Positions 1-64,000 of a stretch of 64,000 nt of DNA are shown one piece after another; position 1 is the stretch's first letter; each line of letters opens with the position of its first letter. This stretch comes from Hyalangium gracile (GTDB taxonomy: Bacteria; Myxococcota; Myxococcia; Myxococcales; Myxococcaceae): positions 186,001 to 250,000 of the forward strand of contig NZ_JAHXBG010000007.1 in assembly GCF_020103725.1 (NCBI RefSeq), written 5' to 3'. The notes beneath the pieces were generated by a model. It made no database searches. It saw nothing but the letters and a program-made list of their open reading frames with translations, and was not told the origin of the DNA. Made by a program: the position numbers and the translations under genes.

Positions 1-890
1 CCTCTCTTCCAGAAGAGCAACCCGTCTGGATCGGAGTGCACGTCGTAACCGACCTTCGGGATAGAATGGATACTCGCGAGGTAAGCCTCGAAATTCGCTT
101 TGCTGGCGAGCATCTCTTCGCGAAGCTTGTCCTTATCTTTTTGACGGACAGCATCGGCCCAGAGTGCCGCAACCTTCTTGTTGACGTTGCTTCGGAGTGC
201 TTCGCTGATGGCGATGGCGTGCTGGATTCCATCCCAGTCCTTCGCAATTGGCAGGGCACGAAGGATGTCTTGCGGAACGAGAATGATTGGGCTGTCTGGA
301 TCGTAGGGGTTCGGAATCAGATTCCCTTTGGACGACCCCACCTTCATCTCCTTCGTCGGAATGCCTAACGTCTTGGCAACGCCCTCGTTCAGTTTGACGA
401 GTGCGGGCATGATCACGTTCGTAGTCATGTCACTGATCAGGTCGGGACCGATCTCCTTCTCGAACAGGGACATCGCAACGAACAAATCTGGATCGGTGAC
501 GCCGAGGTTCACAATTGCTTTTGCCGTCTCCAGCAACTGTGCCGTCTTCTTGCGCCCAAACGCCGAGCCAGCGGTTGACACGGCGCCGTAACCAAGGCAG
601 GTGCCCCGAATTTCGGGAAATCGGAGCAGATTTGTGGCGGTTTTCCAATAGGTGTCGCCCATGCTCTTGGATTCATGCAGAAACTTGATGACCAGTTTGA
701 AACGCTGCTCGTAGGCCTCTTTCGCGTCTTTGCTAATCGTCGGATTCGAGCTTGCTGCGAGAAGCAAAGGGTCGATGAACAGTGGTGTATCGACGTTCAA
801 ACTCGGCTCGAAGAGCCCAAGCGGGGCCCATATATTCGGCTTAACGTTGAAGTGCTTCGTGAAGAGCACGGGTTTCGGCAACTTGGCCAC
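1..890 (-). CDS. Unrecognised protein, N-terminal 296 residues, C-terminus beyond the window edge
   Basis: Reading the minus strand from a GTG at 890-888 gives one uninterrupted frame of 296 codons to the window edge. The sequence looks truly coding: mixed hydrophobic and charged residues, near-normal composition, no stops. It begins MAKLPKPVLFTKHFNVKPNI and includes a proline/aspartate-rich stretch near residues 20-40 and a lysine-rich helical segment near residues 240-270. No signal peptide or membrane segment is visible. I do not recognise the family. A purine run (GGGGGG) precedes the GTG, and a TATAAT hexamer lies at 936-931; upstream stops (TAA, TGA) close the frame, so the start must lie close to 890. 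The gene is much lower in G+C than everything to its right and uses A/T-ending codons (AAA, GAT, ATT) freely, which suggests horizontal acquisition. Its function, possibly as defence-island or mobile cargo, is a guess from composition only. Confidence 0.82.
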   Translation of the reverse strand, partial: MAKLPKPVLFTKHFNVKPNIWAPLGLFEPSLNVDTPLFIDPLLLAASSNPTISKDAKEAYEQRFKLVIKFLHESKSMGDTYWKTATNLLRFPEIRGTCLGYGAVSTAGSAFGRKKTAQLLETAKAIVNLGVTDPDLFVAMSLFEKEIGPDLISDMTTNVIMPALVKLNEGVAKTLGIPTKEMKVGSSKGNLIPNPYDPDSPIILVPQDILRALPIAKDWDGIQHAIAISEALRSNVNKKVAALWADAVRQKDKDKLREEMLASKANFEAYLASIHSIPKVGYDVHSDPDGLLFWKR

Positions 891-1229
891 GGTTCCCCCC
901 AGCAGACTCGGGTGTTCTCAATCTTATAGAATTATATACTGGCAGGCGTGCCCGTTGAGGAGGAGGAAGAGAAGCCAGAAAGAGAGGCAACTCGCAACTG
1001 AGTGCGCGGCGACCAAGCGCGCAACGCTAGAGATGTACATAGTCCATGCAGGCCTCAGAATCTTTGGAGGCACCTTGGGGACGAGGAGCGCGTCGAAAAA
1101 GCACCCGAGAAGTTGTGAAAGCGAAGGGCTTGGAATCTTTGAGGTTTTTCTCTCGATTCGGGGCTCGTCTCTTGACGAAGATTACGGAACTTGAACCCAA
1201 AGCCCAGAGGTAGCGGCGGTCTGTGACTT
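891..1229. other. Intergenic stretch at a composition boundary, no convincing gene
   Basis: This 339-base stretch lies between the start of the low-G+C gene and the stop of the D-amino-acid oxidase gene. It holds the likely promoter of the left-hand gene (TATAAT at 936-931 on the minus strand, 41 bases before the GTG). Composition changes across it from A/T-tolerant to strongly G+C-rich. Short frames are present but none shows good codon use or a family match. No tRNA, integrase fragment or clear direct repeat that could be an attachment site was found. Confidence 0.5.
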
Positions 1230-2174
1230 TCAGCGTTCCGAGGTCATGAGTGACACCACTTCCTCCGCGCAGCCCCAGGACAGGGTGACGCCCGCGCCGC
1301 CGTGGCCGTAGTTGTGGATGACCTGGCGCTCTCCCACGCGCTCTTCCTCGAGGCGCACTGTGGGGCGTCCGGGTCTCAGGCCCACCTTGTGCTCCAGGAC
1401 CTGGAAGTGCGCTCCAGCAGGCAGCAGTCGCCGGCAACGCGCGAGGATCTCCTGCGCCTTTGCTGAGTCGGGCACTAGCGACGCGTTCTCGCCCTCGGCC
1501 GTCCCTCCCAGGATGCAGTCGGCGGAGCGGGGGATGACGTAGGCAATCCCTCGCTCCTCGCTCTCATCGAAGAAGAAGCGCGACACGGGCGGCGGAGCCA
1601 CTCGCAGCACTTCGCCTCGAATCGGGAACAGCGAGTCGTCTCCCACCAGCGTGCGCGCCCCCAGGCCCGTGCAGTTCACGACCACCGGAGACTCCCGCCA
1701 CGCCTCATCCAACGAGCGCACCTCGCGCTGCAGCAGCCGGCCTCCCAGCTCCCGGAACCGCGCCATGAGGAACGGCAGGTAGCGCGGCATCTCGATGATG
1801 GGCGCCTCGAACGAGTAGCCGTGCGAGTACCCCGGCACCATCTCCTCCGCGGTGGTCGCACGCAGGCTCGGCACGCAGGGCGCCCACCAGGGCTCGGGCG
1901 GCGCCTCGGTGAACAGCTCAACCCCTCGCACCACCTGGATGCCCGCCTCGGGGTTCGCCGACAGCTCGCGCAGCACTTCGAAGGTGCGCCGCGCCCAGCC
2001 CGTCACCCGCTCCTGCGGGAAGGCCCGGTACGGGTACCAGACGGCAGCGGCCACATCCGAGGTGGTGTGCGGCGTCAGCTCCCGCGCCCAGAGCTCCACC
2101 GTGTGCCCGGCCTCTCGCAGCCGGATGCCGCACGAGAGCCCCGAGACGCCTCCTCCCAGGACCACGACGTGCAT
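1230..2174 (-). CDS. FAD-dependent D-amino-acid oxidase family protein
   Basis: Predicted to oxidise D-amino acids to 2-oxo acids with release of ammonia and hydrogen peroxide, using bound FAD. The 314-residue protein starts with a Rossmann GxGxxG loop (VLGGGVSGLSCG, residues 5-16), which fixes the ATG at 2174 rather than the upstream extension of the frame. Near the C-terminus it has the family signature: a conserved arginine in GLRPGRPTVRLE, then HNYGHGGAGVTLSWGCA. Length matches the family (about 310-350 residues). No signal sequence, so it is probably cytoplasmic. It begins 13 bases after the stop of the YgiQ gene on the same strand and is probably cotranscribed with it. Substrate (D-aspartate versus neutral D-amino acids) cannot be told from the sequence. 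Confidence 0.9.
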   Translation of the reverse strand: MHVVVLGGGVSGLSCGIRLREAGHTVELWARELTPHTTSDVAAAVWYPYRAFPQERVTGWARRTFEVLRELSANPEAGIQVVRGVELFTEAPPEPWWAPCVPSLRATTAEEMVPGYSHGYSFEAPIIEMPRYLPFLMARFRELGGRLLQREVRSLDEAWRESPVVVNCTGLGARTLVGDDSLFPIRGEVLRVAPPPVSRFFFDESEERGIAYVIPRSADCILGGTAEGENASLVPDSAKAQEILARCRRLLPAGAHFQVLEHKVGLRPGRPTVRLEEERVGERQVIHNYGHGGAGVTLSWGCAEEVVSLMTSER

Positions 2175-2187
2175 GGCGTCCCTCGCC

Positions 2188-4098
2188 TCACTGCGCCCGG
2201 CGCTCGTCCGCCCGGCGGCGGCGCTCGGCCTCGGCGGGCGTCTCCGGCGGCACCAGCGCGTTCGGCCCCCGGCCAATCAAGTCCTTGCGGCCCGCCTGCT
2301 CCAGCGCCTCGCGCGCCAGCGGCCAGTGCTCGGGGTTCCAGTAGAGCAGCAGCGCCTTCTGCAGCTTCTTCTCGCGCAGCCCTCGCGCCGTGTACACCGG
2401 CTCCATCTTCAGCGGATCGAACCCCGAGTAGTACATCGCCGTGGCCACCGCCATCGGCGTGGGGATGAAGTCCTGCACCTGGCGTGGCCGCTTGCCGTTC
2501 TTCTTCAGCCACAGCGCCAGATCCACCATGTCCTCCAGCGTCGAGCCCGGGTGCCCGCTGATGAAGTACGGGATGTCGTACTGCTCCTTGCCCGCCTCCT
2601 CGCTCGCGCAGGCGAACATGTGCTGGAAGCGCTCGAAGCTCTCGATGCCCGGCTTCTTCATCTTCTCCAGCACCCGCGGCGACACGTGCTCCGGCGCCAC
2701 CGAGAGCTGCCCGCCCACGTGGTGCGCCGCCAATTCCTTCACGTACTCCGGCGAGCGCTCCGCCAGGTCGTACCGCACGCCGCTGGCGATGAAGACGTGC
2801 TTCACGCCCTCCTCCTGGCGCACCTCGCGCATCAAGTCGATCAGCGGCCCGTGGTCCGTCTGCAGGTTCTCGCACACCCCCGGGTGCACGCAGGACAGCT
2901 TGCGGCACTTGCTCTCGATCGCCTCGCTCTTGCACTTGAGCTTGTACATGTTGGCCGTGGGGCCACCCAGGTCGGTAATCGTGCCGCGGAAGTCTCCCAT
3001 CCGCCGCAGCGCCCGCACCTCGCGCAGCACGCTCTCCGCCGAGCGGCTCTGGATGACGCGGCCCTCGTGCTCGGTGATGGAGCAGAACGTGCACCCGCCG
3101 AAGCAGCCTCGCATCAGCACGATGGAGTGCTTCACCGTCTCGTAGGCCGGGATGCGCTCCTTGTACATGGGGTGCGGCACGCGGTTGAACGGCAAGTCGT
3201 ACATCTCGTCCATCGCCACCGCGCCCTCCGCGGTGCCCGCCCCGTCCTCTAGCGGCTTCGCCGGCGGGTTCATGTAGATGGCCCGGTTGCCGTGGCGCTG
3301 CGCCATCGCCCGCGCGTTGCCCGGGTTGGTCTCCATCTGGAAGTCCCGCGACATCACCGCGAAGGCGCGCTTGTCCGCCACCACCTCCTCGTACGAGGGC
3401 AGCACCACCGTCTTCCGGTCCGCCGCACGCTTCGCCGGGTCCGCCTCGTGGGCCTTCATCTCCGCGTCGTTGATGAGGTACGCGGTGCCCCGCACGTCCC
3501 GAATCTGATCGATGGACTCGCCCCGGCGCAGCCGGTCCGCCACCTCCCACACCGGGCGCTCGCCCATCCCGAAGATGAGCAGATCCGCCTTGGCGTCGAA
3601 GAGGATGGAGCGGCGCACCTTGTCGCTCCAGTAGTCATAGTGGGCGATGCGTCGCAGCGACGCCTCAATCCCCCCCAGGACGATGGGCGCGTCCGGGTAC
3701 GCCTCGCGGCAGCGCTGGGCGTAGACGATGGTGGCCCGGTCCGGCCGGCAGTTGGTCCTCCCGCCGGGGCTGTACTGGTCCTCGGAGCGGTTCTTCTTCT
3801 GCGCCGTGAGCCGGTTCAGCATCGAGTCCAGGTTGCCCGCCGCCACCCCGAAGAAGAGCCGCGGCGGCCCCAGCACCTTGAAGGGCTCGGCCGAGTGCCA
3901 GTCCGGCTGGGGGATGATGCCTACCTTGAACCCTCGCCCCTCGAGGAAGCGGGCGATGAGGACGGGACCGAACGCGGGGTGGTCCACGTACGCGTCCCCG
4001 CTGACGATGATGATGTCGAGCTGCTCCCACCCCCGCGCCTTCATGTCGGCGCGAGTCGTGGGCAGGAACGGGTGGGGGAAGCGAGCGAGCGTGGCCAT
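2188..4098 (-). CDS. ygiQ: YgiQ family radical SAM protein
   Basis: A 636-residue member of the YgiQ family, radical S-adenosylmethionine proteins with an N-terminal cobalamin-like/UPF0313 region and a central iron-sulfur domain; the cellular substrate is not established. The cluster motif [17 protein letters not shown] (CxxxCxxC) is present in the central part. Other typical segments are [16 protein letters not shown], the [12 protein letters not shown] cysteine region and [11 protein letters not shown]. The ATG at 4098 is preferred over an in-frame codon 25 residues upstream because a GAGG ribosome site lies about 8 bases before it and the family starts near here. It is the likely first gene of a two-gene transcript with the D-amino-acid oxidase gene. 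The region upstream (4099-4197) separates it from the next minus-strand gene. Confidence 0.93.
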
Positions 4099-4197
4099 GG
4101 TATCCGCCTCTCCCCTAACCGCTGGGTGTGTGGGGAGGCAATACTCCCTAACACACACCCGGGCCCCGCTCATGCCGCTACCGCCAGGGAGGGCGGG

Positions 4198-4941
4198 TTA
4201 CTCGAAGTCCAGCGTCGAGCCGCCGCTGAGCTCCTTCTCGAGCACCGTGGGCCGGCCGACGATGGTCAGCTTCGAGCCGCCCGAGGCCGACACGCGCAGG
4301 CTGTCCGACACCTGCAGGGTGGTGACTCCACCCCCGCTGGAGTCCAGCGAGGCCTTCCGGACGGAGAGCCCGCGCGCGTGCAGGGAGCTCCCGCCCGAGG
4401 TGGTGCTGGTGAGCTCCGTGGCCTGCCCCTCCAGCTGCGCCTCGCCGCCCCCGCTGATGTCCAGGGAGAGCCGCTCCACGGCCAGCCCCTTCGCCTTCAG
4501 CTTGCTGCCGCCACTGGTGTCGATTCTCAGGGACGGGACGGAGATGGTGCCGCTCAGCTCCACCCGGCCACCGCCCGAGCAGTCGATGTCCTCCATCCGC
4601 GGCACCGTCACCTCCACGCGCAGGGGGTTGGGCGAGCTCCAGCCCCGCCCGAACTCATTCTTCTCGTCGAAGTAGATCGAGAGGGTCTCCCCGTTGCTGT
4701 CCGTGTGCACGTAGCGCAGCAGGTTGTCATCGCCCACCACGCGGACAGCGGTGGGCTTCGTCGGGTCCACCACGATGGTGGCCGTCAGGCCATTGCTCAC
4801 CTCGAGCGCCACGAAGTCGCCCGTCCTCCGCTCCTCCTCCACCGAGTTCCCGCTGCCGGAGATCTCCCCGATGCCACACCCGGTGGCGAGCACCGCCCAC
4901 AGCGAGAGACCCACCCAGCGCGCGCGATTCACGAAAGCCAT
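4198..4941 (-). CDS. DUF2807 (head GIN domain) lipoprotein
   Basis: A 247-residue secreted lipoprotein. The N-terminus has a short basic region, a hydrophobic stretch and a lipobox-like LATGCGIG, so it should be lipidated at the cysteine near residue 22. The rest is a repetitive right-handed beta-helix-like GIN domain: repeated units of S-G-G-G/S flanked by alternating hydrophobic residues (CSGGGRVEL, TSGGSKLKA, ISGGGEAQL, TSGGSSLHA, SSGGGVTTL, ASGGSKLTI). These proteins are usually cell-surface or periplasmic with adhesin-like folds; their function is mostly unknown. The gene is divergent from the amino-acid transporter genes at 5131, with about 190 bases between them that must hold both promoters. 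Confidence 0.85.
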   Translation of the reverse strand: MAFVNRARWVGLSLWAVLATGCGIGEISGSGNSVEEERRTGDFVALEVSNGLTATIVVDPTKPTAVRVVGDDNLLRYVHTDSNGETLSIYFDEKNEFGRGWSSPNPLRVEVTVPRMEDIDCSGGGRVELSGTISVPSLRIDTSGGSKLKAKGLAVERLSLDISGGGEAQLEGQATELTSTTSGGSSLHARGLSVRKASLDSSGGGVTTLQVSDSLRVSASGGSKLTIVGRPTVLEKELSGGSTLDFE

Positions 4942-5130
4942 GGTTCCACTCCCAAAGTTCGGGCCGGTCCTGCCGGCGTCGGCGGGTGGAACACCGAGGC
5001 CCGCTCGAACTGTCACTCGCGGAGCCCCTTTTCTTCGCACCCAGGCTCCAGGGAGCCCTGCCGGGGGCAGCGCCACTGGAACCCCCGGGCGATTTGCTTT
5101 ATGTGTGGGGCCGCTCGACCCCTGCATGAC

Positions 5131-6636
5131 ATGACAGACGAACCTCCTCCCCGGCCGCGCCGCTCTCCCTGGTTCCCCCGTGCCTTCCTGGCGCTGGGGC
5201 TGTTGCTGTGGACGGCCTGTGGCCAGAAGGAGGCTTCCGGGCTCGAACGCGTGCAGCGCGCGGGCGTGCTCCGCTGGGGCGCCGATGCGCAGGGCGGCGA
5301 GCCCTACGCCATGGAGGACCCCGAGCACCCCGGCCGCTACCGAGGCTTCGAGGTGGAGCTGGCCGACGCCCTGGCCCGCGAGCTGGGCGTGCGCGCGGAG
5401 CTCGTCCAGAACGACTGGTCCAGCCTCATCCCCACGCTGGAGCGGGGCGGCTCGTTCGACGTGGCCATGAACGGCATGGAGATCACCCCCGCCCGCGCCG
5501 GCCGGGTGCTCTTCACTCGCCCCTACTACCTCTTCAACCTGCGGCTCATGGCGCGCAAGGAGGACACCGCCGTCACCGGGCTGGAGTCGCTGCGCGGGCG
5601 CCGCGTGGGCACGCTCTCCAACTCCCTGGCGTGGGACCTGCTGCTGCGCGCCGGAGCCCAGGCCATCCCCTACGAGGGCGTCCAGGAGCCGTACATCGAT
5701 CTGGAGCAGGGGCGGCTGGAGGCGGTGCTGATGGACGACATCATCGCCCAGCGCTACGGAATGCCCCGCCCTGGCCTGCGCGTGGTGGGGGACGTGGGCG
5801 AGGGCTACTACGCCATCGCCGTGAGGCCCGGCGAGGAGGACCTGCGCCGGGCGCTGGATGACGCGCTGGGCCGCATCGCCCGCTCGGGCGAGCTGCGGGA
5901 GGTCCTCCGTCGCTGGGGCATCGACAACGCCGCCGAGCAGCGGATGGTGGAGTGGACGGAGGCCCAGACGCGCGAGGTGCTCGCCGAGACGGCCACGGCG
6001 GAGCTGGGCTGGAGCCAGGTGCTGCTCTTCCTCCGGGCCTCGGTGGTGACGCTGCTCGTCTCCGTGGGAGCCATGCTCCTGGCCATCCCGCTGGGAATGT
6101 CGCTGGCGCTGGGCCGGCTCTACGGGCCGAAGTGGGTGGGCGGCTTCATCACCGGCTACGTGGAGCTGCTCCGCGGCACGCCGGTGCTGCTTCAGCTCTA
6201 CGTCCTCTACTACGGGCTGGCCGCCGTGCTGCGGCTGGATCCGCTGAGCGCCGCCATCCTGGGCCTGGGGCTCAACTACGCGGCCTACGAGGCGGAGGTG
6301 TACCGCGCCGGCATCCTCGCGGTGCCCAGGGGGCAGATGGAGGCGGCGCTGGCCCTGGGCATGCCCACCGGGCTTGCGCTCAGGCGGGTGGTGATCCCCC
6401 AGGCCTTCCGGGTGGCGCTGCCGGGAGTGACCAATGACTTCATCGCCCTGCTGAAGGACAGCTCGCTGGTGTCGGTGATTTCGGTGGTGGAGCTGACCAA
6501 GCGGATGACGATTACGGCGGTGGATGTTCGGAGCTGGTTGTTGCCCGGGGCGCTGTGCGCGGCGCTGTACCTGGCGATGAGCTACCCCTTGTCCCGCCTC
6601 GCGAGACATCTCGAGGCGAAGCTGGAGCGGGCATGA
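5131..6636 (+). CDS. Amino-acid ABC transporter, fused substrate-binding and permease protein
   Basis: A 501-residue fusion. Residues 1-25 are a signal with lipobox (LLLWTACGQ), so the binding domain should be lipid-anchored or held at the membrane outside. Residues about 33-270 form a family-3 solute-binding domain (LRWGADAQGGEPY, GFEVELADALARELG, DVAMNGMEITPAR, YYAIAVRPGEEDL). Residues about 295-495 are a His/Glu/Gln-type permease with several membrane helices and the coupling motif EAALALGMPTGLALRRVVIPQAFR. The gene overlaps the ATPase gene by four bases (ATGA), so the two products are made together. Fusions of this kind are known for polar and basic amino-acid uptake; the exact substrate is not visible. 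The upstream continuation of the frame to 3292 is an antisense shadow; the start is set by the signal peptide. Confidence 0.9.
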   Translation: MTDEPPPRPRRSPWFPRAFLALGLLLWTACGQKEASGLERVQRAGVLRWGADAQGGEPYAMEDPEHPGRYRGFEVELADALARELGVRAELVQNDWSSLIPTLERGGSFDVAMNGMEITPARAGRVLFTRPYYLFNLRLMARKEDTAVTGLESLRGRRVGTLSNSLAWDLLLRAGAQAIPYEGVQEPYIDLEQGRLEAVLMDDIIAQRYGMPRPGLRVVGDVGEGYYAIAVRPGEEDLRRALDDALGRIARSGELREVLRRWGIDNAAEQRMVEWTEAQTREVLAETATAELGWSQVLLFLRASVVTLLVSVGAMLLAIPLGMSLALGRLYGPKWVGGFITGYVELLRGTPVLLQLYVLYYGLAAVLRLDPLSAAILGLGLNYAAYEAEVYRAGILAVPRGQMEAALALGMPTGLALRRVVIPQAFRVALPGVTNDFIALLKDSSLVSVISVVELTKRMTITAVDVRSWLLPGALCAALYLAMSYPLSRLARHLEAKLERA

Positions 6637-7382
6637 TCGAGGTACGAGAGCTGACCAAGCGCTACGCGGACCGGACGGTGCTCAACGGCATCAGCGCCAC
6701 CTTCGCCCGGGGCGAGGTGGTGGCCCTGCTGGGGCCCTCCGGCGGCGGCAAGAGCACCCTGCTGCGCTGCCTCAACGGCCTGGAGTCGTTCGACGCGGGC
6801 TCGGTGCGGGTGGGCGACTGCGCGCTCGAGCCGGGGCGGGGCCGGGGCCAGTCCGCCCAGCTCTGGAGCGTGCGGCGGCGGGTGGGCTTCGTCTTCCAGC
6901 AGTGGCACCTGTTCGCCCACCGCACCGCGCTGGGCAACGTCATCGAGGCCCCCGTCCACGTGAAGGGCCAGAGCGTGAAGGAGGCCACCGAGCGGGCCCG
7001 AGCCCTGCTGGCCAAGGTGGGCCTGTCGCACCGCGAGGGCGCCTACCCCTCGGAGCTGTCCGGAGGCGAGCAGCAGCGGGTGGCCATCGCCCGGGCGCTG
7101 GCGATGGAGCCCGAGGTGTTGCTCATGGACGAGCCCACCAGCGCGTTGGACCCGGAGCGGGTGGGGGAGCTGGTGGCCCTGCTGGAGCAGCTGCGCTCCG
7201 AGGGGCTCACCCTGTTGACGGTGACGCACGAGATGCGCTTCGCGCGGGCGCTGGCCTCCCGGGTGCTGGTGCTGCACGGCGGGCACATCATCGAGGAGGG
7301 CACCCCTGGCGAGGTGCTCGCCAACCCCCGGCACGAGCGGACCCGGGCCTTCCTGGGGCTCGGGCACGCCGCTGCGAGCTGA
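6633..7382 (+). CDS. Amino-acid ABC transporter ATP-binding protein
   Basis: A 249-residue ATPase of the GlnQ/HisP type, the partner of the fused binding-permease protein encoded just upstream; its ATG overlaps that gene's stop. It has Walker A GPSGGGKST, a Q-loop (VFQQWHLF), signature LSGGEQQRVAIARAL, Walker B LLMDEPTSALDP with the normal catalytic glutamate, and an H-loop (TVTHEM), so it should be an active ATPase. It ends with the family's EEGTPGEVLANPRHERTRAFL tail. A GC-rich hairpin directly after the stop probably ends the transcript. Confidence 0.93.
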   Translation: MIEVRELTKRYADRTVLNGISATFARGEVVALLGPSGGGKSTLLRCLNGLESFDAGSVRVGDCALEPGRGRGQSAQLWSVRRRVGFVFQQWHLFAHRTALGNVIEAPVHVKGQSVKEATERARALLAKVGLSHREGAYPSELSGGEQQRVAIARALAMEPEVLLMDEPTSALDPERVGELVALLEQLRSEGLTLLTVTHEMRFARALASRVLVLHGGHIIEEGTPGEVLANPRHERTRAFLGLGHAAAS

Positions 7383-7401
7383 GCCCTCCCTGGGGGAGGG
7401 C
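7383..7401. terminator. Hairpin between convergent genes
   Basis: A perfect 8-bp stem, GCCCTCCC and GGGAGGGC, with a 3-base loop starts one base after the transporter ATPase stop codon and lies 13 bases before the stop of the convergent aminotransferase gene. It has no clear T-tract, as is common in very GC-rich genomes, and it could serve both strands. Termination is inferred from position and structure. Confidence 0.55.
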
Positions 7402-7413
7402 CCTCCGCCGGGC

Positions 7414-8628
7414 CTACTGCGCGGCCAGCACCGAGGCCAGCCGCCGCATGCCCTCGTCGATGAGCTCGGGCGGGCGGTTGGAGTAGTTCAGGCGGATGCA
7501 CTGGGCCTTGGGGTGGGCGGCGAAGAACGGGCTGCCCGGCACGAAGGCCACCTTCTGCTCGATGGCGCGCGGCAGGATGTCCTCACCCCGCATGCCCCGA
7601 GGCAGCTCCGCCCACAGGAACATGCCGCCGTCCGGGCGCGTCCACCGGGTGCCCTCCGGCATGTGCGCCTCGAGCGAGTCCAGCATCGCCTGGCACCGCT
7701 GGCCGTAGACGGCGCGCAGCCGCGTCAGGTGCGCGTCGTAGTCGAACTTCGCCAGCAGCCGAGCCGTGGCCCGCTGCGCCAGCGTGCCCGTGTGCAGGTC
7801 CGTGGACTGCTTCACGATGGTGAGGCTGCGCGTCAGCTCCCTCGAGCCCACCGCCCAGCCCAGGCGCAGCCCGGGCGCCAGCGTCTTGGAGAACGTCCCC
7901 AGCTGCACCACCACGCCCATGTCGTCCAGCGAGGCCAGCGACGGCAGCGCCTCGCCCCGGAAGCGCAGCTCGCCGTACGGGTTGTCCTCGAGGATCAGCA
8001 CGCGGTGCTTCTGGGCGAAGCGCACCAGCGCGTGCCGCCGCTCCAGCGACAGCGTGGTGCCCTTGGGGTTGTGGAAGTTGGGGACGATGTAGATGAGCTT
8101 GGGTCTGCACCGGGTGGCCAGCGCCTCCAGCTCGTCTACGCGCATGCCTTCGTCGTCGCTGCCCACATATTCGATGCGGGCCTGGTAGCCGTCGAAGTTC
8201 TGCAGCGCCGCCAGGTAGCTGGGATTCTCCACCACCACCACGTCGCCCGGATCCAGCATCACCTTGGCCACCAGGTCGATGCCCTGCTGCGAGCCGGCGG
8301 TGATGATCACCTGATCGATGGTGGCGCTCAGGCCGCGCTCGGCCAGGTGCGCGCAGATCCACTCACGCAGCGGCCCGTAGCCCTCCGTGGTGCTGTACTG
8401 CAGGGCCGCCGGGCCCTCGTGGGCGAACACCTCGGCGTGCGCCTGGGCGATGGCCTCCACCGGGAACAGCTCGGGGGCAGGCAGCCCCCCCGCGAAGGAG
8501 AGGATGTCCGGTCGCTCGGCCACCTTGAGGATCTCGCGCACCGCGGACGTCTTCATCCGAGACATGCGCTGAGCCAGAGGCAGGGAGACGGCGGGAGTGT
8601 TGAGGTGGGTGGTGGCAGCCAGGGTCAT
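7414..8628 (-). CDS. PLP-dependent aminotransferase, LysN / 2-aminoadipate type
   Basis: A 404-residue class I/II fold-type-I aminotransferase. It carries the LSFAGGLPAPELFP start typical of the 2-aminoadipate/kynurenine aminotransferase (LysN/ARO8-like) group, the ENPSYLAAL and PNFHNPKG segments, the EDNPYGELRF cofactor region, and the Schiff-base lysine in GTFSKTLAPGLRLGW. It likely transfers amino groups between 2-oxoglutarate and a branched-chain, aromatic or aminoadipate-like substrate in the cytoplasm. It begins 3 bases after the Lrp-family gene, with its AAAGGAG ribosome site inside the end of that gene. The two are surely cotranscribed and the regulator probably controls the enzyme. 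Confidence 0.9.
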   Translation of the reverse strand: MTLAATTHLNTPAVSLPLAQRMSRMKTSAVREILKVAERPDILSFAGGLPAPELFPVEAIAQAHAEVFAHEGPAALQYSTTEGYGPLREWICAHLAERGLSATIDQVIITAGSQQGIDLVAKVMLDPGDVVVVENPSYLAALQNFDGYQARIEYVGSDDEGMRVDELEALATRCRPKLIYIVPNFHNPKGTTLSLERRHALVRFAQKHRVLILEDNPYGELRFRGEALPSLASLDDMGVVVQLGTFSKTLAPGLRLGWAVGSRELTRSLTIVKQSTDLHTGTLAQRATARLLAKFDYDAHLTRLRAVYGQRCQAMLDSLEAHMPEGTRWTRPDGGMFLWAELPRGMRGEDILPRAIEQKVAFVPGSPFFAAHPKAQCIRLNYSNRPPELIDEGMRRLASVLAAQ

Positions 8629-8631
8629 GGG

Positions 8632-9102
8632 TCAGTCTCCTTTCAGCAGCTCGGGGGCGACCTGGACGAGCGTCTCCTCCTTGATGGACGTCAGTACGAT
8701 GGTGGTGTGCGTCCGCGTGACGCCGGAGATGGTCCGCAGCGTCTCCACGAGGAGCTGATCCAGCGTCTTCGTGTTCGCCGTCTTCACCTTGAGGATGTAG
8801 GAGTCCTGCCCCGCGACGCGGTGCGCCTCGAGCACCTCCGGCAGCGACATCACCTTCTTGGCGAAGCTCTCGAAGTACTTGGGGTGCTCGATGTTCACCC
8901 CGATGAAGGCCGTGATGTCCTTGCCGAGCTTTCCCGCGTCCACCCGCGCCGTGTAGCCGGTGATGACGCCGCGCTCCTCCAGCTTGCGGATGCGCTCGGC
9001 CACCGCCGGCTGCGACAGACCGACCGAGCGGGAGATCTCCAGCTGGGTCGCCCGCCCGTCGCGCTGCAGCATGTCCACTATGCGGTAATCCAGGGTGTCC
9101 AT
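8632..9102 (-). CDS. Lrp/AsnC family transcriptional regulator
   Basis: A 156-residue regulator with an N-terminal winged helix (MDTLDYRIVDMLQRDGRAT, then LEISRSVGLSQPAVAERIRKLEERGVITGYTA as the recognition region) and a C-terminal RAM ligand-binding domain (residues about 70-150). Members form octamers or dimers and respond to amino acids. It is followed at once by an aminotransferase gene, so it probably senses an amino acid handled by that enzyme. Two inverted repeats upstream of its start are good candidates for autoregulatory operators. Confidence 0.93.
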   Translation of the reverse strand: MDTLDYRIVDMLQRDGRATQLEISRSVGLSQPAVAERIRKLEERGVITGYTARVDAGKLGKDITAFIGVNIEHPKYFESFAKKVMSLPEVLEAHRVAGQDSYILKVKTANTKTLDQLLVETLRTISGVTRTHTTIVLTSIKEETLVQVAPELLKGD

Positions 9103-9112
9103 GGCCGGAGAC

Positions 9113-9126
9113 CTTATAAATATAAG
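9113..9126. promoter_or_regulatory. Inverted repeat next to the Lrp gene start (candidate operator 1)
   Basis: CTTATA-AA-TATAAG, a perfect 6-bp inverted repeat, lies 11 bases upstream of the start codon of the Lrp-family gene. It is A/T-rich in an otherwise very GC-rich region. Lrp-type proteins bind short A/T-rich palindromes, often in helically phased sets. Function as an operator or as part of the promoter is inferred. Confidence 0.55.
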
Positions 9127-9142
9127 CCCGTAAGGTCGACGG

Positions 9143-9157
9143 CATATAGACTATATG
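9143..9157. promoter_or_regulatory. Inverted repeat upstream of the Lrp gene (candidate operator 2)
   Basis: CATATAG-A-CTATATG, a perfect 7-bp inverted repeat with one central base. Its centre is about 30 bp (roughly three helical turns) from the centre of the repeat at 9113-9126, as expected for cooperative binding of an Lrp-type protein on one face of the DNA. It lies between the Lrp gene and the stop of the enoyl-CoA hydratase gene. Confidence 0.6.
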
Positions 9158-9201
9158 TGGTGTGCCAAGCTTTCAAGGGGCACACGCAAGGGCGGCGTCG
9201 G

Positions 9202-9963
9202 CTATTCGAACTTCCCGTGCCGGCCCGCACCCTGAGCGAAGCGCTGGGCTCCGGCAATGGACTCGGCCTCGAGCACCTTCACACCGCCGGTGAACTCCTG
9301 ACGCAGCGCGGCCTCCAGCGGCAGGCTCGCCTGCTCGTACGCGGAGCGGCGATCGGCGTTCATGCAGGCCTGGGGGAAGGCGGCGATCTCCCGCGCCAGC
9401 GCCTCGGCGGCCTGCCGGGCCTGGCCTCGCGGCACCACGCGGTTGACGAGCCCCATGCCCAGCGCCTCCTGCGCGGACACCGGGCGCCCGGTGAGGATGA
9501 GGTCCATGGCGCGGGACAGGCCGATCAGGCGCGGCAGCCGCACCGTCCCTCCGTCGATGAGCGGCACGCCCCAGCGGCGGCAGAAGACGCCCAGCACGGC
9601 GTCCTCCTCGGCCACGCGGAGATCACACCAGAGCGCCAATTCCAGCCCGCCCGCGACGGCGTGCCCGGAGATGGCGGCCACCACGGGCTTGCCCAGCACC
9701 AGGCGCGAGGGGCCCATGGGCCCGTCTCCCTCCGGCGACAGCCGCGGCATCCGCCCCTCGGCCACGGCCTTGAGGTCCGCGCCCGCGCAGAAGGTGCCCC
9801 CCTCGCCGAAGAAGACGCCCACCTTCGCGTCCGGATCCGCGTCGAACGCGCGGAAGGCGTCCGCGAGCTCCCGGGCCGTGGCGCCGTCCACCGCGTTGCG
9901 CACGTCGGGGCGGTGGAGGAGGACGGTGGTGACGGGGCCACTCTTCTCGACGTGGACGCTCAT
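9202..9963 (-). CDS. Enoyl-CoA hydratase/isomerase family protein
   Basis: A 253-residue crotonase-fold protein. The CoA-binding and oxyanion-hole segments are visible: FCAGADLKAVAEG (residues about 58-70) and AISGHAVAGGLELALWCDLRVA (about 96-117). The second glutamate used for hydration by classical hydratases is replaced in the RRWGVPLIDGGTVRLPRLIG region (VPLIDGG instead of a glutamate-containing loop), so an isomerase, dehalogenase or other crotonase activity is as likely as hydration. It is cytoplasmic and stands alone. A large hairpin at 10031-10074 separates it from the esterase gene upstream on the same strand. Confidence 0.87.
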   Translation of the reverse strand: MSVHVEKSGPVTTVLLHRPDVRNAVDGATARELADAFRAFDADPDAKVGVFFGEGGTFCAGADLKAVAEGRMPRLSPEGDGPMGPSRLVLGKPVVAAISGHAVAGGLELALWCDLRVAEEDAVLGVFCRRWGVPLIDGGTVRLPRLIGLSRAMDLILTGRPVSAQEALGMGLVNRVVPRGQARQAAEALAREIAAFPQACMNADRRSAYEQASLPLEAALRQEFTGGVKVLEAESIAGAQRFAQGAGRHGKFE

Positions 9964-10030
9964 GGGCGCGGCAGCCTCGCACGGGCCTTCGCTCGGAGGA
10001 ACCGGCTCGTGCGGGCGGGCCCCGGAAATG

Positions 10031-10074
10031 CCCGAGCCCCGGGACTGGCGGGGTGCCAGGTCCAGGGGCTCGGG
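10031..10074 (-). terminator. Long hairpin after the pectinacetylesterase-like gene
   Basis: Perfect 10-bp arms CCCGAGCCCC and GGGGCTCGGG enclose a second, nearly complementary pair (GGACTGG / CCAGGTCC). The structure lies 21 bases beyond the stop of the minus-strand gene 10096-11403 and before the start of the next gene. On the minus strand it is followed by CATTTCC, only a weak T-run. Best read as a terminator. Confidence 0.55.
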
Positions 10075-10095
10075 TTCAACACGGCTCGGTGAGGA

Positions 10096-11403
<1,308 letters not shown>

Positions 11404-11556
11404 TCAGGTTCCTCCTGTTTCGGGGGGATTGCCTGTTACACCTGTAGCAAATCGAAAGTCCAGGGGTCTTCTAAACCCCAGGGATAGCCGGAAGGCGTGA
11501 CAGGTAGGAGAGGTGCGGTTGCGAGGAGATGGCACGCCGCGCTATCTGACGCCCCC

Positions 11557-12225
11557 ATGAGCTCGACGGCCCGATGGAAGCTCCCGCTGGCGATCGGTTT
11601 GGTCGCCGTGGTGGTTGCGGTCCTCTTCGCGGTGCTCGGCGGCAAGCCGACGGTGGAGCCCCCTCCGCGCGAGGCGACCACTCCAGCTCCTGCTCCGCCG
11701 CCCGCCGCGCCCGCGCGCCCAGCGGCTCCGGCCCTGAGCGCGGGCAGCCAGGCCGATCCGCTCGATCGGTTCCTCATGACGCAGCCAGACGAGGCCGCTG
11801 CCGCTCCGGCCGGTAGCCCGGTGAAGCTGGAGGAGCTGCGCGCGAAGCTGCCCGACAACCTGTACTGGGAGCTGGACGCCCCCACGACGGATCCGCAGGT
11901 GCTCGAGAAGCGCGCCGAGGCGAAGCGGAAGTGGAACGAAGTGTTCGGAAAGATTCAGTCGGGGGATGCCACCGAGGAGGAGATCCACCGCTACTACGAT
12001 TACCGGCGGAAGCGCTCGGAGGACAACCTTGCGATCGCCAACCTGATGATCTCCGAGTATGGCGACAAGCTCCGGGAGGAGGAGCGAGGGCTGATCGATC
12101 TGAGCATCCGGATGCACCAGGATCGCCTGAAGGAAGTGCCTCGGCAGACCGCGGATGCGCTCGAGCGCAAGGCGCTCCAGGACAAGCGCCGCGAGGAGTG
12201 GATCCGCAACGGCAAGAAGCCCTGA
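11557..12225 (+). CDS. Unrecognised membrane-anchored protein with helical C-terminal domain
   Basis: A 222-residue protein of unknown function. After a short basic start it has one membrane helix (residues about 9-27, LAIGLVAVVVAVLFAVL). A proline/alanine-rich linker follows (PPPREATTPAPAPPPAAPA), then a highly charged alpha-helical domain from about residue 85 (KLEELRAKLPDNLYWELDAP, KRAEAKRKWNEVFGKIQSG, RRKRSEDNLAIANLMISEYG). The layout suggests a single-pass anchor with the helical domain in the periplasm. The ribosome site before the ATG is weak; an in-frame start 20 codons upstream would spoil the N-terminal anchor, so it was not used. The amylase gene follows 30 bases downstream on the same strand and may share the transcript. 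Confidence 0.72.
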   Translation: MSSTARWKLPLAIGLVAVVVAVLFAVLGGKPTVEPPPREATTPAPAPPPAAPARPAAPALSAGSQADPLDRFLMTQPDEAAAAPAGSPVKLEELRAKLPDNLYWELDAPTTDPQVLEKRAEAKRKWNEVFGKIQSGDATEEEIHRYYDYRRKRSEDNLAIANLMISEYGDKLREEERGLIDLSIRMHQDRLKEVPRQTADALERKALQDKRREEWIRNGKKP

Positions 12226-12255
12226 GCCCGAGGAAGGGCGCTAAGGTGCGCGCCC

Positions 12256-13875
12256 ATGACTCGGTCTCCCGCTCTCTGTGCCCTGGTCCTGGTGTGTGGC
12301 GCGCTCGTCGCCCAGGCGGCGCCTCCCGCGCGCCCCGCGGCGAACCCGCGTGGCTGGCAGCTCGAGTGGGCCCGTGGCGCCGTCTTCTATGAAGTCTTCG
12401 TCCGCAGCTTCGCGGACTCCAACGGCGACGGGGTGGGGGACTTCAACGGGCTCACCGCGAAGCTGGACTACCTGAGGGAGCTCGGCGTGGAGGGGCTGTG
12501 GCTCATGCCCGTCTTCGAGTCGCCCAGCTACCACGGCTACGACGTCGTCGATTACGAGAAGGTGGACTCGGAGTACGGCACGCAGGAGGACTTCGAGCGG
12601 CTGCTGCGCGAGGCCCACCGGCGCGGAATCCGCATCGTCGTGGACTTCGTCATCAACCACACCAGCTCCAAGCACCCGTGGTTCGAGGAGTCCGCGTCCT
12701 CGCCGAGCTCTCCCAGGCGCGACTGGTACGTGTGGCGCGCGGATGATCCGGGCTGGACGCAGCCGTGGGGCGGCACCCACCGCGTGTGGCACCCGAAGGG
12801 GGACGCGCACTACTACGGCATCTTCTGGGGCGGCATGCCGGACCTCAACTACCGCAACCCCGAGGTGCGCGCGGAGGTGAAGCGGTTGGCCTCGCTGTGG
12901 CTGTCGCGAGGCGTGGACGGCTTCCGGCTGGATGCCGCCCGCCACCTGGTGGAGAAGGGCCCGGGCGAGCAGCAGAACGACACCCCGGAGACGCACGCCT
13001 TCTGGAAGGAGTTCTCCGCCCACGTGCGCGGCGTCCGCCCCGATGCGCTCCTGGTGGGCGAGGTGTGGAGCGAGTCCAAGAACATCATTCCTTATTACGG
13101 CGCGACGACGCGGCTGCCGGGCGGCGACGAGCTGCCCATGCTCTTCAACTTCCCCATGGGCGAGTCGATGCTGGGCTCGCTCCAGGCGGGGGATGGGGCG
13201 CGGCTGGCCACGCAGCTCACCGAGGTGAGCACCGCCTATCCCCGGGGCGTGCTGGTGGCGCCGTTCCTCGCCAACCACGATCAGGTCCGCGTCGCCACCC
13301 AGCTCGAGGGCCAGGAGGGACGGATGCGGATGGCTCCGGCGCTGCTGCTGACGCTGCCCGGCACGCCCTTCCTCTATTACGGAGAGGAGATCGGCCTGCC
13401 CAACGGCCCGAAGAGCGAGGGAGATCCCGGCAAGCGCCGCCCGCTGCCGTGGGACGGCACGGAGAAGGGGGGCTTCACCACGGGCAAGCCGTGGGCGCCG
13501 TTCGTCGAGGGCTGGCAGCAGCGGAACGTCGCCGCGCAACTGGGTGACACCGGCTCGCTGCTGCACCGCTACCGGCTGCTCATCCACGTGCGCCGCGCGT
13601 CGCCCGCGCTCAGGGTGGGTACGCTCCGGCCGCTGCCTCGGAGCAGCGAGGCGCCCTCCGTGGTGGCCTACCTCCGCGAGGTGGAGGGCGAGCGGGTGCT
13701 GGTGGTCCACAACGTGGGGGCCGCGCCGGCCACCGTGAGCCAGGTGCTCCCGGGCACGCCCATGGAGCAGCTCTTCGCGGATCCGGACGTGAGCGCGACG
13801 GCCGAGCCCGGCAAGAAGGGCACCTGGAAGGTGTCGCTCCCCGCGTACTCCAGCGCCGTGTGGCGGCTGCGGTAG
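12256..13875 (+). CDS. Secreted GH13 alpha-amylase family glycosidase
   Basis: A 539-residue enzyme with a signal peptide (LALVLVCGALVAQAA region, cleavage near residue 21) and a catalytic (beta/alpha)8 barrel. GH13 regions are visible: VDFVINHTS (region I), GFRLDAARH with the nucleophile aspartate (II), LVGEVWS with the acid/base glutamate (III) and FLANHDQVR with the transition-state aspartate (IV). The start GAVFYEVFVRSFADSNGDGVGDFNG and a calcium-binding-type motif fit oligo-1,6-glucosidase/trehalose-synthase-like secreted amylases. A C-terminal beta domain (about 440-539) follows. It is likely to hydrolyse or rearrange alpha-glucans outside the cytoplasm. The exact linkage specificity cannot be given. 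Confidence 0.93.
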   Translation: MTRSPALCALVLVCGALVAQAAPPARPAANPRGWQLEWARGAVFYEVFVRSFADSNGDGVGDFNGLTAKLDYLRELGVEGLWLMPVFESPSYHGYDVVDYEKVDSEYGTQEDFERLLREAHRRGIRIVVDFVINHTSSKHPWFEESASSPSSPRRDWYVWRADDPGWTQPWGGTHRVWHPKGDAHYYGIFWGGMPDLNYRNPEVRAEVKRLASLWLSRGVDGFRLDAARHLVEKGPGEQQNDTPETHAFWKEFSAHVRGVRPDALLVGEVWSESKNIIPYYGATTRLPGGDELPMLFNFPMGESMLGSLQAGDGARLATQLTEVSTAYPRGVLVAPFLANHDQVRVATQLEGQEGRMRMAPALLLTLPGTPFLYYGEEIGLPNGPKSEGDPGKRRPLPWDGTEKGGFTTGKPWAPFVEGWQQRNVAAQLGDTGSLLHRYRLLIHVRRASPALRVGTLRPLPRSSEAPSVVAYLREVEGERVLVVHNVGAAPATVSQVLPGTPMEQLFADPDVSATAEPGKKGTWKVSLPAYSSAVWRLR

Positions 13876-13896
13876 CCAAGGACGGAGGCTCGAGCG

Positions 13897-14685
13897 ATGG
13901 CGAACAGGGCGATCCTCACGGGAGCGAGCGGGACGGTGGGCTCGCGCCTGTCCGGCTTCCTGCGGCAGCAGGGCTTCGACGTCATTCCATGGGACAGGAG
14001 GCACGTCCCCGTGGACGACTACGCCGCCATGGAGCGGTTCGTTCGCGAGGCGGCGCCCGAGGTGGTCTTCCACCTGGCCACGGCCTCGCAGCCCACGGGG
14101 CGGCCGGGGGAGTCCTGGCTCATCAACTACGAGTGGACCAGCGAGCTGGCGTGGATCACCCGGACGCTGGGCATCCGCTTCGTGTTCACCAGCAGCGTGC
14201 TGGTATTCACGAACGATGCCCGCGGGCCCTTCACGCGGGACTCCCAGCCGGACGCCACCGAGGGCTACGGCTACGAGAAGCGGCGGGCCGAGGAGCGCGT
14301 CTTCCACCAGAACCCCCAGGCCCGGGTGGCGCGGCTGGGCTGGCAGATCGGCGAGGAGCCCACGGGCAACAACATGCTGGCCTTCCTCGAGGGGAAGATG
14401 CGTGAGGAGGGCAGGGTGCGTGCCAGTGCGCGCTGGTACCCGGCATGCTCGTTGCTCGATGACACGGTGCGTGCACTGCATGAGCTCTCGAGCGCCGAGC
14501 CAGGCCTCTACCAATTGGACTCGAACGAGCGGTGGACCTTCTACGACATCGCCCGAGCGCTGAACGCCCGCCACGGGAACCGGTGGACGGTGGAGCCCTC
14601 GGAGGACTTCGTCTACGACCAGCGGATGAAGGAGGAGCGCATCCGGCTCCCCTCGCTCGGAGAGCGTCTGCCCGGGCTGCCCTGA
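13897..14685 (+). CDS. NAD-dependent epimerase/dehydratase (RmlD-like short-chain dehydrogenase)
   Basis: A 262-residue extended short-chain dehydrogenase with the nucleotide-binding loop LTGASGTVGSRLSGFL at the N-terminus, a DYAAMERFVREAAPEVVFHLA segment like dTDP-4-dehydrorhamnose reductases, an SSVLVF active-site serine region and a YGYEKRRAEE (YxxxK) catalytic pair. It probably reduces or epimerises a nucleotide sugar or related compound in the cytoplasm. There are no sugar-nucleotide genes next to it, so the substrate is open. A GGACGGAGG ribosome site precedes the ATG. The stop codon at 14683-14685 overlaps the first bases of a 76-bp dispersed repeat. Confidence 0.85.
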   Translation: MANRAILTGASGTVGSRLSGFLRQQGFDVIPWDRRHVPVDDYAAMERFVREAAPEVVFHLATASQPTGRPGESWLINYEWTSELAWITRTLGIRFVFTSSVLVFTNDARGPFTRDSQPDATEGYGYEKRRAEERVFHQNPQARVARLGWQIGEEPTGNNMLAFLEGKMREEGRVRASARWYPACSLLDDTVRALHELSSAEPGLYQLDSNERWTFYDIARALNARHGNRWTVEPSEDFVYDQRMKEERIRLPSLGERLPGLP

Positions 14686-14759
14686 GGTGCCCGTGTCGGG
14701 CCCGAGCTCCACCAACTGGTATGCTTGTCATACCAGTTCGCAAGAAGTCCGGCCGACAG
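14684..14759. repeat. 76-bp dispersed hairpin repeat, copy 1
   Basis: The segment starting GAGGTGCCCGTGTCGGGC matches 61814-61889 on the same strand at about 68 of 76 positions by eye. Its core is a perfect 10-bp inverted repeat, AACTGGTATG (14714-14723) and CATACCAGTT (14729-14738), with the loop CTTGT. It starts inside the stop codon of the upstream epimerase gene. It has no coding capacity of its own and resembles REP/MITE-type elements, although a role in transcript ends is also possible. Confidence 0.85.
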
Positions 14760-14861
14760 CCCGGTCCTGTCAGGGGGAGGCGGGGCCGTGCGAGCAGGCG
14801 GGGGCAGGGGCCTCAGTGCTCGGCTGCCTTGTCGCTGGGGACGTGCCATGCTGCCTCCGCG

Positions 14862-15674
14862 ATGAGTGACGCGAGCGGTCGGCCGGCGCGCAAGCCGATG
14901 ATCGAAGTAAAGGGCCTCTACAAGTCCTTCGGGGGGCAGGAGATCCTCCGAGGGGTGGACCTGGTGGTGGAGGAGGGGACCACCTGCGTGCTGATGGGGG
15001 TGTCCGGCTCGGGCAAGACGGTGCTGATGAAGCACCTGGTGGGGCTGCTGCAGCCAGACCGGGGCACGGTCATCATCGACGGCCAGGACATCTCGAAGCT
15101 GGACGAGGCGGGGATGGATCAGCTGCGGCGCAAGCTGGGCATCCTCTTCCAGGCCAACGCTCTCTTCGACTCGCTCACCGTCTTCGACAACGTGGCCTTC
15201 CCGCTGCGCGAGCGCACGAAGATGTCGGAGGCCGAAATCCTGGAGTCCGTGAACAAGTCGCTGGCCGTGGTGGGGCTGACGCACGCGGCGAAGAAGTTCC
15301 CGGGCGAGCTGTCCGGCGGCATGCAGAAGCGCGTGGGCTTCGCGCGCGCGGCCATCCTCCAGCCGAGCATCCTCCTCTATGACGACCCGACGGCCGGTCT
15401 GGATCCGCTCACCACGGCCTCCGTCAACGAGGTCATCTTCACGGGCAAGCAGCAGCTGGGGGCCACCTCGCTGGTCATCACCCCGGACGTGGCGTCCGGC
15501 TTCCGGGTGGGAGACACCCTGGCCCTCATGCACGAGGGGCGCGTCGTCCAGGCCGGCCTGCCCGAGGAGTTCCGTCGCGCGGAGCACCCGGCGGTGAAGT
15601 CCTTCCTGAACACCTGGCTGCAGCGCCAGAACCAGCGCCCCCGCGGAGGCGGAGACGCTCAGGGGACCAGGTAG
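14862..15674 (+). CDS. MlaF-type ABC transporter ATP-binding protein with altered catalytic residues
   Basis: A 270-residue ATPase most like the MlaF/Ttg2A/Mkl branch that drives phospholipid or lipid transport with MlaE-type permeases and Mce proteins. Walker A is GVSGSGKT (46-53), the Q-loop is LGILFQ and the signature is LSGGMQKRVGFARA (from 150). Two key positions are unusual: the Walker B/catalytic pair reads LLYDDP, with Asp175 where Glu is normal, and the switch histidine is Pro208 (VITPDV). ATP hydrolysis may therefore be slow or absent. No permease, Mce or MlaB/C gene lies nearby, so partners are elsewhere or it is an orphan. The ATG at 14862 was chosen; a start at 14898 (MIEVKGL) is the alternative. 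Its 3' end overlaps the convergent peptidase gene by 16 bases. Confidence 0.88.
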   Translation: MSDASGRPARKPMIEVKGLYKSFGGQEILRGVDLVVEEGTTCVLMGVSGSGKTVLMKHLVGLLQPDRGTVIIDGQDISKLDEAGMDQLRRKLGILFQANALFDSLTVFDNVAFPLRERTKMSEAEILESVNKSLAVVGLTHAAKKFPGELSGGMQKRVGFARAAILQPSILLYDDPTAGLDPLTTASVNEVIFTGKQQLGATSLVITPDVASGFRVGDTLALMHEGRVVQAGLPEEFRRAEHPAVKSFLNTWLQRQNQRPRGGGDAQGTR

Positions 15675-16993
15675 TACTGCTCCTGCCGGGGGGCGAAGAG
15701 CTTCCAGCCCTCGTCCGTCAGCCGGGCGGGATCCTCCTGCATGACGAGGACCTTCTGGCCGCCCCACTCCGGCACCTCGCTCAGCGTGTTCAGCTCCAGG
15801 GCGATGTACGAGCCCTGGCGGAGCCGGGGCGGGGGCTCGCGGCGCGCCGTCCCCTCGTCGATGCCCGAGCCCAGGCCGTGCCCGTGGTTGCCCAGCGGAT
15901 GGCTGTAGATGCGGGCCTGGATGCCTCGCTCGCTCATCTCCGCCAGGGCCGCGTCATAGACTTCGGCGACGGTCCGCTCGGGCCTCGAGGCGCGCAGCAT
16001 CAGCGCGTCCTGCAGCGCGTGGGTGTGGGCCAGCGCCTGCTTCAGCCCCGCGGGCGCGTCCTCCTCTCCCTCGCGCAGCAGGTACGCCATCCGCTGCCAG
16101 TCGCTGTGCAGCCCCATGTAGCTCAGGCCGAAGTCCAGGTGGATGAGGTCTCCCCGCTGGAGCACCAGCTCATCCGTCGCGGGGGATATCAGGTTCCCGA
16201 AGCCGCCCGGGGGGACCAGCCCCTGGCGCTGGACGCGCAGGTCCGGCTGGAACCACATGCCCAGCCCCAGCGCTCCCGCGCGATCGTAGAGCCAGCGCCG
16301 GATGTCCCCCACCGTCGTCCGGCCCGGAGAAATCACCTCTTGCGAGAGCGCCTGGCGAGCCACCCGCTCGGTGACGGCGACCAGGGTGGTGTAGTGCGGC
16401 AGCTCCTCGGGCAGCCGGGTGTCCAGGTACTCCTCGATGAGCGGCTCGGCGCTCACGAAGCGCTGCGCCGCCTCGGGGCCCATGCCCTCGGTGAGGAAGG
16501 CGTGGCTGGCCACCGTCAGGCTGCGGGTGATGCCGCGCCGGCCTCCCAGGCTCAGGCCGATGGCGCGCGGCTGGTACTGGAGGAACAGCTCGGACAGCGC
16601 ATAGGCCTGTCCCGAGGGCGTCCGCGGCGTCTCGAAGAATCTGGAGACGTGCTCCTCGGGCTGGAACGGCAGCGCCACCTTCTTGAGCCCCTGCTCCCCC
16701 GCGTCGATGAAGACGAAGATGTCCCGCGTGCTGGCGTACGGGCGCGGCGGGGCGACGAACTGGGTGAGCGGATCGTCGTGGAACTCCTCGTTGACGATGA
16801 TCCACATGCCCACGCCATGGCGCCGCATCATGGGCAGCAGCAGCTCGTGGCGCCGGGTGAGCCAGCCTTCCCGCACCTCGATCTGCCGGGACCAGGGCAG
16901 GAGCTTGGACTCCGGGGGCGGCTCTCCCGAGGAGCCCGAGCGGCAGGCCGACCCGAGGACGCAGCACAGGATCAGCAGGTATCCCCGCTTCAT
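15659..16993 (-). CDS. M24 family metallopeptidase (Xaa-Pro peptidase-like) lipoprotein
   Basis: A 444-residue exported protein: a short basic start, a hydrophobic segment and the lipobox LGSACRSG put the lipidated cysteine near residue 17. The C-terminal half has the pita-bread fold signature with metal ligands in LIHLDFGLSYMGLHSDWQR (Asp, Asp), YSHPLGNHGHGLGSGID (His), ALELNT (Glu) and LVMQED (Glu). It probably cleaves X-Pro bonds in peptides outside the cytoplasm. Exported M24 lipoproteins are less common than cytoplasmic ones. The start at 16993 is set by a GAGGAG site 6 bases upstream; an ATG six codons earlier lies before that site. It is divergent from the large repeat protein gene at 17107. 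Confidence 0.88.
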   Translation of the reverse strand: MKRGYLLILCCVLGSACRSGSSGEPPPESKLLPWSRQIEVREGWLTRRHELLLPMMRRHGVGMWIIVNEEFHDDPLTQFVAPPRPYASTRDIFVFIDAGEQGLKKVALPFQPEEHVSRFFETPRTPSGQAYALSELFLQYQPRAIGLSLGGRRGITRSLTVASHAFLTEGMGPEAAQRFVSAEPLIEEYLDTRLPEELPHYTTLVAVTERVARQALSQEVISPGRTTVGDIRRWLYDRAGALGLGMWFQPDLRVQRQGLVPPGGFGNLISPATDELVLQRGDLIHLDFGLSYMGLHSDWQRMAYLLREGEEDAPAGLKQALAHTHALQDALMLRASRPERTVAEVYDAALAEMSERGIQARIYSHPLGNHGHGLGSGIDEGTARREPPPRLRQGSYIALELNTLSEVPEWGGQKVLVMQEDPARLTDEGWKLFAPRQEQYYLVP

Positions 16994-17106
16994 CGCGACT
17001 CCTCGTTCCATGCGGCTCTTGCTCCTGCCCGGAATCCCGAGCAGCTTGCCACTTCCTGGGCTTGGATATTCGAGGATCGCGCGGAGCGAAGGAGACCGGA
17101 GGGAGC

Positions 17107-19911
17107 ATGAGGCGAGCCATCGCAGGCGGGGTGCTGCTGATCGCGGTGGGGTGGGCGCTGTGGTGGTTCACGCGCCGTCCCGAGGCCACGACGTCCACGG
17201 CTCCAACTCCCTCGGCGGAGCGGGTGGAGGTGGCGCGGCCCATGCCAGTCGGGGATGGCAAGGGGGCGGCGGCGCGGCCCGGGGCTCCGCGCGAGACGCT
17301 TCCGATCGAAGCGCCCATGCAGGAGCAGGAGGGTGTGCTCGAGCTCTCCGTGCGTGGCCAGTCCGGACCGGTGCCGGGGGCCGCCGTGTCCCTCTTCCTC
17401 CGGGGCGCCGAGGACCCCTCGACGCGAGAGCCCTCGTGGCGGCTGGCCGGACGCGGTGAGAGCGATGCGCAGGGCAACCTCCGCCTGCCGGCGCGGCCCG
17501 GGAGCTACCTCGTGCGCGCGACGGCCAGCGGCTTCGGCGCGGGCACTCTCGCGGTGCGCCGGCCCGCGGGAGAGGCGGTGACTCGCGCGACGCTCGCCCT
17601 CCAGGCACCGCTGCGCCTCGAGGGACGGGTGGTGGAGAAGGAGTCCGGCAACGGGCTGGCTGGAGCCGAGCTGCTGCTCACCCTCGGAGGCTCCTTCCGG
17701 CAGCGCGCGCAGGCCCCGGCGGAGCTGCGCCACACCACCGTCGCCGATGTGAAGGGCCAGTTCCGCTTCGAGCAGCTGGCGCCGGGCCGTTACGAGCTCA
17801 TCGCCACCGCTCCCAGCCGCGCGGCCCGGCGGCTCGCGGACGTGCAGGTGCCCGCGGCGCAGCCCCTGGTGGTGGAGCTCGCCAGCTCCGCCTACGTCGA
17901 GGGCTACGTGCTGAGCGCGGCGGGCCAGGGCGCGGACAGCGCGCTCGTCGTCGCGGCGGGCGGCGAGGAGCCCCAACAGACGATGACGGGGCCCTCGGGC
18001 TCGTTCTCGCTCGAGGTGGTGCCGGGCACGCTCTCCCTGTCGGCGCGCAAGGGCTCGCTCACGGGCCAGCTGCCGAAGCCGCTGACGATCGCGGCGGGGG
18101 CGACGGTGAAGGACGTGAAGCTGGTGCTCTCCGACGCGTGCCGGCTCAGCGGGGTGGTGCGGCGCAAGAGCGATGGCCTCCCGGTGCCTGGGGCCTTGGT
18201 GGATCTCACCCCTCATGGCGCGGTGGGGCAGTCCGGCCAGTCGGTGACAGGGGAGGGGGGGCAGTACCAGGTGGAGGCGCCGTGTGGCACCCACGACGTG
18301 ACGGTGCGAGCCCTCGGGCACGCCGAGCGGAGCCAGCGCGGGCTGGTCCTCCGCGAAGGAGCGCGCTCCGAGCGGGACTTCGAGCTCGAGGAGTCCGGCA
18401 CCATCACCGGGAAGGTGCGGCGGGAGAGCGGAGAGCCGGTGGCCGGCGCGAAGGTGTCATTCGGCTCGCACCCAGGCTTTCCGAGCGAGGACGTCGCTCC
18501 GGCGCTCACCGGCGAGGACGGCAGGTACGTGCTGGAGGAGGTTCCTCCAGGCCAGGGCGTGGTCGAGGTGCGGCCTCCCGGGCTGGATGCCGGGCCCAGC
18601 CAGCGCGTGAAGGTGCCCGGAGGCGAGGTGACGCGCGCGGACTTCACCGTGCCGGGGGACGTCGTCCTGCTGAAGGGGCGGGTGCTCGAGGCGAGCGGCG
18701 AGCTGGTGGGCAAGCGCGTGGACATCTCCGCCTCCACCTCCGGGCTGGCGTCCCGCTCCCAGTCGGCGACTGACGGCACCTTCGAGCTGTCGCTGCCGCC
18801 GGGCGACTGGAAGGTGATGGCCTTCGATGGAAGTCGTGAGAGCAAGCAGGTGCAGGTCTCCCTGAGGCCCCCCGGCCCCGCCGAGGTGGTGCTGCCGCTC
18901 GAGTCGCTGGGCGAGGGGATTGCGGTGCGGGTGGTCGAGGCCGACGGCACTCCCAGCCCGAAGGCGAAGGTGGTGTTTCGCGGGGGCCCGAAGAACCAGA
19001 TCTTCTTCGGCCTCTACGCCGATGCGGAGGGCGAGGGCCTCTACAACCCGAAGCTGTGGCCCGCTCCGAGCGAGCGCTTCACCGCCGTGGCCTACCAGGG
19101 GCTGCACAGCGGCTCGGTGGAGACGAGCGTCAAGGCCACCTCCATCGTGGTGCCGCTGGCGGCGCCCGCGTCCATCGAGGGGTGGGTGCGCTCGGCCTCC
19201 AGCAAGCCGGTGACGCGGTTCACGCTGCACGTGCCCATCAACGAGTGGATGGGCGTGGAGCGGCTCGAGTTCTTTGGAGATCGCTTCGTCGTCGAGGAGG
19301 TGCCCGCGGGCAAGTGGAAGCTGAAGGCCGTGACGCCCGACGGAACCTCAGGGGAGAAGGAGATCGAGGCGGTGCCGGGCCAGCGCACGCAGGTCCAGCT
19401 CGAGCTCCAGAAGGGCGCGTCGATCCGGCTGCGGATCGTCGACGCCGCCACCGGCGCACCGCTCCAGGGGTGGGCGCAGCTCGACGGGAGCGCCGAGTAT
19501 CACGAGACGGTCGACGGCGTGGCCGCCTGGAGCGACGTGGCTCCGGGCCGGCACCTGCTGCGGATCGGCTCGGGGCTTCGGCAGCGCGTGGAGCGGGACA
19601 TCGAGGTGAGGGTGGGACAGCAGCTCGACCTGGGGGATGTGCGGCTGGTGGAGGGAGAACGGCCCGGCGGGCTGGGCGCGCGCTTCGCCTGGGCACCCAC
19701 GGGCGTGGAGGTGAGCTGGGTGCTGCCCGAGGGCCCCGCGCAGCAGGCGGGCCTCCGCCCGGGAGACATCGTGGTCGCCTGTGAGCAGGCCACCATTCTT
19801 TCGCTGGCGGATCTGGCGCCCTTCGAGCAGGGCACGCCGGGCGCGCCAGTGAGGTTCCAGGTCCGCCGTGGCCCTCGGACGCTCGAGCTGACCCTCGTCC
19901 GCGCGAAGTAG
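17107..19911 (+). CDS. Large carboxypeptidase-regulatory-like repeat protein with C-terminal PDZ domain
   Basis: A 934-residue envelope protein with an N-terminal membrane anchor (residues about 5-20, AGGVLLIAVGWALWWF). It is followed by a linker and then many beta-sandwich units of the carboxypeptidase regulatory (transthyretin-like) type, each with the pattern G-x-V-x(n)-PVxGAxV, D-x-x-G-x-F/Y and L-x-P-G-x-Y/H. The last about 80 residues form a PDZ-like domain (GVEVSWVLPEGPAQQAGLRPGDIVVACEQ split by its ligand loop). Such proteins may scaffold periplasmic complexes; no enzymatic motif is present. It shares layout and N-terminal sequence with the gene at 32051-34720, which lacks the PDZ. 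GGAGGGAG precedes the ATG at 17107. Function unknown. Confidence 0.85.
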   Translation: MRRAIAGGVLLIAVGWALWWFTRRPEATTSTAPTPSAERVEVARPMPVGDGKGAAARPGAPRETLPIEAPMQEQEGVLELSVRGQSGPVPGAAVSLFLRGAEDPSTREPSWRLAGRGESDAQGNLRLPARPGSYLVRATASGFGAGTLAVRRPAGEAVTRATLALQAPLRLEGRVVEKESGNGLAGAELLLTLGGSFRQRAQAPAELRHTTVADVKGQFRFEQLAPGRYELIATAPSRAARRLADVQVPAAQPLVVELASSAYVEGYVLSAAGQGADSALVVAAGGEEPQQTMTGPSGSFSLEVVPGTLSLSARKGSLTGQLPKPLTIAAGATVKDVKLVLSDACRLSGVVRRKSDGLPVPGALVDLTPHGAVGQSGQSVTGEGGQYQVEAPCGTHDVTVRALGHAERSQRGLVLREGARSERDFELEESGTITGKVRRESGEPVAGAKVSFGSHPGFPSEDVAPALTGEDGRYVLEEVPPGQGVVEVRPPGLDAGPSQRVKVPGGEVTRADFTVPGDVVLLKGRVLEASGELVGKRVDISASTSGLASRSQSATDGTFELSLPPGDWKVMAFDGSRESKQVQVSLRPPGPAEVVLPLESLGEGIAVRVVEADGTPSPKAKVVFRGGPKNQIFFGLYADAEGEGLYNPKLWPAPSERFTAVAYQGLHSGSVETSVKATSIVVPLAAPASIEGWVRSASSKPVTRFTLHVPINEWMGVERLEFFGDRFVVEEVPAGKWKLKAVTPDGTSGEKEIEAVPGQRTQVQLELQKGASIRLRIVDAATGAPLQGWAQLDGSAEYHETVDGVAAWSDVAPGRHLLRIGSGLRQRVERDIEVRVGQQLDLGDVRLVEGERPGGLGARFAWAPTGVEVSWVLPEGPAQQAGLRPGDIVVACEQATILSLADLAPFEQGTPGAPVRFQVRRGPRTLELTLVRAK

Positions 19912-19917
19912 GCGCGG

Positions 19918-20643
19918 CTACCCGTACTTGGACTCCCAGGTGAACACGCCGCTGTCGCGCTCGGCCAGGGGCGCGAGGAAGTCGCGGTACTGATCGAAGC
20001 GCGGCTCCAGGTGCTCGTCCGCGAAGCGCTCGAGCTGCGCCGCAGTGGGGATGAGGCTCCCCTTGGGCAGCGTGAGGCGGAGGTAGGCTCGGAACCGCCG
20101 CAGCGCCCGGGAGAAGTCCGGCGGACGCACCGGACGCTGCTGCAGCTTGTCCATGAGCGCCCGGGCCCGGATGAAGCCGAGCGAGGCGAACGGATCATCC
20201 AGGTACTGGTTCAGCCATGCTCCATAGAGCGAGCCCTCCCACGAGGAGGAGAAGCCGCGCAGCAGCGACACGCCCTGCAGCCAGCCCATGAAGGGCTGTG
20301 GGAGCGCGGGGATGCAGAACTGCTCTCCGCCCCGAGGATCCGGCGTGCACGCGGAGATGAGCTTCTGCGTCCAGCGCAGCGAGTCCGCGCGTCGGTCCGG
20401 GCTCACCGCCGAGGCGTCGATGTTGATGGAGACGACCTCGCCCGTGTGGCGCTTGAGGAAGTTCTCCAGCGGCGCGGAGATGCCGTAGGTCCGCGCCGCG
20501 GGCAGCAGCCGCAGCAGCTCCTCCACGCGAGCGGGCAGCGCCTCCTGCGCGAAGTACCAGTACCTGGACCAGGCACGTTCGAGGATGTCACGCTTCGAGG
20601 GCTTGCTGGAGACGTCTCTACCCTCGTTGGCCTGTTCGCTCAT
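19918..20643 (-). CDS. Unrecognised cytoplasmic protein
   Basis: A 241-residue protein with no signal peptide or membrane helix. Composition is normal and mostly helical: RDILERAWSRYWYFAQEALP near the start, a cysteine pair in the middle (SACTPDPRGGEQFCIPALP), aromatic-rich SSWEGSLYGAWLNQYLDDP, and an acidic, aromatic C-terminus (GVFTWESKYG). No family was recognised. The ATG at 20643 (MSEQ) was chosen over a GTG four codons upstream. It lies convergent to the large repeat protein gene, 6 bases from its stop, and 0.3 kb downstream of a six-gene operon on the same strand, from which a hairpin separates it. Confidence 0.72.
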   Translation of the reverse strand: MSEQANEGRDVSSKPSKRDILERAWSRYWYFAQEALPARVEELLRLLPAARTYGISAPLENFLKRHTGEVVSINIDASAVSPDRRADSLRWTQKLISACTPDPRGGEQFCIPALPQPFMGWLQGVSLLRGFSSSWEGSLYGAWLNQYLDDPFASLGFIRARALMDKLQQRPVRPPDFSRALRRFRAYLRLTLPKGSLIPTAAQLERFADEHLEPRFDQYRDFLAPLAERDSGVFTWESKYG

Positions 20644-20903
20644 GCGGAGGATCACCCGGGCCTGCGCGCGTGTCCCGCGAAGGCCGGCGGCAGCATGTCA
20701 TGGGGCGCGGCGGGCGGGAACCAGGACGAACGCTCTTCTCGGGGGCCTGGAATGATCGACCGGAAGGGAACGGAGCCAGCAAGCGACGCGCGCGCAGGAT
20801 CGGAGCCCGTGTAGTTGACGAACACCCCGGCGAGCCACAGGGCCAGCTCTCCGACAGTCGAAGTTACCGGTGTAGCCGCCAGTCGTCCTTTTCGGGGAAT
20901 AGG

Positions 20904-20923
20904 CGCACGGCGCATACCGTGCG
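20904..20923 (-). terminator. Hairpin after the six-gene operon
   Basis: A perfect 7-bp stem, CGCACGG and CCGTGCG, with a 6-base loop lies 8 bases past the stop codon of the last operon gene. On the minus strand it is followed by CCTATTCC, a weak T-run. Its position suggests a transcription terminator for the 26672-20932 operon. Confidence 0.5.
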
Positions 20924-20931
20924 TCATTCCG

Positions 20932-21540
20932 TCACGCCGCCACGAGCGCCTTGCGGTGCAGGGCCACCCAGAAGTCCGCGGCCGTCCGCGCGCCTTCGAA
21001 GAGGGGCTCGGGCTCTTCTCCGGCGATGCGCGCGCAGAGCTCTCGGGCGCGGGCGCCGTGCTCCAGGTCGGCGTCGAGGTGGACGAGCAGGAAGCGCGCC
21101 TGGCTCCGCTGCAGCCCGAGGCGGCCTAGCGCCTCGCGCGTCTCCCGCTGGAGGTGGTGGGCCACGCCCTCCAGGACGATGAGCGCGCCCAGGAACGCGA
21201 GCTGCCGCTGCGCGGGGATGCTCTCCCAGAAGGTGTGGAAGGCGGACACCTCGCGGGGCACGTCGGGAGAAGGCGTGCGCCCGAACGCGGCGAGGTCCGC
21301 CCTGGCCAGGCGGTAGTGCTCCTGCTCCTCGCGTGCGAGCTCCTGGAAGAAGGCCTTGAGCTCGGGGTGCGTGGCGCGCTCGGCCGCGAGCCGGAGCCGG
21401 TCCCCGCTCCTCGAGGTGTAGTGGTACATCATGTCCAGGAAGGCCACGTACCGCTCGGGCGTCACGGCGGGCAGCCAGCTCTGGACCTGCCGCGCCATCA
21501 CGGCGGTCACTTCCTCCAGCGCATCCATCATGGGGGACAT
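20932..21540 (-). CDS. Heme-oxygenase-like (iron-containing redox / HDO-type) metalloenzyme
   Basis: A 202-residue all-helical protein. Candidate metal ligands appear in the order used by heme-oxygenase-like diiron oxidases and related PqqC/TenA-fold proteins: E72xxH75 (EEQEH), E124 (VLEGVAHH) and H154xxxD158xxH161 (VHLDADLEH). Enzymes of this fold oxidise fatty acids, amino acids or amines with O2. The reaction here is unknown, but the operon suggests a lipid or acyl-amide substrate. The start is secure: GGAGGAAG lies just before the ATG at 21540, which is 2 bases after the CapA-like stop. It is the last gene of the six-gene operon. A hydrolase-like TenA role is less likely because the cysteine active site is missing. 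Confidence 0.75.
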   Translation of the reverse strand: MSPMMDALEEVTAVMARQVQSWLPAVTPERYVAFLDMMYHYTSRSGDRLRLAAERATHPELKAFFQELAREEQEHYRLARADLAAFGRTPSPDVPREVSAFHTFWESIPAQRQLAFLGALIVLEGVAHHLQRETREALGRLGLQRSQARFLLVHLDADLEHGARARELCARIAGEEPEPLFEGARTAADFWVALHRKALVAA

Positions 21541-21542
21541 GC

Positions 21543-22775
21543 TCACTTCCTCCGGCCAGCAATCATCAGGGGCTCCAGGGTCCGGCGGGCGTGCGCGAGG
21601 TGGTGCGCGGCCCGCTCCGGCTCCAGCTCGTCCAGCGTCATCACGCCCGCGTCGAGGAACGCCGCGCCGCCCAGCCCTCGCCCGCACGCGGTAGGCACTG
21701 CGCGCACGTCCCTGGGCTGGAGCTGGCCGCGCGCATCCCGGGACAGCGAGAGCTGGAGCACGGCGCCGGTCTGACAGGCCCGCGTGGGCATGATGCTCAG
21801 GAAGTTCCCGAGCGACCAGGCGATGAGGCCGATGCGAGGCGCTCCCTCGCGGCGCAGCTGCGTGGGGCACCAGGGGTCCGCGCCATTGATGGAGACGAGC
21901 TCGACGGGCTGGAGCACGTGGGGCGACGTGCCCAGGATGATGTCCGCGCCGCGCTCGATGAGCCGATAGGCGTGCTGACGCTGGAGGGCCTCGGGCCAGT
22001 ACTCGTACTCGAAGCCCCAGTGGGGCATGAGCACCACGAGGTCTGGCCCCGCGGCGCGTGCGGCGTCGATGAGGGCGCCCAGCCGTTCCCAGTCTGGCTC
22101 GTGCCGGGGGCTTCCGAAGCGCGTGACGGGCACACCCGCGGGAGGGGCTCCGGAGAGGTGGTTGATGTCATACGTCACCGCGGCGATGCCCATCCGCACG
22201 CCGGAGACCTCCAGCGAGGCCACGGCCTGCGAGGCCTCCGGGCCGCCCACGCAGCGATGCTCCGGGCGGGCCAGCACGGCGCGGCGGGTCTGCTCCAGTC
22301 CGTCCAGGCCCTGATCGAGCGCGTGGTTGTTGCAGAGCGAGAAGACCCGGTGGCGCGCCGTGCCCTCCCAGGCGTCGAGGTACTCGGGTGGGGCGTTGTA
22401 GTGGAGCGTCTCGTAGACCCAGCGGGGCACGGGGCGGGAGGCAGCCACGGGCGTCTCCAGGTTGGCGAAGGCCACGTCGGCGTCCGCCAGCACGGCCCGG
22501 ACGCCGGGCGAGAGCGCCTGACGGAAGCCGCTGCGGATCCACATCACGTCTCCCACGGCACACAGCGAGAGCGCCTGGGGCTCGGTGTGCCTCCAGGTGT
22601 CCGAGGCGAGGTGGCGGGCCACGCTGGCGAAGTGCTCCGCATCCTCCGCCAGCCGCGGCTCCGGTACGTGGAGCAGGCTCTTGGTGATGTAGCGGAGGTT
22701 GAGATCCCAGCGCGAGAGCGGCCAGCGACCGTCCTCGTAGCGGATGTCCGTGTACAGGTGGCGGAGGGCGCTCAT
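21543..22775 (-). CDS. CapA family (PgsA-like) metallophosphoesterase-fold protein
   Basis: A 410-residue protein. An N-terminal region of about 65 residues (MSALRHLYTDIRYEDGRWPL) precedes a CapA/PgsA-type domain starting at LSLCAVGDVMW. It contains AFANLETPV, SLCNNHALDQG (the NNH metal/phosphate motif), VVLMPHWGFEYEYWP, GTSPHVLQPVELV and AWSLGNFLS. CapA proteins act in poly-gamma-glutamate synthesis and related pathways and share the calcineurin-like phosphoesterase fold. No signal peptide or membrane anchor is visible, unlike typical CapA, so it may act in the cytoplasm. Its ATG overlaps the desaturase stop (ATGA), showing translational coupling inside the six-gene operon. Substrate unknown. 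Confidence 0.85.
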   Translation of the reverse strand: MSALRHLYTDIRYEDGRWPLSRWDLNLRYITKSLLHVPEPRLAEDAEHFASVARHLASDTWRHTEPQALSLCAVGDVMWIRSGFRQALSPGVRAVLADADVAFANLETPVAASRPVPRWVYETLHYNAPPEYLDAWEGTARHRVFSLCNNHALDQGLDGLEQTRRAVLARPEHRCVGGPEASQAVASLEVSGVRMGIAAVTYDINHLSGAPPAGVPVTRFGSPRHEPDWERLGALIDAARAAGPDLVVLMPHWGFEYEYWPEALQRQHAYRLIERGADIILGTSPHVLQPVELVSINGADPWCPTQLRREGAPRIGLIAWSLGNFLSIMPTRACQTGAVLQLSLSRDARGQLQPRDVRAVPTACGRGLGGAAFLDAGVMTLDELEPERAAHHLAHARRTLEPLMIAGRRK

Positions 22776-23752
22776 GGGCTCTTTCGCTCCAGGGTGACCA
22801 GGCGGACGTCCTCGTCCACGAGGGAGGGACCGGCGCGCAGGGCTCGCCACATGACCTGGAGGTAGCTGTCGAAGACGCAGGCGCCGTGCGCGAGGAGCAC
22901 CGGCCGGATGCGCGCATGGAGCCGTGCGAGGTTGTAGCCCGGCACGCGCGGGAAGAGGTGGTGGTCCAGGTGGTGGTTGAGCCCGTTCCAGAGGAAGGTG
23001 ACGAGGCGGGTGCTGCGCACGGTGGTCGCCGTGTGGAAGCGGTCTCCCCGCCAGGCATTGTCGTAGTGGTCGGCGATCGACTTGAGGCCGTTGAGCGGGC
23101 TGGCGAAGAGCACCGGCAGGAGCCAGCACTCCGCCGCCGCGCCGAGCAGCCCCTGGGACGAGAGGACCCAGAAGAGGCCCGCGTAGAAGGCGCCATAGCC
23201 CAGGAGCACTGCGGCATGTCGGCGCAGGCGGGCCGGCTCGAAGTGCTGCAGGGGATAGAGGACGTTGAAGTAGATGAGGCTGAGCGGGATGCCCAGGAAG
23301 ACGGTGGAGTAGTAGAGCGCGCTCAGTCCGAACGAGCGCCGCCCCGCGTTGTAGGCATCGGGATCCTTCTCGGTGCGGTTCCAGCGGTGGTGCGCGAGGT
23401 GGTCATGTCGCATGGGCTCGTAGGCGATGCCCACGAGCAGGCTGAGCGCGTTGCCGAAGAAGCGGTTCTGCCAGGGCTGGGGGAAGAGGTTCTCGTGCCA
23501 CGCGTCGTGGTCGAGCTGGATGAGCCCCATCACCGCGCTCCCCGCCAGCATCCACAGCGGCAGCTTCGCCCAGAGGCTGCCCACCTGGGTGATGGCCACG
23601 GCGGCCGCGATCCACAACCCCAGGTGGAGGGCGCTCATGCCCAGGGCGCGGAGGGGGCGGATCCGCAGCAACTCCACGAGCTCCGCCCGAGACAGGCCGA
23701 AACCGTGCTGCGGGGCGGCGGAGGAAGCAGTGAGGGGCGCGGTGGCGGGCAT
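22772..23752 (-). CDS. Membrane fatty-acid desaturase
   Basis: A 326-residue integral membrane enzyme with four or more hydrophobic segments and the three histidine boxes of the membrane desaturase/hydroxylase family: HDAWHE (82-87), HDHLAHH (116-122) and NHHLDHHLF near residue 267. These bind a diiron centre that inserts a double bond or hydroxyl group into an acyl chain, using O2 and electrons from ferredoxin or another carrier. No cytochrome b5 domain is fused. It is the fourth gene of the six-gene operon, 6 bases after the methyltransferase-like gene and overlapping the CapA-like gene by 4 bases. The context suggests it modifies the acyl part of the operon's product rather than bulk membrane lipid. 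Confidence 0.92.
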   Translation of the reverse strand: MPATAPLTASSAAPQHGFGLSRAELVELLRIRPLRALGMSALHLGLWIAAAVAITQVGSLWAKLPLWMLAGSAVMGLIQLDHDAWHENLFPQPWQNRFFGNALSLLVGIAYEPMRHDHLAHHRWNRTEKDPDAYNAGRRSFGLSALYYSTVFLGIPLSLIYFNVLYPLQHFEPARLRRHAAVLLGYGAFYAGLFWVLSSQGLLGAAAECWLLPVLFASPLNGLKSIADHYDNAWRGDRFHTATTVRSTRLVTFLWNGLNHHLDHHLFPRVPGYNLARLHARIRPVLLAHGACVFDSYLQVMWRALRAGPSLVDEDVRLVTLERKSP

Positions 23753-23758
23753 GGCAAA

Positions 23759-24370
23759 TCAGAGGTAGCGGGGCACTCGCAGGAGGTAGCGCGCGTAGCT
23801 CTCGCCGAGGCGCGCCGCGAGGTAGCGCTCCTCCTGGAGCACCAGCGCATGGAACAGCGCTCCCAGGCCGGCGAGCGACGCGAGGGTGAGGAGCGAGGGA
23901 GCCCAGAGCGAGGCGCCCACGAGGTAGAGGTAGGAGAACACGTAGATCGGGTTGCGGGAGTACCGGTGGAGCCCGCGCTCGTGCAGGACAGGCGGCTGCT
24001 CGCCCGCGTCGACGCCGATCCGGAACGCCGCGCCCATGCCGTACTGGGCGGACAGCATCCCGATGAGCCCCACTCCGCCCAGGACCCAGCCGGCGATTGG
24101 CGGGACGGAGAAGAGGGGACGGCTCCAGGGCAGCGTGGACGCGCCGGGCCAGAGCGCCGCCATGACGACGGAGCCCGCCCAGAGCAGGGAGACGCCGCTG
24201 ATGAGCCGCGTGACGCGCGCATGCGAGGGATCGGCCGCCGTGCTCCGGTACGCCAGGGGGCTTCGTCCGAAGCGCAGGCGATAGAGGAGGCTCGAGCCCA
24301 GGTGCCCCAGCAGCAGGTGGAGCGAGATGAAGCCCAGGTAGAGCCCGGGCGCCTCGGCGATTGTCCTCAT
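23759..24370 (-). CDS. Isoprenylcysteine carboxyl methyltransferase / phospholipid methyltransferase-like membrane protein
   Basis: A 203-residue protein with about five membrane helices. The C-terminal half has the family's cofactor region: HERGLHRYSRNPIYVFSYLY followed by EERYLAARLGESYARYLLRVPRYL (the E-x2-L-x4-G-x2-Y-x2-Y motif). Eukaryotic ICMT methylates a prenylated cysteine; bacterial members mostly methylate small amphipathic molecules or have unknown substrates. Here the likely role is methylation of a carboxylate or amine on a lipid-like operon product. Its ATG overlaps the stop of the condensation-type gene by 4 bases (ATGA). Confidence 0.82.
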   Translation of the reverse strand: MRTIAEAPGLYLGFISLHLLLGHLGSSLLYRLRFGRSPLAYRSTAADPSHARVTRLISGVSLLWAGSVVMAALWPGASTLPWSRPLFSVPPIAGWVLGGVGLIGMLSAQYGMGAAFRIGVDAGEQPPVLHERGLHRYSRNPIYVFSYLYLVGASLWAPSLLTLASLAGLGALFHALVLQEERYLAARLGESYARYLLRVPRYL

Positions 24371-25641
24371 GGCCCGACCACCTCCGCCGTCAGGCCAAAG
24401 GCCGAGCAGGCCCAGTCGGCCAGGCGCCGGGTGAAGTCGCGCAGCTCGCTGGCGCTCCAGAGCCCCTCGAACGTCGCCGGGTTGATGCAGAGCGTCTCCT
24501 GGAAGGTGAAGCCGGTGGCTCCCCACGTGGGCGTATGGCTGCGCAGGGAGCGGATGCGCAGCGGCGCTCCGATGAAGTGGCGGTCCAGCCGTCCCATATA
24601 GGTGGTCACCAGCGTGTTGGTTCGCGGCTCGGCGATGAGCCCGGGGCGCGCGTTCTTCCGGAGCACCCGGCCCGGGGCCACCCGAGCCACCGCCATGCAC
24701 TCGAGCGCCGTGGCCCAGTGGACGCCGGTGTCGAGCACCCGCTGGATCTCCGAGCGCACCCACCGGACGAGCCCGGGAGGATCCTCCAGCCGCGCGTGCA
24801 CCTCTGGGAAGGGCAGCTCGATGGGAACGGCGGAGCAGCCGTTGCCCAGGGTGCGCCCGAGCCCCAGCTCCCGCCGCAGGTCCACGGGCATGCGCAGGCG
24901 GATCATCCCGTCTCTCGGGGGCTCGCGCAGGGCTACGGCCGCGAGCAGGGCGGCGAAGAAGACATCGGAGGCGGAGAGGTCCGGTCGCTCGGCAGGCAGC
25001 CGCAACCGCGCCGTGGCCATGAGCGAGCGTCCCGCGACATCCCCGCTGCGACGCAGCCCCAGCCCGCGCATCGCCAGCAGCCGGTGGCGAGGGCTCGCGA
25101 CGGCGAGGCTCTGGCCGGGCCGGCTCAGCGCGGCCTGGAGGACCTTGCCATCGGTGAGCGTCGATGCCGCCAGGGGTGGGGCCTCCGCTCCTCTGCCCGC
25201 GCACAGCCCCCAGAGCCGCTCGAGCAGGTGCCCGAGCGCCTTGGCGTCGCCAATGGCGTGGTGGAGCTGGATCGCCAGCATCCAGGGGCCCTGGGCGGCA
25301 TCGGCCATGGGGTGCAGGTGCAGCCGCAGGGGCAGGTCTCGCGAGAGGTCCATCCGCGCGTTGATGACGCGCGCCACGGCCCCCGGCTCCTCCAGCGGCT
25401 CGGAGCCTTCGAGCAGCGCCGCGTTCGCGTCTTCGTCGGAGCGAGGCACGGGGAGCCACTCACACCGGGCATCGTTCCATCCGACTCGGAGGCGCGGGTT
25501 CTCGCGCACCAGCGCGCGCAGGCCTCGCCGCAGGGTGGCCACGTCGGGGCGCTCGTCGAGGCGCAGCAGCACCGTGGCCCAGATCGTCGCCACCTCGCCA
25601 TCCAGGCGGGCCATCAGCGTGTCTACGAAGTTCGCGCGCAT
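24367..25641 (-). CDS. Condensation-domain-like / wax-ester-synthase-like acyltransferase
   Basis: A 424-residue cytoplasmic protein of the CoA-dependent acyltransferase superfamily (condensation, PapA and WS/DGAT-like). The catalytic motif HHxxxD appears as LHHAIGDAKALGHLL (H127, H128, D132). The N-terminal LRRGLRALVRENPRLRVGW segment and the later RMPVDLRRELGLGRTLGNGCSA are typical of PapA/condensation proteins, and the structural DFGWG-like element is replaced near the C-terminus. It should join an acyl group to an amine or hydroxyl. It stands alone without carrier or adenylation domains. It overlaps the GNAT-like gene upstream by 19 bases and the methyltransferase-like gene downstream by 4 bases. 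Confidence 0.83.
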   Translation of the reverse strand: MRANFVDTLMARLDGEVATIWATVLLRLDERPDVATLRRGLRALVRENPRLRVGWNDARCEWLPVPRSDEDANAALLEGSEPLEEPGAVARVINARMDLSRDLPLRLHLHPMADAAQGPWMLAIQLHHAIGDAKALGHLLERLWGLCAGRGAEAPPLAASTLTDGKVLQAALSRPGQSLAVASPRHRLLAMRGLGLRRSGDVAGRSLMATARLRLPAERPDLSASDVFFAALLAAVALREPPRDGMIRLRMPVDLRRELGLGRTLGNGCSAVPIELPFPEVHARLEDPPGLVRWVRSEIQRVLDTGVHWATALECMAVARVAPGRVLRKNARPGLIAEPRTNTLVTTYMGRLDRHFIGAPLRIRSLRSHTPTWGATGFTFQETLCINPATFEGLWSASELRDFTRRLADWACSAFGLTAEVVGP

Positions 25642-26672
25642 CGCTCGATCCAGCCGGCAAAGAGGGCCTGGGAGTCCTTCCCCGCGAGCCGTGCGCGGCC
25701 CAGTGCCTCGCAGGCGGCCTTCACGTCTCCCACGTGCTGGAAGACGAGCTCGTCGGGCGCTTCCTGGTGCAGGCGGATGCCGGTCGGGCGGTAGCCCGCG
25801 GCGAGCAGGACGGGCGTGGCCTCGGCCACATGTCGCGCATCGCCCATCGAGAGGTGGAGGAGGTCCACACGGGCCCGAGCGGACAGCAGGGTCGGCTCAC
25901 CCTCCTCGGGGCCCGACGTTCGGACGAGCTCTCGCCGCTCGATGCGCAGGGACTCATTCCAGTCGATCGGCCGCAGGACATGGCGCACGGGGCGAGCACG
26001 AGGCTCGGCGGGGACGAGGACGACGGATCCCGACAGTCCCACGCCCGCGAGGATGGACCGCAGCCACTCTCCCCAGCAGCCCTCGGGCAGGTAGCGCGTG
26101 CGGGGAGGCAGCGGCCCGAGCACGGTCGTCATCTCCAGCGCCTGCATCGGGAGGCCAGAGCCCTCCACGCCGATCAGCGTCTCGCCGCGCGTGTAGTGGA
26201 CGATGAGCCCCACGGGCACGGCACTCATGATGCGCGCGGCGTACCGCTGGGCCATCAGGTGCAGGGTGGAGGTGTGCTGGTGCACGAAGCCGACGTGGCC
26301 CCTCAGTCGCTCCAGGAGGTAGCGCCACATGCGCGCGTGCTCATCCCGGTCCATGGCCGTGCGCAGGGTGGGGTGGGTGAGGGAGAGCCCCGAGTCCACC
26401 GAGTCCCTCCCCGGCGCCGTCCACAGCCCGGTGTGCGAGACGATCGCTCCCTGGGCGTTCAGCTCCCCCAGGCTCAGCAGCCGACCCGAGCGCCACAGGC
26501 GCGAGGCGCCTCCGGGCTCATAGAGGACGGGGTAGGAGTACGTATCGCCGTAGCGAGCGTGGAGCAGCTCGCGGAAGGCGGGCTCCTCGGACTCGCTCAG
26601 CCAGCGGGAGTGCTCGGTGGGCGCGGCGGAGCGGAGGTCGTCAACCAGGGAGGCGGTGCAGTCTCGGCCCAT
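25623..26672 (-). CDS. GNAT-like acyltransferase, first gene of the six-gene operon
   Basis: A 349-residue protein. The N-terminal half looks like a GNAT fold: RELLHARYGDTYSYPVLYEPG, GRLLSLGELNAQGAIVSHTGLW (beta strands before the acyl-CoA loop) and ARMWRYLLERLRGHVGFVHQHTST. The C-terminal half repeats a similar pattern more loosely (RVDLLHLSMGDARHVAEATPVLLAAGYRPTG), so it may be a double-GNAT protein. No signal peptide. The natural role is probably acyl transfer to an amine. I cannot name the subfamily. The ATG at 26672 was used; a TTG four codons upstream, 3 bases after GAGGT, is the alternative. The overlap with the next gene is 19 bases. Confidence 0.72.
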   Translation of the reverse strand: MGRDCTASLVDDLRSAAPTEHSRWLSESEEPAFRELLHARYGDTYSYPVLYEPGGASRLWRSGRLLSLGELNAQGAIVSHTGLWTAPGRDSVDSGLSLTHPTLRTAMDRDEHARMWRYLLERLRGHVGFVHQHTSTLHLMAQRYAARIMSAVPVGLIVHYTRGETLIGVEGSGLPMQALEMTTVLGPLPPRTRYLPEGCWGEWLRSILAGVGLSGSVVLVPAEPRARPVRHVLRPIDWNESLRIERRELVRTSGPEEGEPTLLSARARVDLLHLSMGDARHVAEATPVLLAAGYRPTGIRLHQEAPDELVFQHVGDVKAACEALGRARLAGKDSQALFAGWIERCARTS

Positions 26673-26826
26673 GCCCTGGGGCAATGCACCTCAGGGGCCA
26701 GCGCGGAAGTCCGCGACGTCCCGTTCCTGCTCGGGGCAGGGACGTGCAGCCCTGCTCGCAGGTGTGCCACCGAGTGCACGCAGGCTCCCGAGTAGCTGCA
26801 CACGGAACCAGCGCCTTTGGGAAGGC

Positions 26827-27552
26827 TCAGGGCTGGATGTTCAGCTGGCTCGGCAGGCCCATCGGCCAGGTCGTCGCGGTGCAGAGGGCCGCGCCTTCGC
26901 AGCGCTCGGCGGGAATGAGCCACTCTCCCACCCAGTACACATCCACCCGGCCCGCGGGGAAGTCCGAGGGGATGGTGAAGCGCACGCCGCCCGCCTCGGG
27001 TGTGGCGGGCACCTCCTGTCCATTCAGGGTGACGGCTTCGAACTGGGAGATGTCATCCGTGGGCGGCTCCCACTTCAGGAACACCTCCTGGCCCGGCTTC
27101 ACGGCGGGGGGCGGAGCGACCAGCTCGAAGCCGTGCCGAGCGTAGTAGTTCGTGAACTCCGCGACGATGCGCTCGTCGCCGTCCTGGATCTCCATCACCG
27201 CGTTCCTCGGGTCTCCGAAGAACGGATCGGTGTCCAGCTTGCCGGTGAAGTTGGGCGGCGCATTGAAGCAGCGATCGGGATCGACGATGGGCCCCCCGGG
27301 GAACACCTGGAGCGGCGTGCCGTCGAAGCTGGCCGACACGTCCGGGTGCAGCTGGAGGCATCCCGCCTCGGGCTTCAGCTGCTCGAGGAGCGCCAGGAAG
27401 TTCCCGTCCCGGGAGACCATGGTGGCCCGCAGGTGGCGACCCGAGAACCGCTCGAGATCGTTTCCAGGCTCGCAAGCCACCAGGGTGGAGGCGCACAGCA
27501 GCCCGGGCAGGGCACGTCGGACCAGGAGCGAGAGCACGGAGCGCATGAGCAT
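26827..27552 (-). CDS. Unrecognised lipoprotein
   Basis: A 241-residue exported protein. A hydrophobic N-terminus (LSLLVRRALPGLLCASTLVACEPG) with lipobox LVAC puts the lipidated cysteine near residue 27. The mature part has paired cysteines (GCLQLHP, DRCFNAPP, ERCEGAALC) that probably form disulfides. A beta-rich segment (VKPGQEVFLKWEPPTDD, QFEAVTLNGQEVPATPEAGG) looks like a fibronectin/Ig-type fold. No family was recognised. Two ATGs (27552 and 27546) are possible; neither has a strong ribosome site. It lies between the six-gene operon and envelope genes on the same strand; 155 bases separate it from the GNAT-like gene. Confidence 0.75.
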   Translation of the reverse strand: MLMRSVLSLLVRRALPGLLCASTLVACEPGNDLERFSGRHLRATMVSRDGNFLALLEQLKPEAGCLQLHPDVSASFDGTPLQVFPGGPIVDPDRCFNAPPNFTGKLDTDPFFGDPRNAVMEIQDGDERIVAEFTNYYARHGFELVAPPPAVKPGQEVFLKWEPPTDDISQFEAVTLNGQEVPATPEAGGVRFTIPSDFPAGRVDVYWVGEWLIPAERCEGAALCTATTWPMGLPSQLNIQP

Positions 27553-27619
27553 GCGACGAAGGCTAGCCTAGGAGCCCGGGGGCCCCATGAATCACTTGCG
27601 GAGCAGTGTAGACAGGCCG

Positions 27620-28975
27620 TCAGCGGCGCCCGAGGAACTGGGGATCCGACCAGTCCCACAGACGCTCCGGATGAAAGTCCAGGTCCACCGGTGTGCTGTT
27701 CCACTGGTACACCTTGCGAGAGCTGGCGCCGTGGACGTGGATGAGCAGGCTCACCAGCGCCAGCACGCCGAAGGTGGCCGTGAGCGGGCGCCGGGCCTGG
27801 GCTCCGCGCCAGCCGAGCGCGCCCACCACCGGGATGAGGAAGAAGGTGAGGTAGGGCACCATGTCCGTGAAGAAGCGCGGCCCGTAGGAGTGCCCCGCCC
27901 ACCAGTGGGGGAAGGTGGAGATGGCCAGCCAGTGCAGCACCACCACGGCGAGCAGGAAGCCGTGCAGCCGGGTGAAGGTGCGCGCGCGCAAGTCCAGCCA
28001 CAGGCCCCAGAAGCTCAGCAGCACCACTGGCGTGAAGACGAGCAGCCCGCGCGCGGGGGAAATGAGGTTGCCGGCGAGCGCCTCGCTCATCAGCGCCAGG
28101 TTCGTCTCCAGCCGATCCGAGTGATAGTAGGGCGCCAGCAGCTCGCCATAGTTCGCCAGGTTCACCGCGCACCAGGGCACGGCCACGGCGACGGCCCCCG
28201 CGAAGAACTTCACCGCCTGCCGAGGGTGCGTCCACAGCACGTACGCGGACAGCAGCAGCACCGAGAGGCTGTTGGTGGGCCGCATGACGTAGGACAGCGC
28301 CAGCGGCAGCCCAGCCCACCCGGCCCACCGGGGCTCCGCCTGGGCCTTCACCAGGCACAGCAGCACCAGCGACAGGCAGAGGATGGAGGGGCCGTGCTGC
28401 CACAGGGCGCGGCTCGCGGTGGACAGGGCGGGCGTGCAGAAGAGGAAGGCCGAGGCCAGCAGCAGCGCGCGCGGACGGGACAGCTTCAGCGTGCCCAGGA
28501 CGTACATCACCACGCCGGCCAGGGCCACCAGCACCGAGGCGATGAGGCGCTGCGGATCGTTCCACTCCTCCAGGGGAATCTCCCCCTTCGCGTCGTAGAC
28601 GTGGCGCCAGCGCTCCACGGGCCGGGCCAGCGCCGGGTGCAGTCCGCCGAGCGGCGCGGCCACCCGGGCGCCCACGTCCATGAGCACCACCACCGGCAGC
28701 GCCGCCAGCGAGGGCCCCAGGGGGAAGAAGTTGTAGACATGCCCGCTCTGCTCGTAGACGCCGTGCTGGTACTTCTCGAAGGTCGGCGCGTACTCGTCCA
28801 GGGCGATGTTCCCCTCGCGCAGGATGGAGACGGTGGTGGGCAGGGTGAGCTTCGAGTCGAACGGCGTGTTGACGGGGAATGCCGCCAGGATGGCCAGGTA
28901 GGCCACGAAGAGCAGCACCCGCTCGCGCCAGACGCGCGGTCGCGAGGGAGCAGGGGCCGTGGGCGAAGGGTTCAT
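27620..28975 (-). CDS. Multi-pass membrane protein, glycosyltransferase-39-like or hypothetical
   Basis: A 451-residue integral membrane protein with about ten predicted helices (LLFVAYLAILAAFPV near the start, VLVALAGVVMYVLGTL, SYVMRPTNSLSVLLLSAYVLW, LLVFTPVVLLSFWGLW, FLIPVVGALGWR). The first periplasmic loop holds acidic and aromatic residues (SILREGNIALDEYAPTFE), as in GT-C-type mannosyl- and arabinosyltransferases, and CAVNLANYGELLAPYYHSDR resembles later loops of the same fold. A role in adding sugars to envelope lipids or proteins from a lipid-linked donor is possible but not proven; no DxD motif was recognised with confidence. The ATG at 28975 was chosen over a GTG ten codons upstream. 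The barrel protein gene lies 42 bases upstream. Confidence 0.72.
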   Translation of the reverse strand: MNPSPTAPAPSRPRVWRERVLLFVAYLAILAAFPVNTPFDSKLTLPTTVSILREGNIALDEYAPTFEKYQHGVYEQSGHVYNFFPLGPSLAALPVVVLMDVGARVAAPLGGLHPALARPVERWRHVYDAKGEIPLEEWNDPQRLIASVLVALAGVVMYVLGTLKLSRPRALLLASAFLFCTPALSTASRALWQHGPSILCLSLVLLCLVKAQAEPRWAGWAGLPLALSYVMRPTNSLSVLLLSAYVLWTHPRQAVKFFAGAVAVAVPWCAVNLANYGELLAPYYHSDRLETNLALMSEALAGNLISPARGLLVFTPVVLLSFWGLWLDLRARTFTRLHGFLLAVVVLHWLAISTFPHWWAGHSYGPRFFTDMVPYLTFFLIPVVGALGWRGAQARRPLTATFGVLALVSLLIHVHGASSRKVYQWNSTPVDLDFHPERLWDWSDPQFLGRR

Positions 28976-29017
28976 GGTTGCTGGACTGCCCGAGTACCAC
29001 AACACGGCGCGAATGGC

Positions 29018-30661
29018 TCAGAAGGCCTGCCGGAGCGCCACCGTGAAGCCTCGCTCCGTCCGTCCCCCACCGGCGATGCCCAGGCCGTAATAGAGGTCCA
29101 GCTGGAAGACGTCCGCGATGAGCGCGTGGAAGCTCGGCCCGAAGCTGCCCACCACACGGGGGCGCTCGCCGCCGCTGCCCCGGTCGATCAGCCCGAACAC
29201 CGCCACGTCCACGAAGCCTCCCACCTTGTAGATGTCGCGCGTCAGGGAGAAGCGCACCTCCAGCCCGCCGCTGGCGACATGTCGGGCGTAGAAGCGCTCG
29301 TCGAAGACACCGCGCACGTGCAGCCCACCCACCGGCTGCTCCTCGACGAAGGGCACCGTGCCCCAGAGCCAGGCCCCCCGGCTGGTGAGCCACAGGTCAT
29401 GCCAGCCCACCTCGGTGACCTGCTGGTAGCGGAAGGCCGTGATGCCGTAGCCGCTCCCGGACTCGCGGGGGTAGTGGCGCCCCGAGAACTCGAGCTCGGT
29501 GTGGCGGTCGCGGCGGATGTCGTCGGCGTCGAAGACGAGCTGCGCCGTGCCGCTCAGGTACGGCCGGAGCGTGGAGCTGGGGCCCACGCCCGCGGAGACC
29601 CCCTGGCCCTCCACGGGGCGGAGCGCGAACACGTCGAGCTGCTCGGCGCCCAGGCCCACGGCCACCGTGGCGCCGCGGAAGATGTCGTAGCTCAGGCCCA
29701 GCGAGAGCTGCACGCGGGTGGCGAAGTAGCTCTCCAGGCCGATGTCGGGGCGCTGGCGGCTGGTGAGCTCGCCCCGCGCCGACAGCAGCGGCCGCAGGCC
29801 CAGCTTCAGGCGCGGCGTGTACCACTGCACCTCGGCCAGCGCCCGGGTGAGCGCCGGGTAGGCGCGATCGTCGGCGATGCGCGAGCGCATCTTCGCGCCG
29901 GCCTGGAGGGTGGCGGCCCAGCGGCTCTTGGGGAGCCAGAGGTTCTCTCCCCGGTACTCGACGCCCAGGCGCACGCCATCCACGCCGCTGAGCCCGGCGA
30001 CGATGCCCGGGCCCGTGGGCCACTCGCGGCGGCGGAAGACGATGTGCAGCTCGTAGTCGGCCTGCGGAGGGATGAGCGGGTGGCCCACGAACCGGCCGAT
30101 GTCGTCGATGATGGGCCCGAGGTCCTCCACCTGGGGCCCCACGTGCGTCTTCTCGTTCGTGCGGACGAGCTCGAAGCGCTCCACCTCCACGCCGTTCTCG
30201 GCCTTCAGCGCCGCGAACTGGCGCCGGAGGTAGGGCCGGTTGAAGACGTTGTGCGGCAGGCTCAGCCCGAGCAGCACCTGCACCGTGCGCAGCGAGCTCT
30301 GGCCGCGCAGGATGATCTTCTCGACGCGCCCCTCGTCGATGTCCACGAGGATGCGGCCCCCCTCGGCGGCCGTCTCGACGCGGGCGAGCTCGTAGCCGGC
30401 GCGGCGCAGGAAGCCGAGCAGCCGTGAGCGCACCAGGGCCGCCCCCGCCTTGTCCGCCGAGAAGTCGGCCGGCAGATCCAGGACGGCCAGGTACACCTCG
30501 TCATTGAGCACCAGGTTGCCGCTGAAGACGATGGGCGGACGGCGGCGGGCGTGCTCCTCGGCGGCGGCCGGGCTCCAGAGCGCGAGCAGCATGCCGAGCA
30601 TCGCGAGGCATCTTCCTGCCCCCCGCCAGCTCTTCCACCTCATGTCCCTGCGGCGCTTCAT
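29018..30661 (-). CDS. BamA/TamA-like outer membrane beta-barrel protein
   Basis: A 547-residue exported protein with a signal peptide ending near PAAAEEHA. An N-terminal POTRA-like region (YLAVLDLPADFSADKAGAALVRSRLLGFLRRAGYELARVET with RILVDIDEGRVEKIILRGQSSL) is followed by a C-terminal barrel with alternating strands, ending in the aromatic residue of FTVALRQAF as outer membrane proteins do. It is shorter than BamA (about 800 residues) and has only one or two POTRA domains, so a specialised assembly, transport or patatin/TamA-type role is more likely than general outer membrane protein insertion. Possible starts are 30661 and 30643; the first was chosen. The membrane protein gene 27620-28975 follows closely and may be cotranscribed. 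Confidence 0.82.
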   Translation of the reverse strand: MKRRRDMRWKSWRGAGRCLAMLGMLLALWSPAAAEEHARRRPPIVFSGNLVLNDEVYLAVLDLPADFSADKAGAALVRSRLLGFLRRAGYELARVETAAEGGRILVDIDEGRVEKIILRGQSSLRTVQVLLGLSLPHNVFNRPYLRRQFAALKAENGVEVERFELVRTNEKTHVGPQVEDLGPIIDDIGRFVGHPLIPPQADYELHIVFRRREWPTGPGIVAGLSGVDGVRLGVEYRGENLWLPKSRWAATLQAGAKMRSRIADDRAYPALTRALAEVQWYTPRLKLGLRPLLSARGELTSRQRPDIGLESYFATRVQLSLGLSYDIFRGATVAVGLGAEQLDVFALRPVEGQGVSAGVGPSSTLRPYLSGTAQLVFDADDIRRDRHTELEFSGRHYPRESGSGYGITAFRYQQVTEVGWHDLWLTSRGAWLWGTVPFVEEQPVGGLHVRGVFDERFYARHVASGGLEVRFSLTRDIYKVGGFVDVAVFGLIDRGSGGERPRVVGSFGPSFHALIADVFQLDLYYGLGIAGGGRTERGFTVALRQAF

Positions 30662-30728
30662 CCGGCTCGTCCCACGCCTCCATCGTACCCTGGACGGTGG
30701 AGGCGCGCCTGGGGCGATTGCGGACGGA

Positions 30729-30752
30729 CGGCGAGTCCGCAGCGACTCGCCG
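30729..30752 (-). terminator. Hairpin after the glycerophosphodiesterase gene
   Basis: A perfect 9-bp stem, CGGCGAGTC and GACTCGCCG, with a 6-base loop lies 17 bases beyond the stop of the gene at 30770-31957 and before the barrel gene start. No T-run follows. Position and symmetry suggest a terminator. Confidence 0.5.
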
Positions 30753-30769
30753 CCCGAAGTCACGTCGGA

Positions 30770-31957
30770 TCAGCGCTGGAAGGTGTCCACCGCCTGCCGG
30801 CCCACCGCGGGATCATCGGTGAAGAACCCGTCGATGCCGACCTTGAGGTACTCCTGGATCTCCTTGATGGAGCCGGCCGCGTTGTGCGTGGTGTCCGGCC
30901 CCTGGGCCTTGAGCGGAGCGTGGAGGAAGGCGTTCTCCGGGCGGAAGGTGAAGGGGTGCACCAGCAGGTTGGCCGCGTGGGCGTTGGCCACCAGCTCGGT
31001 GGGCTTCTGGAAGTTGCCCGCGCTGTCCACGCTGATGATGTTCAGCTTGTAGGGGCCCACGCCGTTGGCGTAGGCGGCGATCTTCTGCATCTCCTCCTTG
31101 GAGGCCATGTCCCCGTAGGTGCGCGGATCATTGGCCACCACGAAGTCGTAGGGCCGCTTCTCCACCGAGTCCATCAGCTGCACCAGCTTCCAGTTCGGCT
31201 GCGTGTTGCCGATCTGGGCGCGGATGGCCTTCAGGTTCGCTACCTCGAAGGACTGGATGAAGACGGTGGCCTGGCTGGCGGTGAACGGGTCCTGCTTCAG
31301 CACGGTGATCAGCCGGTCCTCCAGCGGCAGCCCGATGCCCTGGAAGTAGGTCGGGTGCTTGGTCTCCGGGTAGATGTGGATGGTGCGGCCCGTCTCGGCC
31401 GACTTCTGCCTGGCCAGCGCGATCACCTCGACGAGCGTGGGGATCTCGTACTGATCATTGAACTGCTGGTTGCCCGGGCGCGTCTGCGGGATGCGCTCGC
31501 GCGCGCGCAGCTCCTTGAGCTCGGCCAGGGTGAAGTCCTCGGTGAACCAGCCGGTGATCGACACGTTGTCGATGGTCTTCGTCTTCCGGCGGTCGGCGAA
31601 CCTGGCGACCTCGGCCACGTTGGTGGTGCCGGAGATCTCGTTCTCGTGGCGGGCCACGAGGTGGCCGTCCTTGGTCGCCACGAGGTCCGGCTCGATGACA
31701 TCCGCGCCGTCCTCGATGGCCTTGGTGTAGGCGGCCAGGGTGTGCTCCGGCCGCAGGGCGCTGGCGCCGCGGTGTCCGAGCACGAGGACCTTCTCCGCCA
31801 GCGGACGTGGGGTCTCGGGCTCCTCCTCCTTCTTGTCCTCGCCGCAGCCCATCAGGCCGATGGCGCAGCCGGTGGCGAACGGCAGCACGGCGGACAGGTG
31901 GAGGAAGCGGCGGAGGGAGGCGCGCAGCGGGTGACGCGGAGAGGCGTGGTTGTGCAA
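30770..31957 (-). CDS. glpQ: Glycerophosphodiester phosphodiesterase (GlpQ-like), exported
   Basis: A 395-residue enzyme that should hydrolyse glycerophosphodiesters to glycerol 3-phosphate and an alcohol. The GDPD barrel starts at VLVLGHRGASALRPEHTLAAYTKAIEDGADVIEPDLVATKDG: the catalytic His-Arg of GHRG, the Glu and Asp of IEPDL, then HLVARHEN with the second catalytic histidine. The PETKHPTYF and GIDGFFTDDP regions follow as in GlpQ. The N-terminus has a hydrophobic stretch ending in cysteines (LPFATGCAIGLMGCGEDKKEE), so it is a lipoprotein or anchored in the envelope. The start is TTG at 31957: a perfect AAGGAG ribosome site lies 6 bases before it and no ATG fits. Confidence 0.92.
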   Translation of the reverse strand: MHNHASPRHPLRASLRRFLHLSAVLPFATGCAIGLMGCGEDKKEEEPETPRPLAEKVLVLGHRGASALRPEHTLAAYTKAIEDGADVIEPDLVATKDGHLVARHENEISGTTNVAEVARFADRRKTKTIDNVSITGWFTEDFTLAELKELRARERIPQTRPGNQQFNDQYEIPTLVEVIALARQKSAETGRTIHIYPETKHPTYFQGIGLPLEDRLITVLKQDPFTASQATVFIQSFEVANLKAIRAQIGNTQPNWKLVQLMDSVEKRPYDFVVANDPRTYGDMASKEEMQKIAAYANGVGPYKLNIISVDSAGNFQKPTELVANAHAANLLVHPFTFRPENAFLHAPLKAQGPDTTHNAAGSIKEIQEYLKVGIDGFFTDDPAVGRQAVDTFQR

Positions 31958-31963
31958 GCGAAG

Positions 31964-31969
31964 CTCCTT
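31964..31969 (-). promoter_or_regulatory. Strong ribosome binding site that fixes a TTG start
   Basis: On the minus strand AAGGAG is followed by six bases and then TTG. No ATG or GTG lies at a suitable distance, so this site decides the start of the glycerophosphodiesterase gene. Confidence 0.75.
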
Positions 31970-32050
31970 GTGGAGGGGGCGCGGAATCTATCCCAACGCC
32001 CTGACTCAAAGGAGGCAGCATGGCGGCGCCACCGAGAGGTGACGCATCCG

Positions 32051-34720
32051 TCACTCACGCTTGCCGAGGAGGATGTCCCCCACGTCCGCCGCCTGTCCCT
32101 CTTCCAGTGTAACGGGCACGCGCTCCACGTCCTGGCCGCTGACGACGAGCAGGATGCGCTGACCGGCCGCCACGCCCTCCAGGGTGAAGCTCCCATCCGC
32201 CGCCGTGGCCTTGTCCGGATCCATGGGCCGATCCTCCAGGATGAAGACCAGGGCGCCTCCCACGGGAGCCAGGCTGACCGCGTCCACGACGCGACCGCGC
32301 ACGCTGGCCGTGCCCTTCAAGGGGACCTCCAGCTCGGTCACGACTCCTGGGGCCGGAGTGATGAGGGCGTTGCCTCCGGCGCCGTCCGTCGTGCGGACCA
32401 GCACCCGGACGGGCTCGGCGGGCACGTCGCGCAGCTCGAAGCGATCGCCCGGGAACTCCCAGGTGCCGTTGCCCATCGGGAAGCTCATCACATCCTGGGC
32501 CTGGAGGGTCATCGTGAAGCCCTTCACGGGCTCACCCCCGCCCGCGCGCACCACCCGCCCTCTCAGCGAGGCTCCGGGCCGCAGCTTCACCACGAGCGTC
32601 TGCTCTCCGGCCTTCACTCCCTGCAGCTCGCCCATGCGTCCGCCACTGCGAGCCAGGAGCCTCAGGCGCATGTCGCGCTCGGCCGCCTGGACGGGAGGGG
32701 AGAGCGAGAAGTGCCCCTGCTCGTCCGCGACGGTGCCCTGGCGCGTGGCGTGCGGCTCTCCCTCGGGGAACACCATGACGTAGGCGCCCGGGGAGGGCGT
32801 GCCGTCCGGCTCGAGGACGACGCCCCGGAGCCTGTCCTTCTCGCGCGCTTCGCCGAACCAGAGCAGCTCGACGCGGGCCGTCTCCCTCGCGGTGACATCC
32901 ACCGGCTCCGGCTCGGAGATGCCGTTGCCCCGGAGCTCCGCGTGCCGCGCGCGCAGCTCATATCTTCCCGGTGGCAGCGTCATCCGGAAGCTGCCTGACT
33001 CATCCACCTCGATGGGGCGCAGGTCCGCGGGGCGGAAGCTCTTGCTCCGGACCAGGGCCACCACGACGAGGGGCTCGTCGGGCAGGGAGCCGCTGACCGC
33101 GCGCACCCGTCCCTCCACGGTGCCCATCTCCTCCAGGGTGAAGTCCGCCCGGGTCGTCTGCCCCTCCGTGACGTCCACCAGCTGGCTCACTCCGAGCGAG
33201 GCGCCCTCCCTGCGAGCCGTGAGGTTCGAGGAGCCCACGGGCATGCCCTCGAGGCGGTAGCGCCCCTCTGCGTCGGTGCGGGCCTCGCCGGGAGACTCCT
33301 CCGCCGAGCCTCCCCAGAGGTCCGTCCTGAGCACCTGGGCTCCGGCTATCGGCTGCCCGGCGCCATCCCTCACCTGGCCCTCCACCGCGCCCGTGCCCGT
33401 GAGGTGCAGCTCGATGGAGAAGTGCTCGCCCGAGGCCACCGTCAGCGCGCGCCGGCTGAGCGGAGCGAAGCCCGGGGCCGTCACCACCACGTCATAGCTG
33501 CCGGGGGCCAGGTGCTCCACGGCGAAGTGGCCGGTGTCGTCCGTCACGGCGCGGCCACAGTCGCCGCTGCTGCCGTAGGGGCTCACGTCCACGCGGGCTC
33601 CGGCGACGGGCGCTCCCGTGCCGCGAGCCACCACGAGCCCCTTCAGCACCGCGCTCGGGCCCAGCTGGATGCGCACGTCGCGCACCGTCTTCCCCGCGCT
33701 GACGATGAGGGCCTGCTCCAGCGCGCCCGCCTCGGTGCCTCGCCGCGCGGACACGGTGTGCTCCCCGGCCTCCACCTCCACGGAGAAGCCGCCGCCCGCG
33801 CCCGTGGTCGTCACCTCGGGCACGCGTCCGCTGACGAGCACCTCGGCGCCCGCGGCGGGGTGGCCCTGAGCATCCACGACGAAGCCCTCGATGACGCCCG
33901 CGGCCTTCAGCTCCACGGTGAGCGGGCCCGCCGTGGGCACCTTGACGCGCCGCAGGACGGCCAGGGTATGCCCCGGCGCCCGAGCCTCCAGCTGGTAGTC
34001 CCCCGGCGCGAGCCCCTCCACGCGGAAGCTGCCCCGCTCGTCGCTCGCGGTGTGCACCCGCTCCTCGGTGGGGGCCTCGATTCTCTGCCAGGGCTCCACC
34101 ATGCGGCCGTGCGCCGTGAGGACGAGCTCCACCAGCGGCAGGGGCTCCTTGGTGCCATGCACCACGGTGCGGCCGGTGAGGGACTGGCCCCGCTCCAGCG
34201 TGAGGCGCAGGAGCGTGCGCGCCTCGCCGAACGGGCGCGTCACGTCGCGCAGCAAGGAGCCGTAGCCCGGGGCGCGGACCGCCACCAGGTAGTTGCCGGG
34301 CCGCGAGGCGAGCCGGGCCCGCCCCTGCGCATTGGTGAGGCCCGTGCTCGCCAGGCGCCAGGACACCTCGTTGAGGTTCGGATCGCGAGCGCCGCGCCAG
34401 TACAGCCGCGCGCTGGCACCGGGCACGGGCTGCCCGCCCGCAAGCACCTCCAGCTCCAGCACCCCGTCCTCCTCGGACGGAGGCTCCACCAGGGAGGGAG
34501 TGCTGCCGGCGTCCGCGGTGCCTCGCACGCCCACATCCTCGGGGCGCTCCCGGTACCGCCGGGCGTCGGCGCGGCCGGTGGAGCTTCCAGCCTCGCGGGG
34601 CTCGACGGTGGCGGCGATGCCACGGTCCGCCGAGGCGCCGGAGCCTCCCAGGCTCCGGAGGAACAGGAGCACGGCTCCCACAACCAGCAGGGCCGTTGCC
34701 GCGATGATGACCTTGCGCAT
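32051..34720 (-). CDS. Large carboxypeptidase-regulatory-like repeat protein, paralogue of 17107-19911
   Basis: An 889-residue envelope protein with an N-terminal membrane segment (VIIAATALLVVGAVLLFL), a low-complexity linker and about nine beta-sandwich units of the carboxypeptidase-regulatory/transthyretin type (units begin LTGRTVVHG, IEGFVVDAQG, LKGLVVARG, VEGQVRDG, VEGRVRAVSG, LRGVVLEPDG, LRGRVVRAG and VRGRVVDAV). The first unit closely matches that of 17107-19911 (GVLELEV with QPVPGASARLYWRGARDP versus GVLELSV with GPVPGAAVSLFLRGAEDP), so the two genes arose by duplication. It ends without the PDZ domain of its relative (ADVGDILLGKRE). Likely periplasmic scaffold; function unknown. The start at 34720 was chosen from the membrane anchor; the ribosome site is weak. 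The preceding 195 bases to 34915 show no gene. Confidence 0.83.
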   Translation of the reverse strand: MRKVIIAATALLVVGAVLLFLRSLGGSGASADRGIAATVEPREAGSSTGRADARRYRERPEDVGVRGTADAGSTPSLVEPPSEEDGVLELEVLAGGQPVPGASARLYWRGARDPNLNEVSWRLASTGLTNAQGRARLASRPGNYLVAVRAPGYGSLLRDVTRPFGEARTLLRLTLERGQSLTGRTVVHGTKEPLPLVELVLTAHGRMVEPWQRIEAPTEERVHTASDERGSFRVEGLAPGDYQLEARAPGHTLAVLRRVKVPTAGPLTVELKAAGVIEGFVVDAQGHPAAGAEVLVSGRVPEVTTTGAGGGFSVEVEAGEHTVSARRGTEAGALEQALIVSAGKTVRDVRIQLGPSAVLKGLVVARGTGAPVAGARVDVSPYGSSGDCGRAVTDDTGHFAVEHLAPGSYDVVVTAPGFAPLSRRALTVASGEHFSIELHLTGTGAVEGQVRDGAGQPIAGAQVLRTDLWGGSAEESPGEARTDAEGRYRLEGMPVGSSNLTARREGASLGVSQLVDVTEGQTTRADFTLEEMGTVEGRVRAVSGSLPDEPLVVVALVRSKSFRPADLRPIEVDESGSFRMTLPPGRYELRARHAELRGNGISEPEPVDVTARETARVELLWFGEAREKDRLRGVVLEPDGTPSPGAYVMVFPEGEPHATRQGTVADEQGHFSLSPPVQAAERDMRLRLLARSGGRMGELQGVKAGEQTLVVKLRPGASLRGRVVRAGGGEPVKGFTMTLQAQDVMSFPMGNGTWEFPGDRFELRDVPAEPVRVLVRTTDGAGGNALITPAPGVVTELEVPLKGTASVRGRVVDAVSLAPVGGALVFILEDRPMDPDKATAADGSFTLEGVAAGQRILLVVSGQDVERVPVTLEEGQAADVGDILLGKRE

Positions 34721-34915
34721 GGAGAGGACTCGGAGGAGGGGCGTGCCGGGAGTGGACCTTATCCTGCTCCTGGTCGACCCGCGCGAATGCTCGCCTTGGC
34801 CCGTAAGTTGAAAGGGCGCTCTCCGCGGGCGCGGACCCACTGGAGGGCCGCCACATCAGGCGGTCTCGTTCGCCAGGGAGCTCATCGAGGACTCGGTGCA
34901 GCTTGGCGAAGGGCG

Positions 34916-36826
34916 CTACCACCTGATGGGGGGCAGGTTGAGCCCTCCATCGGTCCGCAGCTCCTCCAGGCGGGTCTGGTTCTGGCGCACCTGAAACCAG
35001 GAGCCGGTCCCCTCGGCGCTCTTCTTCCGCGCCTGCTCGAGCGCCTGCTCGACCCGCTTCAGCTCTGCTTCCGTCATTCCTCCGGATGGAGGGTCTCCGT
35101 CTCCCGCATCTCGAGCCCCTTCGAAGTCATCGCCCGCATCCCGGCCACCATCCGCTCCCGCGTCCTGGCCCGCGTCCTGCCCTCCATCGCCCCCCGCATC
35201 CTGGCCGCCGTCCGTGCCGCCATCCGAGCCACCATCCGAGCCGCCATCGCCTCCTCCGTCCGCCCCACCGTCGGCACCGCCATCCGCGCTCTCGGAGGAG
35301 GGCGGGGGCTCGCACTTCTCCACCTCGTCCAGCCACGCGAGCTGGCTGTCGAGGAAGCTCCCGTTGCTCGCCGCCCGGTCCCGGAGCGTGTCCCAAGGCC
35401 CGCTCTTCTCTTCCACCTGCGTGAAGCGCTCCCGCGCGCGGGTCCACAGCTCTCGGGTTCGCTCCACTCGGCAGTTCTTCACGTCGAGCTCCGCCGCGCC
35501 CCAGTCGTACAGCACGGCGCCATCGCCGAAGAGCCCCTCCAGGAAGCCCGGGTTCATCAAGAGGGCCTCCTCCATGAAGCGGTGCGCCTCGGCGTATCGC
35601 CCCTCCCGCGCATGTACCATCGCCAGGTTGTGGGTGGGCACCCACGGGCGGACCTGGAACACGGCGCTCTGCTCGAACGATGAGCCCGCCGCCTCCCACT
35701 CGCTCCGGCCGAAGCTCTTGCGTCCCTGCTCGTTGAGCTCGTGCGCGGTCCGCTCCTCGGAGGTACACCCCGAGCCCTGCGCCGTGAGCAGGAGCGCCAC
35801 CAGCAGGGGCAGCTTCCGGCGGAACACGCGGGACTCCGCGAGGAACAGGAGCACGAAGAGCGCCACCAGCACCCAGCTCCAGTCCCGTCGCGTCATGTGG
35901 CGCAGGGAGACCGTGCGTCCGGGCACCGACTCCAGGGCTGGCAGCAGCTCCTCCACCCAGTGGTCCTCGGCCACCACCGCCTTGCCCCCCGTGACGCTGG
36001 AGAAGTAGCGCAGGGTGTACGTGTCCCGGGCGGTGCTGTAGTTCAGGACGATGCGCGGCTCCTTCTTGCCCTGGGCGACCTCCTCGGGATCGTAGATGCC
36101 GGACGAGTAGGGCTCATCCGCCCCGAACGCCACCGTGTGCACGGGAATGCCGAGCCGCGCGAGCGCCTCCAGCGGGCCATCGCTGGGCTCGGGAGAGGAG
36201 GAGGTGTCTCCATCGCTGAGGAACACCACCTGCAGCGGGGACTCGCGGTTGCGCCACAGGTGGACGACGGTGCCCAGGGCCCGGCCGAACTCGCTGCCCG
36301 AGGCCTGGGTGAGCCGGTGATCGCGCAGGCTCTGGAGCTGCAGCAGCACCGCCTGCCGGTCCACGGTGATGGGGGCATGGATGGCGGTGCTGCCGCTGAA
36401 GCTCACCAGCGCGAACCGCGCGTCCGGCAGCGCCTCGATGAGGTCCTTGGCGAAGGCCTTCGCGGCCTCCAGCCGGTTCGCGTACTTCATCTGGGTCTTC
36501 GGGTTGGGGTGCGCATCCGGCACGACCATGCTGAGCGACGCATCCACGATCAGGACGATGTCGCGCGCCTGGCGCTTCACCGGTCCCTCGGAGTGGGTGT
36601 ATGGCCCGGAGGCGGCGGTGATGAGCAGGGCGCCCATCGTCCAGAGCCACAGGAAGTGCCAGCGCGGGCGGATGCGCGTGTACACGGTGAGGCGGGCCAG
36701 CGCCCCCGCGGAGACGCGCTCGCGCAGCCAGTCGACGGCCTCCTTCTGCCGGCCCATCACATGGAGGACCAGGAGGGTCCAGGGAAGCACCAGCAGGAGC
36801 GCCCAGGCGTGCTCGAGGCCGATCAT
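34916..36826 (-). CDS. BatB-like von Willebrand factor A protein fused to a TPR domain
   Basis: A 636-residue membrane protein. Two hydrophobic helices start it (ALLLVLPWTLLVLHVM and FLWLWTMGALLITAA). A VWA domain follows from residue about 85 with the MIDAS motif DASLSM and VVFLSDGDTSS. A third helix (VLVALFVLLFLAESR) leads to a tetratricopeptide-type region (NEQGRKSFGRSEWEAAGSSFEQSAVFQ, HNLAMVHAREGRYAEAHRFMEEAL). A long aspartate/glycine repeat and a coiled-coil C-terminus close it. The arrangement combines BatB and BatC of the Bacteroides aerotolerance set in one chain. It is the last gene of the MoxR operon and its ATG overlaps the BatA-like stop (ATGA). It probably acts with the MoxR ATPase on envelope or periplasmic proteins. 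Confidence 0.85.
   Translation of the reverse strand: MIGLEHAWALLLVLPWTLLVLHVMGRQKEAVDWLRERVSAGALARLTVYTRIRPRWHFLWLWTMGALLITAASGPYTHSEGPVKRQARDIVLIVDASLSMVVPDAHPNPKTQMKYANRLEAAKAFAKDLIEALPDARFALVSFSGSTAIHAPITVDRQAVLLQLQSLRDHRLTQASGSEFGRALGTVVHLWRNRESPLQVVFLSDGDTSSSPEPSDGPLEALARLGIPVHTVAFGADEPYSSGIYDPEEVAQGKKEPRIVLNYSTARDTYTLRYFSSVTGGKAVVAEDHWVEELLPALESVPGRTVSLRHMTRRDWSWVLVALFVLLFLAESRVFRRKLPLLVALLLTAQGSGCTSEERTAHELNEQGRKSFGRSEWEAAGSSFEQSAVFQVRPWVPTHNLAMVHAREGRYAEAHRFMEEALLMNPGFLEGLFGDGAVLYDWGAAELDVKNCRVERTRELWTRARERFTQVEEKSGPWDTLRDRAASNGSFLDSQLAWLDEVEKCEPPPSSESADGGADGGADGGGDGGSDGGSDGGTDGGQDAGGDGGQDAGQDAGADGGRDAGDDFEGARDAGDGDPPSGGMTEAELKRVEQALEQARKKSAEGTGSWFQVRQNQTRLEELRTDGGLNLPPIRW
35127..35290. 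repeat. Low-complexity DGG/DAG codon repeat inside the BatB/TPR gene
   Basis: About 165 bases encode a run of Asp-Gly-Gly and Asp-Ala-Gly triplets (SDGGSDGGTDGG, QDAGGDGGQDAG and similar). The array is imperfect at DNA level (units near GGCGGATGG) and acts as a flexible acidic linker between the TPR part and the C-terminal coiled coil. It is a likely spot for length changes between strains. Confidence 0.8.
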
Positions 36827-37821
36827 CGCAGGGGCCTCCGCAGCCAGAGGCCGTCCAGCGCGAGCCAGAGCGCCACCAGGAGCACGAGCCCCATCGCGCC
36901 ATACGCGCGCAGCGAGTGCTCCACCTGGGCGCCCTGGACCTGGAGGGGCTTGTGCTCGAGCCGGGTGATCTCATCGAAGATGCGCCCGAGCACGTCGTTG
37001 CTGTCGGCTCGGAAGTAGGTGCCTCCCGCCTGGGCCGCTATCTGCTTGAGCTGGGTGTCATTGAGCCGGGTGGTGAGCTGCTTGCCAGCGTCTCCAGGCA
37101 GCGGCTTGCCATTCACCCACACCGGCACGGGCTCGTCCTGGCCGATGCCGACCACGTAGAGCCGCATGCCCTTCTCCCTCAGGAAGCGGGCGGCCAGGAG
37201 CGGATCCGCGCCGAGGTGGCTCTCGCCGTCGGTCACCAGCAGCACCACCTGATCACGCCCCGGCTCCCGCAGCTCCAGCATCGCGGAGCTGGCCATGAGC
37301 AGGGCGTCCCCCACGGCGGTGCCACCGACGCGGTAGTGGTCGACGGACTCGTACGAGATCGAGTCGATCAGATCGACGACGGCCTGGGTGTCGGTGGTGA
37401 ACGGCGCCTGCGTCACGCAGATGGCGGCGAAGGCATAGACGCCGACGCGGTTGCCGGCGCTGCGGCGGACCAGCTCGGTCGACAGCTTCTTGAGCACCTC
37501 GAGGCGGTTGGGAGGGAAGTCAGCCGCCTGCATGGAGGCGGAGACATCCAGCACCAGGGCGAGATCGATGCCATCCTCGTCGAAGAGCTGCACCTCCTCG
37601 ACCTCCATGGGCCCGGCGAGGGTGAGCACGGAGAGGGCGAGCAGCGCCCCCTCGAGCCCCAGCAGCCACCCCCATCCTCCGCGCGAGCGGGAGGCGACCT
37701 CGCCGAACTGGAGCGGCGGGAAGGAGGCCGCCTCGCTCAGGAGCCGCCGCTTCCTCCACAGCACCCACGCCGGCACGGCGGCGAGCAGCAGCAGCAGCCA
37801 GGGCAGCTTCCAGGAGATCAC
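36823..37821 (-). CDS. BatA-like von Willebrand factor A protein
   Basis: A 332-residue membrane protein. One N-terminal helix (LLLLLAAVPAWVLW), a second (LLGLEGALLALSVLTLAG), then a VWA domain from about residue 85 with the MIDAS sequence DVSASM and VVLLVTDGESH. A C-terminal helix follows (YGAMGLVLLVALWLALDGLW). Such proteins, together with MoxR AAA ATPases, are thought to be chaperone-like units that bind ligands via metal. GTG at 37821 was chosen because it overlaps the stop of the DUF4381-like gene (GTGA), the same coupling as at the MoxR junction, and because a GGGGGAA site lies just upstream; a GTG ten codons earlier is unlikely. The BatB-like gene follows with a 4-base overlap. Confidence 0.87.
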   Translation of the reverse strand: MISWKLPWLLLLLAAVPAWVLWRKRRLLSEAASFPPLQFGEVASRSRGGWGWLLGLEGALLALSVLTLAGPMEVEEVQLFDEDGIDLALVLDVSASMQAADFPPNRLEVLKKLSTELVRRSAGNRVGVYAFAAICVTQAPFTTDTQAVVDLIDSISYESVDHYRVGGTAVGDALLMASSAMLELREPGRDQVVLLVTDGESHLGADPLLAARFLREKGMRLYVVGIGQDEPVPVWVNGKPLPGDAGKQLTTRLNDTQLKQIAAQAGGTYFRADSNDVLGRIFDEITRLEHKPLQVQGAQVEHSLRAYGAMGLVLLVALWLALDGLWLRRPLR

Positions 37822-38342
37822 GGCTTCCCCCGGAGCTCGATGCGCTTCCACAGATCGAACAGCTGCCTGGCATCCCGGCAGAGCATCCTGAAGGTCTCTC
37901 GCTCCGGGGGCCTCTCCCCGTACTGGGCGTCTCGCAGGCTGATGAAGAACCGGCCGGCGCGAGGGTCCGACAAGGCTTCAGCCAGCTCCGTGGCGGTGAG
38001 TGCCTCCATCTCCCGGCCGAGCTCACGCTCCAGGAACGAGCGAAGGAGGCTGGCCAGCGCGTGGCATCCCGCCCGGTAGTCCTGGGAGACCATGTAGCTC
38101 TCCTCCAGCGCGATGAGCCTGGTGGAGAGCGGCGATCTCTGTGGGCCCACGGGGGCGGCCTGGACGGGGGCGGGAGGGGGCGCCGCCGCCGGGGCCGGAG
38201 CGGGAGGCTTCTTGCGCAGGCGCCGCCAGAGCCACCAGGCCGCCAGGGCGAGGAAGGCGACGTGCCACCAGGCGATGGGCCACACCGAGAAGATCGGCAG
38301 CGGCTCGCCCAGGGGCTCTGGCAGAGGCGCTATCGAATCCAT
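37818..38342 (-). CDS. DUF4381-like membrane protein of the MoxR operon
   Basis: A 174-residue protein with an N-terminal periplasmic tail, one membrane helix (PIAWWHVAFLALAAWWLW) followed by RRLRKKPP, a proline/alanine linker and a helical cytoplasmic domain (QDYRAGCHALASLLRSFLERELG, DARQLFDLWKRIEL). In MoxR-DUF58-Bat operons this position is usually held by a DUF4381 or BatD C-terminal-like protein; similarity here rests on layout and position more than on clear motifs. It overlaps the DUF58 gene by 13 bases upstream and the BatA-like gene by 4 bases downstream. A full-length BatD was not found. Confidence 0.7.
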   Translation of the reverse strand: MDSIAPLPEPLGEPLPIFSVWPIAWWHVAFLALAAWWLWRRLRKKPPAPAPAAAPPPAPVQAAPVGPQRSPLSTRLIALEESYMVSQDYRAGCHALASLLRSFLERELGREMEALTATELAEALSDPRAGRFFISLRDAQYGERPPERETFRMLCRDARQLFDLWKRIELRGKP

Positions 38343-39217
38343 TGCTGCTTCCGGTGGAAGAAGTCCGACAGGGTGCGGCCCACGGGCGCCTGGGTCGACA
38401 CGGAGACCGTCAGCAGCCCATGGCGGGCGCCTGCCTCGGCCAGGAAGCGCTGCATCGCCTCCAGCGAGCCCGAAGCGTCCGGCGGGACGGAGCGCGCCTG
38501 CGTGGGGCCCTCCGGCGCCATGGCCAGGAGCCGCACGGGGCCCGGCCCCGCGTACTCGAAGGGATCGTAGACGTGGACGAGCGAGACGTCGTGCCGCTGG
38601 CCGATGAAGCGCAGATCGTCCGGCACGTCGTGGTCGATGAAGTCGGAGATGAGGAACACCACGAAGCGGCGTCCCCGGAGCGACTGGATGGCGTGGATGG
38701 CGGCGCGAGGGTCGGAGACGCGCGTCCTGGGCGGCGGGGCCTGCTGCTGGCCGGCCAGGGCGCGCAGGAACGTGTAGAGCTGCCGGCGGCCTCCCAGCGG
38801 GCGTGAGAAGTCCACCACCCGCTCATGGAAGGTGAGAAAGCCCAGGCGATCTCCGGCCTCGATGGCGGACAGCCCGAGCGTGGCGGCCAGCTCCATGGCC
38901 GTCTCCAGCTTGCTGCGCTCCTGCCAGCCCGAGTGCATGGAGGCGCTCACGTCGACGGCGACGATGACCTCGCGCTCGCGCTCCTCCAGATAGGTCCGCA
39001 CGAAGGGCTCATCGAGCCGCGCGGTCATGTTCCAGTCGATGTGGCGCTCGGGATCTCCCTCGGAGTAGTGGCGGGCCTCGTTGAACTCCATGCCGGAGCC
39101 GCGCACCGTCGTGACGTAGTTCCCGGAGTAGAGGGAAGAGACGTTGCGCTGGGCGACGAGCTCCAGCGCCCGGACCCGCGTCAGGATTCCGCTCTCGCCG
39201 GCCACGGCGTGCCTCAC
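38330..39217 (-). CDS. DUF58 domain protein of the MoxR operon
   Basis: A 295-residue cytoplasmic protein. The DUF58 core is visible as YSGNYVTTVRGSGMEFNEAR, YSEGDPERHIDWNMTAR and RTYLEEREREV. A VWA-like domain follows with DVSASMHSG and FVVFLISDFID. DUF58 proteins always accompany MoxR ATPases and are thought to link the ATPase to VWA partners. GTG at 39217 overlaps the moxR stop (GTGA). It overlaps the DUF4381-like gene by 13 bases downstream. Confidence 0.9.
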   Translation of the reverse strand: MRHAVAGESGILTRVRALELVAQRNVSSLYSGNYVTTVRGSGMEFNEARHYSEGDPERHIDWNMTARLDEPFVRTYLEEREREVIVAVDVSASMHSGWQERSKLETAMELAATLGLSAIEAGDRLGFLTFHERVVDFSRPLGGRRQLYTFLRALAGQQQAPPPRTRVSDPRAAIHAIQSLRGRRFVVFLISDFIDHDVPDDLRFIGQRHDVSLVHVYDPFEYAGPGPVRLLAMAPEGPTQARSVPPDASGSLEAMQRFLAEAGARHGLLTVSVSTQAPVGRTLSDFFHRKQQWIR

Positions 39218-40176
39218 TTCACCGGGACGATGCCGAGGATGTCGCTGACGATCTGGTCTGCCGTCACCCCTTCCGCCTCGGCGTGGTAGGTGAGCAGCAC
39301 GCGGTGGCGCAGCACGTCGGGGGCCACGGCCTTGATGTCCTCGGGGAGCACCGAGTTCCGCCCCTCGAGCACCGCCCGGGCCCGGGCCACCTGCACCAGG
39401 GCGATGGAGGCGCGGGGCGAGGCGCCCAGCGCGATGTGGCCCTTGTGTCGGGCCAGCTCGAAGCGCGCGGGATCGCGGGTCGCCTGCACCAGGTTGGTGG
39501 CGTAGGTGATGATGTGCTCGTCGACGTAGGTCTTCTTCCGGGTCTCCGCCTGGAGCTCCAGGATGTCCCCCGCCGCGATGGTCTCCTTGCTCGAGGGGAC
39601 CTCCCGCTCGTCCATCACCATCCGGACGATCTTCCGCTCATCCTCCACGGAGGGGTGGCGGATGATGAGCTTCATCAGGAAGCGGTCGACCTGGGCCTCG
39701 GGGAGCGGGTAGGTGCCCTGCTGCTCCACGGGGTTCTGGGTGGCGAACACCAGGAACGGCTGGGGCAGGGGATGGGACTGATCGCCCAGCGTCACCTGCC
39801 GCTCCTGCATGGCCTCCAGGAGCGCGGACTGCACCTTGGGCGCGGCGCGGTTGATCTCGTCGGCGAGGACGATCTGGGCGAACACGGGACCCTGGCGCAC
39901 CTCGAACTCGCCGGTGTCGCGGCGGTAGACACGCGTGCCGATGATGTCCGCGGGCAGCAGATCCGGCGTGAACTGGATGCGCTTGAAGGTGGCGTTGCAC
40001 GCATTGGCCAGCAGGCGCACGGCGCGCGTCTTGGCCAGGCCCGGCACGCCCTCCAGGAGCACGTGTCCGTTGGCCAGGAGAGCCAGCAGCAGCCCTCGCG
40101 CCAGCTCGTCCTGACCGACCAGGCCGGCCCTCAACCCACGGAGGATCTGATCCGTGCTCTGCTGAATGCGACTCAT
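39214..40176 (-). CDS. moxR: MoxR family AAA+ ATPase
   Basis: A 320-residue AAA+ ATPase that should act as a ring-shaped chaperone with the DUF58 and VWA proteins encoded downstream. Visible parts: Walker A GVPGLAKT, ADIIGTRVY and GPVFAQIVLADEINRA (Walker B DE), sensor region FATQNPVEQQGTYPLPEAQVDRF, and the C-terminal lid with GASPRASIALVQVARA. Length is usual. It is the first gene of the Bat operon; only 45 bases separate it from the small gene 40222-40554, so transcription may start further upstream at the M13 peptidase gene. Confidence 0.94.
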   Translation of the reverse strand: MSRIQQSTDQILRGLRAGLVGQDELARGLLLALLANGHVLLEGVPGLAKTRAVRLLANACNATFKRIQFTPDLLPADIIGTRVYRRDTGEFEVRQGPVFAQIVLADEINRAAPKVQSALLEAMQERQVTLGDQSHPLPQPFLVFATQNPVEQQGTYPLPEAQVDRFLMKLIIRHPSVEDERKIVRMVMDEREVPSSKETIAAGDILELQAETRKKTYVDEHIITYATNLVQATRDPARFELARHKGHIALGASPRASIALVQVARARAVLEGRNSVLPEDIKAVAPDVLRHRVLLTYHAEAEGVTADQIVSDILGIVPVK

Positions 40177-40221
40177 TCCGCCTCCCGGAGCGGACTATAG
40201 CCTCCGAGAGGTGGAATGGGC

Positions 40222-40554
40222 CTACCAGTCCCGAGGCCAGTCGTAGGCCTCGACCGCCCGGATGAAGTCGCCGAGGCTCGCGGCCTCGAGGAAGATCTGG
40301 CCGGTGGGGCGGCGGAAGCCGTCGGCGTGCTCCGGGTAGAGGGGACGCCCCGCGGCCTGCTGGGCGCGCGCGAATGCCTCGAAGCCCTCGTGATCGAAGA
40401 CCGCCTCGCGGATGCGCCAGGCGCCGTTCTCGCGCACGACACCCGCGAAGACGATGGGACTGCCGAGCGGTCTCGGGCTCGGCTCCGCCCCCTCATCGAG
40501 GGAGCGAAGCCAGGTGAGGATCGCGGCACGGCCAGTGGGAGCGCGAGGAGCCAT
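40222..40554 (-). CDS. Small unrecognised protein between the peptidase and moxR
   Basis: A 110-residue cytoplasmic protein with good codon use and a compact mixed composition (AILTWLRSLDEGAEPSPRPLG, GAWRIREAVFDHEGFEAFAR, FIRAVEAYDWPRDW). No family was recognised. The ATG at 40554 is given. A GTG at 40581 that overlaps the peptidase stop (GTGA) is also possible and would fit the overlap style of this gene cluster. It lies on the same strand as both neighbours. Confidence 0.65.
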   Translation of the reverse strand: MAPRAPTGRAAILTWLRSLDEGAEPSPRPLGSPIVFAGVVRENGAWRIREAVFDHEGFEAFARAQQAAGRPLYPEHADGFRRPTGQIFLEAASLGDFIRAVEAYDWPRDW

Positions 40555-40577
40555 GGGAGGTGAGGATACCTGCACGC

Positions 40578-42743
40578 TCACCAGATGCGCACGCGCTGCT
40601 CGGGCGCGAGGTAGAGCGCCTGTCCGGGCTTGACGTCGAAGGCCTGGTACCAGGCATCGATGTTGCGCACGGTGGAGACACGGGCATCGCTGGGGGCGTG
40701 TCCGTCCGTCATCAGCCGGCGACGCAGGGCCGGCTCGCGGTACTTGTTGCGCCAGACCTGCCCGTAGCCGAGGAAGAAGCGCTGGTCTCCGGTGAAGCCG
40801 TCGATCACCGGCGCGGGCTTGCCCCCCAACGAGTTCTTGTAGGCGTCGTAGGCGATCGACAGGCCCGCCGTGTCGGCGATGTTCTCGCCGAGGGTCAGCT
40901 CGCCATTCACCGCCAGGTCGGGCAGCGGGCGGTAGGCGTTGTACTGCGCCACGAGCGCCCGGCCCGCGGCCTTGAACCTCTCCGCGTCCTCCTTCGTCCA
41001 CCAGTTCGCCAGCTTGCCGCGCGCGTCGAACTGCGCGCCCATGTCGTCGAAGCTGTGGACGATCTCGTGCCCGATCACCGAGCCGATGCCGCCGTAGTTC
41101 ACCGCCGGGTCGGCGTTCGGATCGAAGAAGGGAGGCTGGAGGATGGCCGCGGGGAAGATGATGGAGTTCTGCTGCGGAGAGTTCAGCGCGTTCACGAGCT
41201 GCGGCACCATGAACCACTCCGAGCGGTCCACCGGCTTGCCCAGCTTGTCCAGGTTGCGCTGATACTCGAAGCGAGACGCGCGCCAGGAGTTGCCGTACGC
41301 GTCACCGCGGATGATCTCCAGCCCCGAGTAGTCCCGCCACCTCTCCGGGTGGCCGATGCCGACCTGGAGCGTGCCCAGCTTCTCCTTCGCGCGGGCCTTC
41401 GTCTGGGGGCTCATCCACTCGAGCGCGTCGATGTGCTGGCCCAGGGCCGCGATGATGTCGCGCACCATCTTCTCGGCCTCCGCCTTGGCCACCGGCGGGA
41501 AGTACTTCTCCACGTAGCGCTTGCCGATCGCCTCGCCCATCGCCTCGCCGGTGACGTCGACGGCGCGCTTCCAGCGCTCGCGCTGCTGCTGCAGGCCACT
41601 GAGCACGCGGCCCTGGAACGCGAAGGACTCATCGACGAAGGCCTTGGACAGGTAGGGCGCGGCGCGCTCGAGGGCGTGGAAGGTCAGGTAGTCCTTCCAG
41701 GTCTCCAGGGGCTCGCTGCCGACGAGCTTCGCGATGCCCGTGATGGCGCTCGGCTGCCACACGATGAGCTCGCGCTGCTGCCCGAGCCCCGCGGCGGTGA
41801 ACCAGGCCTCCCAGTCCAGCCCCGGCGCGCGCCTGGCGAACTGGTCCCGAGGCCACGGGTTGTTGCTCTTGGCGGTGTCCTGCGTGTCCACCTGGTTCCA
41901 GTGCACCTGGGCGATCTTCTTCTCCAGCTCGAGGATGCGGCGGGCCCGGCCCTCGGCGTCGGAGCTGCCCGCAAGGCGCAGCATGTTGGCGATGTGCTGC
42001 TGGTACTTCTGGCGGGCGTCCGTGAGCTTCTCGTTGTCGCCGAGGTAGTAGTCGCGATCCGGCAGGCCCAGCCCGCCCTGGAACAGGTAGGCGGCGTAGC
42101 GCGAGGGCTCGTTGAAGTCCTCGCTCACCCACAGGCCGAAGAGCCGGGCGGTGGTGACGTCCCCGATGTTGAGCGCATCGACGTCGGTGCGCAGCGTCTC
42201 TCCGAGCGCGGCGGAGAGCTCCTTCCGGTTGGCGATGGAGGCGATGCGGCGCAGCTCGGGCTCGAGCGGCGACAGGCCCTTGGCCTCGATGGCCGCCTCG
42301 TCCATGAAGCTGGCGAACAAATCCCCCAGCTTGCGCAGCTCGCTGCCGGCGGGAGCGTCGGCTCGGGCGGCTTCCTCGATGATCTCTCGCGTGCGCTGGC
42401 TCGCCTGCTCCGCGAGCTTCACGGCCAGGCCGTAGGCGGAGCGGTCCGCGGGGATCTCGGTCTTCGCGATCCACGTGCCGTTGACGTACCGATAGAAGCT
42501 GTCACCGGCAGGGACGGACAGGTCCATCCCGGCGGTGTCGACGCCGAAGGTGCCGTAGGTGGGCTTGGGGGCATTGGCCGAGGCGGCGGGCGAGGCGGAG
42601 GCCTGGACCTGCGGCGGCGGTGCGGCCGTCTTTTCGACGGGGGCAGAGGAGGCGCACGCGCAGAGCCAGGCGGAGGCACTGACTGTGAACACGGCACGGG
42701 GGACACGTCGGAAGGAAGAGGACATAGGAGTGTGCGAACTCAT
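40578..42743 (-). CDS. M13 family zinc metallopeptidase (neprilysin/PepO-like), exported
   Basis: A 721-residue endopeptidase. The zinc site is complete: HEIVHSFDDMGAQFD gives HExxH and GELTLGENIADTAG gives the third ligand in ExxAD. The substrate-binding NALNSPQQNSIIFPAAILQPPFF (NAxY/F-like and FPA) and the C-terminal CxxW-like end (EQRVRIW) are typical, although the terminal cysteine is missing. The N-terminus has a signal with a lipobox-like LCACAS near residue 30, so it is probably an envelope lipoprotein. M13 peptidases cut small peptides. It lies upstream of the MoxR operon on the same strand. ATG at 42743; 42725 is possible. Confidence 0.93.
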   Translation of the reverse strand: MSSHTPMSSSFRRVPRAVFTVSASAWLCACASSAPVEKTAAPPPQVQASASPAASANAPKPTYGTFGVDTAGMDLSVPAGDSFYRYVNGTWIAKTEIPADRSAYGLAVKLAEQASQRTREIIEEAARADAPAGSELRKLGDLFASFMDEAAIEAKGLSPLEPELRRIASIANRKELSAALGETLRTDVDALNIGDVTTARLFGLWVSEDFNEPSRYAAYLFQGGLGLPDRDYYLGDNEKLTDARQKYQQHIANMLRLAGSSDAEGRARRILELEKKIAQVHWNQVDTQDTAKSNNPWPRDQFARRAPGLDWEAWFTAAGLGQQRELIVWQPSAITGIAKLVGSEPLETWKDYLTFHALERAAPYLSKAFVDESFAFQGRVLSGLQQQRERWKRAVDVTGEAMGEAIGKRYVEKYFPPVAKAEAEKMVRDIIAALGQHIDALEWMSPQTKARAKEKLGTLQVGIGHPERWRDYSGLEIIRGDAYGNSWRASRFEYQRNLDKLGKPVDRSEWFMVPQLVNALNSPQQNSIIFPAAILQPPFFDPNADPAVNYGGIGSVIGHEIVHSFDDMGAQFDARGKLANWWTKEDAERFKAAGRALVAQYNAYRPLPDLAVNGELTLGENIADTAGLSIAYDAYKNSLGGKPAPVIDGFTGDQRFFLGYGQVWRNKYREPALRRRLMTDGHAPSDARVSTVRNIDAWYQAFDVKPGQALYLAPEQRVRIW

Positions 42744-42908
42744 GGGGAAACGGGAGACAGGCGCTCAACGGCCAGGCCCGCTCCTTAATCCCCGGACATG
42801 CGCGGCGGGACGCGTCAAAAATACCTGACAGAAGGCTGTCACAGGGACTGGCCAGAGTGAGGGCATGACCAAGACCGGTCCATACCCGCTCTACTGGAGG
42901 AAGACCCC

Positions 42909-43316
42909 ATGACTACCCGCAAGTTCACCGGCAGCTGCCACTGCGGCAAGGTTCGCTTCGAGGCCGACATCGACCTGAGCAAGGGCACCGTCAGGTGCAA
43001 TTGCACCATCTGCGCCAAGGCCCGCGCCTGGGCAGCGATGATCAAGCCGAGCGCCTTCCGGCTGCTCTCGGGGCAGGACGCGCTGGCCGACTACCAGCGA
43101 GAGTCGAAGATGGGGCACTACCTGTTCTGCAAGCACTGCGGGATTCGCCCCTTCGCCACCAACAACGTCGAGGCCCTGGGCGGCGAGTACGTCTCGGTGA
43201 ACATCGCCTGCCTGGATGACGTGACGCCCGAGGAGCTCGGCCAGGTGCCCATCGAGTACCTGGACGGGCGCAACGACAGCTGGTGGAACCGCCCGGCCGT
43301 GAGCAGCTACCTCTGA
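42909..43316 (+). CDS. GFA/CENP-V domain zinc protein
   Basis: A 135-residue protein of the glutathione-dependent formaldehyde-activating (GFA) family. The zinc cysteines are present: GSCHCGKVRFE, VRCNCTICAKA and FCKHCGIRPF. The founding member speeds formation of S-hydroxymethyl-glutathione, but most family members have unknown functions. A GGAGGAA site lies 7 bases before the ATG. It stands alone; the peptidase gene is divergent and the ADOP permease gene follows 84 bases later. Confidence 0.9.
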   Translation: MTTRKFTGSCHCGKVRFEADIDLSKGTVRCNCTICAKARAWAAMIKPSAFRLLSGQDALADYQRESKMGHYLFCKHCGIRPFATNNVEALGGEYVSVNIACLDDVTPEELGQVPIEYLDGRNDSWWNRPAVSSYL

Positions 43317-43400
43317 GAGTGAAGTGGGCCCTCCACGCAATCGGCCGTCGCTGGACGCGTATTCTACATTGTAGTAACTGAATCCCGTCAGCGAGCCGAG

Positions 43401-46070
43401 GTGCGCGTGTCGCAGTCAGTCCCGAGGAATGAAGGAGGGCGCTCGAAGGCCCCCCGTCTCCCTCTGGCCCTGCTGCGGGCATGGCTCCCCTACGCCGAAC
43501 GGGACGAGGTGATTGCCGAGCTCACGGCCGAGCTCGTGGCTCGTGAGGCCCGAGAGGGTCGCCGGGCCGCGCGCGCGTGGCTGTGGCGGCAGGTGCTCGG
43601 CTCGGTGCCGCCGCTGGTGCGGCGGACGTTCTCTCGCGGCTGGACCGGCTTCGAGCCGGGCTCCAGCCGTCTACGGCCTGGAGGGCCCCGGATGGAGAGC
43701 CTCATCATCGATGTGCGGTACGCGGCGCGGCGGCTGCGCTCGCGCCCCACCTATACGTTGCTGGCGATCCTCACCCTGGCGCTCGGAGTGGGCGGGACGG
43801 CGGCTGCCTTCGGGCTGGTGCGGGGGATGCTGCTGACGCCGCTGCCGTATGCCGCGGAGGAGCGGCTGGCCCTGTTCTGGAATCAGGGAGACTGGTCCGA
43901 GCGGGAGTTCCTCTACCTGTCGCCCGACTGGGCCGGCTTCAGCTCCGTGGCGGCCTACAAGCAGCGGGATCTCCCGATGCGGCGCGGCACGGACTCCACG
44001 CCGGAGCTGGTGGCGGCGGTGCCCACGACGGCGGGGCTCTTCGACGTGCTCGGGGTGCGCCCCATGCTCGGCCGCGGCTTCGAGCCCAATGAAGATCGCC
44101 CGGGGGCGGCTCCGGCGGCGGTGCTCAGCCACGCGCTCTTCGAGACGCTGGGCGGACAGCCGTCGCTGCTGGGCAGCACGGTGGAGCTGGACGGACGCAC
44201 GCACACCGTGGTGGGCGTGATGCCCAAGGACTTCTGGTTCCCGGACCCGACGGTGCGCCTCTGGGTGTCCGAGGAGCTGAACGAGGACGATGGCTCCGGC
44301 AACTACACCATCGTGGCCCGGCGCGCGCCGGGGACGGACGGCGCCGCGATGGAGCTCGCCCTGAAGCGGCTGGCCTCGCGGCTCGGCGAGCGCTTCCAGT
44401 ACCCGGCGCAGTGGGACAAGACGCGCTCGCCCGCGCTGACGCCCCTGCGCGAGTACCTGCTCGGGCCGCTCGAGGCCCCGCTGCTCGCGACGCTGGCGGC
44501 CATGGGGGTGCTGCTGCTGATCGCGTGCGCCAACGTCGCGGCCCTGATGCTCGGGCAGGTGGACAGCCGCGCCACCGAGCTGGCGGTGCGGATGGCGCTC
44601 GGGGCCGATGGCCGGCGGATGACGCAGCAGCTGCTCGCGGAGGCGCTCCTGCTGGGACTGGGCGCGGCGGGGCTCGGCGCGGTGATCGCGGCCCAGGGCT
44701 TCCGGCTGCTCTCCGAGGCGCTGCCGCTCGGGCCCCTGGCAGCGCGCGGCTCGCTGGACTGGGGCGTGTTCTTCGCGGCGCTCGTGCTGGCGCTGCTGGC
44801 GGCGCTCGCGGTGGCGCTGCTGCCGGCCCGCTCGCTGCGCAAGTCCAACCCGCAGCGCGCGCTCGGGAACTCGCGGACGGGTGGCATCGGGGCGCGCGGA
44901 GGAAGGACGGAGGGCGCGCTGGTGGTGGGGCAGGTGGCGCTCGCGGTGCTGCTGACGGCGGGGGCCGCGCTGCTGGTGCGCACGGTGGCGAACCTGCGCG
45001 CCATCGATCCGGGGGTGGACACCGGCGGGGTGGCCGTCCTGGACGTGGTGATGGAGGCCAACGTCACTCCGGAGGCGCGGCGGCGGCTGGTGGCGGAGCT
45101 GGAGACGGCGCTCGCGGCGGTGCCGGGCGCCCGTGCGGCGGGAGCCACCCAGAAGCTGCCCCTGCGGGGCTCGGGCGACAGCTGGGGCATGGCGGTGGAG
45201 GACAAGCCGGACCTGCCCAGGACCACCACCTTCGTGCGGCTGGTGACGCCCGGGTACTTCGCCACGGTCGGCATCCAGCTCATCGAGGGCCGTCTGCTGA
45301 GCAGCGACGACCGGGAGGGCTCGGAGCGCGTGGTGGTGGTCAACCAGGCGCTCGTCGCGAAGTACTTCGCCGGTGAGAGCGCCCTCGGGCGGCGCATCGC
45401 CACCGGCAGCGGCGAGTGGGCGCGCATCGTGGGAGTGGTGGAGAACGTGGCGGAGGCGGGCCTCACCGACGGCGCGGTGCCGGCACGCTACATGCCGTAC
45501 GCGCAGATGACGGAGTACTCGCCGACGCGGCACGTCCTGGTCCTCCGCGCGCAGCCGGGCCGCGAGGCCGCGTCGATGCTCGAGGATGCCCGGAAGCAGG
45601 TCATCGCCGTCGCGCCCTCGGTGGCGGTGCAGCGCTCGACCACCATCGACGCGGTGCTCGCGCAGGCGCTCGGGCCCGCGCGGCAGGTGATGTCGGTCCT
45701 CGTGCTTCTGACGGCGCTGGCGGTGGTGCTCGGCGCGGTGGGGGTCTACGGCGTCACGGCGCACTTCGTCCGCCGGCGCCAGCGTGACCTGGGTATCTGC
45801 ATCGCCCTGGGGCTGCGCCCCTCGCGCCTGGTGGCGCAGGTGGTGGGCCGGGGAGCGGCGCTGGTGCTGCTCGGGAGCGTGCTCGGCACCGTGGCGGCGC
45901 TCGCGCTGGCGCGGCTGCTCTCCTCGTTCCTGTACGGGGTGAGCGCGGTGGATCCGCTGTCGCTGATGGGCTCCATCCTGGCGCTCCTGACCGTTGGAGT
46001 CATCGCGGCGCTGGTGCCGGCGTGGCGTGCCAGCCGCCTCGATCCCGCCGCCGTGTTCCGCGAAGTGTAG
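43401..46070 (+). CDS. ADOP-type FtsX/MacB-like ABC permease
   Basis: An 889-residue membrane protein. An N-terminal cytoplasmic segment (LLRAWLPYAERDEVIAELTAELVAREA) is typical of the Acidobacterial duplicated orphan permease group. It is followed by MacB-type periplasmic and FtsX domains in two copies: a first set of helices at ILTLALGVGGTAAAFGLVRG, a middle set at LLIACANVAALMLGQ, and a C-terminal set at VLGAVGVYGVTAHFVRRRQRDLGICIALG and ALVPAWRASRLDPAAVFREV. No ATPase is fused or adjacent, which is why these are called orphan. Function is unknown; some relate to macrolide-type export or lipoprotein release. GTG at 43401 was used. A PadR-like regulator gene follows 47 bases downstream. Confidence 0.88.
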   Translation: MRVSQSVPRNEGGRSKAPRLPLALLRAWLPYAERDEVIAELTAELVAREAREGRRAARAWLWRQVLGSVPPLVRRTFSRGWTGFEPGSSRLRPGGPRMESLIIDVRYAARRLRSRPTYTLLAILTLALGVGGTAAAFGLVRGMLLTPLPYAAEERLALFWNQGDWSEREFLYLSPDWAGFSSVAAYKQRDLPMRRGTDSTPELVAAVPTTAGLFDVLGVRPMLGRGFEPNEDRPGAAPAAVLSHALFETLGGQPSLLGSTVELDGRTHTVVGVMPKDFWFPDPTVRLWVSEELNEDDGSGNYTIVARRAPGTDGAAMELALKRLASRLGERFQYPAQWDKTRSPALTPLREYLLGPLEAPLLATLAAMGVLLLIACANVAALMLGQVDSRATELAVRMALGADGRRMTQQLLAEALLLGLGAAGLGAVIAAQGFRLLSEALPLGPLAARGSLDWGVFFAALVLALLAALAVALLPARSLRKSNPQRALGNSRTGGIGARGGRTEGALVVGQVALAVLLTAGAALLVRTVANLRAIDPGVDTGGVAVLDVVMEANVTPEARRRLVAELETALAAVPGARAAGATQKLPLRGSGDSWGMAVEDKPDLPRTTTFVRLVTPGYFATVGIQLIEGRLLSSDDREGSERVVVVNQALVAKYFAGESALGRRIATGSGEWARIVGVVENVAEAGLTDGAVPARYMPYAQMTEYSPTRHVLVLRAQPGREAASMLEDARKQVIAVAPSVAVQRSTTIDAVLAQALGPARQVMSVLVLLTALAVVLGAVGVYGVTAHFVRRRQRDLGICIALGLRPSRLVAQVVGRGAALVLLGSVLGTVAALALARLLSSFLYGVSAVDPLSLMGSILALLTVGVIAALVPAWRASRLDPAAVFREV

Positions 46071-46117
46071 TCGCTCGCCCGTCCCATCCGCTGTCGTTGC
46101 AAGAGGAGGAACCCATC

Positions 46118-46498
46118 GTGTCGCCCGCACCCAGCACGACATCTGACGCACCGCTCGGCACCTTCGAGGAGCAGGTGCTGCTCGCCGTGGTGCGCACGGG
46201 GCGGGCCCCGGACGGAAGTGGCGCCTACGGCATGGCCGTCCGCCGGGAGCTGGAGGAGGTGACGGGGCGCGAGGTGGCTATCGGCGCGGTGTACGCCACG
46301 CTGGACCGGCTCGAGACGAAGGGGCTGGTCGCGTCGGAGCGAGGGGAAGGGAGTGGCGGAAGCTCCCGGCGGCTGTTCGTGGTGACGCCTCGGGGGGCGC
46401 GCGCGCTGGCGGACTCGCGGGAGATGCGCGAGCGGCTCTGGCGCGGAGTGGATCTCGTTCCCCTGCTGGCTGGCGCGGGGGCACGCAGGGCGACCTGA
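46118..46498 (+). CDS. PadR family transcriptional regulator
   Basis: A 126-residue winged-helix protein. The PadR pattern is visible: TFEEQVLLAVVRTG, GMAVRRELEEVTGREVAIGAVYATLDRLETKGLVAS, then SRRLFVVTPRGARALADSREM. The start is GTG at 46118, placed by a GAGGAGGA site 7 bases upstream. PadR regulators often sit beside ADOP-type permease genes; here the regulator is downstream of its partner rather than upstream. It likely controls the permease operon in response to small molecules. Confidence 0.9.
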   Translation: MSPAPSTTSDAPLGTFEEQVLLAVVRTGRAPDGSGAYGMAVRRELEEVTGREVAIGAVYATLDRLETKGLVASERGEGSGGSSRRLFVVTPRGARALADSREMRERLWRGVDLVPLLAGAGARRAT

Positions 46499-46545
46499 CC
46501 AGACGGGTACCCCCGGCGGCCTTCGCCGTGATAACGAGGGGCGCC

Positions 46546-47349
46546 ATGGCTGAGATCTCGGATGTGGAGGTGGGTCGGTTCATCGAGGAGGGCTTTCTCC
46601 GCCTCGACGGCGCCTTTCCTCGTGAGCTGGCGGATGAGTGCCGCGCGATTCTCTGGCGCGACACGGGATGCGATGAGGGCAACCCGGCGACGTGGACGAA
46701 GCCCGTCGTCAGGTTGAACCAGTACACGCAGGAGCCGTTCCGCCGCGCTGCGAACACGCCTCGGCTTCACGCCGCCTTCGATCGGTTGGTAGGGCAGGGG
46801 CGCTGGGTGCCGTGCGGCAGCCTCGGCACGTTTCCGGTCCGCTTCCCGAGCCCCGAGGATCCGGGCGATGCCGGCTGGCACATCGACGCCGGCTTCCCAG
46901 GGGACAACCCGGGGGACTTCTTCTCCTGGCGCATCAACGTGTCCTCGAAGGGGCGCGCGTTGCTGATGCTCTTCCTGTTCTCCGACGTGGGGCAGGACGA
47001 CGCGCCGACCCGCATCCGGGTGGGCTCTCACCTGGATATCGCCCGGCTCCTCGAGCCGGAGGGAGACAGCGGGCTGACGTTCATGGAGGTGGCCGGAAGG
47101 CTCGACTCGACGGTGGAGCGTCCGGTGGCGTTCGCCAGTGGCGAGGCTGGCACGGTCTACCTCTGCCATCCGTTTCTGGTCCACGCGGCCCAGCCGCATC
47201 ACGGCACCCGGCCGCGCTTCATGGCCCAGCCGCCGCTGTTGACCAGGCAGGCGGTCCAGCTTCATCGCGACGACGGCGCCTACTCACCGGTGGAGCGCGC
47301 CATTCGCCTGGGACTCGGTCGCGAGAGCCCGCCCCGCCAAGGCGGCTGA
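46546..47349 (+). CDS. Phytanoyl-CoA dioxygenase (PhyH) family protein
   Basis: A 267-residue Fe(II)/2-oxoglutarate oxygenase. The iron site is WHIDAGF (HxD) with the distal histidine in CHPFLVHAAQPHHGTRPRF, which also supplies the 2-oxoglutarate-binding arginine. PhyH relatives hydroxylate small molecules; the substrate is unknown. GAGGGG lies 4 bases before the ATG at 46546, which rules out the GTG six codons upstream. It precedes the UvrA-like gene on the same strand, 116 bases away, with no sign that the two are functionally linked. Confidence 0.88.
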   Translation: MAEISDVEVGRFIEEGFLRLDGAFPRELADECRAILWRDTGCDEGNPATWTKPVVRLNQYTQEPFRRAANTPRLHAAFDRLVGQGRWVPCGSLGTFPVRFPSPEDPGDAGWHIDAGFPGDNPGDFFSWRINVSSKGRALLMLFLFSDVGQDDAPTRIRVGSHLDIARLLEPEGDSGLTFMEVAGRLDSTVERPVAFASGEAGTVYLCHPFLVHAAQPHHGTRPRFMAQPPLLTRQAVQLHRDDGAYSPVERAIRLGLGRESPPRQGG

Positions 47350-47465
47350 ACGAAGCTGGCTCGAAGGCGAGCGGTAGGCGAGCGGCCGGGCGCAGGCGCG
47401 GTCCCCGCTCCCCATGACCCCTGGTCCTTCGTTGCACCCGGCACCACTTTCACGAACACGTGCGA

Positions 47466-50015
47466 ATGCCGAAACCGCGAGCTCAACACCGTCCAGAGTC
47501 CTCCAGCGGCGCGAAGTCAGGAGTCGTCCGGGTCCGAGGGGCTCGCCAGCACAACCTGAAGAACGTGGATGTGGAGATTCCGCGTGACGCGCTGGTCGTC
47601 TTCACGGGGGTCTCCGGCTCGGGCAAGTCGTCGCTGGCGTTCGGGACGCTCTACGCGGAGGCGCAGCGGCGGTACTTCGAGTCCGTGGCGCCCTATGCCA
47701 GGCGCCTGATCGATCAGGCGGGAGTGCCCGAGGTCGACGCGATCGACGGGCTGCCTCCAGCGGTGGCTCTCCAGCAGCACCGGGGCGCGCCGACGACGCG
47801 CTCGTCGGTGGGCAGCGTGACGACGATCTCGAACTCCCTGCGCCTGCTGTACTCGCGTGCCGGGACGTACCCGCCCAACCAGTCGCACCTGGACTCCGAC
47901 GCGTTCTCGCCCAACACCCCGGCGGGGGCTTGCCCCCGCTGTCACGGCCTGGGGCGCGTCTATGAGGTGACGGAAAAGTCGATGGTGCCGGATGACTCGC
48001 TGACCATCCGCGAGCGGGCGATCGCCGCCTGGCCGCCCGCGTGGCATGGCCAGAACCTGCGCGACATCCTGGTGTCGCTCGGCTACGACGTGGACCGGCC
48101 CTGGCGGGAGCTGCCCCAGAAGGATCGGGACTGGATCCTCTTCACGGACGAGCAGCCGACCGTCCCTGTCTACGCGGGCTTCACGCCGGCGGAGACGCGC
48201 CGCGCGCTCAAGCGCAAGGAGGAACCCAGCTACATGGGGACCTTCACGGGCGCTCGGAAGTACGTGCTGCAGACCTTCGCCACGACGGAGAGCCCGCTCA
48301 TCAAGAAGCGGGTGTCGCGGTACATGGTGAGCGGCGAGTGCCCGCTCTGCCAGGGCAAGCGGCTGCGCCGCGAGTCCCTGTCCGTCACCTTCGCGGGCCT
48401 CGACATCGGAGAGCTCTCCAAGCTGCCGCTGAAGCGCGTCGCGGACATCCTTCGCCCCGCCGTGGACGGGACGGCGCCGGGAGCGGCGAAGCTGGCGAAG
48501 GAGCATCCGGAAAAGGCGCTGGTGGCCCAGCGGATCGCCAAGGATCTGCTGGCGCGGATCCAGGTCCTGACCGAGCTCGGGCTGGGCTACCTCTCGCTCG
48601 AGCGGAGCACCCCGACGCTCTCGCCGGGAGAGCTCCAGCGGCTGCGGCTGGCCACCCAGGTGCGCTCCAACCTGTTCGGCGTGGTGTACGTGCTCGACGA
48701 GCCCTCCGCGGGCCTCCACCCGGCGGACACCGAGGCGCTGCTGCGGGCGCTCGATCAGCTGAAGGGCTCGGGGAACTCGCTGTTCGTGGTGGAGCACGAG
48801 GTGGATGTGATCCGCCACGCCGACTGGATCGTCGACGTCGGGCCCGCCGCGGGGGAGAGGGGCGGACGCATCCTTTATAGCGGTCCGCTCGAGGGGCTCG
48901 AGGCCGTGGAGGCCTCCCAGACGCGGCACTACCTCTTCGGGGCCGAGACGGTGCGGCGCCGCAAGCCCCGCCCGCCCAGGGGCTGGCTCCGCCTGGAGGG
49001 CGTCACGCGCAACAACCTGCGCGACCTCGACGTCTCCTTCCCGCTGGGAGTCTTCACCACCGTGACGGGCATCTCGGGCTCGGGGAAGTCTAGCCTGGTG
49101 AGCCAGGTCCTGGTGGAGCTGGTCGCCGAGCGGCTCGGCCACGAGCCACCCTCCGAAGAGGACGAGGTGGAAGAGCTGGAGCGCACCGTGGTGCTCACCA
49201 CGGGCGGGCGGATCGCCGAGGGGATGGAGAGCCTCAAGCGGCTGGTGCGGGTCGATCAGAAGCCGATCGGTCGCACGCCTCGCTCCAACCTGGCGACGTA
49301 CACGGGGCTCTTCGACAACGTCCGCAAGCTCTTCGCGGCGACGAAGGCCGCGAAGGCCCGTCGCTACGACGTGGGGCGCTTCTCCTTCAACGTGGCCAAG
49401 GGGCGCTGCGAGACGTGCGAGGGCGAGGGCTTCGTGAGCGTCGAGCTGCTCTTCCTGCCGAGCGTCTACGCGCCGTGTCCCACCTGTCACGGGGCCCGCT
49501 ACAACGCCAGCACGCTGGAGATCCAGTACCGGGGCAAGAACATCGCCGAGGTGCTGGGGATGACCGTGGACGCGGCCCATGAGTTCTTCGAGGGAGAGCC
49601 ACAGGTGCTCCGCTCGCTGGGCGTGCTGCGAGAGGTGGGCCTGGGCTACCTGCGACTGGGCCAGCCCGCGACGGAGCTCTCGGGGGGCGAGGCGCAGCGG
49701 ATCAAGCTGGCCACCGAGCTGCAGCGGGTGCAGCGGGGCACCACGCTCTACATCCTGGACGAGCCCACCACGGGCCTGCACCCCGCCGACGTGGACAAGC
49801 TCATGGCGCAGCTCGACGGGCTGGTCGAGGCGGGCAACACGGTCATCCTGGTCGAGCACGACATGCGAGTGATCGCGGCGAGCGACTGGGTCATCGACAT
49901 GGGCCCGGGCGCTGGTGTCGAGGGCGGCCAGGTGGTGGTGGCCGGCACGCCCGAAGAGGTCGCCGCCTTCTCAGGGAGCCGCACCGCGCCTTTTCTGGCG
50001 CGTGTCATCGGGTGA
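47466..50015 (+). CDS. UvrA-like excinuclease subunit, short (UvrA2/DrrC-type) class
   Basis: An 849-residue double ABC-ATPase. The first half has Walker [10 protein letters not shown] near residue 48, a zinc-type CPRCHG and later CPLCQG, signature [15 protein letters not shown] and Walker [14 protein letters not shown]. The second half has Walker [18 protein letters not shown] and CPTCHG zinc cysteines, signature [15 protein letters not shown] and Walker [14 protein letters not shown]. It is about 90 residues shorter than true UvrA. This class lacks the UvrB-binding region and the first signature is LSPGE instead of LSGGE. UvrA2 proteins help tolerate DNA-binding or DNA-damaging compounds and may act in antibiotic self-resistance. 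GTG at 47460 is an alternative start. Confidence 0.92.
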
Positions 50016-50037
50016 GCTGGCGCCCTGGGCGCCCACG

Positions 50038-50610
50038 TCACTTCTCAGATGCCTCGTCCTCGTCGAAGAGGCCGGTCGGCAGTCCGTCGATGCTGCGGAC
50101 GTTCTTCTCGTGCTTGTAGGCCTCCAAGCCCTCGGGGCCCTTGGCCTCGGCCCAGCGCTTGAGCGTGTCCCGCTCGCCTCGGTGCTCGAACAACGGCACG
50201 CCATAGCCACAGGAGGTCTGCACGAGCTCGACGTCGAGCAGCACCATCTGTCGAGCTCCCAGCGGCTCCGTGCCCCCGTACTCCGAGGCCAGCAGCTGGG
50301 CATACTCGGGGCTGCCATGACGAATCACGCGCCCGCGTCCGTAGAGGCGCAGGATCATGGGCGGGCCCTCGAAGGCGCACATCATGATCGTCAGTCGCCC
50401 GTCGGCGCGCAGGTGCGCCGCCGTCTCGTTCCCGCTGCCGGTGAGATCGAGGTAGACGACCGCGTTCGTGCCGAGCACGCGCAGCGCGTCCGTGCCTCGG
50501 GGCGACAGGTTCACGCGGCTGCCCGCGGCGGCGGAGGCGGTGAAGAACACCCGCTGGCGCTGGATGAACTCGCGGTGCGTCTGCTCGATGCGAGGGAACT
50601 GTCTGGCCAT
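50038..50610 (-). CDS. Pyridoxamine 5'-phosphate oxidase family (flavin-binding split barrel) protein
   Basis: A 190-residue protein with the split beta-barrel pattern of PNPOx-like flavoproteins: FIQRQRVFFTASAAAGSRVNLSPRG, VVYLDLTGSGNETAAHLRADGRLTIMMCAFEGPP and RLYGRGRVI. The C-terminal region (YKHEKNVRSIDGLPTGLFDED) is specific to a sub-branch often annotated as pyridoxamine oxidase. It probably binds FMN or F420/heme-like cofactors and reduces or oxidises small molecules in the cytoplasm; true PNP oxidase activity is doubtful. It lies 26 bases downstream of the 2-oxoglutarate oxygenase gene on the same strand and may be cotranscribed. Confidence 0.87.
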   Translation of the reverse strand: MARQFPRIEQTHREFIQRQRVFFTASAAAGSRVNLSPRGTDALRVLGTNAVVYLDLTGSGNETAAHLRADGRLTIMMCAFEGPPMILRLYGRGRVIRHGSPEYAQLLASEYGGTEPLGARQMVLLDVELVQTSCGYGVPLFEHRGERDTLKRWAEAKGPEGLEAYKHEKNVRSIDGLPTGLFDEDEASEK

Positions 50611-50636
50611 GGAGTGGTACCTGGTGCCCGCCTGCT

Positions 50637-51686
50637 CTAGAGAACCTCGGCGCGGAGATCCGGGAAGACCTTGCCCACCTTGCCGAGCAGGTAGTCGCCA
50701 TAGGTGCCACGAAAGGCGTGGACGCTCTGCCCATCCCAGCGCTCGGCCTGATCATCGACGCCCGCCTCCGCGAGGACAGCGGCGTCGACCGGACGCACCT
50801 CGGCGGTCCAGCTCGGGTCGAAGAAGAACGGCAGGGACAGGCGGTCGCGCCCGGCGCGGTTCCGCACCCGGTGAGGCGTCGAGCGGTAGAGTCCGCGAGT
50901 CATCCGGTCGAGCATGTCGCCGATGTTGCACACGAACGAGCCCGGCACGGGTGCCGCTTCGATCCAGCGCACCTGCCCGCCCGCCCGGGACTTGACCTGG
51001 AGGCCGCCGGCCTCGTCCTGCTTGAGGATGGTGAGCACGCCATAGTCCGTGTGCTCGCCGACGCCCCAGACGGGCTGCCCGTCCTCGGCCAGCTCGGGGC
51101 CGGGTGGGTAGTTGAAGATGCGAAAGAGCACGAGCGGATCGCCGGTGTAGCGCGCGGCGAAGTAGTGCTCGTCGAGGCCCAGGCTGAGCGCGATCCCTCG
51201 CATGAGCGAGTGCCCGAGCTGGGTGAGCGCGGCCATGTACTCGAGGACCGCGTCGCCCAGCCCGGCCGGCTCACGCGGAAAGAGGTTGGGGCCATGGAGC
51301 GGCGTCCCGGCACGGACGAGCGGGTGCCCGGGGTCGAGCTGGGCGCCGAAGTAGAGGCCCTCCTTGCGATCGGGGCGGCCAGAGGTCAGCTCACCGCCGA
51401 CGGGGAAGTACCCACGCCACGCGCGCCCGCCCAGCGCCATGCGGATGGCCATCTTCTCCTCGAGCGGGATCGAGAAGAACTGGCGGCTCAGCGCCTCGAG
51501 GCGTGCCTGGAGCCCGGCATCGACGCCGTGGCCGACGACATAGAAGAAGCCGCTCTCGCGACAGGCCGCGCCGATCTGGGCGGCGACCTCGCGGCGCGCG
51601 GCCAGGCTCGACGAAGGATCGACGAGCGCCTGGACATCCAGGATCGGGACGTGATCGAACCCATCTCCAACGGGCACGGCAGCCAT
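50637..51686 (-). CDS. Isopenicillin N synthase-family 2-oxoglutarate/Fe(II) oxygenase
   Basis: A 349-residue oxygenase. The N-terminal DIOX_N region is visible (VPILDVQALVDPSS, ACRESGFFYVVGHGVD). The iron site is GEHTDYGVLTIL (HxD) and STPHRVRNRAGRDRLSLPFFFDP (distal His plus the RxS 2-oxoglutarate clamp). It is probably a hydroxylase, desaturase or ethylene-forming-type enzyme of small-molecule metabolism; substrate unknown. A GAGGAGC site lies before the ATG. It is upstream of the flavin-oxidase-type gene. Closely related genes are common in bacteria without beta-lactam pathways, so no antibiotic link is implied. Confidence 0.9.
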   Translation of the reverse strand: MAAVPVGDGFDHVPILDVQALVDPSSSLAARREVAAQIGAACRESGFFYVVGHGVDAGLQARLEALSRQFFSIPLEEKMAIRMALGGRAWRGYFPVGGELTSGRPDRKEGLYFGAQLDPGHPLVRAGTPLHGPNLFPREPAGLGDAVLEYMAALTQLGHSLMRGIALSLGLDEHYFAARYTGDPLVLFRIFNYPPGPELAEDGQPVWGVGEHTDYGVLTILKQDEAGGLQVKSRAGGQVRWIEAAPVPGSFVCNIGDMLDRMTRGLYRSTPHRVRNRAGRDRLSLPFFFDPSWTAEVRPVDAAVLAEAGVDDQAERWDGQSVHAFRGTYGDYLLGKVGKVFPDLRAEVL

Positions 51687-51738
51687 GCGGGAAGCTCCTC
51701 GAGGACCGGGAGTATAGGCGGGAGCGCGCCGCTGCTCC

Positions 51739-52419
51739 TCAGAAGCGACCCGTGAGGCCTCCGAGGACTCCTCCTCCCGGCGTCACGCTGAACACCGGAA
51801 TCATCTGGAGATCCGAGCCGGCCTTCAGGGCCACCCGCGGCTCATCTCCCCGCCAGGAGTGGGAGACCTCATAGCCGATGATCGATCCAATGGCGGCCAG
51901 CGGCGGCATGAGGATGATCCCCGTGTAGCCGGCGAAGGCGGCGACCACCATCCCGACGCCCGTGCCCGCGAATGCCCCCAGCACGGTGGGGAGGAGCGAG
52001 CCCTGCCCGTTGAAGAGGGAGCCCACCCCGTACACGGTCATGGAGGAGAGGGCCACGGTCCCGAGCAGCGTAGGGCCGGCGATCAGGACGAACTCCTCGT
52101 CATCGCAGACGTCATCGAACGCGTTGCAGTCGCTCAGCGCGCTGCCTCCCAGGAACCCCAGGACGGCTCCGGCCGTCCCCGTCGCTGTCCCCAGCACGGA
52201 GCCGAGCAGGAGCCGAGGCACGAAGAGGTCCGCCCCCTTTCTCCGCCGGGGGATGAGCTCTCCCTGGGCCGGAGGCGTCTCCGACTCCGGAGGAGCGGTG
52301 ACGAGCGGGGGCGTCGAGGAACGCTCGGGTGAGGCCACGGGAGCATCCGACGTCTGGGCGAGCCCCTGGAGCGGCAGGATCATCAGGAGCGCGAGAGCGA
52401 TTCGGGGCGGGAGGTACAT
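51739..52419 (-). CDS. Unrecognised exported glycine-rich membrane protein
   Basis: A 226-residue protein with a signal peptide (LALLMILPLQGLAQ, cleavage near residue 22) and a proline/threonine-rich stretch. The body consists of glycine/alanine-rich hydrophobic segments (LLLGSVLGTATGTAGAVLGFLGGSAL, TVLGAFAGTGVGMVVAAFAGYTG, MPPLAAIGSIIGYEVSHSW). A central acidic cysteine pair is present (SDCNAFDDVCDDEEF). The end (IPVFSVTPGGGVLGGLTGRF) has a terminal aromatic residue as in outer membrane proteins. No family was recognised. It may sit in the outer membrane; similar glycine-zipper proteins are common in myxobacteria. Confidence 0.75.
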   Translation of the reverse strand: MYLPPRIALALLMILPLQGLAQTSDAPVASPERSSTPPLVTAPPESETPPAQGELIPRRRKGADLFVPRLLLGSVLGTATGTAGAVLGFLGGSALSDCNAFDDVCDDEEFVLIAGPTLLGTVALSSMTVYGVGSLFNGQGSLLPTVLGAFAGTGVGMVVAAFAGYTGIILMPPLAAIGSIIGYEVSHSWRGDEPRVALKAGSDLQMIPVFSVTPGGGVLGGLTGRF

Positions 52420-52591
52420 GTCCCGATGCTACTGGCAGTGACTCCGCCCCACACGGTCGGCGCTTCCCTCACTCCAGCAGCCAGGTGGGGCGGTCTGGAC
52501 CCAGGTGGTTTTTCGTAGGCTTCAAGCAACTCCTTCTCACCTCTTACGACAATGAGCTCAAAGCCTTCGCGCACTTTCTTGGGAGTTGATC

Positions 52592-53407
52592 TTGAGCACC
52601 TACTCGGTCCGTCGCGGTGACACCCTGAGCTCGCTGGCCAAGCGGTTTGGCACCACGGTTTCGTCGCTGGCCAAGGCCAACAACATCAAGAACGTGAACC
52701 TGATCCGCGTCGGCCAGAAGCTGACCTTCAAGGATGGGTTCGATCGCCCGACCACGCGTCCCTCTACCCGTCCCGCGGGCGGCACGACCCAGTCGGGCGG
52801 CGCGGCGCGTCCCGGTGGCACGACGGGCACCGGTGGCACGCAGAGCTCGGCCCCGGTGGGCGGTCCCGCTCCGGTTGGCAACGGCAAGGGCGTGACGGTG
52901 GAGCAGCTGCGCAAGATCATGCCGAGCCTCTCGCAGGCGAAGGCCGAGCAGTACCTGCCGCACATCAACGCCGCCATGCAGGAGGCGGGCATCACCACCA
53001 AGAAGCAGCAGGCGGCGTTCCTGGCCCAGCTCGGTCACGAGAGCGGCGGGCTGCGCTACATGGAGGAGATCGCCTCGGGCGCCGCGTACGAGGGCCGTCG
53101 GGACCTGGGCAACACGCAGCCGGGCGACGGCACGCGCTTCAAGGGCCGCGGCCCCATCCAGCTGACGGGCCGCGCCAACTACCGCGCCGCGGGCAAGGCG
53201 CTGGGCCTCGACCTGGAGAACAACCCGCGGCTGGCCGCGGACCCGTCCGTGGGCTTCCGCACCGCCGCCTGGTTCTGGAACAGCCGCAACCTGAACTCGC
53301 TGGCCGAGGCGGGTAACTTCCGCGAGGTCACCCGCCGCATCAACGGCGGCTACAACGGCCTGGCGGATCGCGAGGCCTACTACCAGCGCGCGCTGAACGC
53401 CCTGTAG
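52592..53407 (+). CDS. LysM domain plus GH19 chitinase/endolysin-like enzyme
   Basis: A 271-residue protein. It starts directly with a LysM domain (STYSVRRGDTLSSLAKRFG to KLTFKDG) that binds glycans with N-acetylglucosamine. A Thr/Gly/Pro linker (residues about 55-95) leads to a GH19-type lysozyme/chitinase domain: AFLAQLGHESGGLRYMEE with the catalytic glutamate, then FKGRGPIQLTGRANYRAAG, and AAWFWNSRNLNSLAE. It likely cuts peptidoglycan or chitin. No signal peptide is visible, so export would need another route or a phage-type release. The TTG at 52592 is placed by GGGAG six bases upstream; no ATG fits. Phage endolysins have the same layout. Confidence 0.87.
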   Translation: MSTYSVRRGDTLSSLAKRFGTTVSSLAKANNIKNVNLIRVGQKLTFKDGFDRPTTRPSTRPAGGTTQSGGAARPGGTTGTGGTQSSAPVGGPAPVGNGKGVTVEQLRKIMPSLSQAKAEQYLPHINAAMQEAGITTKKQQAAFLAQLGHESGGLRYMEEIASGAAYEGRRDLGNTQPGDGTRFKGRGPIQLTGRANYRAAGKALGLDLENNPRLAADPSVGFRTAAWFWNSRNLNSLAEAGNFREVTRRINGGYNGLADREAYYQRALNAL

Positions 53408-53652
53408 TCAGCGGGCTATTAGCGCAGCGGGACCTTGCAGCAGGATGGTCTCGTCCAGCTGCTCCGCGGGCAGGAGCTCCTCCTGGGGCCCGTCCGCGGA
53501 GCTGGCTGTTGGAGATGTAGACGAAGTGAAGCCCCGCCGAGGTAGAAGCGGACGATACGTCCGCGCCCTCGGTCGTTCTGGACGCGGCTCGAGCGGCTCT
53601 TCGCCAGCGTGGCGCTCGTGATCGCCACCCTTCAGCGCGTCTCGAGATGGGC
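53408..53652. other. Gene-free stretch with short coding-like fragments
   Basis: Between the LysM-GH19 stop and the cysteine-rich lipoprotein stop, the minus strand carries two short overlapping frames. One starts MAITSATLAKSRSSRVQNDRG and the other ends GPQEELLPAEQLDETILLQG. They look like parts of one former gene separated by a frameshift, but no family could be named and the fragments are too short to prove it. Confidence 0.3.
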
Positions 53653-54030
53653 TCAGTACCCGCAGCTCCACTCGGGCGGCGGGCACGCCATGCACCAGCC
53701 GTTGACCTGGGGGCCCAGCATGCACGCCCCGCCGCAGATCTCGAGCACCGTCCCGGTGGGCACGTGGATGTAATAGCCGGGCCCGTCGACTTCGATCTGG
53801 CAGTTGATGAAGGCCAGCTCGCCGCAGGTGCTCTCCTTCTTGCACCTCCCGGAATCGAGTCCCTCCCGCACCCACTCGGCGCTCCGCGAGTAGTTCTCGC
53901 GGTACTGATGGTCCTGCATCAGCTCCGTGGCGGACGTGGCCTCTTTCGTCTGGCCCCCACAGCCCAGCAGCAGCGCCCCCGCGGCCAGGCATCCAACGAC
54001 CGGGATGTTCCACCCGTGAGCTCGAGACAT
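53653..54030 (-). CDS. Small cysteine-rich lipoprotein
   Basis: A 125-residue exported protein. The N-terminus has the lipobox ALLLGCGGQ, with the lipidated cysteine near residue 22. The mature part has eight further cysteines (SGRCKKESTCGE, INCQIEV, EICGGACMLG, GWCMACPPPEWSCGY) that likely form disulfides. Such small disulfide-rich lipoproteins are frequent in myxobacteria; the function is not known. GGGAGGA lies just before the ATG at 54030, which makes this start secure over the long upstream extension of the frame. Confidence 0.8.
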   Translation of the reverse strand: MSRAHGWNIPVVGCLAAGALLLGCGGQTKEATSATELMQDHQYRENYSRSAEWVREGLDSGRCKKESTCGELAFINCQIEVDGPGYYIHVPTGTVLEICGGACMLGPQVNGWCMACPPPEWSCGY

Positions 54031-54145
54031 GTCGTCCTCCCATGAAGGCTGGCGGCCCTGTAGGCCTTCGCTCGACCGACTGCAACATGCGGACCAGGAC
54101 TCGGGTGGAGCGAGCGTGAGGTGCGGACCGGAGCCGGGCTCAGAA

Positions 54146-54158
54146 TTTCGTAACGAAA
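54146..54158. promoter_or_regulatory. Palindrome upstream of the gene at 54210
   Basis: TTTCGT-A-ACGAAA, a perfect 6-bp inverted repeat in an A/T-rich patch, lies 52 bases upstream of the start of the gene at 54210 and 116 bases upstream of the start of the divergent lipoprotein gene. It could be an operator for either gene. The binding protein is unknown. Confidence 0.45.
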
Positions 54159-54209
54159 AAGTGGGATAGTCTGGGACCCGAGGAGTGCTCACCCGGAGGA
54201 GTTCGCGGC

Positions 54210-54887
54210 ATGGCGGATGGTTTCGAGTCAGCAAAAGGCCCACGCGCCGCCAGCCCCGCGCAGCCCCAGGCCCAGATCGATGCCGCCCTCCGTTTGGCGG
54301 GCGTGTCCGACGCGGAGCGCGCTCGCATCGCCGCGCACCTCAAGAGCCTGAGCGGCGCCGACCTCCAGCGCGAGCTCCTCCTGCTCCAGCAGGTGCTGGC
54401 GACCCCCAACGCGCGAGCCGCCATCGGCACCTACGATCGAGTGCTCGGCATGTCGAAGGAGAGCCCTCGGGCCGCGCAGCGGTTGCCGCCGGAGCTCCGC
54501 CATGCGTTGGTCAAGGGCGTGGCGGACCCGCGCACCACGACGACCACCGGGCACGAGGGCATCCTGGTGCAGGCTCAGGCGGAGCTGGCTGCTCGGACGC
54601 TGCTGCACATGCCGCAGGCGCAGTTCGAGCAGGCGAAGCTCCTGCTGTCCCGGGCAGGGCAGGGCGGAGCGCACGGGCTCAACGAGGCGCGGGCGGATGC
54701 CGGGGCCGAGCGCGCCTTCATCCTCAAGTTCATCGCCCAGCGCAGCGAGCGGCTGCGAGCCAACCCCGCGGACGCGGCCACCGGCGGCTCGGACACCGAG
54801 GCCAGCCGGACGATGGATGAGATCTCCGGCATGGCCGACGACATGCGCGCCATGAGCCGCACGCAGCTCATCCGCGTGAACTCGTGA
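54210..54887 (+). CDS. Unrecognised helical protein, possibly a domain of a larger family
   Basis: A 225-residue soluble protein without signal peptide. It is almost fully alpha-helical: QAQIDAALRLAGVSDAERAR, LSGADLQRELLLLQQVLATP, LPPELRHALVKGVADPRT, AERAFILKFIAQRSERLRANP, and the last helix MDEISGMADDMRAMSRTQLIRVNS. I have a weak memory of similar helical N-terminal regions in larger myxobacterial proteins that continue into a cysteine-peptidase-like domain. If so, this copy ends where that domain would begin. A GGAGGAG site 8 bases before the ATG supports the start. A palindrome at 54146-54158 lies in its upstream region. Function unknown. Confidence 0.72.
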   Translation: MADGFESAKGPRAASPAQPQAQIDAALRLAGVSDAERARIAAHLKSLSGADLQRELLLLQQVLATPNARAAIGTYDRVLGMSKESPRAAQRLPPELRHALVKGVADPRTTTTTGHEGILVQAQAELAARTLLHMPQAQFEQAKLLLSRAGQGGAHGLNEARADAGAERAFILKFIAQRSERLRANPADAATGGSDTEASRTMDEISGMADDMRAMSRTQLIRVNS

Positions 54888-54932
54888 CGAGCGGATGAGC
54901 GCCAGGCGCCTCGACGCGCGGAGCTCATCGTC

Positions 54933-55442
54933 CTACTCCGACCGCTGGAGGACTCCGCAGGCGATGCGGTCTCCGGAGTTGCCTGACGGATCGGTCACCT
55001 GATCATCGGGGAGGGCGTGGATGACGAGCGCGGTGCCGTCCGCATCGAAGACCGAGAGCGGGCCATCGCTGAGCGTCACCCGATCCGTCGTCATCGTGGT
55101 GGCGGCCCTGCCGCTCGGGTCCACTTCCAGGTTGGGGAGATCCCCGGCATGCGCGCCGTTGGGTGACTCCAGCCCGTGCTGCTTGTCCCGCGGGTTGAAG
55201 TGAGCTCCCGCGCTGGTGAAGGCCGGCCCCTCGCACTTGCCCACCTCATGGAAGTGGATTCCGTGCTGGCCTGGCGCGAGCCCCGTGGCTGCGATCTGGA
55301 GCTCCACCTCGTCTCCCTTCTCCACGAGCGTCACCGTTCCGATGCTCTCACCGCTCGCGTTCATCAGAGTGGTCGTGGCGCGCGGCCCGTTGCCGCAAGC
55401 CGCCAGTGCCAGTCCGCCTGCCAGCCAGATCATCTTCCGCAT
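54933..55442 (-). CDS. sodC: Cu/Zn superoxide dismutase, lipoprotein form
   Basis: A 169-residue exported enzyme that converts superoxide to oxygen and hydrogen peroxide outside the cytoplasm. The metal sites are visible: HGIHFHEVGKCEG (copper His-x-His and the first disulfide cysteine), GAHFNPRDKQHGLE and NGAHAGDLPN (bridging and zinc ligands), then ALVIHALPDDQ (last copper His). The end GNSGDRIACGVLQ has the second cysteine and the active-site arginine. The signal has the lipobox ALAACGNG near residue 15. GGGAGGA precedes the ATG at 55442. It is divergent from the iron-uptake receptor gene. Confidence 0.94.
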   Translation of the reverse strand: MRKMIWLAGGLALAACGNGPRATTTLMNASGESIGTVTLVEKGDEVELQIAATGLAPGQHGIHFHEVGKCEGPAFTSAGAHFNPRDKQHGLESPNGAHAGDLPNLEVDPSGRAATTMTTDRVTLSDGPLSVFDADGTALVIHALPDDQVTDPSGNSGDRIACGVLQRSE

Positions 55443-55658
55443 GTGTAGTCCTCCCGATCGCTGGCCACTGTAGGGAGGCGGCGGGAGCCATGACGGGGCA
55501 CATCGCTCCCCTGGAGCCCGGTCAACACTCCGCGTGTCGGCCATGGGGCAGAACCCGCTCCGCGCTACCGCCCTTATTCAGTGGACTCACTTCATCGTGG
55601 AGGACGCCCGGAGGCTTGATCGGCTCGAGTCGATCGTTGAAAGTCACGAGCGACCCTT

Positions 55659-55677
55659 GATAATGATTTTCAATATC
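55659..55677 (+). promoter_or_regulatory. Fur-box-like site upstream of the TonB-dependent receptor
   Basis: The 19-mer GATAATGATTTTCAATATC matches the Fur consensus GATAATGATAATCATTATC at 16 of 19 positions. It lies 27 bases upstream of the receptor ATG at 55704, where binding of iron-loaded Fur would block transcription. A second such site at 61610-61628 closes the cassette at its other end. Confidence 0.82.
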
Positions 55678-55703
55678 AAGAGTCGTTTCGACCTGGACCG
55701 TGG

Positions 55704-58163
55704 ATGTTCTCGCCTCGCCCTTCGTTTGCCCTGCTTCTGACGCTCCTCCTGCCGGTGGTCTCCCTCGCAGCCGCCGAGCCGGTGGTGGAGCCCCCTCGTC
55801 GAATCGACACCGTCGAAGTCCCATACCCGGCGGAGGCGCTCGCGGCGCGCCGGGAGGGCGAAGTCGTTCTCCTGCTCACCATCGACGAGAAGGGGAGCGT
55901 TACCGCCTCGGAGATCGCCAGGTCTGGAGAGGCGGCGTTCGACGAGGCGGCCCGGTCCGCGAGCCTCACCTTCCGCTTTGAACCCGCTCGGGTGGACGGC
56001 GCGCCCGTGGCGTGTCGGATCGAGTTCGTCCAGCGCTTCCAGCTCGCTCCTGAGACACCCGCCCCTCCAGAGCCCGTCCCCTCCAGGCCGGATGACGCGG
56101 CCGCCACCGCTCCACCCAAGGAAGAGAAGGTGACGGAGACCACCGTCCGTGCCCACTCGGAGGCGGAGCGCAAGCGCCAGTCCGCGGAGGTGGTGAAGGT
56201 GGTGGAGATCCGACGCGCCAGGGAGCAGTCCGCGGATCTCGGTCAGGTGCTCGCGCAGCAGGAAGGAGTGTCGGTTCGCCGGACCGGGGGCCTGGGCAGC
56301 ACCGCGCGCTTTGCCCTCAACGGGCTCACCGACGATCAGGTTCGCTTCTTCATCGACGGCCTTCCGCTCGAGCTCTCGGGCTATTCCTTTGGCGTCGCCA
56401 ACGTGCCGGTGAACTTCGTGGATCGGATCGAGCTCTACCGTGGCGTCGTGCCAGCCCGGTACGAAGCCGATGCCCTCGGCGGGGCCGTCAACCTCGTCAG
56501 CGCCCCCTTGCGAGAGGGCGCCCACGGAGCCCTGTCTCTGCAGGGCGGCTCATTCGGTACCTGGCGCCTCACCCTGGCCGGCAGCTACCAGCCCGAGCCG
56601 AGTGGCTTCTTCGTCAAGGCACACCTGTTCGCGGACACCTCCCTTAACGACTACCGCGTCGACGTCGAGACCGCAGACGAGCAGGGTCAGGTGCTTCCCG
56701 CCTCGGTCAAGCGCTTCCATGACGGCTACCGAGCCGTGGGCGGTGGCCTCGACGTGGGGCTGGAGTCCCTCGGCTGGGCGGACCGGCTGGTCTTCCGGGC
56801 GTTCGGCTCCGGCCATGACAAGGAGCTGCAGCACAACCTGGTGATGCGCGGCACGCCTTATGGAGAGGCCTCCTATGGCGTCACCACCGCTGGCGGCCAG
56901 CTCCTCTACGACAAGGCCTTCACCGAAGCGCTGCGCCTGGATGCGGTCGTCGGGTACGGCTGGCAGGCCACGGACTTCGCCGACGTCTCGCGCTGGGTGT
57001 ACGACTGGTTCGGCCAGCAGGTCCGCGAGAGGGCCCTGCCCGGAGAGATCAACGAGCAGGCGACGGATCAAACCCTCTGGCAGCACGCCCTCTACAGCCG
57101 GGTCCACGCCGAGTGGGTCTTCGCCGACGCCCAGAAGCTTCGGCTCTCCATCGCCCCTTCCCAGACCTGGCGCACCGGCGAGGATCGGCTCTCCACTCCC
57201 GAGGAGGATGTCCTCGCGGCGGAGCGGACGCTCTTCACCTCCGTGCTCGGCCTCGAATACGAGGTGGAGCTCTTCGACGACACGCTCCAGGTCATCCTCT
57301 TCGGCAAGGACTACCGCTACGCGGCCCGGGCCCAGGAGCTCGCCGAGGGTGGTGGCTTTCGGCGCAAGGACCGCGACCTGCAGCGCTTCGGGGGCGGGCT
57401 GGCCATGCGCGTGCGCCTGGGCGAGCCGCTCTACCTCAAGGCGAGCTACGAGCGGGCCACGCGCTTTCCCCGCGTGGACGAGCTGTTCGGCAACGGCGTG
57501 CTGATCCACGAGAACCTCGATCTGGCGCCCGAGGGGAGCCACAACCTCAACCTCGGGATCGCCACCTCGCCGCTGCGCTCGGGGCTCGGCACCTTCCGCG
57601 CGGAGCTCAACGGCTTCGCCCGCCTGCTCAGCAACCAGATCATCCTGCTGGGCGATGCTCGCGAGTCGAGCTACCAGAACGTCTTCGGGGCCCATGCGCT
57701 CGGCGTCGAGGCCTCCGCGGGCTGGAGCTCCGCCGGCCGCCTCTTCCACGTCGACGCGAACACCACCCTGCAGGATCTGCGCAATACCTCGGGGGAGGGG
57801 ACCTTCGGTGCGTTCGAGGGCGACCGGCTCCCGAATCGCCCGTGGCTCTTCGTCAACGGCTCGGTCCGGATGACGCTGCGTGGGCTCGTCGCGGAGCAGG
57901 ACGAGCTGTCGCCCTTCTGGAACACCCGCTATATCCGCACGTTCTTCCGGTACTGGCAGAGCGTGGGGGCCGGAGAGACGAAGGACGTGATTCCGAACCA
58001 GTTCGTCCAGTCCGCCGGCGTCAGCTATCGCCTGACGCGAGAGAAGACCACGGTGGGCCTCACGGCGGAGCTGGAGAACCTGGGCAACGCGAGGAACTTC
58101 GACTTCTACGGAGTCCAGAGGCCAGGCAGGGCTGCCTGGCTCAAGGGGACCTTCGAATACTGA
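55704..58163 (+). CDS. TonB-dependent siderophore receptor with N-terminal TonB-like domain
   Basis: An 819-residue outer membrane receptor for ferric complexes. A signal peptide (LLLTLLLPVVSLAAA) is followed by a domain like the C-terminus of TonB itself (VEVPYPAEALAARREGEVVLLLTIDEKGSV, residues about 35-110). A proline linker and a TonB-box-like region come next. The plug starts near residue 150 (VLAQQEGVSVRRTGGLGSTARF, FFIDGLPLELSGYSFG, RIELYRGVVPARYEADALGGAVN) and the 22-stranded barrel ends in GTFEY with a terminal aromatic residue. Receptors of this form occur with myxochelin genes (MxcH), but no siderophore synthesis genes are present here. It is controlled by a Fur-box-like site. The lipoprotein gene on the other strand converges with it, leaving 10 bases between stops. 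Confidence 0.9.
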   Translation: MFSPRPSFALLLTLLLPVVSLAAAEPVVEPPRRIDTVEVPYPAEALAARREGEVVLLLTIDEKGSVTASEIARSGEAAFDEAARSASLTFRFEPARVDGAPVACRIEFVQRFQLAPETPAPPEPVPSRPDDAAATAPPKEEKVTETTVRAHSEAERKRQSAEVVKVVEIRRAREQSADLGQVLAQQEGVSVRRTGGLGSTARFALNGLTDDQVRFFIDGLPLELSGYSFGVANVPVNFVDRIELYRGVVPARYEADALGGAVNLVSAPLREGAHGALSLQGGSFGTWRLTLAGSYQPEPSGFFVKAHLFADTSLNDYRVDVETADEQGQVLPASVKRFHDGYRAVGGGLDVGLESLGWADRLVFRAFGSGHDKELQHNLVMRGTPYGEASYGVTTAGGQLLYDKAFTEALRLDAVVGYGWQATDFADVSRWVYDWFGQQVRERALPGEINEQATDQTLWQHALYSRVHAEWVFADAQKLRLSIAPSQTWRTGEDRLSTPEEDVLAAERTLFTSVLGLEYEVELFDDTLQVILFGKDYRYAARAQELAEGGGFRRKDRDLQRFGGGLAMRVRLGEPLYLKASYERATRFPRVDELFGNGVLIHENLDLAPEGSHNLNLGIATSPLRSGLGTFRAELNGFARLLSNQIILLGDARESSYQNVFGAHALGVEASAGWSSAGRLFHVDANTTLQDLRNTSGEGTFGAFEGDRLPNRPWLFVNGSVRMTLRGLVAEQDELSPFWNTRYIRTFFRYWQSVGAGETKDVIPNQFVQSAGVSYRLTREKTTVGLTAELENLGNARNFDFYGVQRPGRAAWLKGTFEY

Positions 58164-58173
58164 AGCGCGCTCG

Positions 58174-59412
58174 TCAGCGAAGCTTCACCAGCTGGTAGGC
58201 CCAGCCCAGCGTCTCGAAGCGGGGCTCGGCCGCGCCCTGGACTCCGAGCTCGTAGACCGTGGTCTTCGCATAGTCGGCGCTCGGGAGCAGGAGGAAGGTG
58301 CGACCGTCGAGGCGGAAGGCGTAGTAGCCGCCGGCGAACCTGCCCAGCCCCTCGACGGGCTGGCCCGTCCCCGCCTCCACATTGACGCGCCAGAGCCGCC
58401 AGTGGCTGCCGCCCGTGACGGCGGTCGGCTCGGTCTTGTCGTCGATGGTCATGTCCTCGGAATGGAGCACGGCGACGAGGCCCACCCCGTTCGCCAGGTA
58501 GCGGAACCCCACCGTCTGACGACCGCCCACGATGTCCGAGAGCTTGCGGGTCCAGCTCGCGTCCAGCGCCAGCTCACCGGCCTTGATGCGGACCGCGCAG
58601 TTGTCCGGCCCGTCCTCGCTCAGGACCGGCGCCGCGGTGCTGAAGACCCAGTTGCTGAAGTAGAGGTGACCGGCCTCGTCCTGCGTCGCCATGTCGAGCC
58701 CCGGGCAGGGCGCGTCGATCAGCTTGACCAGGCTGTCGTCCGCGTTCGAGTACACGGCGATCTGCGAGAGCTGCGAGAACCGGTAGAAGCGGCTGTCCGT
58801 CCAGTAGAAGGGCTGGAACGAGTAGTCGCCGCGCACGGCCGTGCTCCGGTCGTAGCCCGCCTTCACGACCAGCCCGTCGCGCGTGGCCAGGAGCCCGGGT
58901 GCCTCGGCGGTCCCGGAGATGCGCATCGTCTCCGGATTCCAGATGATGCGCCGAGACTCCTCGAGCTGCATGTACGCGGTGGACGCGTCGACGAACACGT
59001 TCTTGTAGAGCGGCGTCACCGTGGGGCCATAGTTGGCGAAGCTCAGCCGGCCGTCCTCCTGCAGCCCACACCCGTCACTCACCGTGTAGCGGTGGATCTC
59101 CGGCGCCTCTCCATCCCCGACGAAGAGCTTTCCGCCGACCGCGCCAATCGTCGCGAACCCCGCATGCTCCGAGGCCTGCTCGAGGTCGATGCTCTGAACG
59201 TCGAGAGACTCCAGGAGGCGCACGTACGTCGAGGAGCCCTCGTTGCCGAAGATGGACGTGGCGATGGCGTAGACGGGGTCCGTTCCGCTGGCGGAACACG
59301 GCTGGGCGGGCTCGGGCTTGGGCTCGGGGTCGGAGCCGCACGCGGCAAGGACCGCGCCGAGGAGAAGGGCTGCGCTCACAGGCGCTGTCGTGGAACGACG
59401 AGTCAGGTTCAT
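58174..59412 (-). CDS. Lipoprotein of the iron-uptake cassette, MxcI-like
   Basis: A 412-residue exported lipoprotein. The signal ends in the lipobox VLAACGSD and is followed by a Pro/Glu-rich linker. The mature part has repeated beta-strand patterns as in beta-propellers (GAVGGKLFVGDGEAPEIHRYTV, TPLYKNVFVDASTAYMQ, AGHLYFSNWVFST, FAGGYYAFRLDGRTFLLLPS) and a few cysteines. Similar proteins sit next to TonB-dependent receptors in myxobacterial iron loci, where one is called MxcI; the similarity is from memory of layout and not verified. It may bind a ferric siderophore or help receptor assembly. It is the last gene of the minus-strand transcript from the second Fur-box-like site, 34 bases after the PepSY gene. 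Confidence 0.75.
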   Translation of the reverse strand: MNLTRRSTTAPVSAALLLGAVLAACGSDPEPKPEPAQPCSASGTDPVYAIATSIFGNEGSSTYVRLLESLDVQSIDLEQASEHAGFATIGAVGGKLFVGDGEAPEIHRYTVSDGCGLQEDGRLSFANYGPTVTPLYKNVFVDASTAYMQLEESRRIIWNPETMRISGTAEAPGLLATRDGLVVKAGYDRSTAVRGDYSFQPFYWTDSRFYRFSQLSQIAVYSNADDSLVKLIDAPCPGLDMATQDEAGHLYFSNWVFSTAAPVLSEDGPDNCAVRIKAGELALDASWTRKLSDIVGGRQTVGFRYLANGVGLVAVLHSEDMTIDDKTEPTAVTGGSHWRLWRVNVEAGTGQPVEGLGRFAGGYYAFRLDGRTFLLLPSADYAKTTVYELGVQGAAEPRFETLGWAYQLVKLR

Positions 59413-59446
59413 GGGGATGCTCCGGGGGGTGTTCGTGCGAGAAGAG

Positions 59447-60997
59447 TCAGGGGGTTGAAGGGGTGGAGTCGTTGGCCAGCTCCTCCAGCGGGAGCGGTGA
59501 GCCTCCGTGACGCTCCATCCGGGAGACGGCTCGAGCGGCGCCCGCCAGCAGCAGCCCGAGCAGGACGAGGCCGAGCTCGGTGGCGAGGATGAAGGAGGAG
59601 CCGGAAGCGAAGGGGAGGCGAGAGGTCCGCGCCGCATCGATCAGCGGCACCGCGAAGAGCAGCGCGCTCGCGCCGATCAGCAGCCTCCGCGCGGAGCGTG
59701 CGGCGGAGCGCTCGACGAAGGCGTAACCGACCGCTCCCGCCCAGGCGACGAAGAAGAGCGCGTGCTCATATCTCGGACGCTCGTGGAGGGCGGCGGGAAG
59801 GAGCTGGTTCGCGACGAACAGCGAGGCCACGGCGAAGGTGAGCCCCGCGCATCCCCCCGCCGTCAGCTTCTCGAGCAGCAGGTCGAACGAGCCGAGCCCT
59901 CGGCTTCGTCGGCGCTCCAGCCAGAGGAGGTTTCCCGCCACGATGCCGAACGAGGCGAGCAGCGCCATCAGCGCGTAGATCGCCTTCACCGAGAGGTCTG
60001 CCCAGGCGGCGAAGTGCCACCCGTAGAGGGTCTCCATCGTCCGCGAGTAGCTCGTCGCGCCACCTCTCCCCCGGACCCGGATGACCTCGCCGGCCCGTGA
60101 GACCCAGACGTGCTCGAACGCGTTGAGGCTCCCGCCGCTCTCGCCAGGAAGATGGACGACGGCGTTGGCATCCCCGAGGTTGTCGATGAAGAACCAGCGG
60201 TGCGTCGCCTGGGGGAACCGCTGCCGGGCTCTCTCCAGGGAGAGCTTCAGGTCAGGCGCCGTGGCGGACTCGCCTTTCCGAGGCAGGGGCGACGGCCAGT
60301 CGACGGCGCTCTCGACGGCGCGTGCGTCGCCATCGAGGGTCGTGGCCACCACCGCCGGCTGGAGCCAGGCGTACAGGCAGAGCACGGCGCCTGTGAGCGC
60401 GAAGAGCGACAGGAAGGGCGCGTTGACCACCCCGAGGACCTTGTGCGCATCGGACCAGAGCACCCGCCGGGCCTGGTGGGGGCGGAACTGCACGAGCTCG
60501 CGCACCAGCTTGCCGAGCTGGATCAAGACCCCTGTCACGATGAGCAGCAGGAGCACGATGGACGCGATGCCCGCCAGGTACTTCCCTCCCGGGATGGGAT
60601 CGAGGAAGTGCATCGCGTTGAGGAACTCGCCCAGATCGCTTCGCTCGCCGAGCAGCTGCCCGGAGACCGGATCCATCCACGAGGACTGGACCGTCCCAGC
60701 GGGAGTCAGGCGCCAGATCCGCAGCCAGGGCTCCTCCTCGGCGGGCAGCGAGAGCCCGAACCACGCGGGCTTCGCTTCGACCTCCGCATCCACGATGCGC
60801 TGCGCGAGCTCGAGCGCGCGCTCCTCGGAGACGGCGACGGGTCCTCGGAACGCGGGCTCCTGCCAGGGGGCCAGCTCCTCGGCGAAGAGCGCGAAGGCTC
60901 CGAGAAAGAAGAGGGCGAAGAGCACGATGGAGGAGAGGGCACCGACCCACGCGTGCGCATCCCAGAGGATCTCGTAGGCCCGAGGAGACAGCTTCAC
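59447..60997 (-). CDS. PepSY-associated membrane protein (PiuB-like) of the iron cassette
   Basis: A 516-residue inner membrane protein with the four-helix PepSY-associated layout: LWDAHAWVGALSSIVLFALFFLGAF, a periplasmic PepSY segment (ERALELAQRIVDAEVEAKPAW), HFLDPIPGGKYLAGIASIVLLLLIVTGVLI with LWSDAHKVLGVVNAPFLSLFALTGAVL, a second PepSY-like region (LERARQRFPQATHRWFF), METLYGWHFAAWADLSVKAIYALMALLASFGIV, then extra helices at the C-terminus. Histidines in helices could bind heme or iron. Homologues are iron-regulated and thought to reduce ferric siderophores at the inner membrane. GTG at 60997 overlaps the previous gene's stop (GTGA), and the start agrees with the family. Confidence 0.88.
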   Translation of the reverse strand: MKLSPRAYEILWDAHAWVGALSSIVLFALFFLGAFALFAEELAPWQEPAFRGPVAVSEERALELAQRIVDAEVEAKPAWFGLSLPAEEEPWLRIWRLTPAGTVQSSWMDPVSGQLLGERSDLGEFLNAMHFLDPIPGGKYLAGIASIVLLLLIVTGVLIQLGKLVRELVQFRPHQARRVLWSDAHKVLGVVNAPFLSLFALTGAVLCLYAWLQPAVVATTLDGDARAVESAVDWPSPLPRKGESATAPDLKLSLERARQRFPQATHRWFFIDNLGDANAVVHLPGESGGSLNAFEHVWVSRAGEVIRVRGRGGATSYSRTMETLYGWHFAAWADLSVKAIYALMALLASFGIVAGNLLWLERRRSRGLGSFDLLLEKLTAGGCAGLTFAVASLFVANQLLPAALHERPRYEHALFFVAWAGAVGYAFVERSAARSARRLLIGASALLFAVPLIDAARTSRLPFASGSSFILATELGLVLLGLLLAGAARAVSRMERHGGSPLPLEELANDSTPSTP

Positions 60998-61257
60998 GTC
61001 AGCACCATCACGGCCACCGACGCGGCGCCCACCACCGCCGAGCCGAGCCAGGCCCGCTGCCAGCTCCGGGCGAGCAGTGCCAGGCATACCGCCACGACGA
61101 CCGCGGGGGCCGCCGCCAGCAGGGCGACGAGGAACCGGACCTCCCCGGGCATGGGCAGCGCTCCAAAGAGGGAGAGGTCCGCCAGAACGGCGGCCACCGG
61201 CGCGGCCGAGACCGCCGCGGAGATCCGCCCGAAGCCGTGCACGTCCTGGCGTGCCAT
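60994..61257 (-). CDS. DUF3649-like small membrane protein
   Basis: An 87-residue protein with two hydrophobic segments (SAAPVAAVLADLSLFGALP and FLVALLAAAPAVVVAVCLALLA), followed by RSWQRAWLGSAVVGAASVAVMVL as a third. It matches in size, position and hydrophobic pattern the small DUF3649-type proteins that occur with TonB receptor, DUF3325 and PepSY genes. The assignment rests mainly on context. The ATG at 61257 shares one base with the stop of the gene before it (TGATG) and the gene ends in GTGA with the PepSY gene. Confidence 0.72.
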   Translation of the reverse strand: MARQDVHGFGRISAAVSAAPVAAVLADLSLFGALPMPGEVRFLVALLAAAPAVVVAVCLALLARSWQRAWLGSAVVGAASVAVMVLT

Positions 61258-61598
61258 CAGCCCCCTCCGAGCCACGCCACGACCAGGGCCAGTGCGCCGA
61301 GCTGAACCGCTCCCCAGGTGCCACGAGGCCAGAGCGGAGCGCAGAGCGCCAGGAGCGAGAGCGTGAGCATCAGCACCAGCACCACGACCGTGAGCCCCAC
61401 ACCCCAGCCCTCCGCCATGCCACCGGCCACCGCCCCGGCCACCAGCAAGCTGGCACCCGCCACGCGGACGCCCACCCGGTTTCGATGGAGCACCTGCAGC
61501 CACCTGCCTCCAGAGCGGGCCGGCACGACCGCCGCGAGGTAGACAGCGGTGGCCCCCAGCAGGCTCAGAAGCATCGAAAGCGCCATGTCCTCACTCAT
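61257..61598 (-). CDS. DUF3325-like small membrane protein, first gene of the Fur-controlled operon
   Basis: A 113-residue protein with three or four hydrophobic helices (LSMLLSLLGATAVYLAAVVPA, RVAGASLLVAGAVAGGMAEGWGVG, LTVVVLVLMLTLSLLALCAPLW, VQLGALALVVAWLGGG). DUF3325 proteins have this size and are found beside PepSY and TonB receptor genes of iron loci; their function is unknown. The Fur-box-like site at 61610-61628 lies 11 bases upstream of the ATG. All genes from here to the MxcI-like lipoprotein are on one transcript, with overlapping starts and stops up to the PepSY gene. Confidence 0.75.
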   Translation of the reverse strand: MSEDMALSMLLSLLGATAVYLAAVVPARSGGRWLQVLHRNRVGVRVAGASLLVAGAVAGGMAEGWGVGLTVVVLVLMLTLSLLALCAPLWPRGTWGAVQLGALALVVAWLGGG

Positions 61599-61609
61599 GA
61601 CGGCACGTT

Positions 61610-61628
61610 GATAACGATTCTCATTATC
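61610..61628 (-). promoter_or_regulatory. Fur-box-like site upstream of the DUF3325-like operon
   Basis: GATAACGATTCTCATTATC matches the Fur consensus at 16 of 19 positions, with the right half complete. It is 11 bases upstream of the first gene of the minus-strand operon and mirrors the site at 55659-55677, so the whole cassette should respond to iron through Fur. Confidence 0.82.
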
Positions 61629-61813
61629 AGGTGCGGACGCCCTGGACTTCACCTCCGAGAGCGAGGGGTGTCAAGGAGGAAGAGAGGGCAGTGGGCCCTG
61701 GGCGTGTTCAACGCTCTGGCTGAGCGGTGACGCCCAGGCCCTGCGTCGCTGCTCGCCCCCTGGCCCTGGCGCGTGATGCGCCCACCTCACACCAGTGCTC
61801 ACCGCCTGCCGGG

Positions 61814-61889
61814 GAGGTGCCCGTGTCGGGCCGGAGCGCCAGCAACTGGTCTGCTTGTCATACCAGTTAGCAACCAGTCCGGCAGACAG
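61814..61889. repeat. 76-bp dispersed hairpin repeat, copy 2
   Basis: Same orientation as copy 1 at 14684-14759, with about 89% identity by eye. The hairpin is AACTGGTCTG (61844-61853), loop CTTGT, and CATACCAGTT (61859-61868), with one mismatch in the stem. It lies at the 3' end of a decayed minus-strand gene. Confidence 0.85.
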
Positions 61890-62510
61890 GCAGGGGCCCG
61901 GACCACGAAGGGAGTCTGTCCCCCAAGGGGGTTGGTTCGGGCTTTCCGGTCCTTCGATGCCGAGGAGGTAGGCCAGGTACTGGTCCTGCGCCACGCCCGT
62001 GGGATCCGCGGGCACGTCGATGTCCTCCGTCAGCGTCTTGTAGATGAAGTCGTTGACCTCATGCAGATTGCCCTGCTGCTCGATGGTTTCCAGCACGGCT
62101 TCGGTCAGCTCCTCCCCCGCAGCCCGACGGACGTGGCGATCTCGATGAGCTGCGGGAGCACGTGATCCGGGTCCGGGCCCGCGTTGTAGACCAGCCCGAA
62201 CACCTCTTCCCGGCTCAGGCCGGTGGACTCCGCGATGTCGCCGAGGTCGTAGTTGGTCCCGTCGGCGACCCGCCCCGCGACCTTGCCGAGCTGCTCGGGG
62301 TGATCCTTGAAGTAATCGTCCTCCCGCCAGATCTCCTCGAGGATCGCCTGCTGATCGTTGTTGCGCGTCTCCTGCTTGGAGGCCTGGCCGGCGATGATGC
62401 CTATCGTGCTGATCAGCGCGCCAACGGTCTCCACCGCCTTGCCGAAGATCGCCGCGGGCGGGAAGAGCTGGATCGCGGACCCGAACGCGTCGGGTGCGGT
62501 GGTCAGGAGG
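61890..62510 (-). pseudogene. Frameshifted gene of unknown function
   Basis: Two frames on the minus strand join at a run of five G (62118-62114). The first reads FGKAVETVGALISTIG through EESTG-type helical sequence to ATSVGLRG and then meets a stop (RS, TGA). The second continues at once as EELTEAVLETIEQQG to YLLGIEGPE and then runs into the 76-bp repeat. One extra G would restore a single protein of about 200 residues that is helical and acidic. The frame is open upstream to about 62510 without a convincing start codon (GTG at 62434 is possible), so the 5' end seems damaged too. No signal peptide or known family is visible. A sequencing error in the G run could mimic the frameshift. Confidence 0.65.
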
Positions 62511-62695
62511 GACCACGCAGGTCATCGAGCTGGGTGGAGGGCCACCGCTGCTGCTCCTCCACGGCGGAATGGGCGAAGCGGTCCAGTGGGGCAGCATCCT
62601 CCCAGCGCTGGCCCGGAGGCACCGCGCCACCGGTGGTGGTGCGTGCCTTCCGAGACATGCTGGCGGAGGCGATGAAGAAGCGTTCGTTCATCTGA
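62494..62695 (+). pseudogene. Remnant of an alpha/beta hydrolase with a large internal deletion
   Basis: The plus strand starts like an alpha/beta hydrolase (VIELGGGPPLLLLHGGMGEAV, then QWGSILPALARRHR), with the HGG oxyanion-type motif near residue 25. Around 62630-62640 the good frame changes to PVVVRAFRDMLAEAMKKRSFI and stops at 62693-62695. An intact hydrolase has about 270-290 residues, so most of the core, including the serine nucleophile, is gone. The 5' end of the remnant overlaps the 5' end of the frameshifted gene on the other strand by about 17 bases. Confidence 0.6.
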
Positions 62696-62768
62696 GGGAC
62701 ATCGTCTTCCGGCTTCTGGACGGAGTAGCGTGCGCCTCCGCAGTCCACACCCACTCTCCGGAGTTTCC

Positions 62769-63155
62769 ATGTCCAGACGCCTCCCCCTGCTGATGGCCGC
62801 TCTCTGCCTCGCGCTGTCCACCGCATGCGGCTCCGACCCCGAGGCGGGAGACTCCTGCTCAGTCGGGGAGGGCTACTGCCAGTCCTCGAGCGAGGCGCTG
62901 GTCTGTGATGGCGGCTCGCTGAAGCTCCTCAACTGCCGTGGCGCCAACGGGTGCTCCAAGGACGACGATGGCGACGCGACGTGCACCTTCGGAGACTTCC
63001 GTGCCGGCGATCCGTGCCTCTCCACCCAGGAGAACGCGGCCCAGTGTGACGCCAGCAACGCGAACCAGCTCCTGCGCTGCAGCGGTGGCTCCATGAAGGC
63101 GGAGGCCTGTAAGGGCTGCGCGGTCCAGTCCGGCACCATCACCTGTCAGCCGTAG
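62769..63155 (+). CDS. Cysteine-rich lipoprotein
   Basis: A 128-residue exported protein. Its signal (LLMAALCLALSTACGSDPE) has the lipobox STAC. Ten more cysteines follow in a two-fold repeated pattern (DSCSVGEGYCQSSSEALVCDGGSLKLLNCRGANGC and DPCLSTQENAAQCDASNANQLLRCSGG, each with Cys-x(n)-Cys near the end). This suggests two disulfide-bonded modules. Lipoproteins like this are widespread in myxobacteria; the role is unknown. No strong ribosome site was seen before the ATG at 62769, but the signal peptide fixes the start. Confidence 0.85.
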   Translation: MSRRLPLLMAALCLALSTACGSDPEAGDSCSVGEGYCQSSSEALVCDGGSLKLLNCRGANGCSKDDDGDATCTFGDFRAGDPCLSTQENAAQCDASNANQLLRCSGGSMKAEACKGCAVQSGTITCQP

Positions 63156-63174
63156 CTGGAGCGCGGGGCCGGGG

Positions 63175-63197
63175 GCAGGCGCCGCTCTGACGCCTGC
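63175..63197 (+). terminator. Hairpin after the cysteine-rich lipoprotein gene
   Basis: Perfect 7-bp arms GCAGGCG and CGCCTGC with a 9-base loop start 20 bases past the stop codon. No T-run follows. It is a reasonable terminator candidate by position. Confidence 0.42.
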
Positions 63198-63349
63198 TCG
63201 GCTGCGCTGGGGAGGGCAGCCAGGGCCGAGCGTGCCCCAAGGTGGGCGCAGGGCCTGGGCCGCGGCCCTCCTCGCCCCCTGTGCGACCAGGCAGGGGCAC
63301 CGACACTATGTCGGGTCTCCCTCCGCCGCGCTGTAGTAAGTTGGCGCCA

Positions 63350-64000
63350 ATGGTACGTACCTCAGTGCTGGTGTTGATCGGGTTCCTTGTTTTCGCCTCC
63401 ATCGATGATGCGTTCGCCGCGCCGCCCGAGCCGGTTGCCGCGAAGTCTGTTGGGGAGGCAACGAAGCGGGTCGAGACGGCTCGCGCCGCCCTCGCGACGG
63501 CCGTCCAGCGGATCGAGAAGGATCCGCCGAGCAACCCCGACCTCGATGCCGCCCTCGCGGCGGTGGAAGCGCTCAAGGACGCGCTCAACGCGGGCGCGAG
63601 CTTCGAGACGGAGGATCTCGACTACGCGAAGATCGTCCTGGCCGCGCGCAAGGAGCTGCGGACGCAGCGCGAGTACGTCGAGGATCGCCGCGCCAAGGTC
63701 CACATCCACGAGTTCCGCCGGCGCATCGACGCCGCGCTCGCGCCCATGAATGAGCGCGTGGCGAAGGTGACGGCGAAGGACTCGGGCCCCAAGGAAGTGG
63801 ACGAGGCTCGGGCCGCGGTGGATGCGCTCAAGAAGCTGGCGGAGGAGGGCCGGCCCCTGACGAAGCAGGATCCGAAGTTCGCCGCGTACCTCTCCGAGCT
63901 CGACGCGACCATCTCCCGTCACGAGAAGACGATCGACGAGCGGTGGCTGCAGCAGTCGGCGCAGAAGCAGCGGGGACTGCTGGACGAGAGCCGCAAGGCG
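63350..64000 (+). CDS. Exported coiled-coil protein with about 80-residue repeats, 3' end beyond the window
   Basis: From the ATG at 63350 a frame of 217 codons stays open to the window edge. A signal peptide (SVLVLIGFLVFASIDDAFAAP) is followed by a strongly alpha-helical, charged region with heptad character. Two units of about 80 residues align: DLDAALAAVEALKDALNAG with EVDEARAAVDALKKLAEEG, and DLDYAKIVLAARKELRTQREY with DPKFAAYLSELDATISRHEK. The protein is thus a repeat-built coiled coil in the periplasm or on the surface. Myxobacterial proteins like this may be much longer. No enzymatic motif is visible. Upstream 194 bases hold only the hairpin at 63175-63197 and no gene. Confidence 0.82.
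   Translation, partial: MVRTSVLVLIGFLVFASIDDAFAAPPEPVAAKSVGEATKRVETARAALATAVQRIEKDPPSNPDLDAALAAVEALKDALNAGASFETEDLDYAKIVLAARKELRTQREYVEDRRAKVHIHEFRRRIDAALAPMNERVAKVTAKDSGPKEVDEARAAVDALKKLAEEGRPLTKQDPKFAAYLSELDATISRHEKTIDERWLQQSAQKQRGLLDESRKA

Follow-up and report, generated by a model that had tools for sequence, protein, structure and literature searches.

The window, by which we mean the whole 64,000-nucleotide stretch of DNA analysed, carries on its minus strand a tightly coupled set of six genes between positions 26672 and 20932, and all six open frames were confirmed (Table 1). In gene order, the genes are joined by a 19-base overlap, a 4-base ATGA overlap, a 6-base gap, a second ATGA and a 2-base gap, exactly as the first-pass annotation of this DNA had described them. 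The overlap geometry at the gene 1/2, 2/3 and 4/5 junctions is identical in all 24 complete loci, window included.

Table 1. Features of the six-gene operon and its borders, in window coordinates; protein assignments are predictions.
Feature	Position	Strand	Length	Description
Conserved upstream region	26673..26802	(-)		TGTGCA element to start codon, carried with the operon
Gene 1	25623..26672	(-)	349 aa	Family without Pfam/NCBIfam match
Gene 2	24367..25641	(-)	424 aa	Free-standing condensation-fold (CAT superfamily) acyltransferase, predicted
Gene 3	23759..24370	(-)	203 aa	PEMT/ICMT-type membrane methyltransferase (RNP...EE), predicted
Gene 4	22772..23752	(-)	326 aa	Membrane diiron fatty-acid-desaturase-superfamily desaturase/hydroxylase, three His boxes, predicted
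Gene 5	21543..22775	(-)	410 aa	CapA/PGA_cap-type metallophosphoesterase-like enzyme, predicted
Gene 6	20932..21540	(-)	202 aa	Haem-oxygenase-like diiron oxidase (HDO), predicted
Hairpin	20896..20930	(-)		3' of last gene; this genome

The region upstream of gene 1, whose core directly before the start codon reads TGGCC ... TGCATTGC, is a probable promoter/operator, and no sigma-70-type match was found in it. Extending gene 1 at its N terminus as far as position -120, where the frame is open in some loci, was rejected because in-frame stops occur there in the window and in locus L045. At the other end, the hairpin said to close the set proved to be a real and stable fold (z -3.5; 0 of 200 shuffles equally stable) with no T run and 0 terminator-like sites; it lies outside the conserved unit, since the sequence 3' of the stop codon is not common to the other loci compared.

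Pfam and NCBIfam searches of the six proteins revealed no carrier protein, activating enzyme, exporter, regulator or self-protection gene, in agreement with the reported absence of a carrier protein and adenylation domain; a pathway encoded here must therefore draw on host metabolism. None of the six genes matched an anti-phage defence system in PADLOC, and PHROG gave only two matches (genes 3 and 5), both without annotated function.

Predicted functions of the six proteins

All 41 motif residues checked were invariant in the 24 complete loci. Among them are the HHxxxD motif of gene 2 (H127/H128/D132), the RNP...EE motif of gene 3, the eight histidines in the three boxes of gene 4, the GD, NLE, NNH, HWGxE, PH and GNF residues of gene 5 (14 residues) and the ExxH...E...HxxxDxxH ligands of gene 6 (E72, H75, E124, H154, D158 and H161); those of genes 2, 4 and 6 had already been recognized in the first-pass annotation.

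Gene 6 matched PF14518 (Haem_oxygenas_2) at 66.9 bits against a cut-off of 28.9, and its six ligands, which are also invariant in three paralogues of about 30% identity, comprise three His and three Glu/Asp residues; the metal ligands of MboA are described in the same terms in the available text of its reports (PMC13185094; PMC3927611). Its designation as a haem-oxygenase-like metalloenzyme of the HDO family is thus well founded. The 15 PDB matches to its profile at E<=10 include CADD, pABA synthase, BesC and SznF and do not include UndA, and the best of them, 3dde, has no assigned function. Gene 4 likewise belongs to the claimed fatty-acid desaturase superfamily by its match to PF00487 (122.8 bits; cut-off 29.7) together with its His boxes. 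Its best NCBIfam match was the arginine hydroxylase GntB (42.8 bits; equivalog cut-off 380), practically tied with the carotenoid enzyme CrtR (41.6 bits; cut-off 475) and followed by CrtW (30.3 bits; cut-off 350). By fold and family, we infer that genes 4 and 6 encode two unrelated O2-activating diiron enzymes.

The CapA-like assignment of gene 5 was borne out by PF09587 (PGA_cap; 153.9 bits, cut-off 27) as well as by the invariant motif residues, and its sole NCBIfam match was the lasso-peptide epimerase MslH (34.2 bits; equivalog cut-off 700). The GntB, CrtR and MslH matches serve as leads only, because their scores fall far under the curated cut-offs. For gene 3, described earlier as isoprenylcysteine-methyltransferase-like, membership of the wider family held up (PF04191, PEMT; 36.4 bits, cut-off 25), whereas the NCBIfam isoprenylcysteine model scored 31.4 bits against an equivalog cut-off of 160; a PDB sequence search returned nothing beyond an isoprenylcysteine methyltransferase (E 0.62). 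The corresponding searches with genes 1, 2 and 4 gave nothing useful.

The sequence of gene 2 scored 25.8 bits with the Pfam Condensation model, under the gathering cut-off of 30.6, while both its HHxxxD motif and its modelled fold agree with the Condensation/CAT superfamily. For the structural model, whose mean pLDDT is only 53.3, Foldseek returned 154 PDB matches at E<=0.001 (E 1.3e-9, probability 1.00), and the alignment of this model with the starter C domain of RzmA gave a VIA Z of 10.8 over 278 aligned residues at an rmsd of 11.0. The fold most resembles that of NRPS condensation domains; the top rows, which are tied, include acyl-CoA-binding starter domains, and we infer that gene 2 encodes a condensation-fold acyltransferase.

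Gene 1 matched no Pfam or NCBIfam model at E<=1; no recognizable GNAT profile was found, and 0 of 12 orthologues matched Pfam at E<=10. Its model (mean pLDDT 46.6, with the first 186 residues too weak) had no Foldseek match at E<=0.001, although GNAT proteins occupied the top structural rows (VIA Z <=4.0 over ~75-90 residues of this low-confidence model); residues ~226-316 of the model weakly resemble the second half of the GNAT fold. The protein is best regarded as an unrecognized family that is GNAT-like at best, and of the 'two acyl/amine-joining enzymes' proposed at first, the condensation-type gene 2 stands and gene 1 has no recognized domain.

Conservation and exchange between genera

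All six genes, in unchanged order, were found in 24 of the 27 carrier genomes, which belong to six genera of one myxobacterial family; in the remaining three the locus is interrupted by contig ends. Among 195 genomes of the phylum, strong matches of genes 1, 2 and 6 fall in the identical 27, with one additional weak match for gene 2, and near-full-length orthologues of gene 5 (E<=2.5e-257) occur in 26, the 27th carrier being truncated by a contig end. Distant CapA-like matches are more widespread (83 of the 195 genomes at E<=1e-15), and at four such loci outside the carriers (L189-L192) no other operon gene was present within 1.5 kb. The operon is found in 14 of the 16 searched genomes of Corallococcus; a wider genome collection was scanned only with short, exactly matched peptide strings from gene 1. 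The first-pass annotation had suggested looking for a linked block of at least four genes in several genera, and what exists is one conserved unit of more than four.

Comparison of the window with six other loci gave dN/dS values of 0.17-0.45 across all six genes, and the close pair L045/L046, with few changes, gave 0.57, 0.45 and 0.62 for genes 1, 2 and 3. The six genes are under purifying selection, and the set is no chance assembly. No plasmid relatives were found for genes 1 and 2, while genes 3, 4, 5 and 6 had single weak matches in 18, 8, 44 and 4 plasmid records, respectively, and the six-gene set was not seen in the three annotated plasmid neighbourhoods examined. A Vibrio plasmid neighbourhood combining an iron-containing redox enzyme, a methyltransferase and, in its wider surroundings, two GNAT genes was judged unrelated because the remaining operon families are missing there.

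Between genera, copies of the operon are up to 98.8% identical, against ~91% for rpoB, and the operon is more alike than rpoB in 44 of 180 cross-genus pairs; its neighbours mostly differ between loci. With extents measured from the stop codon, the shared block ends a median of 14 bp past the last stop codon (101 pairs, operons at least 94% identical), and homology ends a median of 123 bp upstream of gene 1 (90 of the 101 pairs, the contig-end locus L040 left out). The operon and about 120 bp of upstream DNA have thus passed between genera of one myxobacterial family while the neighbourhood changed.

A discrete mobile element with fixed ends, its recombinase supplied in trans, would explain why the breakpoints are tightly clustered and why several left ends coincide with a TGTGCA motif. 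It would also suit the tRNA genes at some loci (six of the 26 fetched carry tRNA-Arg(CCT), four of them within ~300 bp of gene 6, and L040 has two other tRNA genes there), as well as the empty site in genome G028 for the copy of G018, where the flanks lie 48 bp apart (one of 12 loci compared). At this site, however, where 48 bp are replaced, no target-site duplication was recognized; the right ends are spread between 7 bp within the frame and 252 bp past it, and none of the six genes is a recombinase by Pfam, NCBIfam or PHROG. No empty site was found for the copies of G029 and the window, whose flanks matched only in scattered pieces. Furthermore, an unrelated neighbouring gene (CmlA-like) has been relocated with equally sharp edges in 22 of the 24 pairs that could be compared, leaving out L045, where the cassette itself lies on the upstream side of that gene. 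This control indicates that the operon is a cohesive unit rather than a special mobile element, and it brought our odds for a discrete element, low to begin with, down slightly further, so that we regard such an element as improbable. A search of a Corallococcus genome paper (PMC6306037) for mobile-element wording gave one passage, which was unrelated.

Candidate pathway and competing readings

We read the locus as a self-contained, horizontally exchanged biosynthetic operon, at a probability of roughly one half. In decreasing order of confidence, all or nearly all six products would be enzymes of one small-metabolite pathway; gene 2, perhaps with the help of gene 1, would transfer an acyl group supplied by CoA or ACP onto a free amine or alcohol; genes 4 and 6 would introduce double bonds or hydroxyls, or take away a carbon or nitrogen group; the ICMT-like methyltransferase of gene 3 would cap a carboxylate or hydroxyl at the membrane; and the CapA-like metal enzyme of gene 5 would hydrolyse or epimerise an intermediate.

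The closest named relatives (GntB, MslH, CADD/BesC/SznF and starter C domains), although their scores are weak, lean towards amino acids and peptides, which we take to be their substrates. An acylated amino-acid derivative is favoured over a lipid on this ground, and the most likely product class, as judged from the sequences, would be an amino-acid derivative that is N-acylated, oxidised and methyl-capped, its assembly requiring no NRPS or PKS modules. The lipid or lipid-amide product proposed in the first-pass annotation is less favoured: the fold of gene 2 is nearest to the condensation domains of peptide synthetases, and the leads for genes 4 and 5 are GntB (practically tied with CrtR) and MslH. 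A role in modifying a membrane lipid or making a lipid amide, in which the desaturase and the haem-oxygenase-like enzyme would act on an acyl chain (for example, forming a terminal alkene in the manner of UndA) and the methyltransferase would modify the head group of a lipid, is nevertheless the strongest competitor, although we consider it rather unlikely. Two of the six enzymes match FA_desaturase and PEMT, families with many lipid-acting members, and the operon has no amino-acid-activating domain; the lack of UndA among the gene 6 matches, which include CADD, pABA synthase, BesC and SznF, is weak evidence in the other direction, and a membrane-lipid need would not obviously account for the patchy, exchanged distribution.

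Such a distribution and recent transfer fit resistance genes equally well, and one report (PMC13232832), in its available part, connects desiccation tolerance in Acinetobacter with a haem-oxygenase-like protein, so that the operon might instead protect against stress or a competitor's compound. We think this improbable, as there is no transporter, known resistance family or PADLOC hit among the six, and a coupled set of six enzymes, a condensation enzyme among them, suggests synthesis. It is very unlikely that the operon serves to tailor a carotenoid or another isoprenoid (by oxygenation of the CrtR/CrtW kind, methylation and acylation): carotenoid esters are known from myxobacteria and gene 4 scores with CrtR and CrtW, but GntB scores about equally, the CrtR and CrtW cut-offs lie far above, the set contains neither a glycosyltransferase nor a carotenoid gene, and the CapA-like and haem-oxygenase-like genes would be left unexplained.

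Returning to the biosynthetic reading, we tentatively put forward a more specific version, which we hold to be less likely than not: a cassette running from promoter to stop codon, traded indivisibly among predatory myxobacteria, that would make an undescribed N-acylated, doubly diiron-oxidised, methyl-capped amino-acid derivative by means of a free-standing condensation enzyme and a helper of a new family, with no carrier protein, ligase or modular synthetase. Its presence in most of the Corallococcus genomes searched and its exchange with other genera suggest that carriers probably profit from the product. Cluster finders commonly seek modular-synthetase or other core genes, and the operon has none of those commonly sought; it pairs two predicted, unrelated O2-activating diiron enzymes within one short pathway and includes, in gene 1, a protein recognized by no Pfam or NCBIfam model. 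The exchange pattern clearly illustrates how an operon can persist intact while the surrounding gene order is reshuffled. As the six genes and their own upstream region occupy less than 6 kb, the question of the product is directly testable.

Relation to known systems

No named system with this gene set was found in the literature searched, consistent with the first impression. Gene 2 has its fold in common with the RzmA C domain, SgcC5 and VibH (PDB condensation enzymes and starter C domains), relatives that also contain the HHxxxD motif, and differs from them in its sub-threshold sequence match and in an operon without a carrier protein. With the CapA/PGA_cap family (poly-gamma-glutamate synthesis proteins; MslH), gene 5 shares the family match and the invariant motif residues, whereas no capsule gene is among the six.

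The homospermidine-lipid cluster hsl of Myxococcus xanthus, with genes named hslA-D and O-Q in the available text (PMC9548883, PMC12288465), yields a myxobacterial lipid-amine product of the kind proposed at first, and is compared with the operon on that proposed product type. The mangotoxin operon mboABCDEF is, as far as the available text of PMC13185094 and PMC3927611 describes it, likewise a compact six-gene operon with an HDO and no modular synthetase inside; it makes a tripeptide and encodes two ATP-grasp ligases, a redox partner of its own and an arginine deiminase. None of the six proteins here matched an ATP-grasp family at E<=1, and on the gene content given in those sources a relation to mbo was rejected: unlike mbo, the present operon combines a predicted condensation-fold enzyme and a membrane desaturase with CapA-like and ICMT-like enzymes.

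Gene content and layout of the operon

The operon comprises six minus-strand open frames, and the junctions described in the first-pass annotation (a 19-base overlap, ATGA, a 6-base gap, ATGA and a 2-base gap) were the same in the frame check. A stable fold follows the last stop codon, as expected of the hairpin that had been read as closing the gene set; the T run, however, is absent. The half sites and conserved core upstream of gene 1 point to a shared regulator and to a leader that is very short.

Families were assigned by profile searches against Pfam and NCBIfam at curated cut-offs (see table). The initial calls of a methyltransferase, a desaturase, a CapA-like protein and a haem-oxygenase-like protein for genes 3–6 held above the Pfam cut-offs, whereas the condensation-type call for gene 2 fell under its cut-off and the GNAT-like call for gene 1 had no Pfam match. 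In NCBIfam, all matches of the six genes were far under the cut-offs; for gene 4, the nearest models were GntB (42.8 bits), CrtR (41.6) and DesA (39). For gene 1, no recognised family was found in Pfam or NCBIfam, nor in Pfam for its orthologues, and its structural model had any confidence only in about residues 187–317, the GNAT-like structural rows reaching Z 4.0 or less. The low-confidence model of gene 2 (pLDDT 53.3) gave 154 PDB matches at E≤0.001, and among the best 50 of these condensation-type domains predominated; the first rows among the matches listed, many of them tied, were RzmA starter domains, some acyl-CoA-bound (Z 10.8, rmsd 11.0, 278 residues aligned). The PDB relatives of gene 5 are poly-gamma-glutamate synthesis proteins. 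Gene 6 corresponds to a haem-oxygenase-like diiron oxidase (HDO), all six ligands of which are also unchanged in three paralogues of ~30% identity; a profile including these paralogues matched 3dde (function unknown, E 2.5e-34), CADD and a pABA synthase in the PDB, and more weakly BesC and SznF.

Features of the six-gene operon and of compared loci (G, genome; C, contig; L, fetched locus). The motif names of genes 2–5, unlike the HDO ligands, are the customary ones of their families.
Feature	Position	Strand	Description
Operon, genes 1–6	window:26672-20932	minus	six open frames
Gene 1		minus	no Pfam/NCBIfam family; weak model with GNAT-like rows
Gene 2		minus	Pfam Condensation, score under cut-off; HHxxxD invariant
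Gene 3		minus	Pfam PEMT above cut-off; PEMT/ICMT motif residues invariant
Gene 4		minus	Pfam FA_desaturase above cut-off; eight box histidines invariant
Gene 5		minus	Pfam PGA_cap above cut-off; CapA motif residues invariant
Gene 6		minus	Pfam Haem_oxygenas_2 above cut-off; six diiron ligands invariant
Upstream region	window:26673-26802		repeated TGTGCA/TGCACA-like half sites; conserved core near start codon
CmlA-like gene	L045:10948-12786; L149-L162		unrelated single gene by the G018 cassette copy
Dispersed repeat	L038:6020-6126		~100 bp, ending at the cassette border; left junction of the G029 copy
Polyketide synthase gene	L052:11010-16499 (G037)	opposite to cassette	large gene beside cassette
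CapA-like fragment	G016 C13:227410-227628		73 residues, ~7 kb from intact cassette

Distribution and conservation of the set

Strong orthologues of gene 6 (E 5e-54 or better) were found in 27 of the 96 genomes of the window's family, the Myxococcaceae, and weak matches only (~30% identical) in 16 more. By genus handle, the carriers numbered 14 of 16 genomes in g6, 7 of 27 in g19, 3 of 7 in g1, 1 of 6 in g3, 1 of 4 in g7 and 1 of 1 in g8. A search of 195 genomes of the phylum (E≤1e-12 for gene 6, 1e-4 for gene 1 and 1e-5 for gene 2) found the three genes co-occurring in the same 27 genomes, apart from one extra gene-2 match that is weak (E 3.3e-7) and lies inside a 1484-aa open frame. The gene 5 profile gave near-full-length matches (E≤2.5e-257) in 26 of the 27 carriers, the 27th being truncated where its contig stops; many non-carriers gave weaker matches of the CapA family. 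A gene-1 alignment compared with 84,980 species genomes returned 15 loci, all in Myxococcaceae (Hyalangium, Corallococcus, Myxococcus/Pyxidicoccus, Archangium and one metagenome-assembled genome), the search requiring short exact peptide patterns and saying little about very distant relatives.

The first-pass annotation had proposed looking for the six genes together, in this order, in other genomes; they stood so in 24 of 27 loci (26 fetched around gene 6, plus the window), with carriers in six genera, and the other three (L053, L055 and L056) are each interrupted by a contig end. The overlaps of genes 1/2, 2/3 and 4/5 were base-identical in 24/24 complete loci, and 41/41 checked motif residues were invariant across them. 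Pairwise dN/dS between the window and six loci was 0.17–0.45 for all six genes; values were higher in the very close pair L045/L046 (0.57, 0.45 and 0.62 for genes 1, 2 and 3), which differs by few changes. The CapA-like fragment in G016 is a remnant of another copy. Fragments from two copies of genes 1 and 2 lie on contigs C338 and C568 of Corallococcus sp. G026; one of these copies contains an in-frame TGA, and this genome may hold a second cassette in decay.

Transfer between genera and cassette borders

The six-gene unit moves. In the 23 genomes that supplied both markers, operon identity reached 98.8% across genera, the rpoB genes of such genomes being ~91% identical, and the operon was more alike than rpoB in 44 of 180 cross-genus pairs; over all cross-genus pairs, mean identity was lower for the operon (85.0%) than for rpoB (91.5%). 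Two genomes of one genus, for example, share only 82.5% operon identity at 98.7% rpoB identity. Unlike in the 23 others, rpoB had zero matches in G029, although this genome is a single contig and rated 100% complete; part of its sequence may be masked, or its assembly may be unusual.

Operons were at least 94% identical in 101 of 276 locus pairs. In these, the main shared block stopped a median of 14 bp past the last stop codon (range −7 to 252) and, in the 90 pairs without L040, where a contig ends upstream, 123 bp upstream of gene 1 (range 52–576). No pair among the 276 had a main block extending more than 1 kb to either side; when same-diagonal pieces were joined, three pairs extended 2645, 1026 and 1018 bp on one side. 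Nine flank comparisons shared 250 bp or more (for example, window/L031 downstream and L041/L043 upstream), and 9 of 24 loci had a neighbourhood in common with another locus, 15 having none. In G018, the cassette is flanked by a tRNA-Arg(CCT) gene with its terminator and by the CmlA-like gene; in G028, whose own cassette is 1.6 Mb off, 48 bp separate these two flanks. One of the 12 loci under comparison showed such an empty site, the tRNA side not adjoining the CmlA-like gene in the rest. The tRNA-Arg(CCT) gene occurs in 6 of 26 fetched loci, tRNA-Val and tRNA-Asp genes adjoin gene 6 in L040, and the 64-kb window holds no tRNA gene.

Several cassettes border insertion-sequence-like gene remains, as judged by eye from translations. 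The L038 repeat has more copies in several Corallococcus genomes, and its translation looks like a transposase end. An AHSA1/SRPBCC-type gene (family tested in L041 only) borders the cassette in L033, L034, L041 and L043, downstream and inverted in one locus and upstream in three.

Homology at rpoB, used as a control, extended at least 1 kb on both sides in 253/253 pairs. The CmlA-like gene, of the diiron beta-hydroxylase type, relocates like the cassette: across 14 other loci (91 pairs), 32 pairs were at least 90% identical; of the 24 among them with at least 1 kb comparable on each flank, 22 lost homology within 300 bp of the gene in both directions. Since this gene moves alike, and since elsewhere only scattered pieces resemble the flanks of the G029 and window copies, gene-scale reshuffling is common in these genomes, and accessory genes in the family seem to change places one at a time. 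What is notable is that the six genes stay together, rather than their mobility, and this joint retention is the strongest evidence for one common function.

Proposed pathway and known systems

In this proposal, an acyl-CoA or acyl-ACP would be coupled to an amino acid or amine by gene 2, alone or together with gene 1. Genes 4 and 6 would oxidise the substrate, either free or already coupled, gene 3 would act at the membrane and methylate a carboxylate or a hydroxyl group, and gene 5 may act in trimming or epimerisation. The putative joining and oxidising roles rest on established family chemistry; we infer the substrate, the order of steps and the involvement of each gene. We favour an amino-acid-derived product, since amino acids or peptides are the usual substrates of the closest characterised relatives (GntB, MslH, BesC/SznF/CADD and starter C domains, all weakly similar). 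CrtR, like the PEMT and desaturase families, points in other directions, and the product may instead be a lipid.

The first-pass annotation knew of no named system with these genes, and a literature search that covered few subscription papers yielded no description of this six-gene set. We class the cassette among compact, probably biosynthetic operons that lack modular synthetases. The nearest published six-gene HDO operon met in that literature is the mangotoxin mbo operon, with which, among the mbo functions compared, the cassette has the HDO alone in common.
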